From Methylobacterium sp. WL1 (GTDB lineage Bacteria > Pseudomonadota > Alphaproteobacteria > Rhizobiales > Beijerinckiaceae), in assembly GCF_008000895.1 (NCBI RefSeq), contig NZ_CP042823.1, forward strand, positions 3,004,001 through 3,068,000: a stretch of DNA of 64,000 nt, in the 5' to 3' direction. A model generated the notes under the pieces. The model saw nothing but the letters and a program-made list of their open reading frames with translations. It did no database searches and was not told the DNA's origin. Both the position numbers and the translations under genes were made by a program. The number at the start of each line of letters is the position of its first letter. Positions within the stretch are counted from its first letter, which is position 1. Shown piece by piece: positions 1 through 64,000 of this stretch.

Positions 1-1
1 C

Positions 2-241
2 GAGCAGACCCACGCCCGGGCGGAAGCCGAGCGCGTCGCGATCCGCGAACGATGCCGACGTGAGCGGGCCGAGAGCGCGCTCCGCCTGTTCGCCGACAGG
101 GCCGAGGTCATGCCGAAGGAGGGCTGGGCGTCGGACCTGGCCACCGCCAACCGGGACATCCCGCTCTGGTGGTTTCATGCCGCCCGGGTCGCCCTCGACT
201 CACACGAGCCACAGCCTGGCCCGGAGCCGAGCACGCCGTAA
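2..241 (+). CDS. Hypothetical protein, C-terminal part (cut by window edge)
   Basis: An open frame enters from the left edge and ends at TAA 239-241, giving 79 residues. The first half is rich in Glu, Arg and Ala (for example RAEAERVAIRERCRRERAES), which suggests a charged helix or coiled coil. The second half contains WASDLATANRDIPLWWFHAA, followed by a Pro/Glu-rich tail. I do not recognise a family. The Trp-rich segment and the organised composition argue that it is a real gene rather than a chance frame. The start and the function lie outside the window. Confidence 0.5.
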   Translation, partial: EQTHARAEAERVAIRERCRRERAESALRLFADRAEVMPKEGWASDLATANRDIPLWWFHAARVALDSHEPQPGPEPSTP

Positions 242-294
242 ACCGGACCACGCCCACAGGGCGGGCAATGCAAGCCGCCAGCGTGGTGCGGACT

Positions 295-579
295 TCAGGC
301 GGCCGCGGGCCTCGCGAGATCCGCGGGCGGCTCGCGGAACAGGGCGGTGCAGCCGGAGCCGCGGTGCATGCTGAGGATCGAGGCGCGGTCGATGTCGGGA
401 TGCGCCTTCAACACCTTCTGCACGCAGCACAATACGCGGTCATATTGCGCGGCATCGAAATTCGGTTCCAGCGGGCTCACGGCGATGTAGGTCTCGACGA
501 CGAGCACGCGTTCCGCCCTGTCGCGGTCGACATCGACGGCAATCCAGGAAGACTTGATCAAGCTGGTGCTGGCGAGCAT
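295..579 (-). CDS. Small conserved-looking hypothetical protein (94 aa)
   Basis: The frame starts at ATG 577-579 with a GAGGAA sequence about 8 bases upstream. The product has no signal peptide and no membrane segment. Its first half reads like a beta-rich soluble domain (SSWIAVDVDRD, ERVLVVETYIAVSP). The middle has a Cys pair (VLCCVQKVLKAHPDIDRAS) and the end is Ala/Pro-rich. Codon use matches the neighbourhood. I do not recognise the family. It is convergent with the partial gene at the left edge and is separated from frc by about 490 bases, so its context says nothing about function. Confidence 0.6.
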   Translation of the reverse strand: MLASTSLIKSSWIAVDVDRDRAERVLVVETYIAVSPLEPNFDAAQYDRVLCCVQKVLKAHPDIDRASILSMHRGSGCTALFREPPADLARPAAA

Positions 580-1067
580 GGGCGTTCCTCGTTCAGCGTT
601 GTCGCGGGACCGTCCGTTTGGCGAACGGTGTATTTTGGCGGAATGATGGACCGCCTTAAGACGTATGCCAAGAGGGACCGGATCAGTTCCCCCAGTGCAC
701 GGAGCCCGCAGCGTTGAGACGCAGAACTCTTGGGTCTATGCTACGGCGATGCCTACAACCTTCGCGAGTGCTTCTTTCTACTCGCCTCCCGCGAATGGCA
801 TGTGGTATACAAGCGTGACGGCCCTCTCGATGGGGCCGGCGTGACGGGTCCGCGAATCGACGGGACCGCGCATCGGGAGGGAGTTTCGGCATGATCCGTC
901 CGAGACGCGGGGACGCGGGTCTCCACGATCGTTACGCAGCCGTCGCGACGGCGCGGCGCGCGAGACCTCACCGCTGCAGCCCGTCACCGTCCGTCGGCGC
1001 CAGGCCGATCACGGACCCGACCTGAGACACAGCCCGCCGCTTCCCGAAACCCGATCCGAGACCGACC
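580..1067. other. Intergenic region with no supported gene
   Basis: About 490 bases between the divergent hypothetical gene and frc. Short open frames exist on both strands, but they have Arg/Ser-rich shadow compositions and no ribosome-binding site. The region must hold the promoters of both flanking genes. I see no strong hairpin or repeat in it. Confidence 0.5.
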
Positions 1068-2345
1068 ATGACCAAGGCCCTTGAAGGCGTCCGCATCCTG
1101 GACTTCACCCATGTGCAATCCGGCCCGACCTGCACCCAGCTTCTGGCCTGGTTCGGCGCTGACGTGATCAAGGTCGAGCGGCCGGGAGTCGGCGACGCCA
1201 CCCGCCAGCAGTTGCAGGACATCCCGGATGTGGACAGCCTGTATTTCACGATGCTGAACCACAACAAGCGCTCCCTCACTCTCGATTCCAAGAACCCGAA
1301 GGGCAAGGAGGTGCTCTGGCGCCTCATCGAGGAATGCGACGTCCTCGTGGAGAATTTCGCCCCCGGCGCGTTGGCCCGGATGGGTCTGACCTGGGAGAAG
1401 ATCCACGCGAAGAACCCGCGCATGATCTTGGCATCCGTGAAGGGCTTCGGCCCCGGCCGCTACGAGGATTGCAAGGTCTACGAGAATGTCGCGCAATGCG
1501 CCGGCGGCTCGGCCTCCACCACCGGGTTCCGGGACGGCATCCCGATGGTGACCGGCGCCCAGATCGGCGATTCCGGCACCGGTCTGCACCTGGCGTTGGG
1601 CATCGTCACGGCGCTCTACCACCGCACCCAGACCGGCCTCGGCCAGAAGGTCGACTGCGCCATGCAGGACGGCGTGCTGAACCTCTGTCGGGTCAAGCTG
1701 CGCGACCAGCAGCGCCTCGAGCACGGCCCGCTCCAGGAATACAGCCAGTTCGGCGAAGGCATCCCGTTCGGCGAGGCGACCCCGCGGGCCGGCAACGATT
1801 CCGGCGGCGGCCAGCCGGGCCGGATCCTGCGCTGCAAGGGCTGGGAGCAGGACCCGAACGCCTACATCTACGTCATCACCCAGGCAGCGGTCTGGGATCC
1901 GATCTGCGACATCATCGGCGAGCCCGATTGGAAGACCGACCCGAACTATGCCTCCCCGAAGGCGCGCCTGCCGCACCTCAATGAGATCTTCACGCGCATC
2001 GAGGCCTGGACGATGAAGATGTCCAAGTTCGAGGCCATGGACATCCTGAACGGGCACGACATCCCGTGCGGCCCGATCCTATCGATGAAGGAGATCGCCG
2101 CCGACGAGGCGCTGCGGGCGACCGGTACTATCGTGGAGGTCGATCACCCGACGCGCGGCCGCTACCTCTCGGTCGGCAACCCGATCAAGCTCTCGGCGAG
2201 CCCGACCGAGGTCGTGCGCTCGCCGCTCCTGGGTGAGCACACCCAGGAGATCCTGCGCGACGTGCTCAAGTACTCGGAGGAGGAGGTCGGCGAGATCTCC
2301 GGCTCCGGCGCCATCGGGGGCGTACAGAAGATCGCGGCCGAGTAA
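1068..2345 (+). CDS. frc: Formyl-CoA:oxalate CoA-transferase
   Basis: Class III (CaiB/BaiF) CoA-transferase that moves CoA from formyl-CoA to oxalate, producing oxalyl-CoA and formate; cytosolic. The 425-residue length equals the usual Frc length. The N-terminus ([20 protein letters not shown]) and the SVKGFGPG segment are typical. The catalytic Asp is Asp168 in [10 protein letters not shown], corresponding to Asp169 of Oxalobacter formigenes FRC, and the Gly-rich active-site loop appears as NDSGGGQPG. The gene precedes a formyltransferase-like gene by 119 bases on the same strand and lies near oxlT and a GntR regulator, so the locus is an oxalate/formate unit. No oxalyl-CoA decarboxylase (oxc) is present here. 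Confidence 0.93.
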
Positions 2346-2353
2346 GGCCCTCA

Positions 2354-2384
2354 GGCGATTCCGGGCCGAGCGTCCGGGATCGCC
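2354..2384 (+). terminator. Hairpin after frc
   Basis: Arms GGCGATTCCGG (2354-2364) and CCGGGATCGCC (2374-2384) pair over 11 positions with one G-T wobble and a 9-base loop, starting 8 bases after the frc stop. There is no T-run, so it may be an RNA 3'-end stabiliser or a partial terminator rather than a strong intrinsic terminator. The next gene on the strand follows 80 bases later and may still be co-transcribed. Confidence 0.4.
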
Positions 2385-2464
2385 GCCGACTGCCCGCTTA
2401 ACGTCGTAGTCCAACTCAAGAAATCCCGCCTCGCTTCGGGGCCGGACGACGCCAGGGATCGCCC

Positions 2465-3397
2465 ATGCGCATCGCCGTCATCGGTCAGCAGGACTTCGGC
2501 AAGGCCGTCCTGGAGGCATTTCTGAAGCGCGGGGATACCGTGGCGGGCGTGTTCTGCGCGCCGGAGAAGCCCGGTGCCAAGCCCGACGTGCTGAAGACCG
2601 CGGCGGAGGAGCACGGGCTGCCGGTCTTCCAATTCCCAAGCCTGAAGAGCCCGGAGGCCGAGGCGGCGATGCGCGGCCTCGAGGCCGATATCGGCATCAT
2701 GGCGTACGTGCTGCAATTCGCGCCGCAGAGCTTCGTCACCATCCCGAAGCACGGCACCATCCAATACCACCCGAGCCTGCTGCCGCGTTATCGCGGTCCG
2801 TCCTCGATCAACTGGCCGATCGCCAAGGGCGACCTCCAGACCGGGCTGACGATCTTCCGCCCCACTGACGGCCTCGATGAGGGCCCGGTGATCCTGCAGA
2901 AGGTCTGCGAGATCGGCGGGGATGCGACCCTCGGAGACATCTACTTCAACAACCTGTTCCCGATGGGCGTGGACGCCATGCTGGAGGCGGCTGACCTCGT
3001 GGCGGCCGGCCAGCATATCGAGATCGACCAGGACGAGGACGCGGCGAGTTACGAAGGCTGGTTCCGTACCGCGGAGGCCGAGATTCGCTGGTCCGCCCAT
3101 GCCGAGCAGATCTACAACCTGATCCGCGCCGCGAACCCGGCTCCGGGCGCCTGGACCACCCTGGCCGGCAAGAAGCTGCAGATCTTCGATGCGCGCCTGC
3201 ACCCGGTCCGCCGCCTGGGCGACGTGAAGGGCAAGCCGGGCGAGGTCATCGCCGTGGACGACGACGGGTTCAGCGTCTGCGCGCAGGGCGGCCGGATCGA
3301 GGTCCGGAAGGTCAAGCCGGAGGACGGCAAGAAGGTCTCGGCCGCCGAGTTCGCCGCGTCCGGCGGCATCGCGGTCGGGCAGTTTCTCGGGCGCTGA
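2465..3397 (+). CDS. 10-formyltetrahydrofolate-dependent formyltransferase/hydrolase-like protein
   Basis: 310-residue protein of the methionyl-tRNA formyltransferase fold. It resembles the N-terminal hydrolase domain of 10-formyl-THF dehydrogenase (ALDH1L) more than Fmt: IQYHPSLLPRYRG, SINW, TDGLDEGPVILQK, a late PGAWT and a C-terminal EDGKK element all match that domain as I remember it. The His of YHPSLLP and the Asp of DGLDEGP are the likely catalytic pair. The Asn that precedes the His by two residues in Fmt is Gln here, so a plain Fmt role is doubtful. The N-terminal domain (1-200) is Rossmann-like and the C-terminal domain (205-305) is an Fmt-C beta barrel. Position after frc suggests handling of formyl groups in oxalate/C1 metabolism. 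The exact acceptor is unknown. Confidence 0.75.
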   Translation: MRIAVIGQQDFGKAVLEAFLKRGDTVAGVFCAPEKPGAKPDVLKTAAEEHGLPVFQFPSLKSPEAEAAMRGLEADIGIMAYVLQFAPQSFVTIPKHGTIQYHPSLLPRYRGPSSINWPIAKGDLQTGLTIFRPTDGLDEGPVILQKVCEIGGDATLGDIYFNNLFPMGVDAMLEAADLVAAGQHIEIDQDEDAASYEGWFRTAEAEIRWSAHAEQIYNLIRAANPAPGAWTTLAGKKLQIFDARLHPVRRLGDVKGKPGEVIAVDDDGFSVCAQGGRIEVRKVKPEDGKKVSAAEFAASGGIAVGQFLGR

Positions 3398-3417
3398 CTG
3401 CCGACCGAGCGCCGATA

Positions 3418-4068
3418 TCAGTCGGTGGCATTGAGCCCGTAGCCGCGGAAGCGCTCGACGGTGTTGGCGATCTCGTGGTCGGACAGGACGTTCGGAGCCC
3501 CGACCTGAAGCGCCACGGCATATTGCCAGCACAGGGTCTCCAACTCGACGGCCAGCCACACGGCCTTCTCTAGGCTGCCGCCGGCGGCGATCATGCCGTG
3601 ATTGGCCAACAGGCAGACGTTTCGGCCTTCGAGGGCGGCGAGCGCCAGTTCCGACAGCTCCGCGGTGCCGTAGGGCGCGTAGGGTGCGCAGCGCACGTTG
3701 GGGCCGCCGAAGGCTGCGATCATGTAGTGGACCGCCGGGATCTGCCGCCCGCAGAGGGCGAAGGCGGTGCAGTGGATCGGGTGGGCGTGGACGACGGCGC
3801 CCACCTCGGGCCGCGCCGCCAGGATATCCCGGTGGAAGCGCCATTCCGAGGACGGCTTGAGCCCCGCCGGGTAGGTCCCGTCGAGGGCCATCGGCACGAT
3901 GTCGTCCGGGCCCATGCGCGCCGTCGGCACCCCCGAGGGGGTGATCAGCAGGCCGTCGCGGAACCGCACCGAGACGTTGCCCGAGGTGCCCCGGTTCAGA
4001 CCCTGCGCGTCGAGATCCCGCGCCGCCGCGACGACGCCTTCGCGCGCGATCCGTTCGTCCTTGTCCAT
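3418..4068 (-). CDS. Class II aldolase/adducin family protein (FucA-like)
   Basis: 216-residue zinc-dependent aldolase of the L-fuculose-1-phosphate aldolase type. The metal ligands are all visible: Glu75 (SSEWRFH), His94 and His96 (VVHAHPIH) and His157 (ANHGMI), each offset by two from E. coli FucA (Glu73, His92, His94, His155). The phosphate-binding GTSGNVS motif is at 27-33. FucA is also a 215-residue enzyme, so the gene is full length. It lies downstream of oxlT on the same strand with a strong hairpin between them, so it may be a second gene of an oxlT transcript. The substrate is unknown. A link to C2 acid metabolism is only an inference from location. Confidence 0.85.
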   Translation of the reverse strand: MDKDERIAREGVVAAARDLDAQGLNRGTSGNVSVRFRDGLLITPSGVPTARMGPDDIVPMALDGTYPAGLKPSSEWRFHRDILAARPEVGAVVHAHPIHCTAFALCGRQIPAVHYMIAAFGGPNVRCAPYAPYGTAELSELALAALEGRNVCLLANHGMIAAGGSLEKAVWLAVELETLCWQYAVALQVGAPNVLSDHEIANTVERFRGYGLNATD

Positions 4069-4107
4069 GCCCGGTCTCCGGTTGCAGCCGGCATCCGGTA
4101 CGCATGA

Positions 4108-4138
4108 AGGCCCGGCGCCGTAAAGCGGCGCCGGGCCT
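4108..4138 (-). terminator. Strong hairpin between oxlT and the aldolase gene
   Basis: Perfect 13-bp arms AGGCCCGGCGCCG and CGGCGCCGGGCCT separated by TAAAG, 21 bases after the oxlT stop. No T-run follows on the minus strand, so termination may be partial or Rho-assisted. It could also protect the oxlT mRNA 3' end while allowing some read-through into the aldolase gene. Confidence 0.65.
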
Positions 4139-4159
4139 CTGAGCGGATGGGTCCTGCCG

Positions 4160-5437
4160 TTACTGGGCCAGAACTGGTGCCAGGCTCGTCTGCGGGGCCT
4201 TGGTGTAGGCTGCGCGCATCGGCTTGAGAACGAACAGGGCCAGGAGCGCCGCCAGGATGTTGAGACCGGCCGCCACCAGGAACACCGTGTGCCAGCTTCC
4301 GGTCATGGTCGTGAGCACGCTGGTATAGGGCACGATCAGGGCCGCGGTGCCTTTGGCCGTGTAGAGCAGGCCGGCATTGGTCGCCGCGTATTTCGACCCG
4401 AACGTGTCGCCGCAGGTCGCAGGGAACAACGAGTAGATCTCGCCCCAGGCGAAGAACACCAGGCCGGTGAGCAGCACGAAGGCGATCGGGTTCTCACCGA
4501 ACTGGCTCAGCGCGTAGATGCCCAGACCTTCGATGGCGAAGGAGATGAACATCGTGTTCTCGCGGCCGATATGGTCCGAGACCCAGCCGAAGAACGGCCG
4601 CGTCACGCCGTTGAGCACGCGGTCGAGGGTCGCCGCGAAGGTAAGCGCAGGCAGCGTGATCCCCAGCAGCGAGACCGGGACGTCGGCGATCTTGAAGTCC
4701 TTGGCGATCGGGCCGAGCTGCGCGGTGGCCATCAGGCCGCCGGCGGCCATCATGACGAACATCGCGTACATCACCCAGAAGATCGGGGTGCGCACCATCT
4801 CGCCGGGCTTGAAGTCGCGCTTGGACTGGCTGACCCGGGCGACGTCCGGGACCTGGCCCTTGGCCGGCGACCGCAGGAACAGGGCGATCAGCATCACGAT
4901 CACGCCCTGGCCGATGCCGAAGTAGAAGAACGCGGCCTCGTAGCCCTGCGACTTGATCATCGCCTGGATCGGCACGACGGTCAGTGCCGAACCGGCGCCG
5001 AAACCCATCGCGGTGATGCCGGCGGCGAGACCGCGGCGGTCCGGGAACCACTTGAGCGAATTGCCGACGCAGGTGCCGTAGACCGCTCCGGCGCCGGTGC
5101 CGCCGATCGCGGCGGCGACGTAGAGCATCGTCAGCGTTTCGGCGTAGGAATTCATCACCCAGGCGATGCCGCACAGCAGGCCGCCGAACAAGGTGACGAT
5201 CCGCGGACCGTACTTGTCCACGAACCAGCCTTCGATCGGGACCAGCCAGGTCTCGGTGACGACGAACAGCGTGAACGCGATCTGGATCGCGGCGCGATCC
5301 CAGCCGTGACGCTCCTGCATCGGATTCACGAAGAAGGTCCAGCCGTACTGCATGTTGGCGATCATGCACATGCAGACGACGCCGAATGCGAGCTGCAGCC
5401 ATCGGCCCGCCCCAACCGGTTTGCGAATCTCGGACAT
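4160..5437 (-). CDS. oxlT: Oxalate:formate antiporter-like MFS transporter
   Basis: 425-residue inner-membrane major facilitator protein with 12 predicted hydrophobic segments. It is very close in pattern to OxlT: TM11 contains LLYTAKGTAAL with Lys362, matching the essential substrate-binding Lys355 of O. formigenes OxlT, and Arg of NGVTRPFFGW in TM8 matches its Arg272. The segment after TM8 (SDHIGRENTM) is the conserved MFS loop. The start has a GGAGGG sequence 8 bases upstream. It is divergent from a GntR regulator across a 487-base region, which supports regulation by oxalate or a related acid. Together with frc it forms the transport-plus-activation half of an oxalate pathway. Confidence 0.9.
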   Translation of the reverse strand: MSEIRKPVGAGRWLQLAFGVVCMCMIANMQYGWTFFVNPMQERHGWDRAAIQIAFTLFVVTETWLVPIEGWFVDKYGPRIVTLFGGLLCGIAWVMNSYAETLTMLYVAAAIGGTGAGAVYGTCVGNSLKWFPDRRGLAAGITAMGFGAGSALTVVPIQAMIKSQGYEAAFFYFGIGQGVIVMLIALFLRSPAKGQVPDVARVSQSKRDFKPGEMVRTPIFWVMYAMFVMMAAGGLMATAQLGPIAKDFKIADVPVSLLGITLPALTFAATLDRVLNGVTRPFFGWVSDHIGRENTMFISFAIEGLGIYALSQFGENPIAFVLLTGLVFFAWGEIYSLFPATCGDTFGSKYAATNAGLLYTAKGTAALIVPYTSVLTTMTGSWHTVFLVAAGLNILAALLALFVLKPMRAAYTKAPQTSLAPVLAQ

Positions 5438-5924
5438 ACGCTTCCCTCCTCGCTGGATTTATTATTCTGTATCTAATCCCGGCGGTGTTTATGCCCGGAC
5501 ACGGCCGCCCTTGTCAGAACAAAGCGAACGGCATGCTTTGAAAAATTCTTGACCGACAGACAAACGAAAACTCTGCCGGTGTTATCACTGACCGTCGCAC
5601 CCCGTCACCGAATACATGCTGGTGTACGGTATGCCAGAAGGATGGTGCTGGCGGCGGGAGATTCTGTCAATCGATCCTGCATAAAAATACACGAATATGC
5701 CGCTGGATTAATGCTCGCCGTCATTCGTACGGGCCAAATCCGGAACTACCGTTCCAGATAGTGCTCCTCGACGGCGCACAGGCCGGACTGCGCTCAGGCC
5801 CAAGGGTCTGTGGGTCGGCTCGTAATTGACTAGGATCGGGAAAAGGTTTGCGTTAGTTCGTTTTACGAGCGCACGATAGAGAACACGTGCGAGACAATAT
5901 GGGCGTGGGCCGGCTGGACGAGGC
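5438..5924. promoter_or_regulatory. Divergent regulatory region between oxlT and the GntR gene
   Basis: 487 bases with clearly lower GC than the surroundings and no supported gene. It must contain the promoters of both genes. A short inverted repeat GGAAC-TACC-GTTCC at 5742-5755 and an interrupted GCATA...TATGC pair at 5679-5700 are candidate operator elements. Neither can be assigned to the GntR protein without binding data. Confidence 0.45.
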
Positions 5925-6617
5925 ATGTCGAACTCAGAACCGTTGAGCGTTAAACCGATCGTCGCCAGCTCCAGTCTACGGACCTTGGCTTATGAAGCGC
6001 TCAAAACTGCTATAACTAACATGGATATCTACGGGCGGCCCGATGAGGTGCGGCTCGATGAGCGGAAACTGTCGCAGGATCTCGGGGTCAGTCGCACACC
6101 CGTTCGCGAGGCGCTCACCGTGCTGGAGCAGGAGGGGTTCGTCCGGTCCGAGGCGCGCCGCGGCGTGTTCGTCATCAAGAAGAACAAGGGCGAAATCGTC
6201 GGCATGATCCACGCCTGGACGGCGCTGGAGAGCATGGCGGCCCGGCTCGCCTGCACCCGGGCCACCGACGCGCAGCTACGTGCCCTGCGTGAATCATTCC
6301 CGGAATTCTACGAAGGACAGCCGTCCGAGCACATCGACGAATATTCGGATGCCAACATCCGCTTCCACCAGCGGATCATCGCGCTCGGACATTGCGAGCC
6401 GATTGCGGAGCTCACCAGCAATCTGCTGATGCATGTGCGGGGGATTCGCAGCACCGCGTTGCGGCAGGGCGACCGCGCGCAGCATTCGATCCGCGAGCAC
6501 GTGGCTATCATCGCCGCGCTGGAGGCCCGGAACGCCGACACGGCCGAGCGGCTCGTGCGCGAGCACGGTCTTGGGCTGGCGCAACACGTCGACACCTACG
6601 GCGATTATCTGGACTGA
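5925..6617 (+). CDS. GntR-family transcriptional regulator with FCD domain
   Basis: 230-residue DNA-binding regulator of the FadR subfamily. The N-terminal winged helix has the standard recognition region (ERKLSQDLGVSRTPVREAL, about 46-64) and wing (RRGVFV). The C-terminal all-helical FCD ligand domain starts near residue 95 and keeps the metal-type ligands: Asp of SDANIRFHQ, the His of RFHQ, the His of REHVAII and a final His in LVREHG. FCD regulators of this kind usually sense small carboxylic acids through a bound metal. The gene is divergent from oxlT and close to frc, so it is the obvious candidate regulator of oxalate use. Whether it represses or activates cannot be read from sequence. 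Confidence 0.9.
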   Translation: MSNSEPLSVKPIVASSSLRTLAYEALKTAITNMDIYGRPDEVRLDERKLSQDLGVSRTPVREALTVLEQEGFVRSEARRGVFVIKKNKGEIVGMIHAWTALESMAARLACTRATDAQLRALRESFPEFYEGQPSEHIDEYSDANIRFHQRIIALGHCEPIAELTSNLLMHVRGIRSTALRQGDRAQHSIREHVAIIAALEARNADTAERLVREHGLGLAQHVDTYGDYLD

Positions 6618-6948
6618 CCGTCCGTCCCAAGCGGGGATTGGCGCGACAACGCTCAGCGGTTCGTTCAACGCCACGGCACGCTACAAGCGACCTCAATCCT
6701 CAGCCGTGCCTGTGATTGCAGTTGCGCTTGCGGTGCAACACGTCGCTCGCGGATCGCACGAGGCTGTCGCTTAGAAAGTGGCGATCCCCTTCGGAAATGC
6801 GTCGGCCGGTCGGTTTCACCGCATCGGCGAGGGCATGCGCTCTCGACATATTTGGCATTCGGTATTTGGCATACCAGTTTGCGTTGCGGCATGGCATTTC
6901 TTGCATCGCACCATTCAGCGTCCAGCCGAGCCGTACCGGAGCCTTCCG
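6618..6948. other. Intergenic region with short repeats
   Basis: About 330 bases without a convincing gene. TTTGGCAT is repeated directly at 6851-6858 and 6865-6872, and GGTAT-TTGGC-ATACC (6861-6875) is a small perfect inverted repeat that overlaps the second copy. This could be a regulator site for the small downstream gene, but nothing more can be supported. Confidence 0.35.
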
Positions 6949-7101
6949 ATGATCGCCAACTTCGTCGTCGTATTCACCGCCTTCGCCGCCTGCCAAGCCC
7001 TCCTGGCCGTCAAGCTCGCCGACGTACTGAGCCCGGCGTCCGATGCCGGCAAGCCCGTCGCGCAGCAGACCCGACAGGACGGCGCCGTCAGCCTCGCGTA
7101 A
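6949..7101 (+). CDS. Possible 50-residue single-span membrane peptide
   Basis: Frame from ATG 6949 to TAA 7099-7101 with GGAG about 6 bases upstream. The first 25 residues form one hydrophobic segment (MIANFVVVFTAFAACQALLA), followed by a polar Ala/Pro/Gln tail. A longer frame from 6778 exists, but its extra N-terminus looks like shadow sequence. No family is recognised, and the call rests on the membrane segment and ribosome-binding site. Confidence 0.4.
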   Translation: MIANFVVVFTAFAACQALLAVKLADVLSPASDAGKPVAQQTRQDGAVSLA

Positions 7102-7214
7102 ACACTGTTTTTCGGCGCCTATACGCCGGCAGATTGCGTAGGGTTAACACTTTGCTGAAAGGTTTCCGTTAGCGTCAACATATCGTTGACCATGCGGACC
7201 GGGGAGCAACCGCG

Positions 7215-8288
7215 TTGGCCCTCGGCATACAAGCGCAGACCGCAAACAACCCGTTCGTGCTGTTGATTTCCGATCGCCCGACCGAGCGGGCGGCCCTGGA
7301 GCGCGCCATCGCGCTGGTCATGGATTGCCGGGCGGTTGCCGCCGGCTCGGCGATCCCGGCGGGGCGCCCGCACCTCATCATCCTGGATTTGCATCCGGCG
7401 CAGGCCGCGGCTTTCGAGCCGGCCCTGACCCATCGCGGCCGTCCGATCCCGCGCCTGGTCCTGGTCCGCGGCGAGCCGCTCAGCCCGGCGCCGCATCTTC
7501 GGCAGTTGCCCGCCGCCGCACCGCGCCAGCTCGTGCTGGCCAACGTCTTCGCCATGATCGAGGCGGTGACGCGCTCGGTGGAAACCCGCATGCAGCGCCT
7601 CGTCGGCCGCGTCACGGATGCCACCGGGATCGTGGCCGAGCTGTTCGACAGTGCGGCGCTCGGGGCGGGCCTGCAGCGCGCCGATGTCGAGCGCGGCATC
7701 GAACTGGTTCTGGCTGCCGTCTCGGAGGCCGGGATCACGGCCTGGCTCGCCGAAGTCTGGCGCCATGATGTCGGCGTCTACCAGCACACCCTCGGGGTCG
7801 CGGGACACGCTGCCAGTTTCGGGGCGCAGATCGGCTTGAGCCGGATCGATCTCGCCCGCCTCGTGCGATCCGCCCTGCTCCACGACATCGGCAAATCGCG
7901 GATCCCGACGGAGATCCTGAACAAACCGGGCCATCTGGATCCGGAAGAGCTGCGGCTGATGCAGCGGCATCCCGTGATCGGCGCCGACCTGCTGCGGGCT
8001 CAGGGCGGCTTCGAGGCCGAGGTGATCGATGTCGTCCTGCATCATCACGAACGGCTGGACGGCAACGGCTACCCGGACCGGCTCTCCGGCCGGGCGATCT
8101 CCGATCTCGTGCGGATCGTGGCGATCTGCGACGTGTTCTCGGCGCTGACCGAACGGCGCGCCTATCGCCAACCCGCCAGCCCCGCCGAGGCGCTGGCGAT
8201 CATGGTCGACGGGATTGGCCATCTGGATCCCGATCTCCTGCGCGTGTTCGCACCGGTCATGCTCGGGGGTGACGCACTCGCGGCATAA
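7215..8288 (+). CDS. HD-GYP domain protein with N-terminal receiver-like domain
   Basis: 357-residue predicted cyclic-di-GMP phosphodiesterase. Residues 12-125 look like a receiver fold: a beta strand FVLLISD, and IILDLHP carrying Asp58 where a phospho-acceptor would sit, but the usual acidic pocket and conserved Lys are not obvious, so it may be a pseudo-receiver. The HD-GYP core covers about 185-345, with HD at 223-224 (LLHDIGKSRIP) and HHHERLDGNGYPDRL carrying the GYP signature at 285-287. The start is TTG 7215 with GGGGAG upstream; an in-frame TAG at 7170 leaves no upstream ATG. The gene stands alone, so its input signal is unknown. Confidence 0.85.
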   Translation: MALGIQAQTANNPFVLLISDRPTERAALERAIALVMDCRAVAAGSAIPAGRPHLIILDLHPAQAAAFEPALTHRGRPIPRLVLVRGEPLSPAPHLRQLPAAAPRQLVLANVFAMIEAVTRSVETRMQRLVGRVTDATGIVAELFDSAALGAGLQRADVERGIELVLAAVSEAGITAWLAEVWRHDVGVYQHTLGVAGHAASFGAQIGLSRIDLARLVRSALLHDIGKSRIPTEILNKPGHLDPEELRLMQRHPVIGADLLRAQGGFEAEVIDVVLHHHERLDGNGYPDRLSGRAISDLVRIVAICDVFSALTERRAYRQPASPAEALAIMVDGIGHLDPDLLRVFAPVMLGGDALAA

Positions 8289-8405
8289 GACCCGTGGCCG
8301 TCGTGCCACGGTCGGGTTGTTGCGCCTGCGGGCGTCTCCCAGCGCCGCGCTTTCGCCGCAACCGGTCCCGAGGGAGACGCATCCCTCCCGGAACTGCGAT
8401 CGACC

Positions 8406-8900
8406 GTGTCCAAAGCTCTCCTTCCTCTCGCCGCGGCCCTGGCGCTGGCACTTGCCGGCTGCGGCGGCCTGTCCTTCACGCCCGAGCCCAATGTCGAGAA
8501 CGCGACCCATACCGCGATCCTCGACGAGGTCGCGGCGGCGGCCGCGATCTCGGCCTATCGGGTCCAGCACGGATTGAGCCCGGTCGTCGTTGACGGCGGC
8601 CTGGTGAAGGCGGCCGCGTTCCAGGCCGGCAACAACGCGCGCAACGGCCAGCTCAGCCACGATGTCGGCGGCAGCTTCACATCGCGGATGGCCTCGGCCG
8701 GTCTGGCGAAGTCCTACGCGGCGGAGAATCTCAGCGCCGGCTCGGAGACCTTCGAACAGGTGCTGGCGCGCTGGAAGGCCAGCTCCGAGCACAACAAGAA
8801 CATGCTGCTCCCGCAGATCCGCAGGATCGGCATCGCCTGGGTCGATGCGCCCAACACCCGCTACAAGCGGTTCTGGGCACTGGTGATGGCAGGAAGCTGA
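8406..8900 (+). CDS. CAP-domain (SCP-like) lipoprotein
   Basis: 164-residue exported protein. Residues 1-19 form a signal peptide ending in a lipobox (ALAGC), so it should be a lipid-anchored envelope protein. The mature part is a bacterial CAP/SCP domain: SAYRVQHGLSP at the start, AAFQAGNNARNGQLSHD with the first conserved His, AAENLSAG in the centre, and a late SSEHNKNMLLP containing the second His. Bacterial CAP proteins have no settled function; metal, sterol or wall binding have been proposed. It starts at GTG 8406. It follows the HD-GYP gene by 117 bases on the same strand. Confidence 0.85.
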   Translation: MSKALLPLAAALALALAGCGGLSFTPEPNVENATHTAILDEVAAAAAISAYRVQHGLSPVVVDGGLVKAAAFQAGNNARNGQLSHDVGGSFTSRMASAGLAKSYAAENLSAGSETFEQVLARWKASSEHNKNMLLPQIRRIGIAWVDAPNTRYKRFWALVMAGS

Positions 8901-8955
8901 ACGATCAGCGCATCGTCATTGTCGGTAAGCCGGCGGCCACCTTAGGATCGATGCG

Positions 8956-10788
8956 TCAGGCTTCGGCCGGAGCCAGATCGACGATCCGTACTTGCGCCCG
9001 CTCGGCACCGCGCCAGCGGTCGCAGGACAGGGTACCGGCGACGTGCATCTCCTGGCCGATGCCCCTCAGCAGGGCCTGGCCCAGCGGCCGCTCGGCGGCC
9101 CGGAAGCAGATCGCACCCACAGCCTGTCCGTCGCGACTGCGCAGGCGCGCCCGGACGTGCCCGGTGCCGACCACGGCGGCGTCGACCAGGCGGTGACGGC
9201 CGAGCGCGAAGACCGGCTCCGGGGCGCCCTGACCGAACGGTCCGGCGCGCTGGAGCAACCGGACGGTCTCGGCGGTGGCGCCGCCGGCGCTCAATCCGCC
9301 GTCGATCAGCAATGCGTCGGCGGCCCGCGAGACGGCGACGCTGGCGCCGAGCAACGCGGCCAGATGTGTCTCGAAGCGGGGGATGTCGTCGGCCCGAAGA
9401 GTGACGCCCGCCGCCATGGCGTGACCGCCCCCCTTGCTCGCGAGCCCAGCCTCGACGCAGGCCCGGACGGCCAAGCCGAGATCGGCCCCTGGGATCGAGC
9501 GCCCGGAACCGGTGGCGCTGCCGTCGGGCCTGATCGCGAACGCGAAGGCCGGTCGGTTGAAGCGCTCCTTCAGCCGCGCCGCGATCAACCCGACGATGCC
9601 CGGATGCCACGCGGCGTCCCCGGTCACCAGGACGGCGCGCGCGGGATCGTGGGTCAGGGCGCGGTCCATTTCGGCTTCGGCCTCGGCCACGGCATGGGCC
9701 TCGATGGCCTGACGCTCGCGGTTGAGCCGGTCGAGGTCCGCGGCGATGCGGGCGGCCTCGGCGGGATCCGCGGTGGTGAGCAGGCGCGCGCCCAGCGCCG
9801 AATCCCCGATGCGACCGCCGGCATTGATCCGCGGCCCGAGCACGAAGCCGAGATGCCACGCTTCCGGGGGCTCACTGAGCGAGGCGGCGTCGAGCAGAGC
9901 CGCCAGACCGGTCCGGCCCCGGTGGCGCATCACCGTCAATCCCTGGGTGACGAAGGCGCGGTTCAGGCCGACCAACGGGACGACGTCGGCAACGGTCGCC
10001 AGCGCCACGAGGTCGAGGGCGTCTGTGAGCGCCGGCTCGGGGCGATGCGGCCCGAAGAAGCCGTCCCGGCGCAGGGCGCGGTTTAGGGCGGCAAGCGTCA
10101 GGAACACCACGCCGGCGGCGCAGAGATGGCCGAGCCCGGAGAGGTCGTCGAGGCGGTTCGGGTTCACGATGGCCCGGGCTGGCGGCAACACCTCGGCGGC
10201 GGCGTGGTGATCCAGGACGATGACGTCGAGACCGGACTTTTCGGCCTCCTCCAGAGGCCCGTGGCCGCTGGTGCCGCAATCGACGCAGACCAGCAGGGTC
10301 GCCCCCTCGGCTGCGAGCGCGGTGATCGCCGCGACGTTGGGTCCGTAGCCCTCTGTGATCCGGTCGGGAATGTGGATCAGGGCCCGAAGGCCGAGCTGGC
10401 GCAGGTAGCCGGCGAGCATCGCTGCGCTGGCTGCGCCGTCGACATCGTAATCGCCGAACACGGCGACGATCTCACCGCACCGGATCGCGCGGACCAGCCG
10501 GCGCACGGCCACATCCATGTCGAGAAGCGTGTCCGGATCCGGCATCAGGTCGCGCAGGCGCGGCGCCAGATGCCGAGCGGCCCCGTCCGGGGCCACCTGC
10601 CGACCGGCCAGAACACGGGCCAGCAACTCGGGCAGGCCGTGTGCCTGGACCATCTTGGCGATCTGGTTCTGCACTGCCGAGCCGGCACAGCGCTCCTGCC
10701 AGCGCCGCCCTGTCACAGATGCGGATACCCCCAGGAACGGCGGCGGTTCGGAGATCAGCGAGGCGGTGGCGGCGGACACGGATGGCAC
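8956..10788 (-). CDS. recJ: Single-stranded-DNA-specific exonuclease RecJ
   Basis: 610-residue DHH-superfamily 5'-3' exonuclease used in recombination and mismatch repair; cytosolic. Phosphoesterase motifs are intact: FGDYDVDGAASAAM (Asp113-Asp117), CVDCGTSG, VLDHHAAA (DHH at 193-195), PRINAGGRIGD, and the DHHA1 signature GGGHAMAAG near residue 460. The C-terminal OB-fold region is present. The length is normal for RecJ. The start is GTG 10786-10788; a second GTG four codons in is possible. It sits downstream of pntB on the same strand with a 127-base gap, and probably has its own promoter. Confidence 0.93.
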   Translation of the reverse strand: MPSVSAATASLISEPPPFLGVSASVTGRRWQERCAGSAVQNQIAKMVQAHGLPELLARVLAGRQVAPDGAARHLAPRLRDLMPDPDTLLDMDVAVRRLVRAIRCGEIVAVFGDYDVDGAASAAMLAGYLRQLGLRALIHIPDRITEGYGPNVAAITALAAEGATLLVCVDCGTSGHGPLEEAEKSGLDVIVLDHHAAAEVLPPARAIVNPNRLDDLSGLGHLCAAGVVFLTLAALNRALRRDGFFGPHRPEPALTDALDLVALATVADVVPLVGLNRAFVTQGLTVMRHRGRTGLAALLDAASLSEPPEAWHLGFVLGPRINAGGRIGDSALGARLLTTADPAEAARIAADLDRLNRERQAIEAHAVAEAEAEMDRALTHDPARAVLVTGDAAWHPGIVGLIAARLKERFNRPAFAFAIRPDGSATGSGRSIPGADLGLAVRACVEAGLASKGGGHAMAAGVTLRADDIPRFETHLAALLGASVAVSRAADALLIDGGLSAGGATAETVRLLQRAGPFGQGAPEPVFALGRHRLVDAAVVGTGHVRARLRSRDGQAVGAICFRAAERPLGQALLRGIGQEMHVAGTLSCDRWRGAERAQVRIVDLAPAEA

Positions 10789-10915
10789 CCTACACCGTGT
10801 CGGCCCCGGACGCGCGGCGTATCAGCAACAGCGGCCGCGATCGAACGGCGAGCCGGTACGACAAAGGGGCGCGCATCACTGCCCGCCCCTCGCCGAAACC
10901 ACCCTGTAGAGGGCC

Positions 10916-12313
10916 TCAGAACGCCTTGAGGATGTTGTCGACCACCTTCTTGGCGTCGCCGAACAGCATCATGGTGTTGTCGCGGAAGAACACCTCGTTC
11001 TCGACGCCAGCATAGCCCGAGCCCATGCCGCGCTTGATGAACAGCACCGTCTTGGCCCGCTCCACGTCGAGGATGGGCATGCCGTAGATCGGCGAGGCTT
11101 TGTCGGTCTTCGCGGCCGGGTTGGTGACGTCGTTGGCGCCGATCACGAAGGCCACATCCGCCTGCGGGAACTCGCCATTGATATCTTCCAGCTCGAACAC
11201 CTCGTCGTAGGGCACGTTCGCCTCGGCGAGCAGCACGTTCATGTGGCCCGGCATACGGCCCGCCACCGGGTGGATGGCGTATTTCACATCGACGCCCTCC
11301 TTCTTCAGGAGGTCGGCCATCTCGCGCAAGCTGTGCTGCGCTTGCGCGACCGCCATCCCGTATCCCGGGACGATGATGACGCGCTCGGCGTTCTTCATGA
11401 TGTAGGCAGCGTCGTCGGCCGAGCCCTGCTTGACCGGGCGGGTCTCGACCTGGCCCGGACCGGCTGCGGCGGTATCGCCGCCGAACCCGCCCAGGATGAC
11501 CGAGATGAACGACCGGTTCATCGCGTGGCACATGATGTACGACAGGATCGCGCCCGAGGAGCCGACCAGGGCGCCGGTGATGATCAGCGCGAGGTTGCCG
11601 AGGGTGAAGCCGATGCCGGCCGCGGCCCAACCCGAGTAGGAATTGAGCATCGACACGACGACCGGCATGTCCGCGCCGCCGATCGGGATGATCAGCAGGC
11701 CGCCCAACGCGAAGGACAGCAGCACGATCAGCCAGAACACCGCCTTGCTCTCGTTGCCGATGAACAGGGCGATCAGCACCACCAGCGCCACCGCGATGCC
11801 GATGTTGATCAGGTGCCGCTGGGGCAGCATGATCGGCTTGCCTGACATCCGCCCGTCGAGCTTGGCGAAAGCGATGACCGAGCCGGTGAAGGTGATCGCT
11901 CCGATCGCGGCGCCGAGCGCCATCTCAAACAGCGACTGCTTGTGGATGTGGCCGTTCTCGAGGATGCCGACCGCCTGAGGCGCGTAGAGCGTCGCCGCAG
12001 CGCCCGCGACGGCGGCAAGGCCGACCAGCGAGTGGAACGCCGCCACGAGCTGCGGCATCGCCGTCATCGGGACGCGCTTGGCGATGACCGCGCCCGCGCC
12101 GCCGCCGATGCCAATGCCGAGGATCACGAGGATCCAGGCGCCGAAGCCGGCGGGCGGATGGCCGATCAGCGTGGTGAGCACGGCGAGCGCCATGCCGATC
12201 ATGCCGTAGAGGTTACCCTGCCGGGACGTGGTTGGGTGCGAGAGCCCCCGCAACGCCATGATGAACAGGACGCCGGAGACGATGTAGAGAAGGGCGGAGA
12301 CGTTCTGGGACAT
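10916..12313 (-). CDS. pntB: NAD(P) transhydrogenase subunit beta
   Basis: 465-residue inner-membrane subunit of proton-translocating transhydrogenase, which couples proton entry to hydride transfer from NADH to NADP+. The N-terminal 260 residues contain about nine membrane segments, and the C-terminal 180 residues form the NADP(H)-binding domain (dIII). Diagnostic dIII sequences are VPGYGMAVAQAQH, the HPVAGRMPGHMNVLLAEA segment and GANDVTNPAA, plus a final KRGMGSGYAGVENEVF. The start lies 5 bases after the pntAB stop, so the subunits are translationally close. Confidence 0.96.
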   Translation of the reverse strand: MSQNVSALLYIVSGVLFIMALRGLSHPTTSRQGNLYGMIGMALAVLTTLIGHPPAGFGAWILVILGIGIGGGAGAVIAKRVPMTAMPQLVAAFHSLVGLAAVAGAAATLYAPQAVGILENGHIHKQSLFEMALGAAIGAITFTGSVIAFAKLDGRMSGKPIMLPQRHLINIGIAVALVVLIALFIGNESKAVFWLIVLLSFALGGLLIIPIGGADMPVVVSMLNSYSGWAAAGIGFTLGNLALIITGALVGSSGAILSYIMCHAMNRSFISVILGGFGGDTAAAGPGQVETRPVKQGSADDAAYIMKNAERVIIVPGYGMAVAQAQHSLREMADLLKKEGVDVKYAIHPVAGRMPGHMNVLLAEANVPYDEVFELEDINGEFPQADVAFVIGANDVTNPAAKTDKASPIYGMPILDVERAKTVLFIKRGMGSGYAGVENEVFFRDNTMMLFGDAKKVVDNILKAF

Positions 12314-12317
12314 CGTC

Positions 12318-12773
12318 TCAGGCCTTCTTCTTGTACATGCCGAGCATGCGCTGGGTCACGAGGAAGCCACCGAAGATATTCACGCTGGCCAGCACGATGC
12401 CGATGAATCCGAAGGCACGGGCCCAGCCGGTGCCTTTCTCCAGGAGCGGCACGCCCGCCGCCAACAGCGCACCGACGATGATCACCGACGAGATCGCGTT
12501 GGTGACCGACATCAGCGGGGTGTGCAGCGCCGGGGTCACCGACCAGACGACGTAGTAGCCGACGAGAATCGCCAGCACGAAGATGGCGAACTGGAAGACG
12601 AAGGGGTCCACGGCGCCGCCGGTGGCGGCGCTGATCCCGTGGCCCATCCCGGCCGCGATGGCCTGGGCTTGGTCAGCGGCGTTGCGGGCGACATCGGCGG
12701 CTGCACGCGCCGCGTCGGCCAGGACGCGGGTCTGATCAGCGGCCTGATCGGGAGGGACAACAAGGTTTGCCAT
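12318..12773 (-). CDS. pntAB: NAD(P) transhydrogenase subunit alpha, membrane part (PntAB)
   Basis: 151-residue small membrane subunit (alpha-2) of the transhydrogenase. It has an unusually long Ala/Asp-rich N-terminal helix (about residues 8-45, [20 protein letters not shown]) before four membrane segments starting at [18 protein letters not shown]. The signatures [19 protein letters not shown] and [12 protein letters not shown] are characteristic. The soluble and membrane parts of the alpha subunit are encoded by separate genes, as in Rhodospirillum and other alphaproteobacteria. Confidence 0.94.
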
Positions 12774-12797
12774 ACTGCTTCTCCTCGCGATCGGTCT

Positions 12798-14027
12798 TCA
12801 GCGGGCGTCGGATGGGGCCGGGGCAGGCTCGGCCTTACCCGTTTCCGACTTGGCCAGACCCACGGCCGCAGCCTCCGAGGCCGGTCCGTCGGTCTTGGCC
12901 TGGAACGAGGCGTGGACCACGGAACCGTCACGCGTCAGGTTGGTGGCCTTCACCAACTCGTCGTCCCAGTTGATCGCCAGAGCCTTCGACTCCTTGTCGA
13001 TCAAGGTCTCGACGAAGGCGTAGAGGTTGCGTGCGTAGAGACTCGACGCCGTGGCGGCGAGGCGCCCCGGCACGTTGGTGTGGCCGACGATCTTCACGCC
13101 GCGATCGGTCACCACGACCTCGCCCGGTTTGGCGCCCGCTACGTTGCCGCCGCGTTCGACCGCCAGATCGATGAGGACCGAGCCCGGCTTCATCGAGGCG
13201 ACCATGTCCTCGGAGACCAGCTTCGGGGCCGGACGGCCCGGGATCAGCGCGGTGGTGATGACGATATCCTGCTTGGCGATGTGGCCTTTCACCAGCTCGG
13301 CCTGCTTGGCCTGGTAGCCCGCCGACATCTCCTTGGCGTAGCCGCCCGCGGTCTCGGCCTGCTTGAACTCGTCGTCCTCGACCGCGACGAACTTGGCTCC
13401 GAGCGACTCGACCTGTTCCTTGGTGGCGGGGCGCACGTCGGTGGCGGTCACCACCGCGCCCAGGCGCCGGGCCGTGGCGATCGCCTGGAGGCCGGCGACG
13501 CCGACGCCCATGATGAACACGCGGGCCGCAGGCACGGTGCCGGCCGCGGTCATCATCATCGGCATGGCGCGGCCGTATTCGGCGGCGCCGTCGACGACTG
13601 CGCGATAACCGGCAAGGTTCGCCTGCGAGGACAGTACGTCCATCACCTGCGCGCGGGTGATGCGGGGCATCAGCTCCATGGCGAATCCCGAGACGCCTGC
13701 ATCGGCCATCGCCTTCAGCGCGGCCTCGTTGCCGTAGGGATCCATGATCGCGACTACGGTGGCGCCGCGCTTGAGCAGCGAAAGCTCGTCTTCGGCCGGT
13801 CGCCGAACCTTCAGGACGAGGTCGGCATCCCGTGCCGCGTCTGCGGCGCTGCCGGCGATCTCGGCCCCGGCCGCCTCGTACTCGGAATCCAGGACTCCGG
13901 CCTTCTGCCCGGCCCCCGCCTGCACGGTGATGTCTACACCGAGCGCCTTGAACTTTTTGACGGTCTCCGGGACCGCGGCCACCCGCGGCTCCGCAGAGTC
14001 CGTCTCAGACAGCACAGCGATGCGCAT
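12798..14027 (-). CDS. pntAA: NAD(P) transhydrogenase subunit alpha, NAD-binding part (PntAA)
   Basis: 409-residue soluble dI subunit that binds NAD(H). It opens the pnt operon (pntAA-pntAB-pntB, with gaps of 24 and 4 bases). The alanine-dehydrogenase-like fold is clear: SETDSAEPRVAAVPETVKKF at the N-terminus, MELMPRITRAQVMDVLSSQA, and the Gly-rich nucleotide motif MGVGVAGLQAIATARRLGAV. TTALIPGRPAPKLV and LAVERGGNV follow in the usual order. The C-terminal tail after about residue 380 is Ala/Pro/Glu-rich and variable in the family. The enzyme supplies NADPH, which the reductive pigment and C1 pathways need. Confidence 0.95.
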   Translation of the reverse strand: MRIAVLSETDSAEPRVAAVPETVKKFKALGVDITVQAGAGQKAGVLDSEYEAAGAEIAGSAADAARDADLVLKVRRPAEDELSLLKRGATVVAIMDPYGNEAALKAMADAGVSGFAMELMPRITRAQVMDVLSSQANLAGYRAVVDGAAEYGRAMPMMMTAAGTVPAARVFIMGVGVAGLQAIATARRLGAVVTATDVRPATKEQVESLGAKFVAVEDDEFKQAETAGGYAKEMSAGYQAKQAELVKGHIAKQDIVITTALIPGRPAPKLVSEDMVASMKPGSVLIDLAVERGGNVAGAKPGEVVVTDRGVKIVGHTNVPGRLAATASSLYARNLYAFVETLIDKESKALAINWDDELVKATNLTRDGSVVHASFQAKTDGPASEAAAVGLAKSETGKAEPAPAPSDAR

Positions 14028-14214
14028 GCGAGGCTTCCCCTGGATAAGCTTGGCCTCCCGAATGCGCGAACCGGCACGGCTTTTCGAGACGCGAAAGAAG
14101 ATTGCGCTGATGGAATAAGTGGGAATGTAACCCGCGGCCTGCCGACAAGACGGCCGCGCTTCAACGCGTCATCAGACAGCTCGTCCGATGGGGCGAGCCG
14201 TTATCTTCGCGAAC

Positions 14215-14508
14215 TCAGGCGAAGGCCAGGTAGAGGAACAGGAGAATCGCCACCACGAGGGGGCCGCGCCAGCCGATCGCGGGGGCAAGCGCCCCAACGG
14301 CGCCGGCCACGCCCGACACGATCACGCTGAGAATCGCCAGCAGCCAGGCTTCGCGGATACCGCCCACTGCAAGGGCCAGCACCCAGCAGATCACCACCCC
14401 GGTACCGATCTCGACGAAGCGAACGAAACCGCGATAGGTCTGCTCGTGGGTGCTTGCGTCCATCGCCGGGCTGTAGGTGTGCCCGCCCACCGTCTCACTC
14501 TCGGCCAT
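14215..14508 (-). CDS. Small membrane protein, aa3-type cytochrome oxidase subunit IV-like
   Basis: 97-residue protein from ATG 14506-14508 (MAESETVGG). The segment MDASTHEQTYRGFVRFVEIG followed by a hydrophobic stretch matches the short bacterial aa3-type cytochrome c oxidase subunit IV pattern (acidic start, EQTYRGF, then membrane helix). Two further membrane segments follow (LLAILSVIVSGVAGAVGALA and PLVVAILLFLYLAFA), so it is longer than the minimal one-helix subunit. A further 28 upstream codons are open but look non-coding. It precedes pntAA on the same strand by about 190 bases. Confidence 0.7.
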   Translation of the reverse strand: MAESETVGGHTYSPAMDASTHEQTYRGFVRFVEIGTGVVICWVLALAVGGIREAWLLAILSVIVSGVAGAVGALAPAIGWRGPLVVAILLFLYLAFA

Positions 14509-14632
14509 CGTGCGCTCGTTTCCCTTGGATGCGACTTCTTGTGGTCGCATTGGGATGTAGCTCAAGCGTTTTCCTGCCGCAATCGGACGCACGCAAGTTG
14601 ATTGCCCCCTCGGTGGACTCCCGTAGAGCCAA

Positions 14633-15994
14633 CTAGGCCGGCATCGGCAATCCGGCCTGGGTCAGGATCTGAGCCTGCCGCTGCCCCAGCTCCTCCAGCG
14701 AGAAGTGCTCGATCTCGGCCTCGAACAGCTGGTGATAGTTCAGCTCCGAGCGAAGATGGAGGAACACCGCGCCGAGGCCCACGGCGGCGCGGTCCATGAA
14801 CACGAATTCCTGCGGCACCGTCACCGGACCCCGCTCCTTCAGCGCCTGGTGGACCTGGAACGCCTGGCGCCGGCCGTACTCACCCGGCTTGACCCCATCG
14901 GCCACGGTGCGGGTGCGATCCTCCAGGAGCGGGCCGTAGATGAACCGCGCCCAGATGTTCAGGATCTCGATTTTTTCCTTGTCGAGGTTCTTGAAGCCCC
15001 AAACCTCGTAGGCGTGGACGATTCGGGCGGCGTCATCCTCCAACAGGCCCCGATACAGATCGACGACGCCGCCGACGAAGCGGGGATGGAAGATCCGCAC
15101 GCAGCCGTAATCCAGCAGGTTGATGCCGGCCGCCTCACCGCCCTCGGAGAAGACGGTGTAGTTGCCGAGATGCGGGTCGCCGTGGATGACGGCCGCGCGG
15201 CTGAACGGATGCCACCACGCCTTGAACATCGACTGCGCGATGCGATTGCGGACCTCGACGGGCTCCTCGGCAAAGCTCAGGATCTTATTGCCGTCGAGCC
15301 AGCTGAGGGTGAGCAGGCGCTTGGTCGACAGGTCCGGATAGACCCGCGGTACGCGCACCGCGTCGATATCCTTGAGGATCTCGCCGTAGAGGCTGGCGTG
15401 CTTCGCCTCGTGCTCGTAATCGAGTTCCTCGCGGACCCGGGCGCCGATTTCCTTGGCGATCTCGCGGGTATCGAGCCAGCTGTTCATGCGCCGGTGGAGC
15501 GCGAAAGCGATCTCGAGTTGCTTCAGATCGGCCTCCACGGCCGATTGCATGTCGGGATACTGGAGCTTGCAGGCCAGCAGCTCGCCGTCCGTCGTCGTCG
15601 CCCGGTGGACCTGACCCAGCGAGGCGGCGGCTGCGGGCTTCAGGTCGAAGCTGCCGAAACGACCCTGCCAGGCGATGCCCAGCTCGGATTGCATCCGGCG
15701 CTTTACGAACGCAGCGCCCATGGGCGGCGCGTCGGCCTGCAGCTTTTGAAGCTCCACCGCGTATTCGGGCGGCAGCAGGTCGGGAATGGTGGCCAGAAGC
15801 TGCGCCACCTTCATGATCGGGCCCTTCAGCCCGCCGAGAGCCTGCGCCAGGGCCGCTGCGCTGGTCGTCCCCTCCTTGCCGAACAGCCGGGACATCGCCA
15901 TCCGGGCGGCGACGCCACCGACATTGGCGCCGACGCTGGCGTAGCGCCCGGCGCGGGCGGAAAAGCGATTGGCTTCGCGGTCGGTCTCGGCCAT
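14633..15994 (-). CDS. ABC1/AarF (UbiB-type) atypical kinase family protein
   Basis: 453-residue protein-kinase-like protein of the ABC1/UbiB/COQ8 family, which supports ubiquinone biosynthesis by ATP-dependent handling of lipid intermediates. Family signatures are visible: the N-terminal GLKGPIMKVAQLLA (KxGQ-like motif with Ala in place of Gly), SLGQVHRA, the lysine-bearing LACKLQYPD, EELDYEHEA, and the catalytic-loop HGDPHLGNY with a metal-binding NLLDYG. No membrane segment is obvious at the C-terminus, unlike E. coli UbiB. The gene stands alone; its substrate is unknown, and a lipid or quinone role is family-level knowledge only. Confidence 0.88.
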   Translation of the reverse strand: MAETDREANRFSARAGRYASVGANVGGVAARMAMSRLFGKEGTTSAAALAQALGGLKGPIMKVAQLLATIPDLLPPEYAVELQKLQADAPPMGAAFVKRRMQSELGIAWQGRFGSFDLKPAAAASLGQVHRATTTDGELLACKLQYPDMQSAVEADLKQLEIAFALHRRMNSWLDTREIAKEIGARVREELDYEHEAKHASLYGEILKDIDAVRVPRVYPDLSTKRLLTLSWLDGNKILSFAEEPVEVRNRIAQSMFKAWWHPFSRAAVIHGDPHLGNYTVFSEGGEAAGINLLDYGCVRIFHPRFVGGVVDLYRGLLEDDAARIVHAYEVWGFKNLDKEKIEILNIWARFIYGPLLEDRTRTVADGVKPGEYGRRQAFQVHQALKERGPVTVPQEFVFMDRAAVGLGAVFLHLRSELNYHQLFEAEIEHFSLEELGQRQAQILTQAGLPMPA

Positions 15995-16079
15995 TGTCCA
16001 GGATCTTCCTCGGTGCAGACCTGGACATAAGCCTTCGCCGGCGGCGCACCAGAGCGCCGGGTCGCTGCGCCGCGGCGTC

Positions 16080-16484
16080 TCAGCCGGCCGGCCAGTTGTC
16101 TCGGATCCAACGGGTCAGGCCGGATTCGTCGATCTCGCCCGCCGCGAGGCCGAGGATAATGGCGGTCGCTTCCGCTTGGTCCGGAGCAAACCGCACATTG
16201 TTCAGCAGTAAGAAGCCGAGCATCGCCAAGAACCCGGCGCGCTTGTTACCATCGACGAACGGATGATTGCGGACGATGTCGAAAGCATAGGCTGCAGCAA
16301 GTTCTGGAAGCTTCGTACCTTCGTAGCGCCACCGGTTGATCGGTCGGCCCAATGCAGATTCGAGTGCGCCTGGATCCCGGATCCCGGACGCCCCGCCGAA
16401 GATGCGGAGCTGTTTCGCGTGTGCGTTGATGACGTCAGCGGTCGTCAACCATTCCGGTTCGTCATCGGTCCGATTCTCGATCAT
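16080..16484 (-). CDS. doc: Death-on-curing (Doc/Fic) family toxin
   Basis: 134-residue Fic-fold protein of the Doc subgroup. Doc phosphorylates elongation factor Tu using ATP in the P1 Phd-Doc system. The catalytic motif HPFVDGNKR is intact at residues 74-82 (His74, Asp78, Asn80, Lys81, Arg82), and IRDPGALESALGRP and ELAAAYAFDIVRN are the flanking Doc signatures. The start overlaps the stop of the upstream gene as ATGA, so toxin and partner are translationally coupled with the antitoxin first, as expected for a toxin-antitoxin pair. Confidence 0.9.
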   Translation of the reverse strand: MIENRTDDEPEWLTTADVINAHAKQLRIFGGASGIRDPGALESALGRPINRWRYEGTKLPELAAAYAFDIVRNHPFVDGNKRAGFLAMLGFLLLNNVRFAPDQAEATAIILGLAAGEIDESGLTRWIRDNWPAG

Positions 16485-16906
16485 TTCGCCAACTCGGCGA
16501 GAGTGTTCCGGTAGCGATCCATGATGTCATCCATGATCGCTGCCACCTTCTCGGCGTGGCTTCCGTTTGGCTCAGCGGGCATCTCCCAGATCGTGCCGGA
16601 CTTGACGAATTTCGCTTTCCGGACGCGGCCACGGCGCTTTTCGCCACGCGCGTCCCGGGCGATGCGGAATCCTCGTGCCGTTAGTAGATCGCCGATCAAT
16701 GCGCCGGTCGATTGGATCGCGTGATTACGTGTCGCCGGATCAAAACTTTCGATGATCGGCTCGATGTCCCAAACCACCGCCTGCACGGCCGGGATCTCCA
16801 GGCGGCTCAGCAGTTCGTATTGCGGGATTTTTTCGGGACCGGTCAGGATCCTCCTGATGGCGGCGGCTTCGGGACGGTCGAAGAAGGCGGCATGACTTGC
16901 GTTCAT
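16481..16906 (-). CDS. Putative antitoxin partner of the Doc toxin
   Basis: 141-residue protein encoded directly upstream of doc with a 4-base ATGA overlap. It does not look like Phd, YefM or an AbrB-type antitoxin and I do not recognise the family. It has a short N-terminal helical part (NASHAAFFDRPEAAAIRRIL), a central basic stretch (ARGEKRRGRVRKAKFVKSG) and a C-terminal helix (EKVAAIMDDIMDRYRNTLAE) that could mask the toxin. The role is inferred only from gene order and coupling. A perfect 19-bp inverted repeat lies about 31 bases upstream of its start and could be an autoregulatory operator. Confidence 0.65.
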   Translation of the reverse strand: MNASHAAFFDRPEAAAIRRILTGPEKIPQYELLSRLEIPAVQAVVWDIEPIIESFDPATRNHAIQSTGALIGDLLTARGFRIARDARGEKRRGRVRKAKFVKSGTIWEMPAEPNGSHAEKVAAIMDDIMDRYRNTLAELAK

Positions 16907-16936
16907 GAGAATCTCCTACAGACTCATGTAACGGCT

Positions 16937-16985
16937 TAGCGGCGTCAGTCAACGTTGCGCAGCGCGACGTTGACTGACGCCGCTA
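16937..16985. repeat. Perfect 19-bp inverted repeat between the toxin-antitoxin pair and pepF
   Basis: Arms TAGCGGCGTCAGTCAACGT (16937-16955) and its exact complement ACGTTGACTGACGCCGCTA (16967-16985) flank an 11-base spacer. The spacer continues the pairing with one mismatch. It sits 5 bases after the pepF stop and upstream of the antitoxin start, both on the minus strand. It could terminate pepF transcripts, act as an operator for the antitoxin, or both. There is no T-run after it. Confidence 0.85.
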
Positions 16986-16990
16986 GGCAA

Positions 16991-18853
16991 TCAGTCCATC
17001 CCTTCCAGCTCGACGATCATCCCTTCGATCATCCCGAGCCCGATCTGCCAGAAACCCGGGTCCCGGGCGTCCAGGCCGAATGGTGCGAGCAACTCGCCAT
17101 AGGGCTTCGAGCCGCCGGCTGCGAGCAACGCGAAGTAGCGGTCCACGAAGCCGGCTTCAGCTTCGGCGTAGACTCCGTAGAGCGAGTTCACAAGGCAGTC
17201 GCCGAACGCATAGGCGTAGACGTAGAACGGCGAGTGGATGAAATGGGGGATGTAGGCCCAGAACGGCTCGTAGCCGGAATCCAGGGTGATGGCCGGTCCT
17301 AGCGACTCCGCCTGGACCGAGAGCCAGAGGGCGTTGATCTGGTCGCTGGTCAATTCCCCCTTGGCGCGGGCGAGGTGGACCTTCCGCTCGAACGAATAGA
17401 ACGCGATCTGGCGCACGACCGTGTTGATCATGTCCTCGACCTTCGCGGCGAGCATGGCCCGGCGCTGCGTCGTGTCGGTGGTCTCGGCCAGCAGCTTACG
17501 GAAGGTCAGCATCTCGCCGAACACGCTGGCCGTCTCGGCGAGGGTCAAGGGCGTTGGTGCCATCAGGGCGCCGTTCGGACCGGCCAGCACCTGATGGACG
17601 CCGTGACCGAGTTCGTGGGCGAGCGTCATCACGTCCCGCGGTTTTCCCTGATAGTTCACGAGGACGTAGGGGTGCACCGAGGGCACGGTCGGGTGCGCGA
17701 AGGCGCCCGGCGCCTTGCCGGGCCGCGTCGGCGCGTCGATCCAGCGCTCGTCGAAGAACCGCTTCGCGATCCCGGCCATCTTCGGCGAGAACGCGTCGTA
17801 GGCCGACAGCACGGTGTCGCGCGCCTCCGTCCAGGGAATCGTACGCTGCTCGACCTTCGGGAGCGGCGCGTTGCGGTCCCAGTAGGGCAGCGCATCCTGG
17901 CCGAACCACTTGGCCTTGAGCCGATAGTAGCGGTGCGAGAGGCGCGGATAGGCCGCCTGCACGGCGTCGACCAGGGCGGCGACCACCTCGGGCTCCACCC
18001 GGTTGGCGAGGTGGCGCGCATCGGCGACGTCCTTGAACCCGCGCCAGCGGTCGGAGATCTCCTTATCCTTCGCGAGGGTGTTGGTGATCAGCGTGAAGAC
18101 ACGGAGATTGCCACGCAGAACCTCGCTGATCGCGCCCGCAGCCTCGCGGCGGACGGCGCCATCCGGATCCTGCAGCCTGTTGAGCGTCGGTTCGAGCGGC
18201 ATCTGCTCGCCCTGGACGGTGAAGCGCAAGGCCGCGATCGTCTCGTTGAACAACCGGTCCCAGGCGGCGTTGGCCGTGACCGACTTCTCGAGGAACAGTT
18301 TCTCGGTTCGGTCGTCGAGCTGGTGCGGCTTCTCGCGCCGCAGATCCTCGATCCAGGGCGCGTAGTGCGCCAGCAGTCCCTGGAACATCGCGGTGTCCAT
18401 CAGCACATCGTCGACCCGGTTCAGTTCGAGGGCGAAGAACAGCAGGTCGGCTGAGGCATCGGTCAGGCGCTCGCGGGTGTCGCCGTAGAACTTGGCCCGC
18501 GCCTCGTCGGTCGTATCCCCGGAATAGATCAGGCCGGCGAACGACATCAGCTTGCCGAGCAGATCCTCGATACCCTCGTACGCCTGAACCGCCTCGACGA
18601 GGCGGTCGGACGCATTCGGCGCAGCGGCCAGCTCGGCGATCCGGCCGGCATAGCGCTCTGAAAATCCGCGGCACATCTCCTCGGCTCGGGCCATGTCGGC
18701 TGCGAATTCCGGGGTATCGAGACCGGAATAGAGGTCCGACAGGTCCCATTCCGGGAGATGGCCGAGGTCGACGGCCTTGGCGGCGGCGCGTGCGGCGCTC
18801 ACGCCCTCCGGCAGACGGACGTTCACCGGCGAAGCGGTGGTGCTCGGCATCAT
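16991..18853 (-). CDS. pepF: M3 family oligoendopeptidase (PepF type)
   Basis: About 620-residue cytosolic zinc metallopeptidase that trims oligopeptides. The HExxH zinc motif is intact (LAHELGHGVHQVLAG), with the downstream Glu in LAETASVFGEML as third ligand. FAHPTVPSVHPYVLVNYQG and the C-terminal SPFYVYAYAFG are PepF signatures. I place the start at ATG 18851-18853 (a second ATG follows at once), which has AAGAGG upstream; an open extension to 18910 has no such site. It precedes the antitoxin-toxin pair on the same strand with the 19-bp inverted repeat between them. Confidence 0.92.
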   Translation of the reverse strand: MMPSTTASPVNVRLPEGVSAARAAAKAVDLGHLPEWDLSDLYSGLDTPEFAADMARAEEMCRGFSERYAGRIAELAAAPNASDRLVEAVQAYEGIEDLLGKLMSFAGLIYSGDTTDEARAKFYGDTRERLTDASADLLFFALELNRVDDVLMDTAMFQGLLAHYAPWIEDLRREKPHQLDDRTEKLFLEKSVTANAAWDRLFNETIAALRFTVQGEQMPLEPTLNRLQDPDGAVRREAAGAISEVLRGNLRVFTLITNTLAKDKEISDRWRGFKDVADARHLANRVEPEVVAALVDAVQAAYPRLSHRYYRLKAKWFGQDALPYWDRNAPLPKVEQRTIPWTEARDTVLSAYDAFSPKMAGIAKRFFDERWIDAPTRPGKAPGAFAHPTVPSVHPYVLVNYQGKPRDVMTLAHELGHGVHQVLAGPNGALMAPTPLTLAETASVFGEMLTFRKLLAETTDTTQRRAMLAAKVEDMINTVVRQIAFYSFERKVHLARAKGELTSDQINALWLSVQAESLGPAITLDSGYEPFWAYIPHFIHSPFYVYAYAFGDCLVNSLYGVYAEAEAGFVDRYFALLAAGGSKPYGELLAPFGLDARDPGFWQIGLGMIEGMIVELEGMD

Positions 18854-19089
18854 ATCTCGCGATCCTCTTGGGGGCTCAGCCTCGTACCGTGATATCGAGC
18901 GCGCGGCCACGCGTTCAACGGCACGGGTCGCCCCGACGCGATAACGACCGAATGCAAACGTCGTTAAGCGCCACTTTACGTCTCTCCGGCACCCTACGGT
19001 TCGAAACGAAACAGTCGCCGACTCGGGCGGTGCGGTGCGGGCTTGTCCCGAGCCGTGTCCAGGCCTGACTCGCCGATCAGGGAGCCGCC

Positions 19090-20574
19090 ATGTCCACCAC
19101 CGTTCTCATCGTGGACGACGATCCGGTTCAGCGGCGCCTCGCCGAGGCGGCGGTGCGCCGGTTCGGTTTCAACGCGCGCGTGGTCGAGACCGGTGCCGAC
19201 GCGCTGACCGTGCTGAAGACCGAAGGTGCGGACGTGGTCCTCCTCGACCTGGTGATGCCGGGTCTCGACGGGCTCGGCGTGCTCGCCGAGATGCGCAGCA
19301 GCGGGCTCGACACGCCCGTCATCGTGCAGACCTCGAACGGCTCGATCGACGCCGTGGTCAACGCCATGCGGGCGGGCGCCGTCGACTTCGTGGTCAAGCC
19401 AGCCGGGGCCGAGCGCCTCCAGGTCTCGATCAAGAACGCCCTGCGGGTGGACGTGCTGGAGGAGGAGGTGCGCCGCATGCGCCGCCGCGCCTCCGGGGCG
19501 CTTACCTTCAAGGACCTGACATCCAAGAGCCCCGACATGGAGCGGGTCATCCGCCTCGCCGAGCGCGCGGCCAAATCGAACATCCCGGTTCTGATCGAAG
19601 GCGAGTCCGGCGTCGGCAAGGAGGTACTGGCGCGGGCGATCCAGGGGTCGGGCGACCGGCGCGGCAAGGCGTTCGTCACCGTCAATTGCGGTGCCATCCC
19701 GGAAAACCTCGTCGAGTCGACCTTGTTCGGGCACGAGAAAGGCGCCTTCACGGGCGCCACCGAAAAGCATGCCGGCAAGTTCGTCGAGGCGTCGGGGGGG
19801 ACCCTGTTCCTCGACGAGATCGGCGAATTGCCCCTCGACGCACAGGTCAAGCTGCTGCGCGCGCTTCAGGAAGGCGAGGTCGACCCGGTGGGCGGCAAGC
19901 GCTCCGTGCGCGTCGACATCCGCCTCGTCTCCGCCACGAACCGCTCGCTGCTCGATCTCGTGAAGCAGGGCAAGTTCCGCGAAGACCTCTATTACCGCCT
20001 CAACGTATTCCCCATGACGCTGCCGCCCCTGCGCGCCCGACGTGAGGACATCCCGGATCTGGTGCGCTCGTTCTGCGCCCGGTTCTCAGCCGAGGAGGGC
20101 AAGCGGGTCCGTGCGGTCACCCCGGAGGCGATGGCGCTGCTCACCCGCTATCCTTGGCCCGGCAACGTCCGCCAGTTGGAGAACGCCCTGTTCCGCGCCG
20201 TGGTGCTTGCCGATTGCGACGAACTGACTGTGGCCGAGTTCCCGCAGATCGCCGCGCAGGTCGAAGGTTTCGACGTCCGCATCCCGGCAGCGCCCACCCA
20301 GCCGCAGATGCCGGCCTACGCCCCCGAGCCGGTGCGCGAGATCGTCCGGGTCGAGGTCCGCGACCCGCATGCCATGTCGCTGGTCACCGAAGAGACCGGC
20401 GAGATGAAGACCATGGATGTGCTGGAGGCCGAGATCATCCGCTTCGCGCTGCAATTCTATCGGCAGCGCATGTCCGAAGTGTCCCGCCGCCTCGGAATTG
20501 GCCGATCCACCCTCTACCGCAAGCTGAAGGACCTCGGTCTGGAAGGCGACGAGAAGACCGAGGACGCCGCCTGA
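19090..20574 (+). CDS. Sigma-54-dependent response regulator (NtrC type)
   Basis: 494-residue enhancer-binding regulator. Domains: receiver 1-120 with phospho-acceptor Asp53 (LLDLVMPGLDG) and Lys103; AAA+ central domain about 140-375 with Walker A GESGVGKE at 171-178, the sigma-54 contact loop GAFTGA at 218-223 and RYPWPGNVRQLENA; and a C-terminal Fis-type helix-turn-helix about 440-480 (MSEVSRRLGIGRSTLYRKL). All elements needed for phosphorylation-controlled activation of RpoN promoters are present. No histidine kinase is adjacent, so the partner is encoded elsewhere. Targets are unknown. Confidence 0.95.
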   Translation: MSTTVLIVDDDPVQRRLAEAAVRRFGFNARVVETGADALTVLKTEGADVVLLDLVMPGLDGLGVLAEMRSSGLDTPVIVQTSNGSIDAVVNAMRAGAVDFVVKPAGAERLQVSIKNALRVDVLEEEVRRMRRRASGALTFKDLTSKSPDMERVIRLAERAAKSNIPVLIEGESGVGKEVLARAIQGSGDRRGKAFVTVNCGAIPENLVESTLFGHEKGAFTGATEKHAGKFVEASGGTLFLDEIGELPLDAQVKLLRALQEGEVDPVGGKRSVRVDIRLVSATNRSLLDLVKQGKFREDLYYRLNVFPMTLPPLRARREDIPDLVRSFCARFSAEEGKRVRAVTPEAMALLTRYPWPGNVRQLENALFRAVVLADCDELTVAEFPQIAAQVEGFDVRIPAAPTQPQMPAYAPEPVREIVRVEVRDPHAMSLVTEETGEMKTMDVLEAEIIRFALQFYRQRMSEVSRRLGIGRSTLYRKLKDLGLEGDEKTEDAA

Positions 20575-20584
20575 CCCGCGCTGG

Positions 20585-20598
20585 GTGCGCTAGCGCAC
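20585..20598. repeat. 14-bp perfect palindrome after the NtrC-type gene
   Basis: GTGCGCTAGCGCAC is fully self-complementary and begins 11 bases after the stop codon. It is too tight for a hairpin terminator by itself (no loop), so it may be a protein-binding site or part of a 3' structure. Confidence 0.35.
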
Positions 20599-20817
20599 TG
20601 CGCGGTTCCTGGAGCGACGGCCGGACGAACGACTTCCCGGCTCTGTCGAGCCCATGAGCGTGACCAAGCGACACCATGTCGTTTGCTATTCCGACCAGAT
20701 GTCACGACGCAGAAACTGAAGACTAGACGACGAAGACTGCAGTTGCTCAACGCCACGCTTGAGCGGATAATCACAATCTGAGCGTGCGGCCCTGCCGCCG
20801 CGTCCCGGGAGATCACG

Positions 20818-22821
20818 ATGCGCGTCCCGCGCTCCAGCCTCGTCGCGCTGGCCGCCCTACTGACCGGATCGCTGGCATCGGCTGGCGCGCTCGGCGCCGA
20901 GACGGTTGCGCTGGACCCGGCAGTCCTCGGCACGCCTGCGCACCCGGTCGAGCCCGCGCAAGCGGCACCGACCGGCTCCGATCCAGTGTCGACCGCCCTG
21001 CCCGACTACAAGCCCGAGGCGCCGAAGCCCGAACCGGCTCCGGCGCCGGTGGTGACGGCGCCCGTCGCGCCGGCCGATCCGCTCGGCGCCGCGATCTACG
21101 CACGGTTCGCCGACACCGCACCGCTGCTGCTTCGCCTCACCGGCAAGGACCGTGAGGGGATTCGCGCGTTCTACGAGGCGCGGGCCGACAAGCCGCTCTG
21201 GATCGCCGACGGGGGCTGGACCGAGGCGGCCAAATTGGTTTCGGCGCGCCTTGCCGCTGCCGCTGAGGACGGGCTCGACGCCAGGGCCTACACGGTCCCC
21301 ACCCTTGCCGGAACGCCCGACGCGAAGGCGGTGGCCGATGCCGATCTCCGGCTTTCGGCAGCGGTTCTGCTTTACGCCAAGGACGCCCGGGGCGGCCGCA
21401 TCAACCTCGCCTCGATCTCTCGTCTCATCACCCCACAGCTCGATCTGCCCGACGCCAGCGCGGTGCTGACCAAGCTGTCCGAGGCGGGCTCCAAGGCTGG
21501 CGAGGCCCTTGAGGCGTACAATCCCTCCACGGCCGGCTATCAGGCTCTCAAGACACGACTCGCCACGCTGCGCGGGCCGGCCCCCACGGCTGTGAAGCCG
21601 TTGCGCCTGCCCCCGGGCCCGGCCCTCAAAACCGGCATGCGGGATCCACGCGTGCCGCTGCTGCGTACCTATTTCGGTCTCGATACGCGCCCGCCCGGGA
21701 CGCTCGACCGGGCGCCGGGCGAGCCGGAGGAGTATGATGCCGCGGTGGCCGATGCGGTGGCGAAGTTCCAGCGCGGCCGCGGCCTGCCGGGGAACGGCGT
21801 GCTGGACGTGCAGACCGTCCTGGCGCTCGCCGATGTCGGCCGGCCTGCTCGCGCGAGCGGCAGCGAGGCCGAGGTGATCGTCAACATGGAGCGTTGGCGC
21901 TGGCTGCCGGGCGATCTCGGCCCCGATTACATCCTGGTCAACATCCCCGAATATCGCCTGCGTGCCTATCGGGGCGGCAGCCTGCGCGACGAGGCCCGCG
22001 TGATCGTGGGCAAGCCGGAATCGCGCACGCCGCTCTTTTCCGGATTGATGGAATACGCGGTGGTGAACCCGTCGTGGTACGTGCCGCCCTCGATCCTGAA
22101 GACCATGGCGCCGAAGCTCGCGGGCTACGGCGGCAAGACCTGGGGCGGATACGAGGTGGTGCGCCACGGCGGACACATCTCGCTGCGTCAGCCCCCGGGC
22201 GAGCGCAACGCGCTCGGCTTCATCAAGTTCATGTTCCCGAACCAGCACGCGGTCTACCTGCACGACACGCCGAACCGGTCGCTATTCTCCGCGGCGAAGC
22301 GTGATTTCAGCCATGGCTGCGTCCGCGTCGACGACCCCTTCCGCTTGGCCGACGCCGTGCTGCCGGACTGGTCCGAGGCGCGGCTCAAGAAGCTGATCGG
22401 CAAGGGCGAGCGCACGATCCGGCTGCCCGCGAAGCTGCCGGTGCATCTGGCCTACTTCACCGCCTACGTGGACGACGGCGGCACGTTCCGCACCCTCCCC
22501 GATCTCTACGGGTACGACGCGCCGATGCGCGCCGCGCTCGGCCTGCCCGGTGGCGGCGGACCGGCGATCGCCAAGCTCCCGGAGGAGAAGGCGCGCAGGA
22601 AGCCCGAGGCCGCGCCGGTGGCCCAGGCCCATCCGGCCCCGCGCCGCGAGGCCGCGCGCGCCCGCCGCTACTCCGACGTTCAGCCCAGCGACCGTTACGA
22701 CGACTATGATTCGCCGCGTCGGAGCGTGCGCCGGGCCGCCCGCGCGGACGGTGCGCCGGAATACGGGGAGCCCGGGCTGTGGACGCCCGCCCCCGCGCCT
22801 GTGTCGCGGGGCTGGTGGTAG
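20818..22821 (+). CDS. L,D-transpeptidase (YkuD family, YcbB-like) with peptidoglycan-binding domain
   Basis: 667-residue periplasmic enzyme that forms 3-3 crosslinks in peptidoglycan. It has a signal peptide (about 1-27, ending SAGALGA), a Pro-rich linker (45-85), the helical YcbB scaffold domain, a PG_binding_1 repeat (AVADAVAKFQRGRGLPGNGV, about 305-340) and the YkuD catalytic domain with the active-site Cys in the SHGCVRVDDP motif near residue 500. NPSWYVPPSI and GFIKFMFPNQHAVYLHDTP are typical of YcbB. The C-terminal 100 residues are basic, Ala/Pro/Arg-rich and probably disordered. It is followed on the same strand by a DUF882 wall enzyme, suggesting a shared envelope role. Confidence 0.92.
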   Translation: MRVPRSSLVALAALLTGSLASAGALGAETVALDPAVLGTPAHPVEPAQAAPTGSDPVSTALPDYKPEAPKPEPAPAPVVTAPVAPADPLGAAIYARFADTAPLLLRLTGKDREGIRAFYEARADKPLWIADGGWTEAAKLVSARLAAAAEDGLDARAYTVPTLAGTPDAKAVADADLRLSAAVLLYAKDARGGRINLASISRLITPQLDLPDASAVLTKLSEAGSKAGEALEAYNPSTAGYQALKTRLATLRGPAPTAVKPLRLPPGPALKTGMRDPRVPLLRTYFGLDTRPPGTLDRAPGEPEEYDAAVADAVAKFQRGRGLPGNGVLDVQTVLALADVGRPARASGSEAEVIVNMERWRWLPGDLGPDYILVNIPEYRLRAYRGGSLRDEARVIVGKPESRTPLFSGLMEYAVVNPSWYVPPSILKTMAPKLAGYGGKTWGGYEVVRHGGHISLRQPPGERNALGFIKFMFPNQHAVYLHDTPNRSLFSAAKRDFSHGCVRVDDPFRLADAVLPDWSEARLKKLIGKGERTIRLPAKLPVHLAYFTAYVDDGGTFRTLPDLYGYDAPMRAALGLPGGGGPAIAKLPEEKARRKPEAAPVAQAHPAPRREAARARRYSDVQPSDRYDDYDSPRRSVRRAARADGAPEYGEPGLWTPAPAPVSRGWW

Positions 22822-22986
22822 GCGCGCCACCGGACCGCGCCTTCAACTCACAGGTGCGCGGCCGCACAGCCGGGCACGATTTCGCCACGGTCCAGCCTTA
22901 GCCGTTCCCATCGCAGACTCGGCGAAGGGAAGCGATGTCGGCCGTCACCGGCCAACCGCCGCGACCAGACATCCGCCGAGCACCCT

Positions 22987-24525
22987 ATGCGGGTTCGGGA
23001 GAGGATCAGGACCACCGTGCCGAGCCTTCGCAGAACCGCCCGACACCTCGTCCTCGCCTTGTGCGGCACGGCCCTCGGCTTGATCGCCGGAACGGTCGAG
23101 ACCGAGAACGCGGTGGCCAACGGCGATACCCGCACGCTCACGATCTACCACACGCATACCAATGAGAGCGCGACCATCACGTTCAAGCGCGATGGCCGGT
23201 ACGACCGCGCGGCCCTTGAGCAAATGAACTGGCTCCTGCGCGATTGGCGCGTCAACGAACCGATCAAGATGGACCCGCGCCTGTTCGACACGGTCTGGGA
23301 GGCCTACCGGCAGGTCGGCGCGACCCAGCCGATCCACGTCGTCTCGGCCTATCGCTCGCCCGGCACCAACGCGATGCTGCGCCGCCGCTCCCGGATGGTC
23401 GCCGAGTTCAGCCAGCACATGCTCGGCAAGGCGATGGACTTCTACCTGCCTGAAGTCTCGATCGACCGGATTCGAGAAGTCGGATTGCAGATGCAGCGCG
23501 GCGGCGTCGGCTGGTATCCGCATGCCGGCACGCCCTTCGTCCATCTCGACGTCGGCTCCGTGCGGATGTGGCCGCGCATGACCCACGACCAGCTCGCCCG
23601 TCTGTTCCCGGACGGCAAGACCGTCCACCTCGCGAGCGACAACCGCCCGTTCCCACGCTACGAGGAGGCGAAAGCCGAGATCCTGGCGCGCGGCGGCACC
23701 GTTGCCGGCCTCACCACCCAGATGGCGAGCGGCGAGGAGGAAGACGGGCCGGGCCTGTTCGGCTTCCTGGCGAGCCTGTTCGGTGGCGGCTCCTCCACGC
23801 CGGAGCCAGTCGCGCCACCGCCGCCGGCACCCGTTGCGAAGAGAGGCCGCCAGGCCCCCGTCGTCGCGGTGGCCAGCGCAGATCCGCAGGATCCGGTCGG
23901 CACCCGCGCCGCCCTCGCCTACGCCGCACCGAACGCAGACGACACGCTTCGCAACACGCTCACCCGCCAGGACCAGGCCAGGACCGCTGTAAGCCCGCCG
24001 GTCGATGCCCGGGCCCTGCTCACCGTGGAGAAGCCGTCTACGGGCGCCGACGAGGCCGTGGCGGGGATTCTCGCACCCCTGCCGCCGCGCCGGCCCTCCG
24101 GGTTCGCCGTCGTGGCCGCGGCCGCCATCACCATGCCGTTGCCGCCGCCGCGTCCTATTCAGTTCGCCTCGCTCGCGGGCGGCATGGCCAACCTGTCGGC
24201 TCCGACCGCAACGCGGGCTCTGGCAAAGGATGCTGCCGTCGAGCCGGCCCCGCGGCGCCCCCTGGTGGCGGCCGATGCAGACGCGAAGGCGCAGTTGCGC
24301 TCCCTGTTCGAGGCGGCGTCCACCGGTCCGGTCACCGCGCCGGCAAGCCGCAACGCCCCGGTTCGCGTCGCAGCCACGCGTCTACGCGAGGCCGCTCCGG
24401 ATGCAGTCGTGGCGGCAAGGCCGGGACCGGTGGCGACCAAATTCAGCGCGAAGAGCCCCGGCGACGAACTCACGGCGGCGCGGTTCACCGGCTCGGCTAC
24501 GCGCACGACGGCCGGAACGCGCTGA
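22987..24525 (+). CDS. DUF882 family protein (M15-like murein peptidase fold)
   Basis: 512-residue exported protein. An N-terminal basic stretch and hydrophobic segment (HLVLALCGTALGLIAGTV) form a signal peptide or anchor. Residues 45-230 are the DUF882/YcbK-like domain with the metal-binding pattern of M15 peptidases: SAYRSPGTNAML, EFSQHMLGKAMDFYLP (His and Asp ligands) and PFVHLDVG (His ligand). The remaining 280 residues are a low-complexity Ala/Pro-rich tail, probably disordered and not needed for catalysis. The gene follows the L,D-transpeptidase by 165 bases, consistent with a joint role in wall remodelling. The exact bond cleaved is unknown. Confidence 0.88.
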   Translation: MRVRERIRTTVPSLRRTARHLVLALCGTALGLIAGTVETENAVANGDTRTLTIYHTHTNESATITFKRDGRYDRAALEQMNWLLRDWRVNEPIKMDPRLFDTVWEAYRQVGATQPIHVVSAYRSPGTNAMLRRRSRMVAEFSQHMLGKAMDFYLPEVSIDRIREVGLQMQRGGVGWYPHAGTPFVHLDVGSVRMWPRMTHDQLARLFPDGKTVHLASDNRPFPRYEEAKAEILARGGTVAGLTTQMASGEEEDGPGLFGFLASLFGGGSSTPEPVAPPPPAPVAKRGRQAPVVAVASADPQDPVGTRAALAYAAPNADDTLRNTLTRQDQARTAVSPPVDARALLTVEKPSTGADEAVAGILAPLPPRRPSGFAVVAAAAITMPLPPPRPIQFASLAGGMANLSAPTATRALAKDAAVEPAPRRPLVAADADAKAQLRSLFEAASTGPVTAPASRNAPVRVAATRLREAAPDAVVAARPGPVATKFSAKSPGDELTAARFTGSATRTTAGTR

Positions 24526-24552
24526 GACCGGGATGGGTAGAAAAGCCTCCGC

Positions 24553-24858
24553 TCAGCGCAACGGCTTCGAGAGGTTGATCGCCAGGGCGGAGACCAGGGT
24601 CGCGGCGTAGCCGTCGTCCTGCGTGTCGGCGATACGCTCGGCCTCGCCGCCGCTATTGGCCGCGACCGACATCATCAGCATCACGGCGGTGGTGATCGCC
24701 CCGAGGCCGGCGACCGTCGCGACGTAGGCCCGCACGGCCGCCCGCGGGACGGGAGCCGCCTGGCCGGCGTCGACGTAGAGCGAAGGTGGGCTGCGGGGAA
24801 TCATGGCTGGTGATTCTGGCGCCTGACACTGGGCCCGGCACGGAGCGATGTGCATCAC
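24553..24858 (-). CDS. Small hypothetical membrane protein
   Basis: 101-residue frame (from GTG 24856; ATG 24853 and ATG 24802-24804 are alternatives). One hydrophobic segment (YVATVAGLGAITTAVMLMMS) sits in the middle, followed by a polar region (SGGEAERIADTQDDG) and a short amphipathic end. It is convergent with the DUF882 gene. Ribosome-binding sites are weak for all starts. I do not recognise it. Confidence 0.5.
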   Translation of the reverse strand: MMHIAPCRAQCQAPESPAMIPRSPPSLYVDAGQAAPVPRAAVRAYVATVAGLGAITTAVMLMMSVAANSGGEAERIADTQDDGYAATLVSALAINLSKPLR

Positions 24859-24955
24859 GCGCGACCGGCCGGATCAATTGGTAAACGTGCCGTTCTAGGC
24901 CCGGTTCAACAGCCGCAAACGCTTTTTCAACAGTGTTTCATCGGTCCTGGTTGAC

Positions 24956-24995
24956 GGCCGGTATCGACGGCGGCGACCCGCCCCCGATACCGGCC
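24956..24995 (-). terminator. Hairpin after ppdK
   Basis: Perfect 11-bp arms GGCCGGTATCG (24956-24966) and CGATACCGGCC (24985-24995) with an 18-base GC-rich loop lie 13 bases beyond the ppdK stop. A clear T-run is missing, but position and strength fit a transcript 3' end. Confidence 0.6.
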
Positions 24996-25008
24996 GCGGA
25001 TAGCCGGC

Positions 25009-27699
<2,691 letters not shown>

Positions 27700-27856
27700 G
27701 TCGAACCCGTCCGTGTCTGATGCCCGGCACAGGCCGAGCTGATGGGCGCGGGTTGGACCATCCCGCAACGCAACGCAAGATGAACGCATTGCGGGCTTGT
27801 GCGCGCACGACTGACGCGCAGCGAAGTCTGTCAGGAATCGCGCGTGCAGACCGGCT

Positions 27857-28009
27857 TTACGAGAAGCCGCGCAGCAGGCCGAGACCAATCACGCCGACCA
27901 CGATCAGGTAGATCGCCACGATGTAATTGAGCAGACGCGGCGCGATCAGGATCAGGATGCCGGCCAGGATCGCGATGATCGGCTGAAGGTTTGAGATGGT
28001 GATGGTCAC
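27857..28009 (-). CDS. DUF3096-type small membrane protein
   Basis: 50-residue hydrophobic protein from GTG 28007-28009, with a good CTGGAGG site upstream. Nearly all of it is two membrane segments (LQPIIAILAGILILIAP and YIVAIYLIVVGVIGLGLL) joined by RLLN. This matches the pattern of the DUF3096 family of small membrane proteins as I know it. It lies between pufC and ppdK on the same strand; a hairpin after pufC probably separates it from the puf transcript. The function is unknown. Confidence 0.75.
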   Translation of the reverse strand: MTITISNLQPIIAILAGILILIAPRLLNYIVAIYLIVVGVIGLGLLRGFS

Positions 28010-28092
28010 GGGCGCCTCCAGGGGCCGAGCTCGGCCGTACACAATCGACGTCCCTACAGCGCGGCGGTTCCCTGTAGCTGGAGCGCGACGAA

Positions 28093-28113
28093 GCGCCGGA
28101 TCGTCTCCGGCGC
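28093..28113 (-). terminator. Hairpin after pufC
   Basis: Arms GCGCCGGA and TCCGGCGC (8 bp, perfect) with loop TCGTC lie 15 bases after the pufC stop. There is no T-run. It is a plausible 3' end or stabiliser for the long photosynthesis transcript. Confidence 0.45.
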
Positions 28114-28127
28114 CTCGTGCGGTCGTG

Positions 28128-29240
28128 TCAGGGCTTCGACGGCTTCAGGGCCGGCGTATTGGTACCCGGGATCGGATCCTTCGCCTCGCCGGTGGGCAGG
28201 CTCGCCTCGATGGTCGGATGCGAGAGTTCCGGATAGGGGCCGATCACGTTGGCTCCGTTCAGCGGCTTGTTGGCGCCGTTGTGGCAGGTGGCGCAGTTGA
28301 TTTTCGGCACGTCACCCATGGCGCCGAGCCTGTTGCGCGGGAAGGTCGAGGTCAGCGGTTCCATGAAGTCCTGGTTCAGGTCCCGCACCATGCGGATGCC
28401 ATACCAGGCATGGACCCGGTTGGGCGTACTGGTGTCCCATTGCGCAACCGACCGGGTGTTGTGGCAGAAGGTGCAGTTCACCCCGAGCGATTGCGACATG
28501 CTGATCATGATCGCGAAGGTCTTCTCCGCGTCCTGGATCGGCTTGCCTTTGGTCACGGGCAGTACCGTGGTGCCGTTGACCCGCACCGCGTCCTCGGACG
28601 TGTCCTTGTGCTGGTAGAACGCCTGGTAGACGTCGTAGGGCAGCGAAGTGTTGCCAACCTCCGCGGACGCCATGTTCTGGCTGTTGTTGCGCGGGATGAA
28701 CCGGCCCTCGCCCTGGACGGGACGGTCGAACCAGATGTTGGCCGGAACCGGATTGCCCCGGTGGCAGGTATAGCAGGTCACGCCCGCCTCGTGGACGTGG
28801 TTCTCCTTCCAGGACGTATTGATCGTCTGGGTCATCTGCAGCATCCGACGGGCGACCCGCTTCTGGTACAACTCGTCGGAGGCCATGTTCTCGGTGCTGT
28901 GGCAGTAGGTGCAGCCCTGCTGGGGCGCCACCCACTCGGTGATCGACACCATCAGCCGGTTGAACTGCTCGGCCGAGAGATCGCCCAGAACCTGCACGTT
29001 CTCGTAGACCGCCGAGGCCTTGTCGCCGCCGGCCTCGGCCGGGTCGGCGGGGGCCGGGGCGACGTTGGCCGCCGCGAGCGCCTCGTTGCCGGCCCGGGTG
29101 CGGATCAGGTCCATGCCGGTGCCGCGGAAGCCGGTCTGCTTGGCCGCCATGGGGGGGTGGGTCCAGCCCGCGCCCCCGAACATCGCGATGGTGAGGAACA
29201 GGGCGAGGGCCCCGCCGACCACCGCCAGAATCGTCTTCAT
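28128..29240 (-). CDS. pufC: Photosynthetic reaction centre tetraheme cytochrome c subunit
   Basis: 370-residue periplasmic electron donor to the special pair. Four CxxCH haem sites are present: CTYCHS, CYTCHRG, CTFCHN and CATCHNG, with distal Met residues in the preceding helices. A single N-terminal hydrophobic segment (ILAVVGGALALFLTIAMFG) serves as signal/anchor. It contains no Cys, so the lipid-anchored form known from Blastochloris viridis is not possible here. An uncleaved membrane anchor is likely. A GAGGAGG site precedes the start. It is the last gene of the puf operon, 10 bases after pufM. Confidence 0.96.
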   Translation of the reverse strand: MKTILAVVGGALALFLTIAMFGGAGWTHPPMAAKQTGFRGTGMDLIRTRAGNEALAAANVAPAPADPAEAGGDKASAVYENVQVLGDLSAEQFNRLMVSITEWVAPQQGCTYCHSTENMASDELYQKRVARRMLQMTQTINTSWKENHVHEAGVTCYTCHRGNPVPANIWFDRPVQGEGRFIPRNNSQNMASAEVGNTSLPYDVYQAFYQHKDTSEDAVRVNGTTVLPVTKGKPIQDAEKTFAIMISMSQSLGVNCTFCHNTRSVAQWDTSTPNRVHAWYGIRMVRDLNQDFMEPLTSTFPRNRLGAMGDVPKINCATCHNGANKPLNGANVIGPYPELSHPTIEASLPTGEAKDPIPGTNTPALKPSKP

Positions 29241-29250
29241 GACGGCCTCC

Positions 29251-30231
29251 TCACGGCTTCATGCCGGGTGCGAGATGGGCGGGGTCGACGATCGGGCCGT
29301 AGACCTGCGGATAGGACGGGGCGACGCCGTGCTTGACGGCCCAGAGATACCAGTTGTCGACCACGGTGCCTGTGAGCAGGATCCCGATCCCGCCGGTCAG
29401 CGTCGTCAGCACCGCGAACCACCAGGCCCAGCGGTGGATCGATTCCATCGTGGCGTTGAAACCCATAGTCCAGCGCCAGAACAGGGCGGCGCGCTCGGTG
29501 GCGGTGCCGCGATCGACGATCTGGTCGATCTCACGGTCGGCACCGTAGCGGGAGCAGGCCAGGATGGTGCCCCCGTGCATCGCGAACAGCAGCGTCGATC
29601 CGTACAGGAACGTGATCGAGAGCATGTGGAACGGGTTGTAGAACAGGTTGCCGTAGCGGAGCGAGAATGCCGCTGTCCAATCGAGGTGGGGGAAGATCCC
29701 GAACGGCACCGCCTCGGACCAGGAGCCCATCAAGAGCGGCCGGATGAAGCCGAGCACGAGGTAGAGCCAGATCGCCGAGGCGAACGCCCACGGCACGTGG
29801 GTGCCCAGCCCGAGCGCCCGCGCCCGGCGGTAGAGGTGGACCCACCACAGCAGGATCGAGGCGGTGAGGAAGAAACCGGCGATCAGCCACCAGCCGCCCT
29901 CGTTGAGCGGCGGCAGGACCTTGAGCCCGTATTTCGGCAGTGGCGGTTCCAGGGCGAGCCAGGGCAATTGCCGCACGAACTGAACCGGATCCCAGTTCAC
30001 CGAGGCCCACATGTTCAGCCCGATGATCTCAAAGGCGATCAGCCCGCAGACCATCGACAGCGCAGCGACGTAGCCGATGTAGATCGGACCGACCTGGCTG
30101 TTGCCCAGCAAGCCGAACAGGTAGCTGTTGAACGGCTTGCCGACCCGCTCGTTCGAACTCACCGGGACGCCGTTCTCCGGCTCCAGCGGGCGCACCTGAA
30201 CCTGTGTGAAGATATTTTGGTAATAGGTCAT
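29251..30231 (-). CDS. pufM: Photosynthetic reaction centre M subunit
   Basis: 326-residue inner-membrane protein that, with PufL, binds the bacteriochlorophylls, bacteriopheophytins, quinones and iron of a type II reaction centre. Five membrane helices are visible. Bacteriochlorophyll-ligand His residues occur in YNPFHMLSI and the iron-ligand His residues in FAMHGGTIL and ESIHRWAWW, with the Glu ligand in the intervening loop (GADREIDQ). The C-terminus continues after the fifth helix ([20 protein letters not shown]), as in species whose centre carries a tetraheme cytochrome, which agrees with pufC following at once. Confidence 0.97.
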
Positions 30232-30326
30232 CGCCCGCCCTCCCCCCGGTGGGCCGCATGGTTCATGCGGAGCCGGCCTGGATCATTGGTATCGGTTCGC
30301 CCGATTCTCGGCGGGCGACGGGAATC

Positions 30327-31151
30327 TCAGCGCCAGACCGGCAGGTTGAGCCACCAGCCCCACCATTGCGGCCAGCCCTGCGTCCAGAACGGCCCGCTGA
30401 TCACGATGCAGACCGCGCTCCAGAAGCCAGCGGACAACGCCAGGAACAGGCCGAGGCGGTGGATGCCCAGCGTGCCGATCGAGTAGCCGATCGTGTCGCG
30501 GAAGAACGTGTCCTCATGCTCGGGGGTCTTCACGGTCTCGCCCTTCTTCGGGTTGGTCGCCGAGAGGATGAGGCCGCCGTGCATGGCGAGCGCCAAGGTG
30601 GTCGTGAAGAAGAAGGTCACGGCCAGCATATGCGCGGGATTATAATGGAAGTGTAGGTACTGATATCCGGTGTTCGACACCCAATCGAGGTGACTGAGGA
30701 TGCCGTACGGGAACCCATAGCCCCAGGCGCCCATCAGGAACGGCCGGACCACGACGAGGGTGAAGTAGGCGAAGATCGCCATGCCGAAGGCCGCCGGCAC
30801 GTGGTAGCCGATGCCGAGCTTCCGGCAGATCTCGACCTCGCGCATCATCCAGGAGACGAACGACCCGAGCGCGCAGAACGTGATGATCTGCCAGAGGCCT
30901 CCCTCTTTCAGCGGCGCGAGCTTCAGCCCGTAACTGATGTCGGGCGGCGCGATGTTGATCTGCCAGACGTTCCAGGTCGGCCCGATCGCGGCGCCGTAGA
31001 TCACCAGCGCGGTGCCGAGCACCGTGAAGAACAGCCCGGTGACGCCGAAGAATCCGACGAAGAACGGCCCGACCCAGAAGTCGAACAGGTCGCCACCGAG
31101 CAGCGTACCGCCCCGGATCCTGTACTTTCGCTCAAAGCTCAGCATCGCCAT
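30327..31151 (-). CDS. pufL: Photosynthetic reaction centre L subunit
   Basis: 274-residue partner of PufM. I choose ATG 31149-31151 ([15 protein letters not shown]) because GAGGAG lies 8 bases upstream and this is the conserved PufL N-terminus. Five membrane helices are present. Bacteriochlorophyll and iron ligands occur in [22 protein letters not shown] and [13 protein letters not shown]. It lies downstream of an intercistronic hairpin after pufA, so reaction-centre transcripts are expected to be less abundant than LH1 transcripts. Confidence 0.97.
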
Positions 31152-31194
31152 GGCGGACACTCCTCAGCCCGGCCGCAATTTTTTGGGATTTTTT

Positions 31195-31222
31195 GGACCG
31201 CGGCCCCTTGGAGCCGCGGTCC
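31195..31222 (-). promoter_or_regulatory. Intercistronic RNA hairpin between pufA and pufL
   Basis: Perfect 10-bp arms GGACCGCGGC and GCCGCGGTCC with an 8-base spacer that partly extends the stem. On the transcribed (minus) strand the hairpin is followed by A-runs, not T-runs, so it is not an intrinsic terminator. In Rhodobacter, hairpins in the same place protect the pufBA mRNA 3' end and set the excess of LH1 over reaction-centre protein; the same role is inferred here. Confidence 0.7.
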
Positions 31223-31235
31223 CGGCCAGCCTGGG

Positions 31236-31424
31236 TCAGGCGGGCATGCTGGGCAGCACGAGCGTGATGTTGCTCGCCGCCTTGTTCTGCCGCGGACCTT
31301 CCAGCCAGTTGAACCGGTCGGTCGAGAGCAGGATGAAGTGGATCAGCAGCGCCAGGATGAAGAGGAAGGTGAACAGAGCCACCAGCGTGCGCCGCGGATC
31401 GAACAGCAACCAAACCTTATGCAT
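31236..31424 (-). CDS. pufA: Light-harvesting LH1 alpha subunit
   Basis: 62-residue antenna polypeptide. The family start [12 protein letters not shown] is followed by one membrane helix with the bacteriochlorophyll-ligand His29 in [20 protein letters not shown]. The basic/cytoplasmic N-terminus and polar periplasmic C-terminus are as expected. A GAGGAGG site precedes the start. It lies 10 bases after pufB and upstream of the pufA-pufL hairpin. Confidence 0.96.
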
Positions 31425-31434
31425 GCGATCCTCC

Positions 31435-31671
31435 TCAGCCGATCATCGTGACGAAGGCGCGGGCCGCATCGGTGACGCCTTCGAGAGAGGCGTAGCCTTG
31501 CGGTCCGGGAAGCCACGGACGCCACATCCACACGAGAATGTGGGCGACCACGGCGATCGCCGTGAAGATGAGGAAGCTCGTCAGGAAGATCGCGTGGAAC
31601 TCCTTGGCTTCCGGTTCCGTCAGCCCGGACAGGCTGCTCGGTCTTTCTGTTGCAACGGGTCCACCGGCCAT
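31435..31671 (-). CDS. pufB: Light-harvesting LH1 beta subunit
   Basis: 78-residue antenna polypeptide. [14 protein letters not shown] and [18 protein letters not shown] are the LH1-beta signature, with the bacteriochlorophyll-ligand His44. Compared with the roughly 48-residue Rhodobacter protein it has an extra C-terminal tail of about 20 residues ([19 protein letters not shown]) past the usual end. Many alphaproteobacterial aerobic phototrophs carry similar tails, but its role is not known to me. GGAGG precedes the start. Confidence 0.95.
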
Positions 31672-31796
31672 CGTTCAGACCTCCGTGTGTTGGCCGCACT
31701 CCTTGCGAAGGGCGACGGGTGCTGCCGTGGTGCTCTAGGCGGTCACGGCTTGACCTCCCCCCGCGTCACCGGACGGAAGCGTCTCGATCAGGGCGT

Positions 31797-32057
31797 TCAG
31801 CCCATGAAGGCAAAGGGGATCGCCTGAACGGCCATGGCGCGCGCCTCGCCGAAGACGGAGCGGCGCGCGGGCGCGAACGCGGGGCGCGAGGCCCCATGGG
31901 CCGGCCGGACGCGGTTGAAGGCAGCGGCGGCGAGGAAGCACGGGTAGGTCACGGCCAGGATCAGCCGGAACTGCAGCGCCTCTTGGTGCAGGCGCGCGGT
32001 CGGGACCATCGTACGCATCGTCAGGTCTCCTCTCAGGGGAACGGAAAGGCGGCTCAT
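31797..32057 (-). CDS. pufQ: PufQ-like protein
   Basis: 86-residue protein between bchZ and pufB, the place pufQ occupies in purple bacteria. Its start overlaps the bchZ stop as ATGA. A polar N-terminus is followed by a membrane segment ([19 protein letters not shown]), a basic stretch and a C-terminus ([18 protein letters not shown]) reminiscent of the PufQ end. PufQ influences bacteriochlorophyll supply and complex assembly in Rhodobacter. Sequence conservation in this family is low, so the call leans on position and topology. Confidence 0.7.
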
Positions 32058-33523
32058 GCGGGGATTCCCCCGGCAAGGTCTGCGCGCGCGCGCGCCACGT
32101 GGGCGGGGGCGACGGCGATGGATTCAGCGGTGCGTGCGGCGCGCTCGGCGGCGTCGCGAAGGCGTTTGGCGGCGGAGATACGGGCCAGCACGGGCTGCGC
32201 CTCGACCAGCTCGTCGAGGGCGGCGCGCGCCGCCTCGTCCCACGGCAGCTCGCGATGGATGCGGGCCGGTGTGGCTTCGACCTTGTCCATGTCGCGGGCG
32301 AGCGGCAGGATGTGGAAGAGGGTATCGAACAGCGCGTTGCAGACTTCCTGGACCAGATAGGTCGCCCCGGCGTAGCCCATGAACGGCGTGCCGGTATGCC
32401 GCCGGATGATGGCGCCGGGGAACGAGGCCGGGATGTAGGTGGCCCGGGCGCCGCATTCGGCGAGGTACATCCGCTCGTTGAACGAGCCGAACAGCACGAG
32501 CGGCGTCTTCTCCGCGACGGCCTTTCGCACGGCCTCGTTGTCGGGCTTCTGCCCTGCCGACCGGCTGAAGGCGAAGTTGCAGGGCAGGCCCATCTCGTCT
32601 TCGAGGAAGTGCCGGACGCCGCGGGCGTAGGTCTCGGTTGCGGCGATGCCGAAGCTGGCCGTGCCGAAGAAATCCTGCGTGACCGAGCGCCACAGATCCC
32701 AGACCGGCTTGATCGTGGTGTGGCGCTCGCGCTCGATGAATGGCTCCGGGTCGAGCCCGAGGATCGCACCGAGCGAGCGGAGGAACTTTGTGGTCGATAG
32801 AATGCCGATGGGTGCCTGCAGGTAGGGCCGCTCCAGATCCTCGCAGAGGAGACGGCCGAACTCGCGGTAAAGACAGATATTGGCGTCGGCGTTGACGAGC
32901 TTGGGCACGTCCGCGAGGTGCGAACCCAGCGGGAAGGTCAGGTTCACGTCGGCCCCGATCCCTTCCACCAGGCGCCGGATCTCGGCGAGGTCGGAGGGCA
33001 TGTTGAAGGTGCCGTAGGCCGGCCCGATGATGTTCACCCGCGGGCGCTCGCCGGGCTTCTTCTCGGGGCGCACCGGAATGCCTTTTTTGGCGAATCTCTT
33101 CGCTCCGTATTCCTGCCAGAGCCAGCGAATGGCGCGGTCGGCCGCCTGCCACTGGTCCTCGTCGATGGTGCGCGGCAGGAAGCGCTGGAGGCCGGTGCCC
33201 TCGGGAGTCACGCCGCCGCCGATCATCTCGGCGATCGAGCCGGTGACCACCACGCTGGGCTGGCCCGGATCGAGGGTGGCGTGGGCGCGCTTCATCGCGC
33301 CCTCCGTGCCGTGGCGCCCGAGCTCTTCCTCGGCGAGGCCCGTGACGACGATCGGCAGCTCGTGCGGCGGCAGCGCGTCGGTGTAATGCAGCACCGAGGT
33401 CACCGGCAGGTTCTCGCAGCCGACCGGGCCGTCGATGACGACCTGCAGCCCCTTGATCGCCGTGAAGACATAGACGGCGCCCCAGTAGCCCCCGGCCCTG
33501 TCGTGATCGAGGATCAGCATCAC
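32054..33523 (-). CDS. bchZ: Chlorophyllide reductase subunit Z
   Basis: 489-residue subunit of the nitrogenase-like chlorophyllide a reductase (BchXYZ), which reduces ring B on the way to bacteriochlorophyll a. [40 protein letters not shown] and the [20 protein letters not shown] segment are typical; the Cys of GPVGCENL is a cluster-ligand candidate. It overlaps bchY by 4 bases (start) and pufQ by 4 bases (stop), so translation of the whole bchXYZ-pufQ stretch is coupled. Confidence 0.97.
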
Positions 33524-35049
33524 GCCATCTCCCCGATCGGCTTCAACGGGCCTTCGATCTTCGGCCCCTGCCGCCGCTGCGGCGTGTCTTGCCAGACGCC
33601 GGCGGAAAAGCCGGTGCCGACGCCCTCGAAGAAGTCGCGCATGGCATCGAAGCGGGGCTTGTTAGCCAGCGCGGCGTTGATCACCCGCGCCAGGGAGCCG
33701 GCTCCTGCCGCGCCCATGAGCGGGCGCGCCGAGATCAGGTTGGTGAAGTAGAGGGCGGGCGTGCCGCGCTCCTTGGCCTTCTGCACCACCGGCGTCGTGC
33801 CGATGGCCAGATCCGGCTTCAGCGCGTCGAGGGCGTAGAGGTCGTCCTCGAGTGAGGCCCGATAGCGGATTTCGGTGCCGCGGGCCTCCAGCCAGTCGCG
33901 ATCGGCCTCGGACCACGGCGTGCGCGGACAGGCGGTGCCGACATACGGCACCTCGGCCCCGCTCTCGACGAGGAGCCGTGCCACCAGCAGTTCCGAACCC
34001 TCGTAGCCCGAGAGCGTGATCCGGCCCTTGATCGGCATGGCGGCAAGCGCGCCGCGGATGCCGGGCAGGAGCTGGTTCTTGGCCGCCTCGACGGTGGCTC
34101 GGGCCACGCCGCAGGCCTCGCCGATCCTGTCGAGCCAGTCGGCGGTGCCGTCGACACCGACCGGCGCGGAGCCGATGACCGGCCGGCCCGCCGCTTCGAA
34201 CTCCCGGATCGAGGCGGTGTAGAACGGGTGGATCGCGGCGACCGCGGCGCAATCCAAGGCGGCGTAGAGTTCGCGCCATTCGCGGGTGGGGACCACCGGC
34301 CCGGCCGCGAGGCCAAGAGGCTCCAATAGCCCGGCGATCACCACCGGGTCGGCCGGGAAGATCTCGCCGAGCAGCGCCACGCTCGGGCGCTCCGACCGGC
34401 CGCCGCGCGGGGTCGCGACCGGACCCTGCTCAGCCTCGGTGCGGGCGACCTTCAGCATCGCGCCCGCGAGCACATCCTTGGCCTCGGCATGGGTCGGAAC
34501 CCCGAAGCCCGGGACGTCGATGCCGATCACCCGGACGCCGTCGATCTCCTTCGGCAACAGGCGGAGGGGGACGCCGGAGGCGGTGGGCACGCAGAGGTTG
34601 ATGACGACCACGGCGTCGTAATCCGCGGGCTTGGCCGTGGCGAACACCGCATCGCGGATGTCCTCGAACAGCTTGCCGGTGACCAGCGTCTCCGAGTTGA
34701 ACGGCACGTAGCCGACGCTGCGCCGGGCACCGTAGAAGTGCGACGTGAAGGTCAATCCGTAGACGCAGCAGGCCGACCCGGACAGGATCGTGGCGGTGCG
34801 GCGCATGCGCAGGCCGACCCGGAGCGAGCCGAAGGCGGGACACATACTCTGCGGCTGGTCGTGCGGACCCTGCGGATAATCCTCCCGCAGCTTCGCGAGC
34901 GTCTCCGACATGCCGGCCGCCTCGGCGGCCGCCCGCATCGCGTCCTTGCCGGCGTGGCAGCCGAGCCCATCGCCCTGGGTGGCGGCGAGGTCGACGGGCG
35001 CGGAGGCCTTGCGGGCGCGCAGATCGGCGATGTCGAGGGAGACGGCCAT
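33520..35049 (-). CDS. bchY: Chlorophyllide reductase subunit Y
   Basis: 509-residue partner of BchZ, together forming the catalytic NifDK-like component with a [4Fe-4S] cluster. Signatures are [36 protein letters not shown] and [13 protein letters not shown]; the Cys residues in the first two are cluster-ligand candidates. It starts 3 bases after the bchX stop and overlaps bchZ by 4 bases. Confidence 0.97.
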
Positions 35050-35052
35050 GCC

Positions 35053-36057
35053 CTAGACCTCGTCGTAGACGACTTCGAGGGACGGCTTGGTCACGTGGGC
35101 GACGCCGCACATGTCCTCATGGGTCGCCGGGACCAGGACCACGTCGCGGCCGGTCACGTCGCTCGAGAACAGGCCAAGCAGCCCATCCTGCGTGAGCGGA
35201 GTCGGCCGGTGCGGCGCCGCCGTCGCGACGTTGGCGGCCAGGTCCGAGAACAGGTTGCCCCAGCGGCTTTCCGGCCGGCCGATGATCTCGTAATTCGCGC
35301 TCTTGCGGCGGATGTCGTCGTCGGCCGGGATCGAGGCCAGGACCGGGATGCCGGCGGCGTCCGCGAAGGCTTGGGCCTCGCCGGTGCCGTCGTCCTTGTT
35401 GATCACCAGACCGCCGACGCCGACATTGCCGCCGAGCTTGCGGAAATACTCGACGGCCGAGCAGACGTTGTTGGCGACGTAGAGCGATTGCAGATCGTTC
35501 GAGCCGACGACGATCACCTTCTGGCACATGTCCCGGGCGATCGGCAGGCCGAAGCCGCCACAGACGACGTCGCCCAGGAAGTCGAGCAGGACGAAGTCGA
35601 AGCCCCATTCGTGGAACCCGAGCTTCTCCAGCAGTTCGAAGCCGTGGATGATGCCCCGGCCACCGCAGCCGCGCCCGACCTCGGGGCCGCCGAGTTCCAT
35701 GGCGTAGACGCCGTCGCGCTTGAAGCAGACATCGCCGATAGCGACCGGCTCGCCGGCCAGCTTCTTACGCGTCGAGGTCTCGATGATGGTCGGGCAGGCC
35801 TTGCCGCCGAACAGCAGGGAGGTGGTGTCGCTCTTCGGGTCGCAGCCGATCAGCAGGACCTTCTTGCCCTGCTTGGCCATCATGTAGCTGAGGTTGGCCA
35901 GGGTGAACGACTTGCCAATCCCGCCCTTGCCGTAGATCGCGATGATCTGCGTCTCTTTCTTCACCGGCGCGGTGGAGACCGCATCCGGCTCGATCGCCGC
36001 CTCGGCGCGGAGTTGGGTGGCCTGGTCGAGGGCGGCCTTGTTGAGCTGAACGTTCAC
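35053..36057 (-). CDS. bchX: Chlorophyllide reductase iron protein subunit X
   Basis: 334-residue NifH-like ATPase that passes electrons to BchYZ. The P-loop GKGGIGKSFTLANLSYMMAK, switch sequence IGCDPKSDTTSL and the cluster Cys residues in GPEVGRGCGGRGII and FLGDVVCGGFGLPIARDMCQ are intact. The dimer binds one [4Fe-4S] cluster between subunits. It overlaps the bchC stop by 4 bases (ATGA). Confidence 0.97.
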   Translation of the reverse strand: MNVQLNKAALDQATQLRAEAAIEPDAVSTAPVKKETQIIAIYGKGGIGKSFTLANLSYMMAKQGKKVLLIGCDPKSDTTSLLFGGKACPTIIETSTRKKLAGEPVAIGDVCFKRDGVYAMELGGPEVGRGCGGRGIIHGFELLEKLGFHEWGFDFVLLDFLGDVVCGGFGLPIARDMCQKVIVVGSNDLQSLYVANNVCSAVEYFRKLGGNVGVGGLVINKDDGTGEAQAFADAAGIPVLASIPADDDIRRKSANYEIIGRPESRWGNLFSDLAANVATAAPHRPTPLTQDGLLGLFSSDVTGRDVVLVPATHEDMCGVAHVTKPSLEVVYDEV

Positions 36058-36992
36058 GCGGCGTCCCTCCAGTCGAGAATCATCTTGAGGCAGGCGGGAT
36101 CGGCGAAGGCGGTGCGGTAGGCGTCCTGGGCTTTGGCCGCCGGGGCGCGGTGGGTGATCAGCCCATCGAGGGACAGTCGGCCGCTCTCGATCAGCGCCGT
36201 CACCGAGGCGAGATCGTCGGGGCGGAACTCCGCCGAGATCCGGATCCGTGCTTCCCGCATGAAAGCGGGCGGGAACGCGAAGGACAGCGGCGCCTCGTAG
36301 AATCCGGCAAGCACGATCTCGCCGCCGGGGGCGAGGCGGGCGATCAGCCCGTCGAGGCCGGATGCGTCACCGCTGACATCGGTGATCACAGCGTAGTCGC
36401 GCCGGGCATCCTCGTCCGGCGCCAGAACCGCGTAGCCGGCGGCACCGTCCCGCCGCGTCGGGTCCATCTCCCAGACGGTCGGCTCCGCGCCGGCGGCGAC
36501 GGTGAGGCGAGCCAGCAGCCGCCCGAGCACGCCGTGCCCGACGATCAGCGGTGTGGCTCCGGCGACGAGGCCGCCGAGCGCCCGGTAGGCCGTAGCGGCG
36601 AGCGCGATCAGGCAGGCCCGGTCACCCAAAGCCGGATCCACCGTCACGAGACGAGAGGCGGGGGCCACGAGATGGGAGGCGGCGCCACCGAACAGGCCGC
36701 GGACGGCGCCGAAGCAGCGGGCACCCGGAACGAAGACGGTTTGGCCGACCCGGACTGGCGCGTCGGCGGCGGCTTCGACCACCGTACCGACAGACTCGTA
36801 GCCCGGAACCAGCGGGTAGCCCATGCCGGGGAACGGCGGCATGCGGCCCGACCACAGGAGGCGCTCGGTACCGGTGCTGATGCCGCTCCAGCTAACCGCG
36901 ATGATCGCGTCCGCCGCTCCGGCGGGTGTCAAGGGCAGGCGAGAGACCGCCAAGCGCTCCGGACGTTCGAGGATCACGGCGAGAGCGTCCAT
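36054..36992 (-). CDS. bchC: Bacteriochlorophyllide 3-hydroxyethyl dehydrogenase
   Basis: 312-residue member of the medium-chain dehydrogenase superfamily, which oxidises the 3-hydroxyethyl group to acetyl during bacteriochlorophyll a synthesis. Features are SWSGISTGTERLLW, GYPLVPGYESVG, the nucleotide-binding IVGHGVLGRLLARL and the C-terminal LDGLITHRAPAAKAQDAYRT. It starts at ATG 36990-36992, with a short palindrome GGAATATTCC directly upstream and a PpsR-type operator about 57 bases upstream, so it probably has its own regulated promoter inside the superoperon. Confidence 0.95.
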   Translation of the reverse strand: MDALAVILERPERLAVSRLPLTPAGAADAIIAVSWSGISTGTERLLWSGRMPPFPGMGYPLVPGYESVGTVVEAAADAPVRVGQTVFVPGARCFGAVRGLFGGAASHLVAPASRLVTVDPALGDRACLIALAATAYRALGGLVAGATPLIVGHGVLGRLLARLTVAAGAEPTVWEMDPTRRDGAAGYAVLAPDEDARRDYAVITDVSGDASGLDGLIARLAPGGEIVLAGFYEAPLSFAFPPAFMREARIRISAEFRPDDLASVTALIESGRLSLDGLITHRAPAAKAQDAYRTAFADPACLKMILDWRDAA

Positions 36993-37048
36993 AACTGGAA
37001 TATTCCGCCCGCTGTTTGTGCGACTCTCGCTTATGCGGAACCGCGATG

Positions 37049-37066
37049 TGTCATCCTAGATAGACA
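37049..37066 (-). promoter_or_regulatory. PpsR/CrtJ operator upstream of bchC
   Basis: TGTCATCCTAGATAGACA fits the TGT-N12-ACA consensus exactly, with the extended TGTC...GACA symmetry. It lies between crtF and bchC, the same position where CrtJ/PpsR represses bchC in Rhodobacter. It predicts redox- and light-dependent repression under aerobic conditions. I found only one box here rather than the tandem pair known from R. capsulatus. Confidence 0.85.
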
Positions 37067-37092
37067 CATTGCTGCGTCAAGTCATTCTTACT

Positions 37093-38211
37093 TTAACGCG
37101 CGTCTTTCTGCCCGACGATCAAGCGGGTGAGCAGCGGACGGCGCGTCCGAAGTTCCCGTGAGCTCGTGAAACCAGCCGTGCGTAGCATCGCCCGGAGTTC
37201 CTCGGCCCGGCGCGGCCGCCCCGAGCCCATGGCGAGGAGGTAGAAGCCGAAATACGCGTCGCCTACCGGTTCGGCGCCGGGCGTGCCGGCCATGGGCTCG
37301 GCCAGGATCAGGGTCCCGCCGGGGGGAAGCGCCGCATGCGCCGCGGCGAGGAGCGCCAGGGCCGGGCCATCGTCGTGATCGTGGACGATCCGCACCAGGG
37401 AGATCGTGTCGGCACCCAACGGTAGGCCGTCGTGGAAGCTACCGCCGCGGCAGGCGATCCGCTCGGCCAGGCCCGCCTGCGCGAGCCGATCGTAGGCGCG
37501 GCTGGACACCGCCGGAAGGTCGAACAGGGTCAGGGCCAGGCCGGGGTGCCGGGTCGCGACGGCCTGCAGGAAAGCGCCCTCGCCGCCGCCGACATCCATC
37601 AGGTGCCGGCTCCCGGACAGATCGCAGGCATCGAGCACGTCGTCGGCGATCAGCGCCTGCGAGGAGCCCATCAGACCGCCATAGGGCGCCACCGCGTCGG
37701 CGTCGGCGGCCTTGCCGGCGGCGTAGGGCCAATAGCGCGCAAGCTTCGTCGGCTCCGCCGTCCCACGCAGGAGCGCTACCGGATCCGCGAGGTCGGCGTA
37801 GAGCAGCGCGTGGTGCTCGATCATCGCGGCGATACCGGGATTACCGGTCAGGGCGGCGCCGAGATCGGCGAGGCCGAAGCGCCCGTCGGGGAGCGCCCGG
37901 ACGAGGTCGAGGGAGACGGCGGCGCGCAGCAGGCGACGCGCGTTCTCGACCGGGAGATCGAGGCGGAGCGCCAGCACGTCGAGGGCCAGCGGTCCCTCGG
38001 CCAGGATCCGGAACAGGTCGAGGCGGACGCAGGCCGTCAGCACCTGGGCGTAGACGAAGCCGGCGCAGAGATCGAACAGCGCCCGTGTGTTCTTCCGGGC
38101 GATGCCCCGGGTCAGCGGGAAGCCCGCTGCCCAGCGTTGGAAGCGTGGGCTCGCCACCAAGCGGTTGCGCATGCCGAGCCAGCGGTCTCGGAGCGTGGGC
38201 GCAGCCGCCAA
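37093..38211 (-). CDS. crtF: Carotenoid O-methyltransferase (hydroxyneurosporene methyltransferase)
   Basis: 372-residue SAM-dependent methyltransferase that methylates the C-1 hydroxyl of acyclic carotenoids. N-terminal dimerisation region: LRDRWLGMRNRLVASPRFQR and ALFDLCAGFVYAQVL. The SAM-binding motif is HLMDVGGGEGAFL, and catalysis uses RIVHDHDD. I choose TTG 38209-38211 (33 bases after the crtE stop) because the family's LRDRW element lies upstream of the first ATG (38170-38172). The frame is open further upstream only as a shadow of crtE. C-terminal TRRPLLTRLIVGQK is intact. Confidence 0.9.
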   Translation of the reverse strand: MAAAPTLRDRWLGMRNRLVASPRFQRWAAGFPLTRGIARKNTRALFDLCAGFVYAQVLTACVRLDLFRILAEGPLALDVLALRLDLPVENARRLLRAAVSLDLVRALPDGRFGLADLGAALTGNPGIAAMIEHHALLYADLADPVALLRGTAEPTKLARYWPYAAGKAADADAVAPYGGLMGSSQALIADDVLDACDLSGSRHLMDVGGGEGAFLQAVATRHPGLALTLFDLPAVSSRAYDRLAQAGLAERIACRGGSFHDGLPLGADTISLVRIVHDHDDGPALALLAAAHAALPPGGTLILAEPMAGTPGAEPVGDAYFGFYLLAMGSGRPRRAEELRAMLRTAGFTSSRELRTRRPLLTRLIVGQKDAR

Positions 38212-38243
38212 GGCTGCGCCGGGGCGCGGGACCGAGCCGGCGG

Positions 38244-39113
38244 TCAGGCCGCCACCGCGCGCAGGCTCGCGGGCAAGAACAGCCGCGCCTGCGCCTCGAT
38301 CTCGGCGGTGAGTTGGGCCACGCCCGGGCAGGCCGGGATCGCCGCCACCGCTTCCCGGGTGAGCCGGGACAGGCGGTCCAAGGCGCCGTCGGTCCCCAGC
38401 AGGGCGGCGGCGTTGGGACGGCCGAGGGTGGCGTCGCGGCCGGCGGGCTTGCCGATCTCCTCCTGGCGGCAGGCGACGTCGCGCAGGTCGTCGGCGACCT
38501 GGTAGGCCTCGCCCAGGCATTCGCCGAGGCGCCGCCAGGGTTCCGGATCGGCCCCCGCGGCGGCGGCGCCCAGCACGGTGGCGGCGGCGAACAGGGCACC
38601 GGTCTTGGCCTGCTGGTAGTCGCTCAGGCTGATATGCGCTTCGGATTCCCAGGCCTGACCGGCCGCGATGCCGCTGGGAGAGCCGGCGGCGCGCCCCAGG
38701 AGGCCGACGAGGCGGGCGAGCCGCACCGGATAGGGGCCGGCGGCCCGGGCCAGGGTCTCGAAGGCGAGCACGATCAGGGCATCGCCGGCCAGCACCGCGA
38801 CCGGCTCGCCGAAGGCGATGTGGACGGTGGCTTTCTGCCGGCGCAGGGGGGCGTCGTCGAAGCAGGGCAGGTCGTCGTGGACCAGCGAGGCGCAGTGCAG
38901 CAGCTCGATCGCCGCGGCGGCGGCCTCCGAGGCGGACGGATCGTCGTCGCCGCAGGCACGGGCCACCGACAGGCACAGGCGGGGCCGGATGCGGTGTCCA
39001 CCGGGAAAGACGGCGTAGCGCAACGCCTCGGCCAACAGGGGCGGCGCACCCGGCGCCTCGGCATAAGCCACGGCGCGATCCAGCGCCTGTTCGATCCGCC
39101 GACCCGACTCCAT
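38244..39113 (-). CDS. crtE: Geranylgeranyl diphosphate synthase
   Basis: 289-residue prenyltransferase supplying C20 units for carotenoids and the phytyl tail of bacteriochlorophyll. First Asp-rich motif: VHDDLPCFDDAPLRR (Asp80, Asp81, Asp86, Asp87). The second is less canonical (YQVADDLRD). GGHRIRPRL and AGQAWESEAHIS correspond to the substrate-binding regions. It opens the crtEF-bchCXYZ-puf superoperon and is divergent from crtD across a 103-base region with a PpsR-type box. Confidence 0.95.
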   Translation of the reverse strand: MESGRRIEQALDRAVAYAEAPGAPPLLAEALRYAVFPGGHRIRPRLCLSVARACGDDDPSASEAAAAAIELLHCASLVHDDLPCFDDAPLRRQKATVHIAFGEPVAVLAGDALIVLAFETLARAAGPYPVRLARLVGLLGRAAGSPSGIAAGQAWESEAHISLSDYQQAKTGALFAAATVLGAAAAGADPEPWRRLGECLGEAYQVADDLRDVACRQEEIGKPAGRDATLGRPNAAALLGTDGALDRLSRLTREAVAAIPACPGVAQLTAEIEAQARLFLPASLRAVAA

Positions 39114-39152
39114 GGCGCGCCTCCCGTGTTATGATCGGTTGTCAGCGACAAG

Positions 39153-39170
39153 TGTCATTTCTTATTGACA
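39153..39170. promoter_or_regulatory. PpsR/CrtJ operator between crtE and crtD
   Basis: TGTCATTTCTTATTGACA fits TGT-N12-ACA with perfect TGTCA...TGACA arms. It sits in the 103-base divergent promoter region, so one bound PpsR could repress both the superoperon and crtDC. A partial element TTGTCAGCGACAA (39139-39151) lies next to it and has symmetrical TTGTC/GACAA ends. Confidence 0.88.
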
Positions 39171-39216
39171 CTGCGATGACCCGAGATCAATCCCAATCGG
39201 TGGCGTAAGCGCGAGG

Positions 39217-40758
39217 GTGAACGTGGCGCAGGAACGCGTCGTCGTGATCGGGGCCGGGATCGGCGGTCTGGCCGCCGCCTTACGGTTGGCGCATGCCGGC
39301 CTATCGGTAACGGTGGTTGAGCGCGCCGCACGGCCCGGCGGCAAGATGGCCAACGTTCCAGTGGGCCCACTCTTCGTGGAAACCGGTCCGACCGTGTTCA
39401 CGATGCGGTGGATCTTCGAAGAACTGTTCGCCGAAGCCGGCGCAGACTTCGCGGACTACGCGCAGTTAACGCCCGCGCATCTCCTCGCTCGGCACGCCTG
39501 GTCGCGAACCGCGCGTCTAGACCTGTTCGCCGATCCGGACGCCTCGGCGGCGGCGATCGCCGAGTTCGCCGGCCCCCGGGAGGCCGACGGCTACCGCCGG
39601 TTCTGTGCCCGCTCGGCCGAGGTCTACCGGACCCTGGAGGGGCCGTTCATCCGCGAGGGCCGGACCAGCCCGACCGGCCTGGCGCAGAGGGTCGGGATCT
39701 CGGGTCTCGGCGACCTCTGGCGGATCCAGCCGTTCGCGACGCTGTGGTCGGCGCTGGGGACGTTCTTCCGCGATCCGCGGATGCTGCAGCTGTTCGGGCG
39801 CTACGCCACCTATTGCGGTGCCTCGCCGTTCACCGCGCCCGCGACCCTGATGCTGGTGGCGCATGTCGAGCAGGCGGGGGTCTGGACCGTGGCCGGCGGC
39901 ATGAGCGCGCTCGCCGGGGCGGTGGCGGACCTCGCCGCGCAGCGCGGCGCCTCGTTCCGATTCGGCGCGCATGTGGACCGGATCCTCACCGAGGGGGGCC
40001 GGGTCTCCGGCGTGGTCCTGTCCGACGGCGAGCGGATCCCGGCGGACACCATCGTCTGCAACGCCGACGCGGCGGCGCTCGGCGCCGGGCTGTTCGGCCC
40101 GGAAGCCGCGCCGATGGGCGAGCGGCTGGCGCCGGCCGAGCGCTCGCTCTCCGCCGTCACCCTGTGCCGGGCCGCGGTCCCGCGGGGATTTCCGCTGGCC
40201 CACCACAACGTGTTCTTCTCGGACGACTACCGGGCCGAGTTCGACACGATCCTGCGGCAGCGCCGCCTGCCCGACGACCCGACCATCTACATCTGCGCGC
40301 AGGACCGGACCGAGGCGGGCGCCGCGCCCGCCGGGCCGGAACGCCTGCTGATGCTCGTCAACGCTCCGGCGGACGGCCGCGAGCGCCCGCTGACGCCCTC
40401 GGAGATCGCCCGATGCGAGACGAATCTGAACCGCCGGCTGGAGGCCTGCGGGCTGACCTTCGCGGACACCCTGCCCCCGGTGGTGACGAGCCCGGCCGGG
40501 TTCGAGAGCCGGTTTCCCGGGAGCGCGGGGGCGCTCTACGGCCGGGCGCCGCAGGGCTGGGCCTCGACCTTCAAGCGGGCGGGCGCCCGGACGGCGTTGC
40601 CGGGCCTGTACCTCGCGGGGGGCACGATCCATCCCGGCCCGGGCGTGCCGATGGCGGCGCAATCGGGCCGGCTGGCGGCGGCGGCGATCCTGCAGGACCG
40701 CGATTCGACGGCCCGGTCACGCAAAACGGCTACGCGTGGTGGTACGTCGATGCGGTGA
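39217..40758 (+). CDS. crtD: Methoxyneurosporene/hydroxyneurosporene desaturase
   Basis: 513-residue FAD-dependent carotenoid 3,4-desaturase. The dinucleotide motif VVVIGAGIGGLAAALRLAHA is at the N-terminus, ERAARPGGKMANV follows, and the C-terminal carotenoid-desaturase signature GLYLAGGTIHPGPGVPMA is intact. It starts at GTG 39217. The last residues (ATRGGTSMR) are encoded in the same DNA that, in the +2 frame, reads as the conserved CrtC sequence GYAWWYVDA, so the 3' end is constrained in two frames. With crtC and crtF it makes spirilloxanthin-type carotenoids. Confidence 0.95.
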   Translation: MNVAQERVVVIGAGIGGLAAALRLAHAGLSVTVVERAARPGGKMANVPVGPLFVETGPTVFTMRWIFEELFAEAGADFADYAQLTPAHLLARHAWSRTARLDLFADPDASAAAIAEFAGPREADGYRRFCARSAEVYRTLEGPFIREGRTSPTGLAQRVGISGLGDLWRIQPFATLWSALGTFFRDPRMLQLFGRYATYCGASPFTAPATLMLVAHVEQAGVWTVAGGMSALAGAVADLAAQRGASFRFGAHVDRILTEGGRVSGVVLSDGERIPADTIVCNADAAALGAGLFGPEAAPMGERLAPAERSLSAVTLCRAAVPRGFPLAHHNVFFSDDYRAEFDTILRQRRLPDDPTIYICAQDRTEAGAAPAGPERLLMLVNAPADGRERPLTPSEIARCETNLNRRLEACGLTFADTLPPVVTSPAGFESRFPGSAGALYGRAPQGWASTFKRAGARTALPGLYLAGGTIHPGPGVPMAAQSGRLAAAAILQDRDSTARSRKTATRGGTSMR

Positions 40759-41615
40759 GCGACGACGGCCGCCAGGGGCTGACGATCATCGCGTTCATCG
40801 GCAGCGTGTTCTCGCCCTACTACGCCTGGAGTGCCGACAAGAACCCGTTCGCGCATTGCGCCATGAACGTGGTGCTGTACGGCGACCGCAGCCGCTTCGC
40901 CATGACCGAGCGCGGCGCCGGGAGCCTGTCGCGCAGCCGCCACCACATCGCCATCGGCCCCAGCGCGATGGAATGGGACGGCACGGCCCTGACGGTCCGG
41001 ATCGACGAACGCGGCGCTCCCCTGCCCCATCGCATCCGCGGCACGGTGCGCCTGGAGCCGCGGGGCTTCACCCCCGGGCCGTTCCACCTCGATCCGGGCG
41101 GGCGCCACCGCTGGTGGCCGATGGCACCGTCCTCGCGGGTCGAGGTCGCCTTCGACCGGCCGGGCCTGCGCTGGACCGGCAGCGGCTATTTCGACACCAA
41201 CGATGGCGACGAGCCCCTGGAATCGGCCTTCACCCGCTGGACCTGGTGCCGGGCCGACCTGCCGGACGGGGCGGCGATCCTGTACGACGTGCGCCACCGC
41301 GGCGGCGGCGGCCAGAACCTGTCGCTGCGCTTCGACCATGACGGCAGCCGCCGCGAGATCCGCCCGCCGCTCGCCGCGGCGCTTCCGGCTACCGGGTTCT
41401 GGCGGATGCCCCGGGACACCCGCAGCGACGACGGCCGGTCCCGGGTGCTCACCACCTTCGAGGACACGCCGTTCTATTCCCGCTCCCTGCTGGCCTCCAC
41501 GCTCGGCGGCGAGCCCGTGCGGGCGGTGCACGAGAGCCTCTCCCTCGACCGCTTCCGCAACCCGCTGGTGCGGCTGATGCTGCCGTTCCGGATGCCCCGT
41601 CCGCATGAGGGGTGA
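40755..41615 (+). CDS. crtC: Carotenoid 1,2-hydratase (hydroxyneurosporene synthase)
   Basis: Adds water to the terminal double bond of acyclic carotenoids. The body is typical: LTIIAFIGSVFSPYYAWS, then GPSAMEWDG, RHRWWPMAPSSRVEV and WTGSGYFDTNDGDEPLESAF. From GTG 40755 (overlapping the crtD stop as GTGA) the protein has 286 residues. But family-like sequence (PRFDGPV...GYAWWYVDA) continues upstream in the same frame to about 40698, and there is no ATG, GTG or TTG in frame between there and ATG 40413. The true start is therefore uncertain: either GTG 40755 or a non-standard upstream start. Confidence 0.88.
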   Translation: MSDDGRQGLTIIAFIGSVFSPYYAWSADKNPFAHCAMNVVLYGDRSRFAMTERGAGSLSRSRHHIAIGPSAMEWDGTALTVRIDERGAPLPHRIRGTVRLEPRGFTPGPFHLDPGGRHRWWPMAPSSRVEVAFDRPGLRWTGSGYFDTNDGDEPLESAFTRWTWCRADLPDGAAILYDVRHRGGGGQNLSLRFDHDGSRREIRPPLAAALPATGFWRMPRDTRSDDGRSRVLTTFEDTPFYSRSLLASTLGGEPVRAVHESLSLDRFRNPLVRLMLPFRMPRPHEG

Positions 41616-41668
41616 CGTTTTCCGGATCGGACGGCGTCGGATCTGGATCGGCGCCGGCTCGACGGGCA

Positions 41669-41782
41669 CGTCATCCCGAAGCCGCCAAACGAAGCCCGGG
41701 ACTCAGAACCGTCGACGCGCCAAGCCCTTACACAAAAGGTGATTCTGGATTCCGGGCTCGCCTGCGGCGAGGTGGAATGACG
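41669..41782. repeat. Palindromic intergenic repeat
   Basis: The outer ends CGTCATCCCGA (41669-41679) and GGTGGAATGACG pair imperfectly, and the inner arms GAAGCCCGGGACTCAGAACC (41691-41710) and GATTCTGGATTCCGGGCTCG (41741-41760) pair over most of their length. The whole unit can fold as one long imperfect hairpin. Such dispersed GTCAT...ATGAC elements are common in intergenic DNA of many alphaproteobacteria. It lies after crtC and may act as its 3' structure. The following 290 bases to the next gene show nothing supportable. Confidence 0.65.
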
Positions 41783-42071
41783 GTCTGGGTTATTCCGTAT
41801 CAGGTATCGATCCTCGGGAGATGCGTCGTCCGACCTGTATGTCCCGGAGCCCGTATGGGAGAGCGGCTACGTCGCGTTCCGGCATCGACCCTGAACCGTC
41901 GGGGGACGTGCCCTCCCGGCTCGCCCCCGGACGGACCTTGCGGGGAGCGCCGCGTCGTCCGTAAGAATCTCGAACCTATAGGGTTGCGGGAGAGGGTCGG
42001 AATCTCTCTCCGTTGGACCGGCCCATCGATGAGAACCGCACGGTCGACCCGTCTCGCCGGTTGTTCCCCCG

Positions 42072-42812
42072 CTACAACCGACCCAAAGCCTTCGCCTGCG
42101 GCGCGTGGAGGCTTGTCCAGAGCGAGATGCCCTTCGACCAGGACGGCATGTCCTCGACATGGACCGATGCGCCGTCGTGTGCGTAGGCCTTCGCCTTCTC
42201 GAACTCGCCCCAGGCTTTGACGAAGTGATCGACCACGGGATTGCCGGTCTCGACGCCTGACGCCGCGCGGCCCGTGTGCAGCGCCGTCGCGAGGCCCTGA
42301 TACCGGACATGCGCCGCAGCGCGCTTCTGCGCCCAGTCGAGGGAGGCCATCTCCTCCGGGCCGGCTCCGTCCAGGACGGTGACCGTCGCCCTGGCGGCAG
42401 CCATTTGATCGGTACCGCGGGGATTGGCAGCCTTGGACGCACGCGCCTCGATCGACGTTACCTCGTCTTTGGCCGCCTTCGCCTCCGTGGCGGAGAATAG
42501 GCCGCCGTGATCGGTGGCGATGGCGTAGAGGGCCCGGCGGTCGAGAACCTGGATGCGGATCGCGCCGTGCCAATCCTGGTCCGAGGTGCCGGCATCGGCG
42601 ACCTTGCCAAGTTTCAGATAGCCGGCATCCAGGAATTTCCGGGCGTCGACGGCGACCTGTGAGGCGGATGTCTGGCCCGCGTTCCCCGCGGTGGACGCAC
42701 GCGTGGCTGTCGCCCTGGCGTATCGATCCGAGCTGGTCGGCGTGGCGGATTTCGCCGCCCCCGCGTGGGAGTGGTAAGAACTGGCTACGGATCGAAAGAA
42801 GGCTGAGAACAT
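42072..42812 (-). CDS. Hypothetical protein (246 aa)
   Basis: Soluble-looking Ala-rich protein without signal peptide or membrane segment. Residues 1-50 are low-complexity Ser/Thr/Ala. From about 55 there is an ordered domain (VDARKFLDAGYLKLGKVADA, IRIQVLDRRALYAIATDHGG), a helical centre rich in Ala, Lys and Glu, and a C-terminal HFVKAWGEFEKAKAYAHD. The ordered part looks conserved in character but I do not recognise the family. It is flanked by a palindromic repeat and a broken glycosyltransferase gene; GC is somewhat lower than neighbours just upstream of its start. Confidence 0.6.
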   Translation of the reverse strand: MFSAFFRSVASSYHSHAGAAKSATPTSSDRYARATATRASTAGNAGQTSASQVAVDARKFLDAGYLKLGKVADAGTSDQDWHGAIRIQVLDRRALYAIATDHGGLFSATEAKAAKDEVTSIEARASKAANPRGTDQMAAARATVTVLDGAGPEEMASLDWAQKRAAAHVRYQGLATALHTGRAASGVETGNPVVDHFVKAWGEFEKAKAYAHDGASVHVEDMPSWSKGISLWTSLHAPQAKALGRL

Positions 42813-43017
42813 AGCGATTCGCCCTATGAGCTCAGCGCAAGATCAATAGTCCGATCCGAAAATCGATGAGCTGAAATAAACTCGAATCCGTCGAAACTTT
42901 GACTTCGATAAATTTTGGACTTCGTTCGACTTTGTTTCTGTAACGCAAGACATCCGGCCACGACGTCGCGTCGCTGTCAAGCGCGGGGTCACGGCGCGGG
43001 TGCTGACGGCGGTCCGC

Positions 43018-44282
43018 TCAGGCCAGGGCACGTCCCCGTCCGCCCGGGTATCCCCACGGGCGGATCCGTTCGGCGATGCAGGCCAGGGTCGCAAGGCCCA
43101 GCGCGAGCCCGAGCGGGAATCCCGTCAGCCCGGCGCATTCGCGCAGGAGCGCGAACAGCGGTGTCGCCAGCAGGAGCGCGCGCTCGTGGCGGCGCAGGCC
43201 GCCGGCGCGGTGCGCGGCCAGCACCAGCAGCAGCGTCGCCGGGACCAGCGGGACGAGGTCGTAGACCGGCAGGTAGGGCGAGCAGCGGCGCGGCGGCGAG
43301 CAGGGCGGCGGCCCGGAGGTCGGGGCGTGGCCGGCAGCGTCCAGGCGCGGATCGCGAGGGCGAGCGCCAGGGTGGCGACGAGCGCCTGCAGGGCCCAGGC
43401 GGCGGCGATCGGGCCGCCCAGCAGCCGGACGGCCCCGAACGCGCTGGCGTTGAGTTCGAGCCCGGCCGCCGCCTGCTGGAGGATGATGCGGTTGGTTTCC
43501 GACAGGGTCCCCAGGAAACCGATCCAGGGCGCGGCGCCGAACAGGGCCAAAGCGGTCAGGCACAGGGCCAGTACCGTGCCCAGGCAGGCGGCCAGGCAGG
43601 TGCCGCGGCCGGTGATCAGCAGCAGCAGCGGCGCCAGGGCGGCGAAGTGCGGCTTGTAGGCCAGCAGGCCGAAGCACAGGCCCGCGAGCCAGGGGCGGCG
43701 GTCGACCAGCACGGCCCCGACGGTCATGAGCGAGGCCGTGAACAGGCCGTTCTGTCCGTAGGTGAGGTTGCAGAACACCAGCGGATGGGCGAGCGCGATC
43801 CAGGCGGCGTCGCGCCGGCCGGCGGCGAACCGCATCGCCCCGGCGAAGACCGCCAGCGACAGGGCGGTCCAGAGCCAGAACGCCGGCTGCGGCTCCAGCG
43901 TCGCGAAGGCGGCGGCGGGAATCAGGAACACCGGCGGGTAGTGCCACGCGTACCGGCAATCCGGCCCGAACGCGGCCTTGAGGTTCTCAAGATGGACCGG
44001 GAGATCGTAGGGCTCGCCGCCCCGCCCCTCGAGCGCCGACCGGCCGGCCACCCAGATCTGGCTGAAATCGTTGCCCAGCATGTCGCCGTACCAGTTGCGG
44101 CGCGGCTCCGGGCCGGTGCCGAACACGACCGCGACGATGAGGAGCGTCAGCGGCACCAGCACCCAGGCGGCCCGCTGGGCGAAGGCGAGGAGCCGCGCGT
44201 CGCTGCCGACGAGGTCCTTGAGATCGGCCCGGAGCGCCGCGAACCGTGACGCCGGCGCCTCGATCGGGATGGGCGCGGACAT
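43018..44282 (-). pseudogene. GT87-type (DUF2029) glycosyltransferase, frameshifted
   Basis: Membrane mannosyltransferase-like protein that would use polyprenyl-phosphate sugars. From ATG 44280-44282 (AAGGT site upstream) the frame runs with GT87 features: NDFSQIWVAGRSALEGRGGE, CRYAWHYPPVFLIPAAAFA, CNLTYGQNGLFTASLM and AYKPHFAALAPLLLL. Near 43315 the sense continues in another frame (DLRAAALLAAAPLLALP), and near 43270 again in a third (VYDLVPLVPATLLLVLA) to the stop at 43018-43020. So two frameshifts fall in the C-terminal membrane part. All segments keep coding character, so sequencing indels are as likely as real inactivation. Confidence 0.75.
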
Positions 44283-44420
44283 GGCGACCTTCGGCAGAGT
44301 GCTGGCCGCCACTTCTAGGCGACGGCGGTTCCGGCGCCGTTAACGGCGGGGTTTGCCGAACGCGGCGGCTTGTGCGAGACGAGCGCGGCTGCGACATTCG
44401 CGCCGTCAACGGGGGCGGCG

Positions 44421-45660
44421 ATGACGATGCGAGCGGACGAGGCCTCCCCCGCCCCCCGGATCCTGATCTACAGCCACGACACGTTCGGGCTCGGCCACCT
44501 GCGGCGCTCGCGGGCGATCGCCAACGCCATCGTGGCCAGCAGCCCCGGTGCGCGGGCCATGATCATCTCAGGCTCCCCGGTGGTGGATTGCTACGCGTTC
44601 GCGCCCGGCGTCTACACCGTGCGGCTGCCCCCGGTGACGAAGTTCTCCGACGGCGGATACGCGAGCCTCGACGGCACCACGCCGCTCGCCAGCACCGTGG
44701 CGCAGCGCACCGCGATCATCGGCCGGACCGACGCGAGCTTCGAGCCGGACCTGATCCTGGTGGACAAGGAACCCGCGGGCTTCCACGGCGAACTGATGCC
44801 GGTGCTGGAGCGCGCCGCGGGCCGGGGCACGCGCCTGGTGCTCGGCCTGCGCGACGTGCTCGACGACGCCGACCGCCTCGTGCCCGAATGGGAGCGCAAG
44901 GGCGCCGCCGAGATCATGGCCCGGTTCTACGACGAGATCTGGGTCTACGGCCTCAGCCGGATCCACGAGCCCTTGGCGGCCCTGCCGATGGACCCCGAGA
45001 TGGCCGCGCGGATCGCCGAACGGCTGATCTATACCGGCTATCTCCGCCGGGAGGTCCCTGCGATGCAGGCCGGCCGCGAGGAGCCGGCCGTCGCCCGCGC
45101 GCCGTTCGTGCTGGTCACGCCCGGCGGCGGCGGCGACGGCGCGGCGCTGATCGACTGGGTGATCGCGGCCTACGAGGCCGATCCCGGCATCCCCCTGCCC
45201 TCGCTGATCGCGTTCGGTCCGTTCCTCGACGATTCCACCCGGGACGGCTTCACGGCCCGTATCGACCGGCTCGGGGGCCGGATCGCGGCGATCACCTTCG
45301 ACAGCCAGATCGAGTTCCTGATGCGCAAGGCCGCCGGGGTCGTCGCGATGGGCGGCTACAACACCTTCTGCGAGATCCTGTCCTTCGACCTGCGGGCGAT
45401 CCTGGTGCCCCGGACCGAGCCTCGCCGGGAGCAGGCGATCCGCGCGCTGGCGGCCGAGCAGCTCGGCTCCGCCCGGGTCCTGCTGGAGGCCACGGCCGCG
45501 CCCCTGAGCGGATGGCCGCCGCGTTCGCGCTCTGCCGGGACCAGAGCGAGCCGTCGCGGGGCTGGGTCCGGGCCTGCTCGACGGGCTCGACGCGGTCGCG
45601 CGCCGGGTCCGGGCCCTGGCCGCGCCAGGCGCTGCGACCCGCGCGCGGGCCTATTCGTGA
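44421..45660 (+). pseudogene. MurG-like glycosyltransferase A, 3' end frameshifted
   Basis: About 410 residues from ATG 44421. It has an N-terminal RILIYSHDTFGLGHLRRSRA and a nucleotide-sugar-binding C-terminal domain with VTPGGGGDGAALIDW and the motif AAGVVAMGGYNTFCEIL, a GT28/MurG-like organisation. The frame is clean to about 45500. After that the expected sense moves to frame +3 (ERMAAAFALCRDQSEPS) and, near 45555, to frame +2 (GLLDGLDAVARRVRAL) ending at TGA 45658-45660. That stop overlaps the GTG start of the next gene. Only the last 50 residues are affected. Confidence 0.75.
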
Positions 45661-46912
45661 CCGAGACGCGCATCGCGGTGGTGCTCAAGGGCTACCCGCG
45701 GCTCTCCGAGACCTTTATCGCCCAGGAGCTGCTGGCACTGGAGCGGCGTGGCCTGTCCCTGGAGATCTGGTCCCTGCGCCGGCCCACCGACCGGGCCCGC
45801 CACCCGATGCACGCGGCAATCCGGGCGCCGGCCACCTACCTGCCCGAATATCTGCGCGACGCGCCCCTGCGGGTGTTGCGCGGTCTCGGCTCGGCCCTGA
45901 CGCGGCGGCGCCTCCCGGCCCTGCTCGCCCTGTTCGCCCGGGACCTTGTCCGCGACCCATCGGCCTCGCGCCTGCGCCGGCTCGGGCAGGCGCTGGTTCT
46001 CGCGCGGGAGCTGCCGGCCGAGGTCGGCCACATCCACGTGCACTTCCTGCACACGCCGGCGAGCGTCGCCCGCTACGCCGCGCTGCTGACCGGGCGGCGC
46101 TGGAGCTTCTCCGCCCACGCCAAGGACATCTGGACCACGCCGGCCTGGGACCTCACCGAAAACCTCCGACGCGGCCTGGGGTGACCTGCACCCGCGACGG
46201 GCTCGCCGCCTCGACGCGCTGGCGCCGGGCCGGACGCGGCTGGCCTATCACGGCCTCGCCGCGCTTTCCGCCCCGCCGCCGGCGCGGGGAGCCCCGCGAC
46301 GGGACCGACCTGGCGGCACCCTGGGGCTGCTCAGCGTCGGCCGGCTGGTCGCCAAGAAGGGCCACGACGACCTGATCGACGCGCTGGCGGCCCTGCCCCC
46401 GGGCCTGCACTGGCACCTCGACCTGATCGGCGGCGGCGACCTGCGTGGCGCGCTCGAAGCCCGGATCCGCGCGCTCGGGCTCCCGGACAGAGTCACCTTC
46501 CGGGGCGCCCAGGCGCAGCCCGCCGTGATCGCGGCGATGCGCGGCCGACCTGTTCGTGCCAGACCGCTCGCCCCCGGCGGCACCGGGACGGGCTGCCGAA
46601 CGTGCTGGTGGAGGCCGCGAGCCAGGCGCTGCCGATCCTGGCCACCGCCTTCGCGGGCACGCGCGGAATTTCTGACCGACGGCAGCCACGCCGTCCTGGT
46701 CCCCGGGCGACCCGGCGGCGCTGTCGGCGGCCCTGGCGCGGCTTTCCGCCGACCCGGCCCTGCGGCTCTGGCTCGGCGTCGCCGCCCGGGCTGGTTCAGG
46801 ACTCTCCGAAGACGCCGCCATCGACCTGATCGCGGAGGCCCTGTGCACCTCCGCGGGCCTCGCCGCGCCGGTGAAGGTCCGCGAACCGGATATGGCCGCG
46901 TGCGGGTCCTGA
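45657..46912 (+). pseudogene. GT4-type glycosyltransferase B with multiple frameshifts
   Basis: Starts at GTG 45657 in a GTGA overlap. The N-terminal half is intact in one frame: RIAVVLKGYPRLSETFIAQE, HIHVHFLHTPASVARYAALL and WSFSAHAKDIWTTP. From about 46150 the expected GT4 sequence jumps frames six times (near 46165, 46205, 46540, 46575, 46664 and 46705) while still encoding recognisable pieces: VTCTRDGLA, LAYHGL, LLSVGRLVAKKGHDDLIDAL, ADLFV, DGLPNVLVEAASQALPILAT and EFLTDGSHAVLVP. It ends at TGA 46910-46912. The retained sense in every segment suggests an originally complete, colanic-acid-type glycosyltransferase. Confidence 0.75.
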
Positions 46913-48946
46913 TCGCGGTCACGCATCTCCTCGGCGCCGGGCATCTCACCCGCGCCGCCGCGCTGGGGCGCGCCTTCGTGGCCTCCGGCCACGACGCGCT
47001 GCTGGTCTCGGGCGGCGTCCCGGCCCCGATGGTGCGGCTCAGCGATGTCCGCCTGGTGCAGCTGCCGCCGCTCCGCGTCGCCGGCACCGACTTCGCCCGG
47101 CCCCTGGGACCGGACGGCAGCCCGGCCGATCCAGCCCTGTTCGCGCGCCGCCGCGCCCTGATGCTGGACGCGCTGGCGGATTTCGCCCCCGACGCGGTCA
47201 TCACCGAGCTGTTCCCGTTCGGCCGCCGGGCGCTCGCCGCCGAGTTCCTGGCTCTGGTCGAGGCGGCGCAGGCGCCTCGGCCGCGCCCACGGGTGCTGGC
47301 CTCCCTGCGCGACATCCTGGTCGCCTCCGCCAAGCCGGAACGGATCGCCGAGGCGCATGAAAGGGTCGCGCGGCTCTACGATGCCGTGCTGGTCCACGGC
47401 GACCCGGCGATCGTGCCGCTCGACGCCTCCTGGCCGCTCGATGCCGGAACCGCGGGCAAGATCCGCTACACGGGCTACGTCGATGACGGCTCCCGAACCG
47501 TCCCGGCGGCGACGCGCACCGGCGTGCTGGTGGCGGCCGGGTCCGGGCCGGCTGGGTCTTCGGGCTGTTGAGCGCCGCGGTTGCCGCGGCCCGATGCGCC
47601 CGTCGCTCGGCTGGCGGATCCTGGCGGGCAACGGCGTGCCGGACCCCGAACTCGCCGCGATCGCCCATGGCTTGCCCGAGGGCACGATCGGGCGCGCCCG
47701 GCCCGATTACCGGAGCCTGCTCGCCGGGTCGGCCCTGTCGGTGAGCCAGTGCGGCTACAACACCGCCCTCGACCTCCTGGCGACCGCGACCCCGGCGGTG
47801 CTGGTGCCGTTCGAGGCCGGCGGCGAGACCGAGCAGCGGCTGCGCGCGGAATGCCTGGCAGGGCGCGGGCTGGGCCGGGTCCTGCCGGAGTCCGAGTTGA
47901 CCGCGGAATCGCTCCTGCACGCGGTGGACGCAAAGCTCCGAGCCACGCCGCCGGGGCCGCACGGGATCGATCTCGGCGGGGCGGCGCGGACGGTCGCGAT
48001 CGTCGAAGATTTGTTCAGGCTCCACGGGCGGCCGGAGGTGCTCGGTCAGGCGCCGGTCCCCCCTCCCGCACGGGAGGAGGGTTTCGTCGCGCCCTTTGAG
48101 AGCCGAGGTTTGAACGTCGTAGCCCGCAATGGGGGGAGGGAGAGCGCCCGGTTGGGCTTCGTCGCCCTCCGAAACGCCCTCGACGAAGCCGCGGCAGGCG
48201 GCCGGGGTGTGCGGTTCTGGTGGCGGGACGACGATGCCGTGGCGGCGTCCCCTGCCCTGGACCGGCTGATCGCCCTCGCCGAAGCGCACGGCGTGCCGCT
48301 CCTGCTCGCCGCGATCCCGAGTGGCATCGAGCCGTCCCTCGGAGAACGGCTCGCCGTGGCAAAGTCCGTGAGCGTCGCCGTGCACGGACTGGCCCACCAC
48401 GATCACGCCCCGCCGGGTGAGAAGGCCGCCGAGTTCGGCCCGCACCGTCCGCTCGACGCGCTCGTGGCGGATGCCGCGGCCGGGTTGCGGATAGCCCGCG
48501 CGCGCCTGGCCGAGGCGCAGCTGCTGCCGGTCTTCGTGCCGCCCTGGAACCGGTTCGCCCCGGACCTGGCCGCCGCCCTGCCGGGACTCGGCTATCGCGG
48601 GCTATCGGCGGTGCCCGGACCGGCGATCCCGGGGCTCGTCCGGGCCGACGCCACCCTCGACCCCATCGATTGGCGCGGCACCCGCTCGGTGCGCGACCCC
48701 GACACGCTGCTGCACGACCTCGCCGCCGGCATCACCCGCGATCCGTCCCGCCCGGTCGGCCTGCTCACCCACCACCGCGTCCACGACGCGGCGATCTGGG
48801 CCTTCGTGGCCGACCTGCTCGCGGTCCTCCGCGACCATCCGGCCGTGACATGTCTCGATCCCGAAAGCCTATTTTCCGGTGCCATGGTGGAAACCGGCGC
48901 TGCGGCATCTAATCTTCCGGTCTCACCCGCTGCGAGGACAGGTTGA
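46900..48946 (+). pseudogene. MurG-like glycosyltransferase C fused to a NodB-type deacetylase domain, frameshifted
   Basis: Starts at GTG 46900, overlapping gene B by 13 bases. N-terminal RVLIAVTHLLGAGHLTRAAA and the later VSQCGYNTALDLL mark it as a paralogue of glycosyltransferase A. Frame jumps occur near 47550 and near 47605. From there one open frame runs through the glycosyltransferase end (about 48030), a linker encoded by a palindromic element (48050-48165), and a polysaccharide-deacetylase-like domain (RFWWRDDDAVAA with the metal Asp pair, HGLAHHDH with the His pair, LLPVFVPPWNRFAP) to TGA 48944-48946. The two domains may originally have been separate genes. Confidence 0.7.
48050..48165. 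repeat. Palindromic element inside the glycosyltransferase-deacetylase frame
   Basis: Core CTCCCG-CA-CGGGAG (48063-48076) is flanked by C-runs and G-runs (from 48058; GGAGGG at 48076-48081), and an outer G-rich arm around 48131-48141 can pair back to the C-rich start. The element is translated in frame as a Pro/Arg/Gly-rich linker. A related element lies in the substrate-binding protein gene 3.7 kb downstream. Confidence 0.6.
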
Positions 48947-50784
48947 GCCCGCTGTTGTCCATCCGCGACCTCGCGGTCACCTTCCGCACGGAGACGGGAC
49001 CGTTCGCGGCGCTGCACGGCCTGTCGCTCGACGTGATGCGGGGGCGCACCCTCGCGCTGGTCGGCGAATCCGGCTCGGGCAAGTCGGTGACCGCCCAGGC
49101 GATCATGGGCATCCTGCCGAGATCGGCGGCGATCACCGGCGGACAGATCCTGTTCCGCGACGGGCCGGCGGAGATCGACATCGCCCGGCTGGACACCGAG
49201 GGCTCGGCGATGCGGGCGATCCGCGGGCAGCGGATCGCCATGATCTTCCAGGAGCCGATGACCTGCCTGTCGCCGCTCCACACGATCGGCGACCAGATCG
49301 GCGAGGCCCTGCGCATCCACACCGGTGCGGACCGCCGGGAGGCCGATGCGCGCACGCAGGAAGCCCTGGCCCGGGTCGGCTTTCCGGACCCGAAGCGCGC
49401 CTTGAGGACCTACCCGTTCGAGCTGTCCGGCGGCCTCCGCCAGCGCGCCATGATCGCCATGGCGCTGATCCTCAAGCCCGCCCTCCTGGTCGCCGACGAG
49501 CCGACCACGGCGCTCGACGTCACCACTCAGGCGCAGATCCTCGCCCTGCTCGCCCGGCTCCAGGACGAGACCGGCATGGCGATCCTGCTGATCACCCACG
49601 ATCTCGGGGTGGTCGCCAACATCGCCCACGACGTCGCCGTGCTGTACCGCGGCCGCCTGGTCGAGGCCGGCCCGCGCGAGACCGTGATGCGCAACCCCGG
49701 TCACGCCTACCTTCGCGCGCTGCTCCAAGCCGTGCCGCGGTTCGACATGGCGCCGGGCGAGCGCCTGACCCCGATCCGCCCGGCACGCGCCGAGATCCCG
49801 CCGGTGCGGACGCCGGTGAAGCCCGCCGGGCCGCTACTGCGGGTCGAGGGCGTCAGCAAGAGCTTCACCCTGCGGGCCGGACGCCTGTGGCAGAAGCCCC
49901 GGATCGTCCGCGCCGTCTCCGACGTGTCGCTGTGTCTCGCGGCCGGCGAGACCCTGGGGCTGGTCGGTGAATCCGGGTCCGGCAAGACCACGGTCTCGAA
50001 GATGATCATGCGGGCGCTGCCGCCCGATTCCGGCAAGATCCTGTTCGATGACGGGGGTGGTCCGCGGGACGTCCATGCCCTGTCCGGCGACGCGCTGTTC
50101 GCCTACCGGCGCACGGTCCAGTTCGTGTTCCAGGATCCCTACGCGTCGCTCGATCCGCGGATGACCGTGCGGCAGATCCTGTCCGAGCCCATGGAGATCC
50201 ACGGCGTGCCCGCCGCCGAGCGGCGCGCGCGCTGCCGGGAGCTGATGGCGATGGTCGGCCTGGAGGCCAGCGGCCTGGGCCGCTACCCGCACGCCTTCTC
50301 GGGCGGGCAGCGCCAGCGGATCGGCATCGCCCGCGCCCTGGCGCCGCGGCCGAGCCTTCTGGTGCTGGACGAGCCGGTCTCGGCGCTGGACGTCTCGGTG
50401 CAGGCGCAGATCCTGAACCTGCTCAAGGATTTGCAAGCGGCCCTCGGGCTGTCCTACCTGATCGTCTCCCACAACCTGGCAGTGATCGACTACATGGCGG
50501 ATACGATCAGCGTGATGTGCCGGGGCCGGATCGTCGAGGAGGCGCCCCGCGCCGCCCTGTTCCGCCGCCCGGTCCATCCCTACACCCGGGCGCTGCTCGC
50601 CGCCGTGCCCGACCCGAGCCTCGACCGCCCGCTCGACTTCGCCGCGATCACCGGCGACCAGAACGACCCGACCCGCTGGGCGGAACCCTACCGGCTCGGC
50701 CCCGACGAGGCCGGCGCGATGCGGGTGATCGAGGCAGGCCACCGGGTCCGGTTCGGCGCCGCCCAGGACGCGGAGGCCGCGTGA
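48943..50784 (+). CDS. Peptide-type ABC transporter, double ATPase subunit (YejF-like)
   Basis: 613-residue protein with two complete nucleotide-binding domains. Domain 1: Walker A GESGSGKS at 41-48, [20 protein letters not shown]. Domain 2: Walker A GESGSGKT near 342, [27 protein letters not shown]. Each is followed by the short oligopeptide-transporter extension (for example [20 protein letters not shown]). The start is TTG 48943, overlapping the previous stop as TTGA. It energises the two permeases encoded downstream. Similar fused ATPases occur in YejF of the microcin C/peptide importer family. Confidence 0.92.
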
Positions 50785-51662
50785 TGCAGGGCCGCCCGCC
50801 CGTGATGCTCGAACGGCTGCGCCGCAAGGTGCTGTCGCCCCTGTTCGACCGCCTCGGCTACGACCTCGTCCCGGCCGCTCCCGACTGGAGCCACCGCCCG
50901 ACCTCGCCGCGCGAGGTGACGATCCTGCTCGAATCGGCCGCCGCGATCCTGGAGCGGGATTTTTCCGCCGCCGGCCTCGCGTCGGACGGCGATCTCCTGG
51001 ACTGGGTCCGGGAGTTCTGGTGCCTGATCCCCACCGCCCCCGTCCGGCAGCGCCGGGGCGGCAGCGGCTTCAACGGCGCGCTCCAGCTCTACGTGGCGAT
51101 GCGGGCGCTGAAGCCGGATGTCGTCATCGAATCCGGGGTGTTCCGCGGGCTCACCACCTGGGTCATCCGCATGGCGCGGCCCGGTGCCCGGATCTTCTGT
51201 CACGACCCGAACCTGTCCGGGCTGCAGTACCGCGATCCGCAGGCACGCTACAGCACCGCCGACTGGTCCACGGTGGACTGGTCCGGCATCGATCCCGCCG
51301 TCACGGTGGCGTTCTTCGACGACCACGTCGCCCAGGGACGCCGGGTCGTGGAGGCGCAATCCCGCGGCCTGACCCGGCTGTTGTTCGACGACGACGCCGC
51401 CGGCCACCGGATCCACGCTCATGGCGGCCCCGCGCACCCGACCATCGCGATGATCACCAGCCCGGACCCCGGCTCCGAGCCGATCCGCTGGACCCGCAAC
51501 GGCCGCCCGTTCGAGCAGCCGGCCAACGATCCGCTGGTGCGCAAGGCCGGCCGGCTGATCGCCCGCGCGCATGCCTTCGACGACCTGCACCGGGCCACGG
51601 GGTACTCGCCGGCGCGGCTGACCTACGTGGCGCTGCATCCGGTGGCGGGGGGCGGGTTGTGA
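50784..51662 (+). CDS. Unrecognised Rossmann-like protein, possible methyltransferase
   Basis: 292 residues from ATG 50784, which shares one base with the ATPase stop (TGATG). The centre holds LKPDVVIESGVFRGLTTWVI, which resembles SAM-binding motif I (ExGxxxG), then ARIFCHDPNLSGLQYRD and VAFFDDHVAQGRRVVEA, consistent with a class I methyltransferase-like fold of the type found in cephalosporin-hydroxylase-like proteins. LTRLLFDDDAAGHRIH adds an acidic cluster. The N-terminal 90 residues are helical and variable. No signal peptide. Its embedding between transporter genes suggests a substrate-modifying role, but the reaction is unknown. Confidence 0.6.
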   Translation: MQGRPPVMLERLRRKVLSPLFDRLGYDLVPAAPDWSHRPTSPREVTILLESAAAILERDFSAAGLASDGDLLDWVREFWCLIPTAPVRQRRGGSGFNGALQLYVAMRALKPDVVIESGVFRGLTTWVIRMARPGARIFCHDPNLSGLQYRDPQARYSTADWSTVDWSGIDPAVTVAFFDDHVAQGRRVVEAQSRGLTRLLFDDDAAGHRIHAHGGPAHPTIAMITSPDPGSEPIRWTRNGRPFEQPANDPLVRKAGRLIARAHAFDDLHRATGYSPARLTYVALHPVAGGGL

Positions 51663-53701
51663 GCGCTTTCGAGACCCGCGGGGGCCTCCCTGGCCGACTG
51701 AACTCTGGCGTGTCCGAACGGAGCGCGGGCCCCTTCTCCGGCACGGGAGAGGAGGGCGGTCGCGGCCTTCTCCAACCGGCACGCGAAACCGATCGCGGCT
51801 TTGCGGGGGGAACCGGCGTCTCCCGCCGCGCGCTGATCGCCGGTCTCGGTGCCGCGGCCCTGCTCTACCGCCCGGGCAAGGCATTCGCCGAAAGCCCGCC
51901 AGCCGACGCCCCAGCCCCGCCCGAAAAACCCTTCGTGATCGACCTCGCCGCCCGGGGCCGCCGCACCGGCACCGCCGGCGGGACGATCCGGACGCTGATC
52001 GCGAAGGCCCGGGACGTCCGCTACCTCTCGGTCTACGGCTACACGCGGCTCGTCGGCTACGATGCCGCCCTGCAGCTGCGGCCCGACCTGCTGGAGCGGA
52101 TCGACGTGGAGGGCGGGGTGTTCACCTTCACGCTGCGCCAGGGCCACCGCTGGTCGGACGGGCATCCGTTCACCAGTGAGGATTTCCGCTACTACTGGGA
52201 GGACGTCGCCAACGAGAAGGCCCTGAGCCCCGAGGGGCCGCCGGTGTTCTTCCTCGTGGACGGCAAGCTCCCGAAGGTCGAATTCCTCGACTCGGTGACG
52301 ATCCGCTTCAGCTGGGACCGGCCGAACCCGATGTTCCTGCCGGCGCTCGCGGCGCCGCGCGATCCGCTGATCTACCGGCCGGCGCACTACCTCAAGACCG
52401 TCCACGCCCGCTACCTCGGCAAGGAGGCGGCCGACGCGAAGGCCAAGGCGCTGAAGCTGCGCGGCTGGGCGGCCCTGCACAACCGCCTCGACGACAATTA
52501 CGAGCTGAACAACCCGGATTGCCCGACCCTCCAGGGCTGGGTGCCGCGGACCCGCTCGCCGGCCACGCGCTTCCGGTTCGAGCGCAACCGCAGCTACCAC
52601 CGGGTCGACACCGCGGGGACCCAGCTTCCGTACGTCGACGCGATCGTGATGGACGTCGCCTCGCAGGGACTGCTGGTCGCCAAGACCAATGCCGGCGAGG
52701 CCGACCTGATGTTCCGCGGCCTGTCGATGCCGGATATCCCGAGCCTCAAGGAGGGTGAGAAGGCCCACGGCTACCGCACCAACCTGTGGCCGGTGGCCCG
52801 CGGCTCCGAGATCGCGCTCTACCCGAACCTCACCACCCGGGATCCCGGCTGGCGGGCGCTGAACCGGGACGTGCGCTACCGGCAGGCCCTGTCGCTCGCC
52901 ATCGACCGGCGGACGCTCAACAACACGCTGCTGTTCGGGCTGGGCACCGAGGGCAACGACACGATCGTGGCCGACAGCCCGCTCTACACGCCGGAGCTGC
53001 GCACGCTCCACGCCGGCTACGACCCGGCCGGGGCCGCACGCCTGCTCGACGCGATCGGGCTCACCGGCCGCGACGGCTCCGGTATCCGCCTGATGCCGGA
53101 CGGGCGCGCCATGGAGGTCGTGGTCGACAGCGACGGCGAGGCCGAGATGGTGCTGGACGCGCTCCTGCTCATCACCGAGTTCTGGCGCGAGGTCGGCATC
53201 CGCCTCGTGACCAAGCCGCAGGAGCGGACCAACCTGCACCGCCGCTCGATCGGCGGCATGACCGTGATGGTCGCAGCTCAAGGCCTCGACCTCGCGGTGC
53301 CGACCGCGATCATGCCGCCGACCGAGCTGAGCCCGGCCCAGCCCGAGCACTATGCCTGGCCGCTCTGGAGCGCCAACGTCGAGAGCCGGGGCAAGTCCGG
53401 CGAGGCCTGCGACGTCCCCGAGGTCCAGCACCTGCTCGACCTCGACCGGGAATGGCGCCACACGGACGACGCCGAGCGGCAGGCCGCGATTTGGCGCGAG
53501 ATGCTGATGAACCACGCGCAGAACACCTGGGTGATCGGCACGGTGGCGGGCGCGCTCCAGCCCGTGGTCGCGGCCGACCGCCTCGCCAACCTGCCCGGGC
53601 GCGCCCTGTACGCCTGGGATCCCACGGCCCTGATCGGCGTGCAGCGCCTCGACGAGGTGTTCTGGGACAAGGGCGCCGACACGCGCGCGGAGGTCCGGTG
53701 A
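51659..53701 (+). CDS. Peptide-type ABC transporter substrate-binding protein (SBP family 5, Tat signal)
   Basis: 680 residues from GTG 51659 (GTGA overlap). A twin-arginine-type signal (VSRRALIAGLGAAALL, Arg56-Arg57, ending GKAFA) begins only at about residue 54; the preceding 50 residues are partly encoded by a palindromic repeat and are atypical for a signal n-region. The mature protein is a periplasmic family 5 solute-binding protein: RQGHRWSDGHPFTSEDFRYY, VRYRQALSLAIDRRTLNNTL and ITEFWREVGIRL. It resembles YejA-type peptide binders. The ligand is unknown. The true start may have been displaced by the repeat. Confidence 0.88.
   Translation: MSAFETRGGLPGRLNSGVSERSAGPFSGTGEEGGRGLLQPARETDRGFAGGTGVSRRALIAGLGAAALLYRPGKAFAESPPADAPAPPEKPFVIDLAARGRRTGTAGGTIRTLIAKARDVRYLSVYGYTRLVGYDAALQLRPDLLERIDVEGGVFTFTLRQGHRWSDGHPFTSEDFRYYWEDVANEKALSPEGPPVFFLVDGKLPKVEFLDSVTIRFSWDRPNPMFLPALAAPRDPLIYRPAHYLKTVHARYLGKEAADAKAKALKLRGWAALHNRLDDNYELNNPDCPTLQGWVPRTRSPATRFRFERNRSYHRVDTAGTQLPYVDAIVMDVASQGLLVAKTNAGEADLMFRGLSMPDIPSLKEGEKAHGYRTNLWPVARGSEIALYPNLTTRDPGWRALNRDVRYRQALSLAIDRRTLNNTLLFGLGTEGNDTIVADSPLYTPELRTLHAGYDPAGAARLLDAIGLTGRDGSGIRLMPDGRAMEVVVDSDGEAEMVLDALLLITEFWREVGIRLVTKPQERTNLHRRSIGGMTVMVAAQGLDLAVPTAIMPPTELSPAQPEHYAWPLWSANVESRGKSGEACDVPEVQHLLDLDREWRHTDDAERQAAIWREMLMNHAQNTWVIGTVAGALQPVVAADRLANLPGRALYAWDPTALIGVQRLDEVFWDKGADTRAEVR
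51723..51765. repeat. Palindromic element inside the substrate-binding protein N-terminus
   Basis: Core CCCTTCTCC-GGCAC-GGGAGAGGAGGG (51731-51756), flanked by GCGCGGGC and CGGTCGCGG, aligns along its length with the element at 48050-48081. It is translated in frame as part of the extra N-terminal segment of the protein (about residues 22-36). Confidence 0.55.
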
Positions 53702-54714
53702 TCATCCAGATCCTCCGCCGCATCGTCACCATGGCGGTGACGCTGCTCGTCATCTCCGCCTTGGTGTTCCTCATCATCAAGCTGCCGCCGGGCGACTACC
53801 TGACCAACCGGATCATGGAGCTGCGCGCCACCGGCGAAGCGGGCTCCGTGGCCAAGGCCGAGTTGCTGATCCGCCAATACGGGCTCGATCGGCCGGTCTG
53901 GGAGCAATACCTGATGTGGATCGGCCTGATGCCGGGACCGGTCGGGTTCTCGGGGCTGCTCCAGGGTGATTGGGGCTGGTCGTTCGAGTACGACAAGCCG
54001 GTGGCGGACGTGGTCGGCGACGCTCTGTGGCTGACCCTGCTGATCAACCTGACCGCGGTGGTCTTCGTTCACGTGGTCGCGATCCCGGCGGCGATCTATT
54101 CCGCCACCCACCGGCACACAGTCGGGGACGCGGTGGTGACGCTGCTCGGCTATGTCGGGCTCGCCGTGCCGGGGTTCCTGCTGGCGCTGATCCTGCTGTT
54201 CTACGCCAACCGCTGGTTCGGCCTGTCGATCGGCGGCCTTTACGATTCGGCGCTGACCAACCAGCCCTGGGACTGGCCCAAGATCCGCTCGCTGCTGGCG
54301 CATCTGGTGGTGCCGACCCTGGTGATCGGGCTGGGCGGCACCGCCGCGATGATCCGCCGGATGCGGGCGAACCTGCTGGACGAGCTGGCCAAGCCCTACA
54401 CGGTTACCGCCCGGGCCAAGGGCCTGCCGCCGATGCGGGCGCTGCTGAAATATCCGTTCCGGATGTCGCTCAACCCGTTCGTGGCCGATATCGGCAACCT
54501 GCTGCCGCACCTCGTCTCGGGCTCGGTGCTGGTCTCGCTGGTGCTGAGCCTGCCGACGGTCGGGCCGCTCCTCCTCGACGCGCTCCGCAGCCAGGACCAG
54601 TTCATGGCCGGGTTCATCCTGATGTTCGTCGCCGGACTCACGCTGGTCGGCATGCTGATTTCCGACCTGATCCTGGTCTGGCTCGATCCGCGCATCCGCA
54701 TGGGCGCGCGGTGA
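53698..54714 (+). CDS. Peptide-type ABC transporter permease (YejB-like)
   Basis: 338-residue inner-membrane permease of the DppB/OppB class from GTG 53698 (GTGA overlap with the binding-protein stop). An N-terminal membrane segment (VTMAVTLLVISALVFLIIKL) is followed by PPGDYLTNRIMELRATG and IRQYGLDRPVWEQYLMWIG, then five more segments. The coupling helix YTVTARAKGLP with KYPFRMSLNPFV is the EAA-type loop that contacts the ATPase. It pairs with the next gene to form the channel. Confidence 0.92.
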   Translation: MIIQILRRIVTMAVTLLVISALVFLIIKLPPGDYLTNRIMELRATGEAGSVAKAELLIRQYGLDRPVWEQYLMWIGLMPGPVGFSGLLQGDWGWSFEYDKPVADVVGDALWLTLLINLTAVVFVHVVAIPAAIYSATHRHTVGDAVVTLLGYVGLAVPGFLLALILLFYANRWFGLSIGGLYDSALTNQPWDWPKIRSLLAHLVVPTLVIGLGGTAAMIRRMRANLLDELAKPYTVTARAKGLPPMRALLKYPFRMSLNPFVADIGNLLPHLVSGSVLVSLVLSLPTVGPLLLDALRSQDQFMAGFILMFVAGLTLVGMLISDLILVWLDPRIRMGAR

Positions 54715-54727
54715 TGGGCGCGCGGTG
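54700..54727 (+). repeat. 14-bp tandem duplication at the permease-permease junction
   Basis: ATGGGCGCGCGGTG occurs twice head to tail (54700-54713 and 54714-54727), covering the stop of the first permease and the GTG start of the second. Removing one copy would restore a GTGA overlap like those at the other junctions of this operon. Confidence 0.9.
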
Positions 54728-55882
54728 ACGGAACCGGTGATGCCAGAGACGGCCCGAGGCCACTTCGTCGATCCGGCGCCTTTCGAGCCACAGGCGGTGG
54801 GCGAGAACCCCGCCGGCGGCGCTTCGGCCTGGCGGCTGATCGTCCGGAAGTTCCTGCGCCACCGGATCGCCGTGGCCTCGGCGCTGATCCTGCTGGCGCT
54901 CTACGCGACGGTGCCGTTCGTGGAGATGCTGGCGCCCTACGGCCAGGCCCGGCGCAACGGCGACTTCCTGCACGCACCGCCGCAGGGCGTGCACCTGTTC
55001 CACGACGGCCGATACGTCGGGCCGTTCGTCTATCCCTACCGGGCGCATCTGGACCTCGACACGTTCCGGCGGGACTACGTGGTGGATGCGTCCCAGCCGC
55101 AGCCCCTGCGCGTCCTCTGCCGGGGCGATGGCTATGCCTGGCTCGGGCTGATCGCCACCGACATCCACGTCGTCTGCCCGCCGGAGGCCGGTACCCTGTT
55201 CCTGCTCGGCACCGACCGGCTCGGGCGCGACCTGTTCTCCCGCATGATCTACGGGGCGCGGATCTCGCTCACGATCGGGCTTGTGGGCGTTGCGATCTCC
55301 TTCACGCTCGGCATGCTGTTCGGCGGGATCGCGGGCTATTTCGGCGGGGTGGTCGATGCCGGGGTGCAGCGCCTGATCGAGGTGGTGCGCTCGCTGCCCG
55401 AGCTGCCGCTCTGGCTCGCCCTGTCGGCGGCGCTGCCGCCCAACTGGAGCCCGCTGCTCGTCTTCTTCGGCATCACCGTAATCCTCGGCTTGCTCGACTG
55501 GCCGGGCCTCGCCCGGGCGGTGCGCGGCAAGCTGCTGGCCCTGCGCGAGGAGGATTTCGTCCAGGCCGCGGAGCTGATGGGCGCCTCGCCGGCCCGGGTG
55601 ATCGGCCGCCACCTGATCCCGAACTTCATGAGCCACCTGATCGCCTCGGCGACCCTGTCGATCCCGACCATGATCCTGGGTGAGACCGCCCTCTCCTTCC
55701 TGGGCCTGGGCCTGCGCCCGCCGGTGACGAGCTGGGGCGTGCTGCTCAACGAGGCGCAGAATCTGGCGGCGGTGCAGCTCTATCCCTGGCTGCTGCTGCC
55801 GGTCCTGCCGGTGCTGGTGACGGTGCTGGCCTTCAACTTCATGGGCGACGGGCTGCGGGATGCGGCCGATCCGTATCATTGA
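54725..55882 (+). CDS. Peptide-type ABC transporter permease (YejE-like)
   Basis: 385-residue permease of the DppC/OppC class from GTG 54725. A cytoplasmic N-terminus leads to one membrane segment (VASALILLALYATVPFV), then a large periplasmic insertion of about 130 residues that is characteristic of YejE, then LLGTDRLGRDLFSRMIYGAR and the remaining membrane segments. The EAA loop is DFVQAAELMGASPARVIGRH. LGETALSFLGLGLRPPVTSWG is the family signature near the C-terminus. It ends the glycosyltransferase-transporter operon. Confidence 0.93.
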   Translation: MTEPVMPETARGHFVDPAPFEPQAVGENPAGGASAWRLIVRKFLRHRIAVASALILLALYATVPFVEMLAPYGQARRNGDFLHAPPQGVHLFHDGRYVGPFVYPYRAHLDLDTFRRDYVVDASQPQPLRVLCRGDGYAWLGLIATDIHVVCPPEAGTLFLLGTDRLGRDLFSRMIYGARISLTIGLVGVAISFTLGMLFGGIAGYFGGVVDAGVQRLIEVVRSLPELPLWLALSAALPPNWSPLLVFFGITVILGLLDWPGLARAVRGKLLALREEDFVQAAELMGASPARVIGRHLIPNFMSHLIASATLSIPTMILGETALSFLGLGLRPPVTSWGVLLNEAQNLAAVQLYPWLLLPVLPVLVTVLAFNFMGDGLRDAADPYH

Positions 55883-56318
55883 GGGTGGGTCGGGGCCGCG
55901 GACCGAGGTGTTCCGGGGCATGGATGATCCCCTCGGCCGAAAATGTACCGGAATCTGGGACCTCTCGAGGACCGGTCTTCGCGCTGCGCCATCCGGAATA
56001 AGCCGATGGGCCCGACGAAGCGCAGGCATACAGGAAGGTGACTCTTCCAACCTGTCGTTTGGAAGAATGGCGTGACCGGTCGAGTCCCACCGGTCGACCT
56101 CGCGAAGCAATACCGAGGATCGAACCGCCATCGGGTCGCTGGTTGAGCAAGTTTGCCAAAAATTTCTCAGCATGTGCTCAGTACGAAACAATCTTAGATG
56201 AGACCAATTCGCCGAGCATAATCTCGGCGGATGCTCTAATCTTCGTCGCTTCGCGGCAGGAATGCTTCGTTATCACCAGAAGTGCGACGTGAACCATTGA
56301 TATTCGGAAGGACCATCC
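55883..56318. other. Intergenic region with no supported gene
   Basis: 436 bases after the permease operon. Short frames exist but none has a ribosome-binding site or protein-like composition. The second half (about 56140-56290) is distinctly less GC-rich than the surroundings and probably holds the promoter of the small secreted protein gene. Confidence 0.45.
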
Positions 56319-56561
56319 ATGCGAACCGTCGCCTGTATCGCCGCCCTGGTCGTTTCAACGGCTTTTCCAGCCCTGGCCCAGGACTTCCACAGGCAGCGCG
56401 AGCTCAACATCCTGAAGGACATCGAGTCGAGCCAGCGGAAGCAGCTTGAGCTTGCCCGCGCGCAGGCCCGGCGGGACAAGGACCGCGCTCGGCGCGAGGA
56501 GAATGTGTTCGTCAACGCGCAGCGGGACGCGCGGAGCGCCCGCCGGTTTGACCGGCACTGA
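56319..56561 (+). CDS. Small secreted charged protein
   Basis: 80-residue protein with a clean signal peptide (MRTVACIAALVVSTAFPALA, cleavage after ALA) and a 60-residue mature part that is almost wholly a charged helix rich in Arg, Gln, Glu and Asp (RQRELNILKDIESSQRKQLE). GGAAGGACC precedes the ATG. It is probably periplasmic. No family is recognised. It is convergent with the histidine kinase gene. Confidence 0.75.
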   Translation: MRTVACIAALVVSTAFPALAQDFHRQRELNILKDIESSQRKQLELARAQARRDKDRARREENVFVNAQRDARSARRFDRH

Positions 56562-56590
56562 TCGACCGGCCGGTCCATCCCGATACCGCC

Positions 56591-58807
56591 CTACCCCGCC
56601 AACGGCAGCGGCGCGATCCGGGCCGGCGCCGCGGCGCTCTTGCGCTCCAGCAGCCCGGGCGGTGGGACCGGCGCGTCGATCGTGCAGATCACGCCGGTCT
56701 CCTCGTAGGTCAATGCCACCTCGCCGGCCAGCTCGCGGGCTAGGCTGCGCTCGATCAGGCGGGAGCCGAAGCCGGTGCGCGTCGGCTTCTTCACCGGCGG
56801 GCCGCCGCGCTCGGCCCAGCGCAGGTACAGGCGGATCTCCGCTTCGCGCCGCACCGTCCAGGAGATCTCGACCGTGCCCCCCTCGACCGAGAGGGCGCCG
56901 TACTTGACCGCGTTGGTGCCGAGTTCGTGCAGCGCCATGGCGATCGATAGCGCGAGCCGCGGCGGCAGGCGCAGGGCTGGGCCGATCACGGCGAAGCGCG
57001 ACGCGTGTCCGTCCCCGGATTCGAGCGGCCGGATCGCGTCCGCCACGACGGCCGACATCTCCGCGCCCTCCCAGCTCTCGCGGGTGAGCACGTCGTGGAC
57101 CCGGGCGAGCGCCAGAAGCCGCGCCTCGAATGCCGCCCGGGCGGCGTCGGCCTCCGGGCCTTCCAGACCGCGTAAGGATTGGCCGGCGATGGACTGGACG
57201 GTGGCCAGGGTATTCTTCACCCGGTGGTTCAGCTCGTGGATCAGGAGCAGCAGGTGCTCCTCGGCGAACTTCGCGTCGGTGATGTCGATGTTGCAGCCGG
57301 TGTAGCCGAGGAAGTTCTGGTCGTCGTCGAGGCGCGGCACGCCCTCGCACCGGAGCCAACGCACGGCCCCGCCCCGGTCGATGACCCGCACCTCGGTGCG
57401 GAACGGCGCGCGGGCCTCGAAGGCCTCTGCGAACGCCGCGCGGAAATGCTCGAGGTCGTCCGCGTAGACGATCCGCTCCCAGCCCTCGTTGGTGAGCTCG
57501 GCCGCCGGGATCCCGAACATGTGCTCGAAATGCAGGTTGGCGAAGCTGACCCCGCCGGATTCGTCGGTCATCCAGATCAGCGCCGGTGCTGAATCGGCCA
57601 TGTGGCGGAACCGCGCCTCGCTCTCGCTCAGCGCGGTGAGGCCGCGGCGGGTATCGGCCAGCGCCCGGTCGCGCTCCGCCTCGCGAGTGCGCAGGCGCAG
57701 GGACGCGTCCGACAGCACCGCCCCGAGCCGCTGGATCTCGTGGACCGGCGACGGCACCCGGGGGATCGCCTCGCCCCGCGAGAGCGCCGGGCCCGAGGCC
57801 GCCAGCAGCCGCAGCGGTCGCGACACCCGGGACCAGAGGTTGACCGCCAGGACCGACGACGTGGCGAGCACCAGGAGGCCGAACCCCGCGAACGCCCAGA
57901 TCCACCGGCGCACCCGGGCGTCGACGAGCGCCTGCGGGATGCTGGTGGCGACCATCCAGCCGGTCAGGCGCGAGCGCGCCTCGATCACCACAACGGGCTT
58001 ATGCTGGCGGTCCTGGCCCTCCCACACCCCCGGCGTCGCGGTCTGGACCTGGCGCAGGCTCGCGAGCCGGGGCTTGCCGACAACCGCATCCGGGTCCGGC
58101 AACCGGGCCAGGACCGTCCCGGCCCGGTCCGAGATACCGGTGGTCCAGCCGGGTACGACCTCGCGGGACAGAATGCCCTGGAGGCGCGACAGCGGCACCG
58201 TGAAGCTCAGGAGGTAGGCGACCTCGCCCTCGACCATGACGGGCACGCCGACCGCGTAGGTGGCCTCGTTCGGGGTCGGGCCCGGGACGTAGCCGCTGAC
58301 CATGGCGCGCTGGGCGCCCTGCGCCAGTTCCGGATCGAACGGGAGCGGCATCATCGGCATCGGCGCGCCCCGCGGCACGCCGGTGTTCACGACCTCCTGG
58401 CCGTTCGGGCGCCGCAGCAGAACGTCGAGGTCGATCGACTCGCGCACCAGGCGCGCCTGCGCGTCGAACGCCTCGAAGTCGCCCTGCCGGATCCGCGGCG
58501 AGGTCGCCAGCGTCTGGAGCACCGAGACGAGGCCGGCGGTGTCGCGGTCGAGCGACAGGCCGATGCCGCGCACGTTCTCGCGTGCGTCCTGCTCGAACCG
58601 CGCCCGCTCGGCCGAGGCGTAGCGCATCAGCAGGATGCTGGTGAACAGCAGCCCGGGGCCGATCAGCGCCACAACCAGTGCGATCAGGTAGACCTGCGTG
58701 GAGAACCCGTTGCGCCCGAACCGGTGCATCCGGCGCGACAGCCACGACCGGCGCGCGGGAAGGACCGCCGGGAGGTTCGCGCCCTCGGCGTCCTGTTCCG
58801 GGCTCAA
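56591..58807 (-). CDS. HWE/HisKA_2-type sensor histidine kinase with periplasmic sensor and PAS domain
   Basis: About 738 residues. A first membrane segment (VYLIALVVALIGPGLLFTSI) and a second (WAFAGFGLLVLATSSVLAVN) enclose a periplasmic dCache-like sensor of about 230 residues. HAMP-like linker and coiled coil follow, then a PAS domain (EARFRHMADSAPALIWMTDE), then the phospho-acceptor region IHELNHRVKNTLATVQSIAG and an ATPase domain with LHELGTNAVKYGALS and GFGSRLIERSLA. The start is uncertain: TTG 58805-58807 or ATG 58729. The periplasmic ligand is unknown. No response regulator is adjacent. Confidence 0.9.
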   Translation of the reverse strand: MSPEQDAEGANLPAVLPARRSWLSRRMHRFGRNGFSTQVYLIALVVALIGPGLLFTSILLMRYASAERARFEQDARENVRGIGLSLDRDTAGLVSVLQTLATSPRIRQGDFEAFDAQARLVRESIDLDVLLRRPNGQEVVNTGVPRGAPMPMMPLPFDPELAQGAQRAMVSGYVPGPTPNEATYAVGVPVMVEGEVAYLLSFTVPLSRLQGILSREVVPGWTTGISDRAGTVLARLPDPDAVVGKPRLASLRQVQTATPGVWEGQDRQHKPVVVIEARSRLTGWMVATSIPQALVDARVRRWIWAFAGFGLLVLATSSVLAVNLWSRVSRPLRLLAASGPALSRGEAIPRVPSPVHEIQRLGAVLSDASLRLRTREAERDRALADTRRGLTALSESEARFRHMADSAPALIWMTDESGGVSFANLHFEHMFGIPAAELTNEGWERIVYADDLEHFRAAFAEAFEARAPFRTEVRVIDRGGAVRWLRCEGVPRLDDDQNFLGYTGCNIDITDAKFAEEHLLLLIHELNHRVKNTLATVQSIAGQSLRGLEGPEADAARAAFEARLLALARVHDVLTRESWEGAEMSAVVADAIRPLESGDGHASRFAVIGPALRLPPRLALSIAMALHELGTNAVKYGALSVEGGTVEISWTVRREAEIRLYLRWAERGGPPVKKPTRTGFGSRLIERSLARELAGEVALTYEETGVICTIDAPVPPPGLLERKSAAAPARIAPLPLAG

Positions 58808-58862
58808 GCGGCGCCCGTCCCCGGCACGCGGTGCCCCGCGGGCTCCTCGCCGTTCCCTCGCT

Positions 58863-59219
58863 TCATGACCGGTCGATATGGCCGAGATCGCGCCCCGGGT
58901 CGAGGTGGTCGCGCACCCGTTGCTTGAGGGCTTTGACGTCCGGAAACCCGCCGTCGCGGACCCGCTCCCATAGGAGGATCCCGGCGATCTCGATCCGGAA
59001 CGCACCGCCCGTGGCGGGCACGAGGGCGACCTCGCCGAGATCGTCGCGGAATGTCGAGAGCAGCTCCTGCGCCATCCAGGCGGAGCGCAGCAGCCAGTTG
59101 CACTGCGTGCAATAGGTGATCGCGACGCGCGGCCCGGCCGGGCGCAGGCCGTCCTCCCTGGTCACGTCGCTGTCGGACGGATCGCCCGCTTGCTTCTCGT
59201 GCATGCGGCCACAGCGCAT
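58863..59219 (-). CDS. SelT/SelW/SelH (Rdx) family protein
   Basis: About 118-residue thioredoxin-like-fold protein. VAITYCTQCNWLLRSAWMAQELL carries the redox motif CxxC (CTQC) typical of bacterial SelW-like proteins, with Cys where eukaryotic forms have selenocysteine. The later ATGGAFRIEIAGILLWER and GFPDVKALKQRVRDHL are the remaining family elements. Start candidates are ATG 59217-59219 (AAGGA upstream), ATG 59204 and GTG 59249. It precedes the histidine kinase gene; an ATG overlaps its stop but opens only a 20-codon frame. Confidence 0.85.
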   Translation of the reverse strand: MRCGRMHEKQAGDPSDSDVTREDGLRPAGPRVAITYCTQCNWLLRSAWMAQELLSTFRDDLGEVALVPATGGAFRIEIAGILLWERVRDGGFPDVKALKQRVRDHLDPGRDLGHIDRS

Positions 59220-59374
59220 TGCGGCGCCGTCCTTGTCAACCTCGCCCACCGGAACGGCGCGCGCGGCGCTTGACGTTTCGGGTCGGCGCGCCCTAGAAGG
59301 CCCGGCATCCGGTCGCGGCCTGCTTCAGGCACGTACGACCGCGGTGGTTCCGCCCCCGGGCGGCACACCGGCAC

Positions 59375-59449
59375 GGACGGTTAGCACAGCGGTAGTGCGT
59401 TCCCTTCACACGGGAAAGGTCGCAGGTTCGATCCCTGCACCGTCCACCA
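59375..59449 (+). tRNA. tRNA-Val (anticodon CAC)
   Basis: 75 bases fold as a complete cloverleaf: acceptor GGACGGT/ACCGTCC, D arm GCACAGCGGTAGTGC, anticodon stem TTCCC/GGGAA with loop TTCACAC (anticodon CAC, reading GUG), T arm GCAGG-TTCGATC-CCTGC, and an encoded CCA end (59447-59449). GUG is a frequent codon in this GC-rich genome. Confidence 0.95.
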
Positions 59450-59618
59450 TTCTTCCCTCCCCGCTGCCCACCTCCCCGAAGGTCCGACCCGCCGGACGCG
59501 GGCGTCGGTTTGCCACCTGAAACGCCCGTGCTAAGGCCGCTGGATCGGTGAACGCACAAGCTTCGACCCGGCCTCAACCGGGCAAGGCGGCACGAGCAGG
59601 GTAAGGGCGGGAACAGCC

Positions 59619-61151
<1,533 letters not shown>

Positions 61152-61163
61152 GGCGGAGAAGCG

Positions 61164-61187
61164 GGTCGGCGGCTCCGGTCGCCGACC
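61164..61187 (+). terminator. Hairpin after pccB
   Basis: Perfect 8-bp arms GGTCGGCG and CGCCGACC with an 8-base loop, 12 bases after the stop codon. No T-run. Confidence 0.45.
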
Positions 61188-61255
61188 TGACGTCGTGCAG
61201 GCCGACACCTTACCGGATGCGGCTGATCCAGCCGATGTGGAAGACGTGTCGCGCC

Positions 61256-61717
61256 TCAGCTCCGGTCGCTGTGCTCGATCACCGCGCACAGCGTCAGCGA
61301 ACCCTTGTCGGGCGAGACCATGGCCGAGCAGGTGATCCGGGCGCCGCCCAGGTCGACGTTGCTGTGGCGCAGGCGGACGGACGCGGCCTGGGCCTTGTGC
61401 GCCGCCTCGGTGATGGTCGCGGCATCAATGCCGGTCACGGCGTGGCCGGCCCGTCCGAAGGTCTCGAAATACACCTCCGGGGGACTGGCCCCGCGATACT
61501 GCGCGCCGACCGAGGACAGGTCCGGGCTGCTGCAGGCGAGCGACAGGGTCATGTCGGGGCCGTCCGCGAAGCTGGCGTAGTCGCTGCGCCGCTCCGTCAC
61601 CTTCGCGGCGGTCGCCGCCGTCACCTTGTCGATCAGGGTGTCGCAGGATTGGGCCCGAGCCGTGCCGGAGCCGGCTGCGAGGATCGTGAGGGCGAGGACG
61701 GGAAGGAGCGTGCGCAT
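61256..61717 (-). CDS. Secreted hypothetical protein
   Basis: 153 residues with a signal peptide (MRTLLPVLALTILAAGSGTA, cleavage near ARA-QS). The mature domain has four Cys (SCDTLIDKV, LACSSPD, ITCSAMV, LTLCAVIE), possibly two disulfides, and alternating beta-like segments (DYASFADGPDMTLSL, RGASPPEVYFETFG). Probably periplasmic. I do not recognise the family. It lies convergent to pccB and 48 bases from the metallophosphoesterase gene on the same strand. Confidence 0.75.
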   Translation of the reverse strand: MRTLLPVLALTILAAGSGTARAQSCDTLIDKVTAATAAKVTERRSDYASFADGPDMTLSLACSSPDLSSVGAQYRGASPPEVYFETFGRAGHAVTGIDAATITEAAHKAQAASVRLRHSNVDLGGARITCSAMVSPDKGSLTLCAVIEHSDRS

Positions 61718-61765
61718 GGCCGATAGCTAGCGCAGCGCGAACACGAAAGACGCGTGGCGCGGCGT

Positions 61766-62680
61766 TCAGGCGCGGGGTGGCTCGGCGGCGCCGCCAAGTT
61801 CGAGAAGAACGATCTCCGGCGGCACGCCGAAGCGCACCGGGATCCGGCTCATGCCGAAGCCGCCGGACACGATCAGGTGGCGCCCGTCCTGGATGACGTG
61901 GCCATAGGCGTAATCGTGGCCCCGGACCCGCCGGATCGCCGGGGAATGGCCGAACAGCCGGACCTGGCCGCCGTGGGTGTGGCCGGAGAGCGTCAGCGAG
62001 ACCCGGTCGGGGACGGCGGCGAAGATGTTGGGCTCGTGGGCCATGAGGATCACCGGCGCGTCGTCGGTGATCGTCCCGAGGGTGGCGGGCAGGTCGTCGA
62101 GTCCCTCGTCCTGGCTGTTGTAGAACGGCTGCTGGTCGGCGAGGCCGGCGAGCCAGAACGGACGCCCGTCCTTCACCAGCCGCAGCGTCTCGTTCTCCAT
62201 CACCGGGATGCCGCGGGCCTCCAGCAGATGCTTCACCGCGGGCGAGCCGCGGCGGGAGCGCTGGACGGCGTGATCGTCCCACCAATCGTGGTTGCCCAGG
62301 ATGGCGTGGGTGCCGAGCGGCGCCTTCAATCCCTCGACCATCCGGGCGAATTGCGCGAGTGGGAGCTTGCGCCACGCGATCTTGCCGGCCGGGTAGTCGC
62401 CGAGCATCAGCACGAGGTCGGGCTTCAGGGCATTGGTGGCATCGATGATCTCCGCCACCCGATCGAACGGCATGTACGGCTCGCAGATGTGGAAATCCGC
62501 CAGCACCGCCACGCGCAGGTGCAGGGCGGGGTCCCAGCGCGGCAGGACCGGTGCGTAGGTCGTCACCACCAGCCTGTGCAGCGGCTCGACGTCGAAGGCG
62601 TAGACGCCCGTCCCGGCGAGCAGGCCGGCGCCGGCGCCCAGCCCGGTCAGGAACTGCCGGCGGCTCGGCACGATCAGCAT
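61766..62680 (-). CDS. Metallophosphoesterase with twin-arginine signal
   Basis: 304 residues from ATG 62678-62680. The N-terminus SRRQFLTGLGAGAGLLAGTG is a Tat-type signal, so the protein is exported folded or anchored. The calcineurin-like motifs are all present: LADFHICEPY (Asp/His), LMLGDYPAG (Asp), LGNHDWWDDH (Asn-His), LMAHEPN (His) and LTLSGHTHGGQVRLFG (His-x-His). The set resembles YaeI-type phosphodiesterases (YkuE/YaeI family). The substrate is unknown. An upstream open extension to 62791 is Pro/Arg-rich and unlikely to be translated. Divergent from hemC. Confidence 0.88.
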   Translation of the reverse strand: MLIVPSRRQFLTGLGAGAGLLAGTGVYAFDVEPLHRLVVTTYAPVLPRWDPALHLRVAVLADFHICEPYMPFDRVAEIIDATNALKPDLVLMLGDYPAGKIAWRKLPLAQFARMVEGLKAPLGTHAILGNHDWWDDHAVQRSRRGSPAVKHLLEARGIPVMENETLRLVKDGRPFWLAGLADQQPFYNSQDEGLDDLPATLGTITDDAPVILMAHEPNIFAAVPDRVSLTLSGHTHGGQVRLFGHSPAIRRVRGHDYAYGHVIQDGRHLIVSGGFGMSRIPVRFGVPPEIVLLELGGAAEPPRA

Positions 62681-62893
62681 GGAGATGTCCGTCGGTGTGG
62701 AAGGGTCCGGCACCCGCGCCGGACCGGGAGCGCGTCTAGGCGTCCAGTCCGGCGAAACCGGGGCGGTATCGCGCCGGGCGGACCCTCGCACGAAGCCGGT
62801 TCAGCAAGTCTAAAACCTGTCCCGGAGCAATGGCCTGCGGCCGCAGGCAGGCTATAAGATCTGGCATACGCCCCAAGAAACGTCCGGATCCCA

Positions 62894-63817
62894 ATGTTGA
62901 ACCGTCCCCTGCGCATCGGCACCCGCGGCAGCCCGATGGCGCTCGCACAGACCGGGATGGTGCGCGACAAGATCGTGGCGGCCAATCCCGGGCTGGAGAC
63001 CGAACTCGTGGTGGTCACCACGGTGGCCGACAAGATCCTGGATCGCCCGCTCTCCGAGATCGGCGGCAAGGGGTTGTTCACCAAGGAACTCGAGCAGGCC
63101 CTGTTCGCCGATGAGGTCGATGTCGCGGTCCACTCCATGAAGGACGTGGAGACCTGGCTGCCGGACGGGCTGGTGATCGCCTGCATCCTGGAGCGCGACG
63201 ACCCGCGCGACGCGTTCCTGTCACCGCATGCGGACGGGCTCGCGGGCCTTCCGCACGGCGCACGGGTCGGCACCTCGTCGCTGCGGCGGGGCGCGCAGGT
63301 GCTGATACACCGGCCGGACCTGAAGGTCGTGCCGCTGCGCGGCAACGCCAACACCCGGATGCGCAAGCTGGAATCCGGCGAATGCGACGCGACGCTGCTG
63401 GCGCTCGCCGGGCTGCAGCGCCTCGGCCTTCAGGACATGGCGCGCAGCGTCCTCTCGGTCGAGGAGATGCTGCCCGCGGTGGCGCAGGGCGCCCTCGGGA
63501 TCGAGTGCCGGGCCGACGACGCGGCGGTTCGCGCCCTGCTGGCGCCGATCGCCTGCGCCCGCACCACCACCGTGATCGCGGCCGAGCGGGCGCTGCTCGC
63601 CGAACTCGACGGCTCATGCCGGACGCCGATCGCCGCACTGGCGCAGATCGAAGGCGATACCCTCACGCTCGACGGTCTGCTGTTCCTGCCCGACGGCAGC
63701 CGGCACTGGTCGGTCTCCCGGCAGGGCCCGGCCACGGAGGCCGAGCGGATCGGCCGCGAGGCCGGCGCCGTGCTGAAGGAGGCCGCCGGGGACACCTACA
63801 CGCACCACCTGCAATAG
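62894..63817 (+). CDS. hemC: Hydroxymethylbilane synthase (porphobilinogen deaminase)
   Basis: 307-residue enzyme that polymerises four porphobilinogens to hydroxymethylbilane, feeding haem, cobalamin and bacteriochlorophyll. The dipyrromethane cofactor Cys is Cys242 (ELDGSCRTPIAA), the same number as in E. coli. LRIGTRGSPMALAQ at the N-terminus, GGKGLFTKELEQAL, VAVHSMKDV and LRGNANTRMRKLESGECDAT are intact, with catalytic Asp in HSMKDV. It lies divergent from the metallophosphoesterase gene and far from the photosynthesis genes, as a housekeeping gene would. Confidence 0.97.
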   Translation: MLNRPLRIGTRGSPMALAQTGMVRDKIVAANPGLETELVVVTTVADKILDRPLSEIGGKGLFTKELEQALFADEVDVAVHSMKDVETWLPDGLVIACILERDDPRDAFLSPHADGLAGLPHGARVGTSSLRRGAQVLIHRPDLKVVPLRGNANTRMRKLESGECDATLLALAGLQRLGLQDMARSVLSVEEMLPAVAQGALGIECRADDAAVRALLAPIACARTTTVIAAERALLAELDGSCRTPIAALAQIEGDTLTLDGLLFLPDGSRHWSVSRQGPATEAERIGREAGAVLKEAAGDTYTHHLQ

Positions 63818-63877
63818 GCAGGGAGCCACATCGCGGATCTGCAGGGGCGCGGGACAAGCCACGCGAGAGGAGCAGGA

Positions 63878-64000
63878 TTACTCTGGCTCGTCACCCCGCT
63901 CGCGATCCCTGCGGATGCTGCGGCGGACGGCGATGAGCTGCCAGAGGCCGATCCCGAAGGCGAGCGCGAAGACCAGCCCGATATCGAAGGCCGCGAACAG
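63878..64000 (-). CDS. Hypothetical membrane protein, C-terminal end (cut by window edge)
   Basis: Minus-strand frame entering from the right edge and ending at TAA (63878-63880), 40 residues. It has one hydrophobic segment (FDIGLVFALAFGIGLWQLIA) followed by a basic tail (VRRSIRRDRERGDEPE), the pattern of an inner-membrane anchor with a cytoplasmic tail. It is convergent with hemC. No family can be named from this piece. Confidence 0.6.
   Translation of the reverse strand: MFAAFDIGLVFALAFGIGLWQLIAVRRSIRRDRERGDEPE

Follow-up and report, generated by a model that had tools for sequence, protein, structure and literature searches.

The window analysed here, a stretch of 64,000 nucleotides from Methylobacterium sp. 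WL1, is part of a 6.2-Mb contig in a two-contig genome and carries a cluster of four glycosyltransferase genes, each of which is frame-broken in the deposited sequence (Table 1). The open part of the GT87 gene matched PF09594 in Pfam with 104.1 bits against a cut-off of 25, placing it in that family, while PF04101 (Glyco_tran_28_C) matched gene A and the later part of gene C, and PF00534 matched the middle piece of gene B. Pfam searches returned no match for the first pieces of genes B and C or for the long C-terminal half of gene C (48200-48943). In relatives, gene C is one frame of ~650 amino acids that reaches ~48946, which corrects an earlier note. Its linker (48040-48170) is extended by 66 bases, a multiple of three, relative to Methylobacterium brachiatum, at a palindromic stretch. 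Similar DNA occurs at 4 places in the same genome (itself included) and at 17 in M. brachiatum, and the extension is a dispersed palindromic repeat within coding sequence.

Table 1. Glycosyltransferase genes of the cluster (positions in the window).
Gene	Coordinates	Strand	Reading frame
GT87-type glycosyltransferase gene	43036..44312	-	frame-broken; disturbed patch ~43280-43325
Gene A, glycosyltransferase with Glyco_tran_28_C domain	44427..45660	+	frame-broken near 3' end; patch ~45491-45560
Gene B, group 1 glycosyltransferase	45657..46909	+	frame-broken; patches ~46165-46206, ~46258-46320, ~46538-46582, ~46662-46702, doubtful 46790-46803
Gene C, glycosyltransferase with Glyco_tran_28_C domain	46900..48946	+	frame-broken; patch ~47556-47594

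Frame disruptions compared with intact relatives

Genes A, B, and C are single frames in relatives, and so is the GT87 gene where it was found beside them (e.g., in strain G002 and in M. brachiatum B0021, the nearest named relative found, 92% in gene A). A search with gene A found 586 named loci, of which the best 80 were taken. Counting hits of at least 45% identity and including the query's own source once per gene, a single frame with no stop was present in 77 of 80 hits for A, 62 of 77 for B, 59 of 59 for C (first 375 amino acids), and 5 of 5 for GT87; 3 hits for B and 20 for C fell below the identity threshold. The exceptions within this set were three hits with one stop for A, and 12 with one stop plus three of low coverage for B.

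Frame-aware alignment to intact relatives, together with DNA alignments, bore out the positions of the twelve frame jumps given in the preliminary description, although twelve is only a minimum, with gene B disturbed further in the second and, doubtfully, the last of its patches (Table 1). Multiple alignment against M. brachiatum gave 16 gaps that are not multiples of three and one 6-base gap (split into 5 + 1 by pairwise alignment), for a total of 17 indels. Deletions make up 14 of the 17, several indels are 2-6 bases long, and together they group into roughly seven short patches. The disruption of the patches was absent from all five relatives compared, and M. brachiatum and strain NEAU K showed no gaps between them in the 100-base windows holding the patches. 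Gene models of M. brachiatum B0021 were passed through a coding-frame filter, and 44 of them aligned to the window. Leaving aside runs of <18 bases and gene ends, four had displaced frames, namely GT87, A, B, and C. When the comparison was reversed, frames were displaced in 2 of 42 models, both belonging to this cluster. This filtered-model version replaced two earlier ones, and was chosen after their results had been seen. The version using all ORF models gave no GC signal (resampling P = 0.28 and 0.35), and that based on tblastn frame breaks gave 10 forward and 11 reverse, and so no asymmetry; the latter overlooked genes A and B and called an additional break, at 61218 in the window, that DNA alignment does not bear out. 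We attribute both null results to spurious ORF models.

Sequence in the patches also differs by substitution. Where five relatives share the same base, the window was mismatched at 33 of 284 columns and gapped at 16 of 284 inside the patches, versus 78 and 0 of 2,071 outside, while M. brachiatum as comparison had 12 mismatches in 296 columns inside and 94 in 2,167 outside; the patches were delimited by the anomalies themselves, and these counts can be raised by misalignment next to gaps. The GC-rich homopolymers that had been named as the cause are a weak explanation. Runs of at least three bases were touched by 7 of 17 indels (background 24% of sites) and runs of at least four by 3 of 17 (background 6%), a mild excess with most indels elsewhere, and single-base runs account for only part of the indels, several being 2-6 bases long with substitutions alongside. 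Hairpins were also considered. Once GC was taken into account, the 17 indel sites showed no excess of predicted folding strength (mean residual +0.5, sd 2.7), with 31% of the background as strong as or stronger than the median site, and three sites (43322, 47557, and 47594) within the top 2%.

Two further anomalies were observed in the window. At ~54700-54727, a 14-base tandem copy splits two frames, which resemble transporter permeases by eye and correspond to one 650-amino-acid ORF in M. brachiatum. It was seen in DNA alignments and ORF comparison, was not picked up by the displaced-frame test, and may be real because local GC is ordinary (0.685 in M. brachiatum). At 36563-36568, where 200-base GC is 0.81, a 1-base insertion and a 1-base deletion lie a few bases apart relative to M. 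brachiatum, perhaps representing another garbled spot with no net effect on frame.

Local GC content and frame breaks along the chromosome

Within the window, 200-base GC at the patch centres ranks between the 93.9th and 99.9th percentiles. The intact sequence of M. brachiatum has a mean GC of 0.772 at the onsets of displaced runs, versus 0.708 for coding positions; none of 20,000 resamplings reached 0.772, although the onsets are not independent and 2 of the twelve fall in the poorly conserved linker of gene C. Some equally GC-rich 100-base windows (at ~22.6-22.8, 38.65, and 45.05 kb) contain no frame break, which counts against the error explanation.

A coding-frame model was used to scan 20 stretches of 20 kb each, placed at random on the same chromosome, for breaks without a stop. 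We found 17 breaks, in 10 of the 20 stretches; since the scan misses closely spaced compensating jumps (only three strict breaks were found in the window itself), the rates are minima. Strict breaks initially numbered 18 in the sampled stretches, with 1 in 238 kb of control sequence; dropping segments of ~60 bases or less reduced the sample count to 17. Breaks were distributed unevenly with 200-base GC: none in 184.9 kb of coding sequence below 0.72, 2 in 71.0 kb at 0.72-0.75, and 15 in 50.6 kb at ≥0.75, versus 3 in 200.4 kb of controls in the last class (Fisher's exact test, P = 1.4e-8, treating all 17 breaks as independent, whereas they collapse to 14 places). Below 0.72, 7 breaks were seen in 511.4 kb of controls versus none in the 184.9 kb of the assembly (P = 0.20), and the scan therefore has a background unrelated to GC. 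By source, controls gave 2 breaks in strain G009 and 7 in G002 (400 kb each), 1 in 170 kb of M. brachiatum, and 1 in 138 kb of neighbour stretches from four relatives; the seven in G002 count against the error explanation.

In three stretches, picked because the scan had flagged them, 7 of 44 gene models had displaced frames on comparison with M. brachiatum, versus 2 of 42 when the comparison was reversed. One of the seven (stretch L134, 11929-13602) was displaced whichever way the comparison was made, which may reflect true variation or a misalignment. Elsewhere, a break lying between two likely genes (L120) may represent a fusion, and a search of M. brachiatum with stretch L128 matched only parts of it, none around the break. 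In L134, a stretch of ~30-60 bases (within 1239-1302) matches more than 20 places in M. brachiatum and represents another dispersed repeat family.

The genes affected elsewhere are unrelated to one another, and include those for a gamma-glutamyltranspeptidase, a HupE/UreJ protein, and a GNAT-domain protein; composition is followed and gene function is irrelevant. Hence, the description of the breaks as confined to four adjacent genes holds within the window (4 of 44 models) but not in the genome, where unrelated genes break too. Disruption of linked genes only, which would characterize pathway-specific pseudogenization, was likewise seen in the window and not in the genome sample.

Origin of the disruptions

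From the sequence comparisons, we consider it highly probable (roughly 0.93) that the four genes are intact in the organism and that the frame breaks are local consensus errors of the deposited sequence, grouped in short patches where GC peaks. The preliminary description had put clustered consensus errors first, and this is strongly supported here, as breaks in the assembly become more frequent with increasing local GC, whereas controls of the same GC have few. Given such errors, accurate reads may have been missing or unplaceable at GC-extreme spots, where errors of a noisier read type would then have remained uncorrected in the consensus, a route we judge somewhat better than an even bet. 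The glycosyltransferase cluster would be affected often since several of the GC peaks of the window lie in it.

A real and recent loss of the glycan pathway, in which indels accumulated in the four adjacent genes once selection relaxed, would fit the fact that all four lie in one cluster and all are affected, and that the pieces between jumps are still family-like protein, as expected if the loss were very recent. However, it predicts no GC trend, GC-rich places in unrelated genes break throughout the sampled chromosome, and the indels fall in short patches with substitutions rather than evenly across the genes. A gene-blind, GC-dependent, and assembly-specific pattern is expected under consensus error and not under pathway loss; the loss, offered earlier as the alternative, is not needed, fits the genome-wide pattern poorly, and is in our view improbable. 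Real indels arising from a GC-targeted mutational process, which would break genes at GC peaks along the chromosome, would likewise yield the GC trend of the scan, but such a process must break many unrelated genes and yet leave their pieces conserved, and we rate it lower still. Programmed frameshifting, or truly separate short genes, would be compatible with pieces that are open and family-like between jumps, but is the least credible reading given the single frames of relatives, and is refuted for the closest of them.

Consensus error as the source of apparent frameshifts has precedents. Mycobacterium smegmatis is GC-rich. Among its interrupted genes, 28 of 73 investigated proved to be errors on resequencing (PMC1852416), a case that resembles ours in presenting apparent frameshifts in a GC-rich bacterium; the events there were single, whereas ours are multi-indel patches with substitutions, tied to local GC. 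Kastor addresses gene-fragmenting indel errors in long-read bacterial assemblies (PMC12007338), and the deletion-prone consensus errors giving false pseudogenes are similar, although those errors are mostly associated with homopolymers, in contrast to the 7 of 17 indels touching runs of at least three bases in the window. Uneven short-read coverage has been linked to GC (PMC6796507), with a dependence that is alike at the 200-base scale; the strong bias reported in that study concerns low-GC regions, and it does not directly support the high-GC gaps proposed above. Our literature search listed no paper on frame breaks in this glycosyltransferase operon.

The feature is most likely an artefact, of low biological interest. 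A completeness score of 99.99% gave no sign of the problem. Before a pathway is taken to be lost, apparent pseudogenes in this assembly should be examined in relation to local GC, and the same caution perhaps extends to other assemblies of very GC-rich bacteria.
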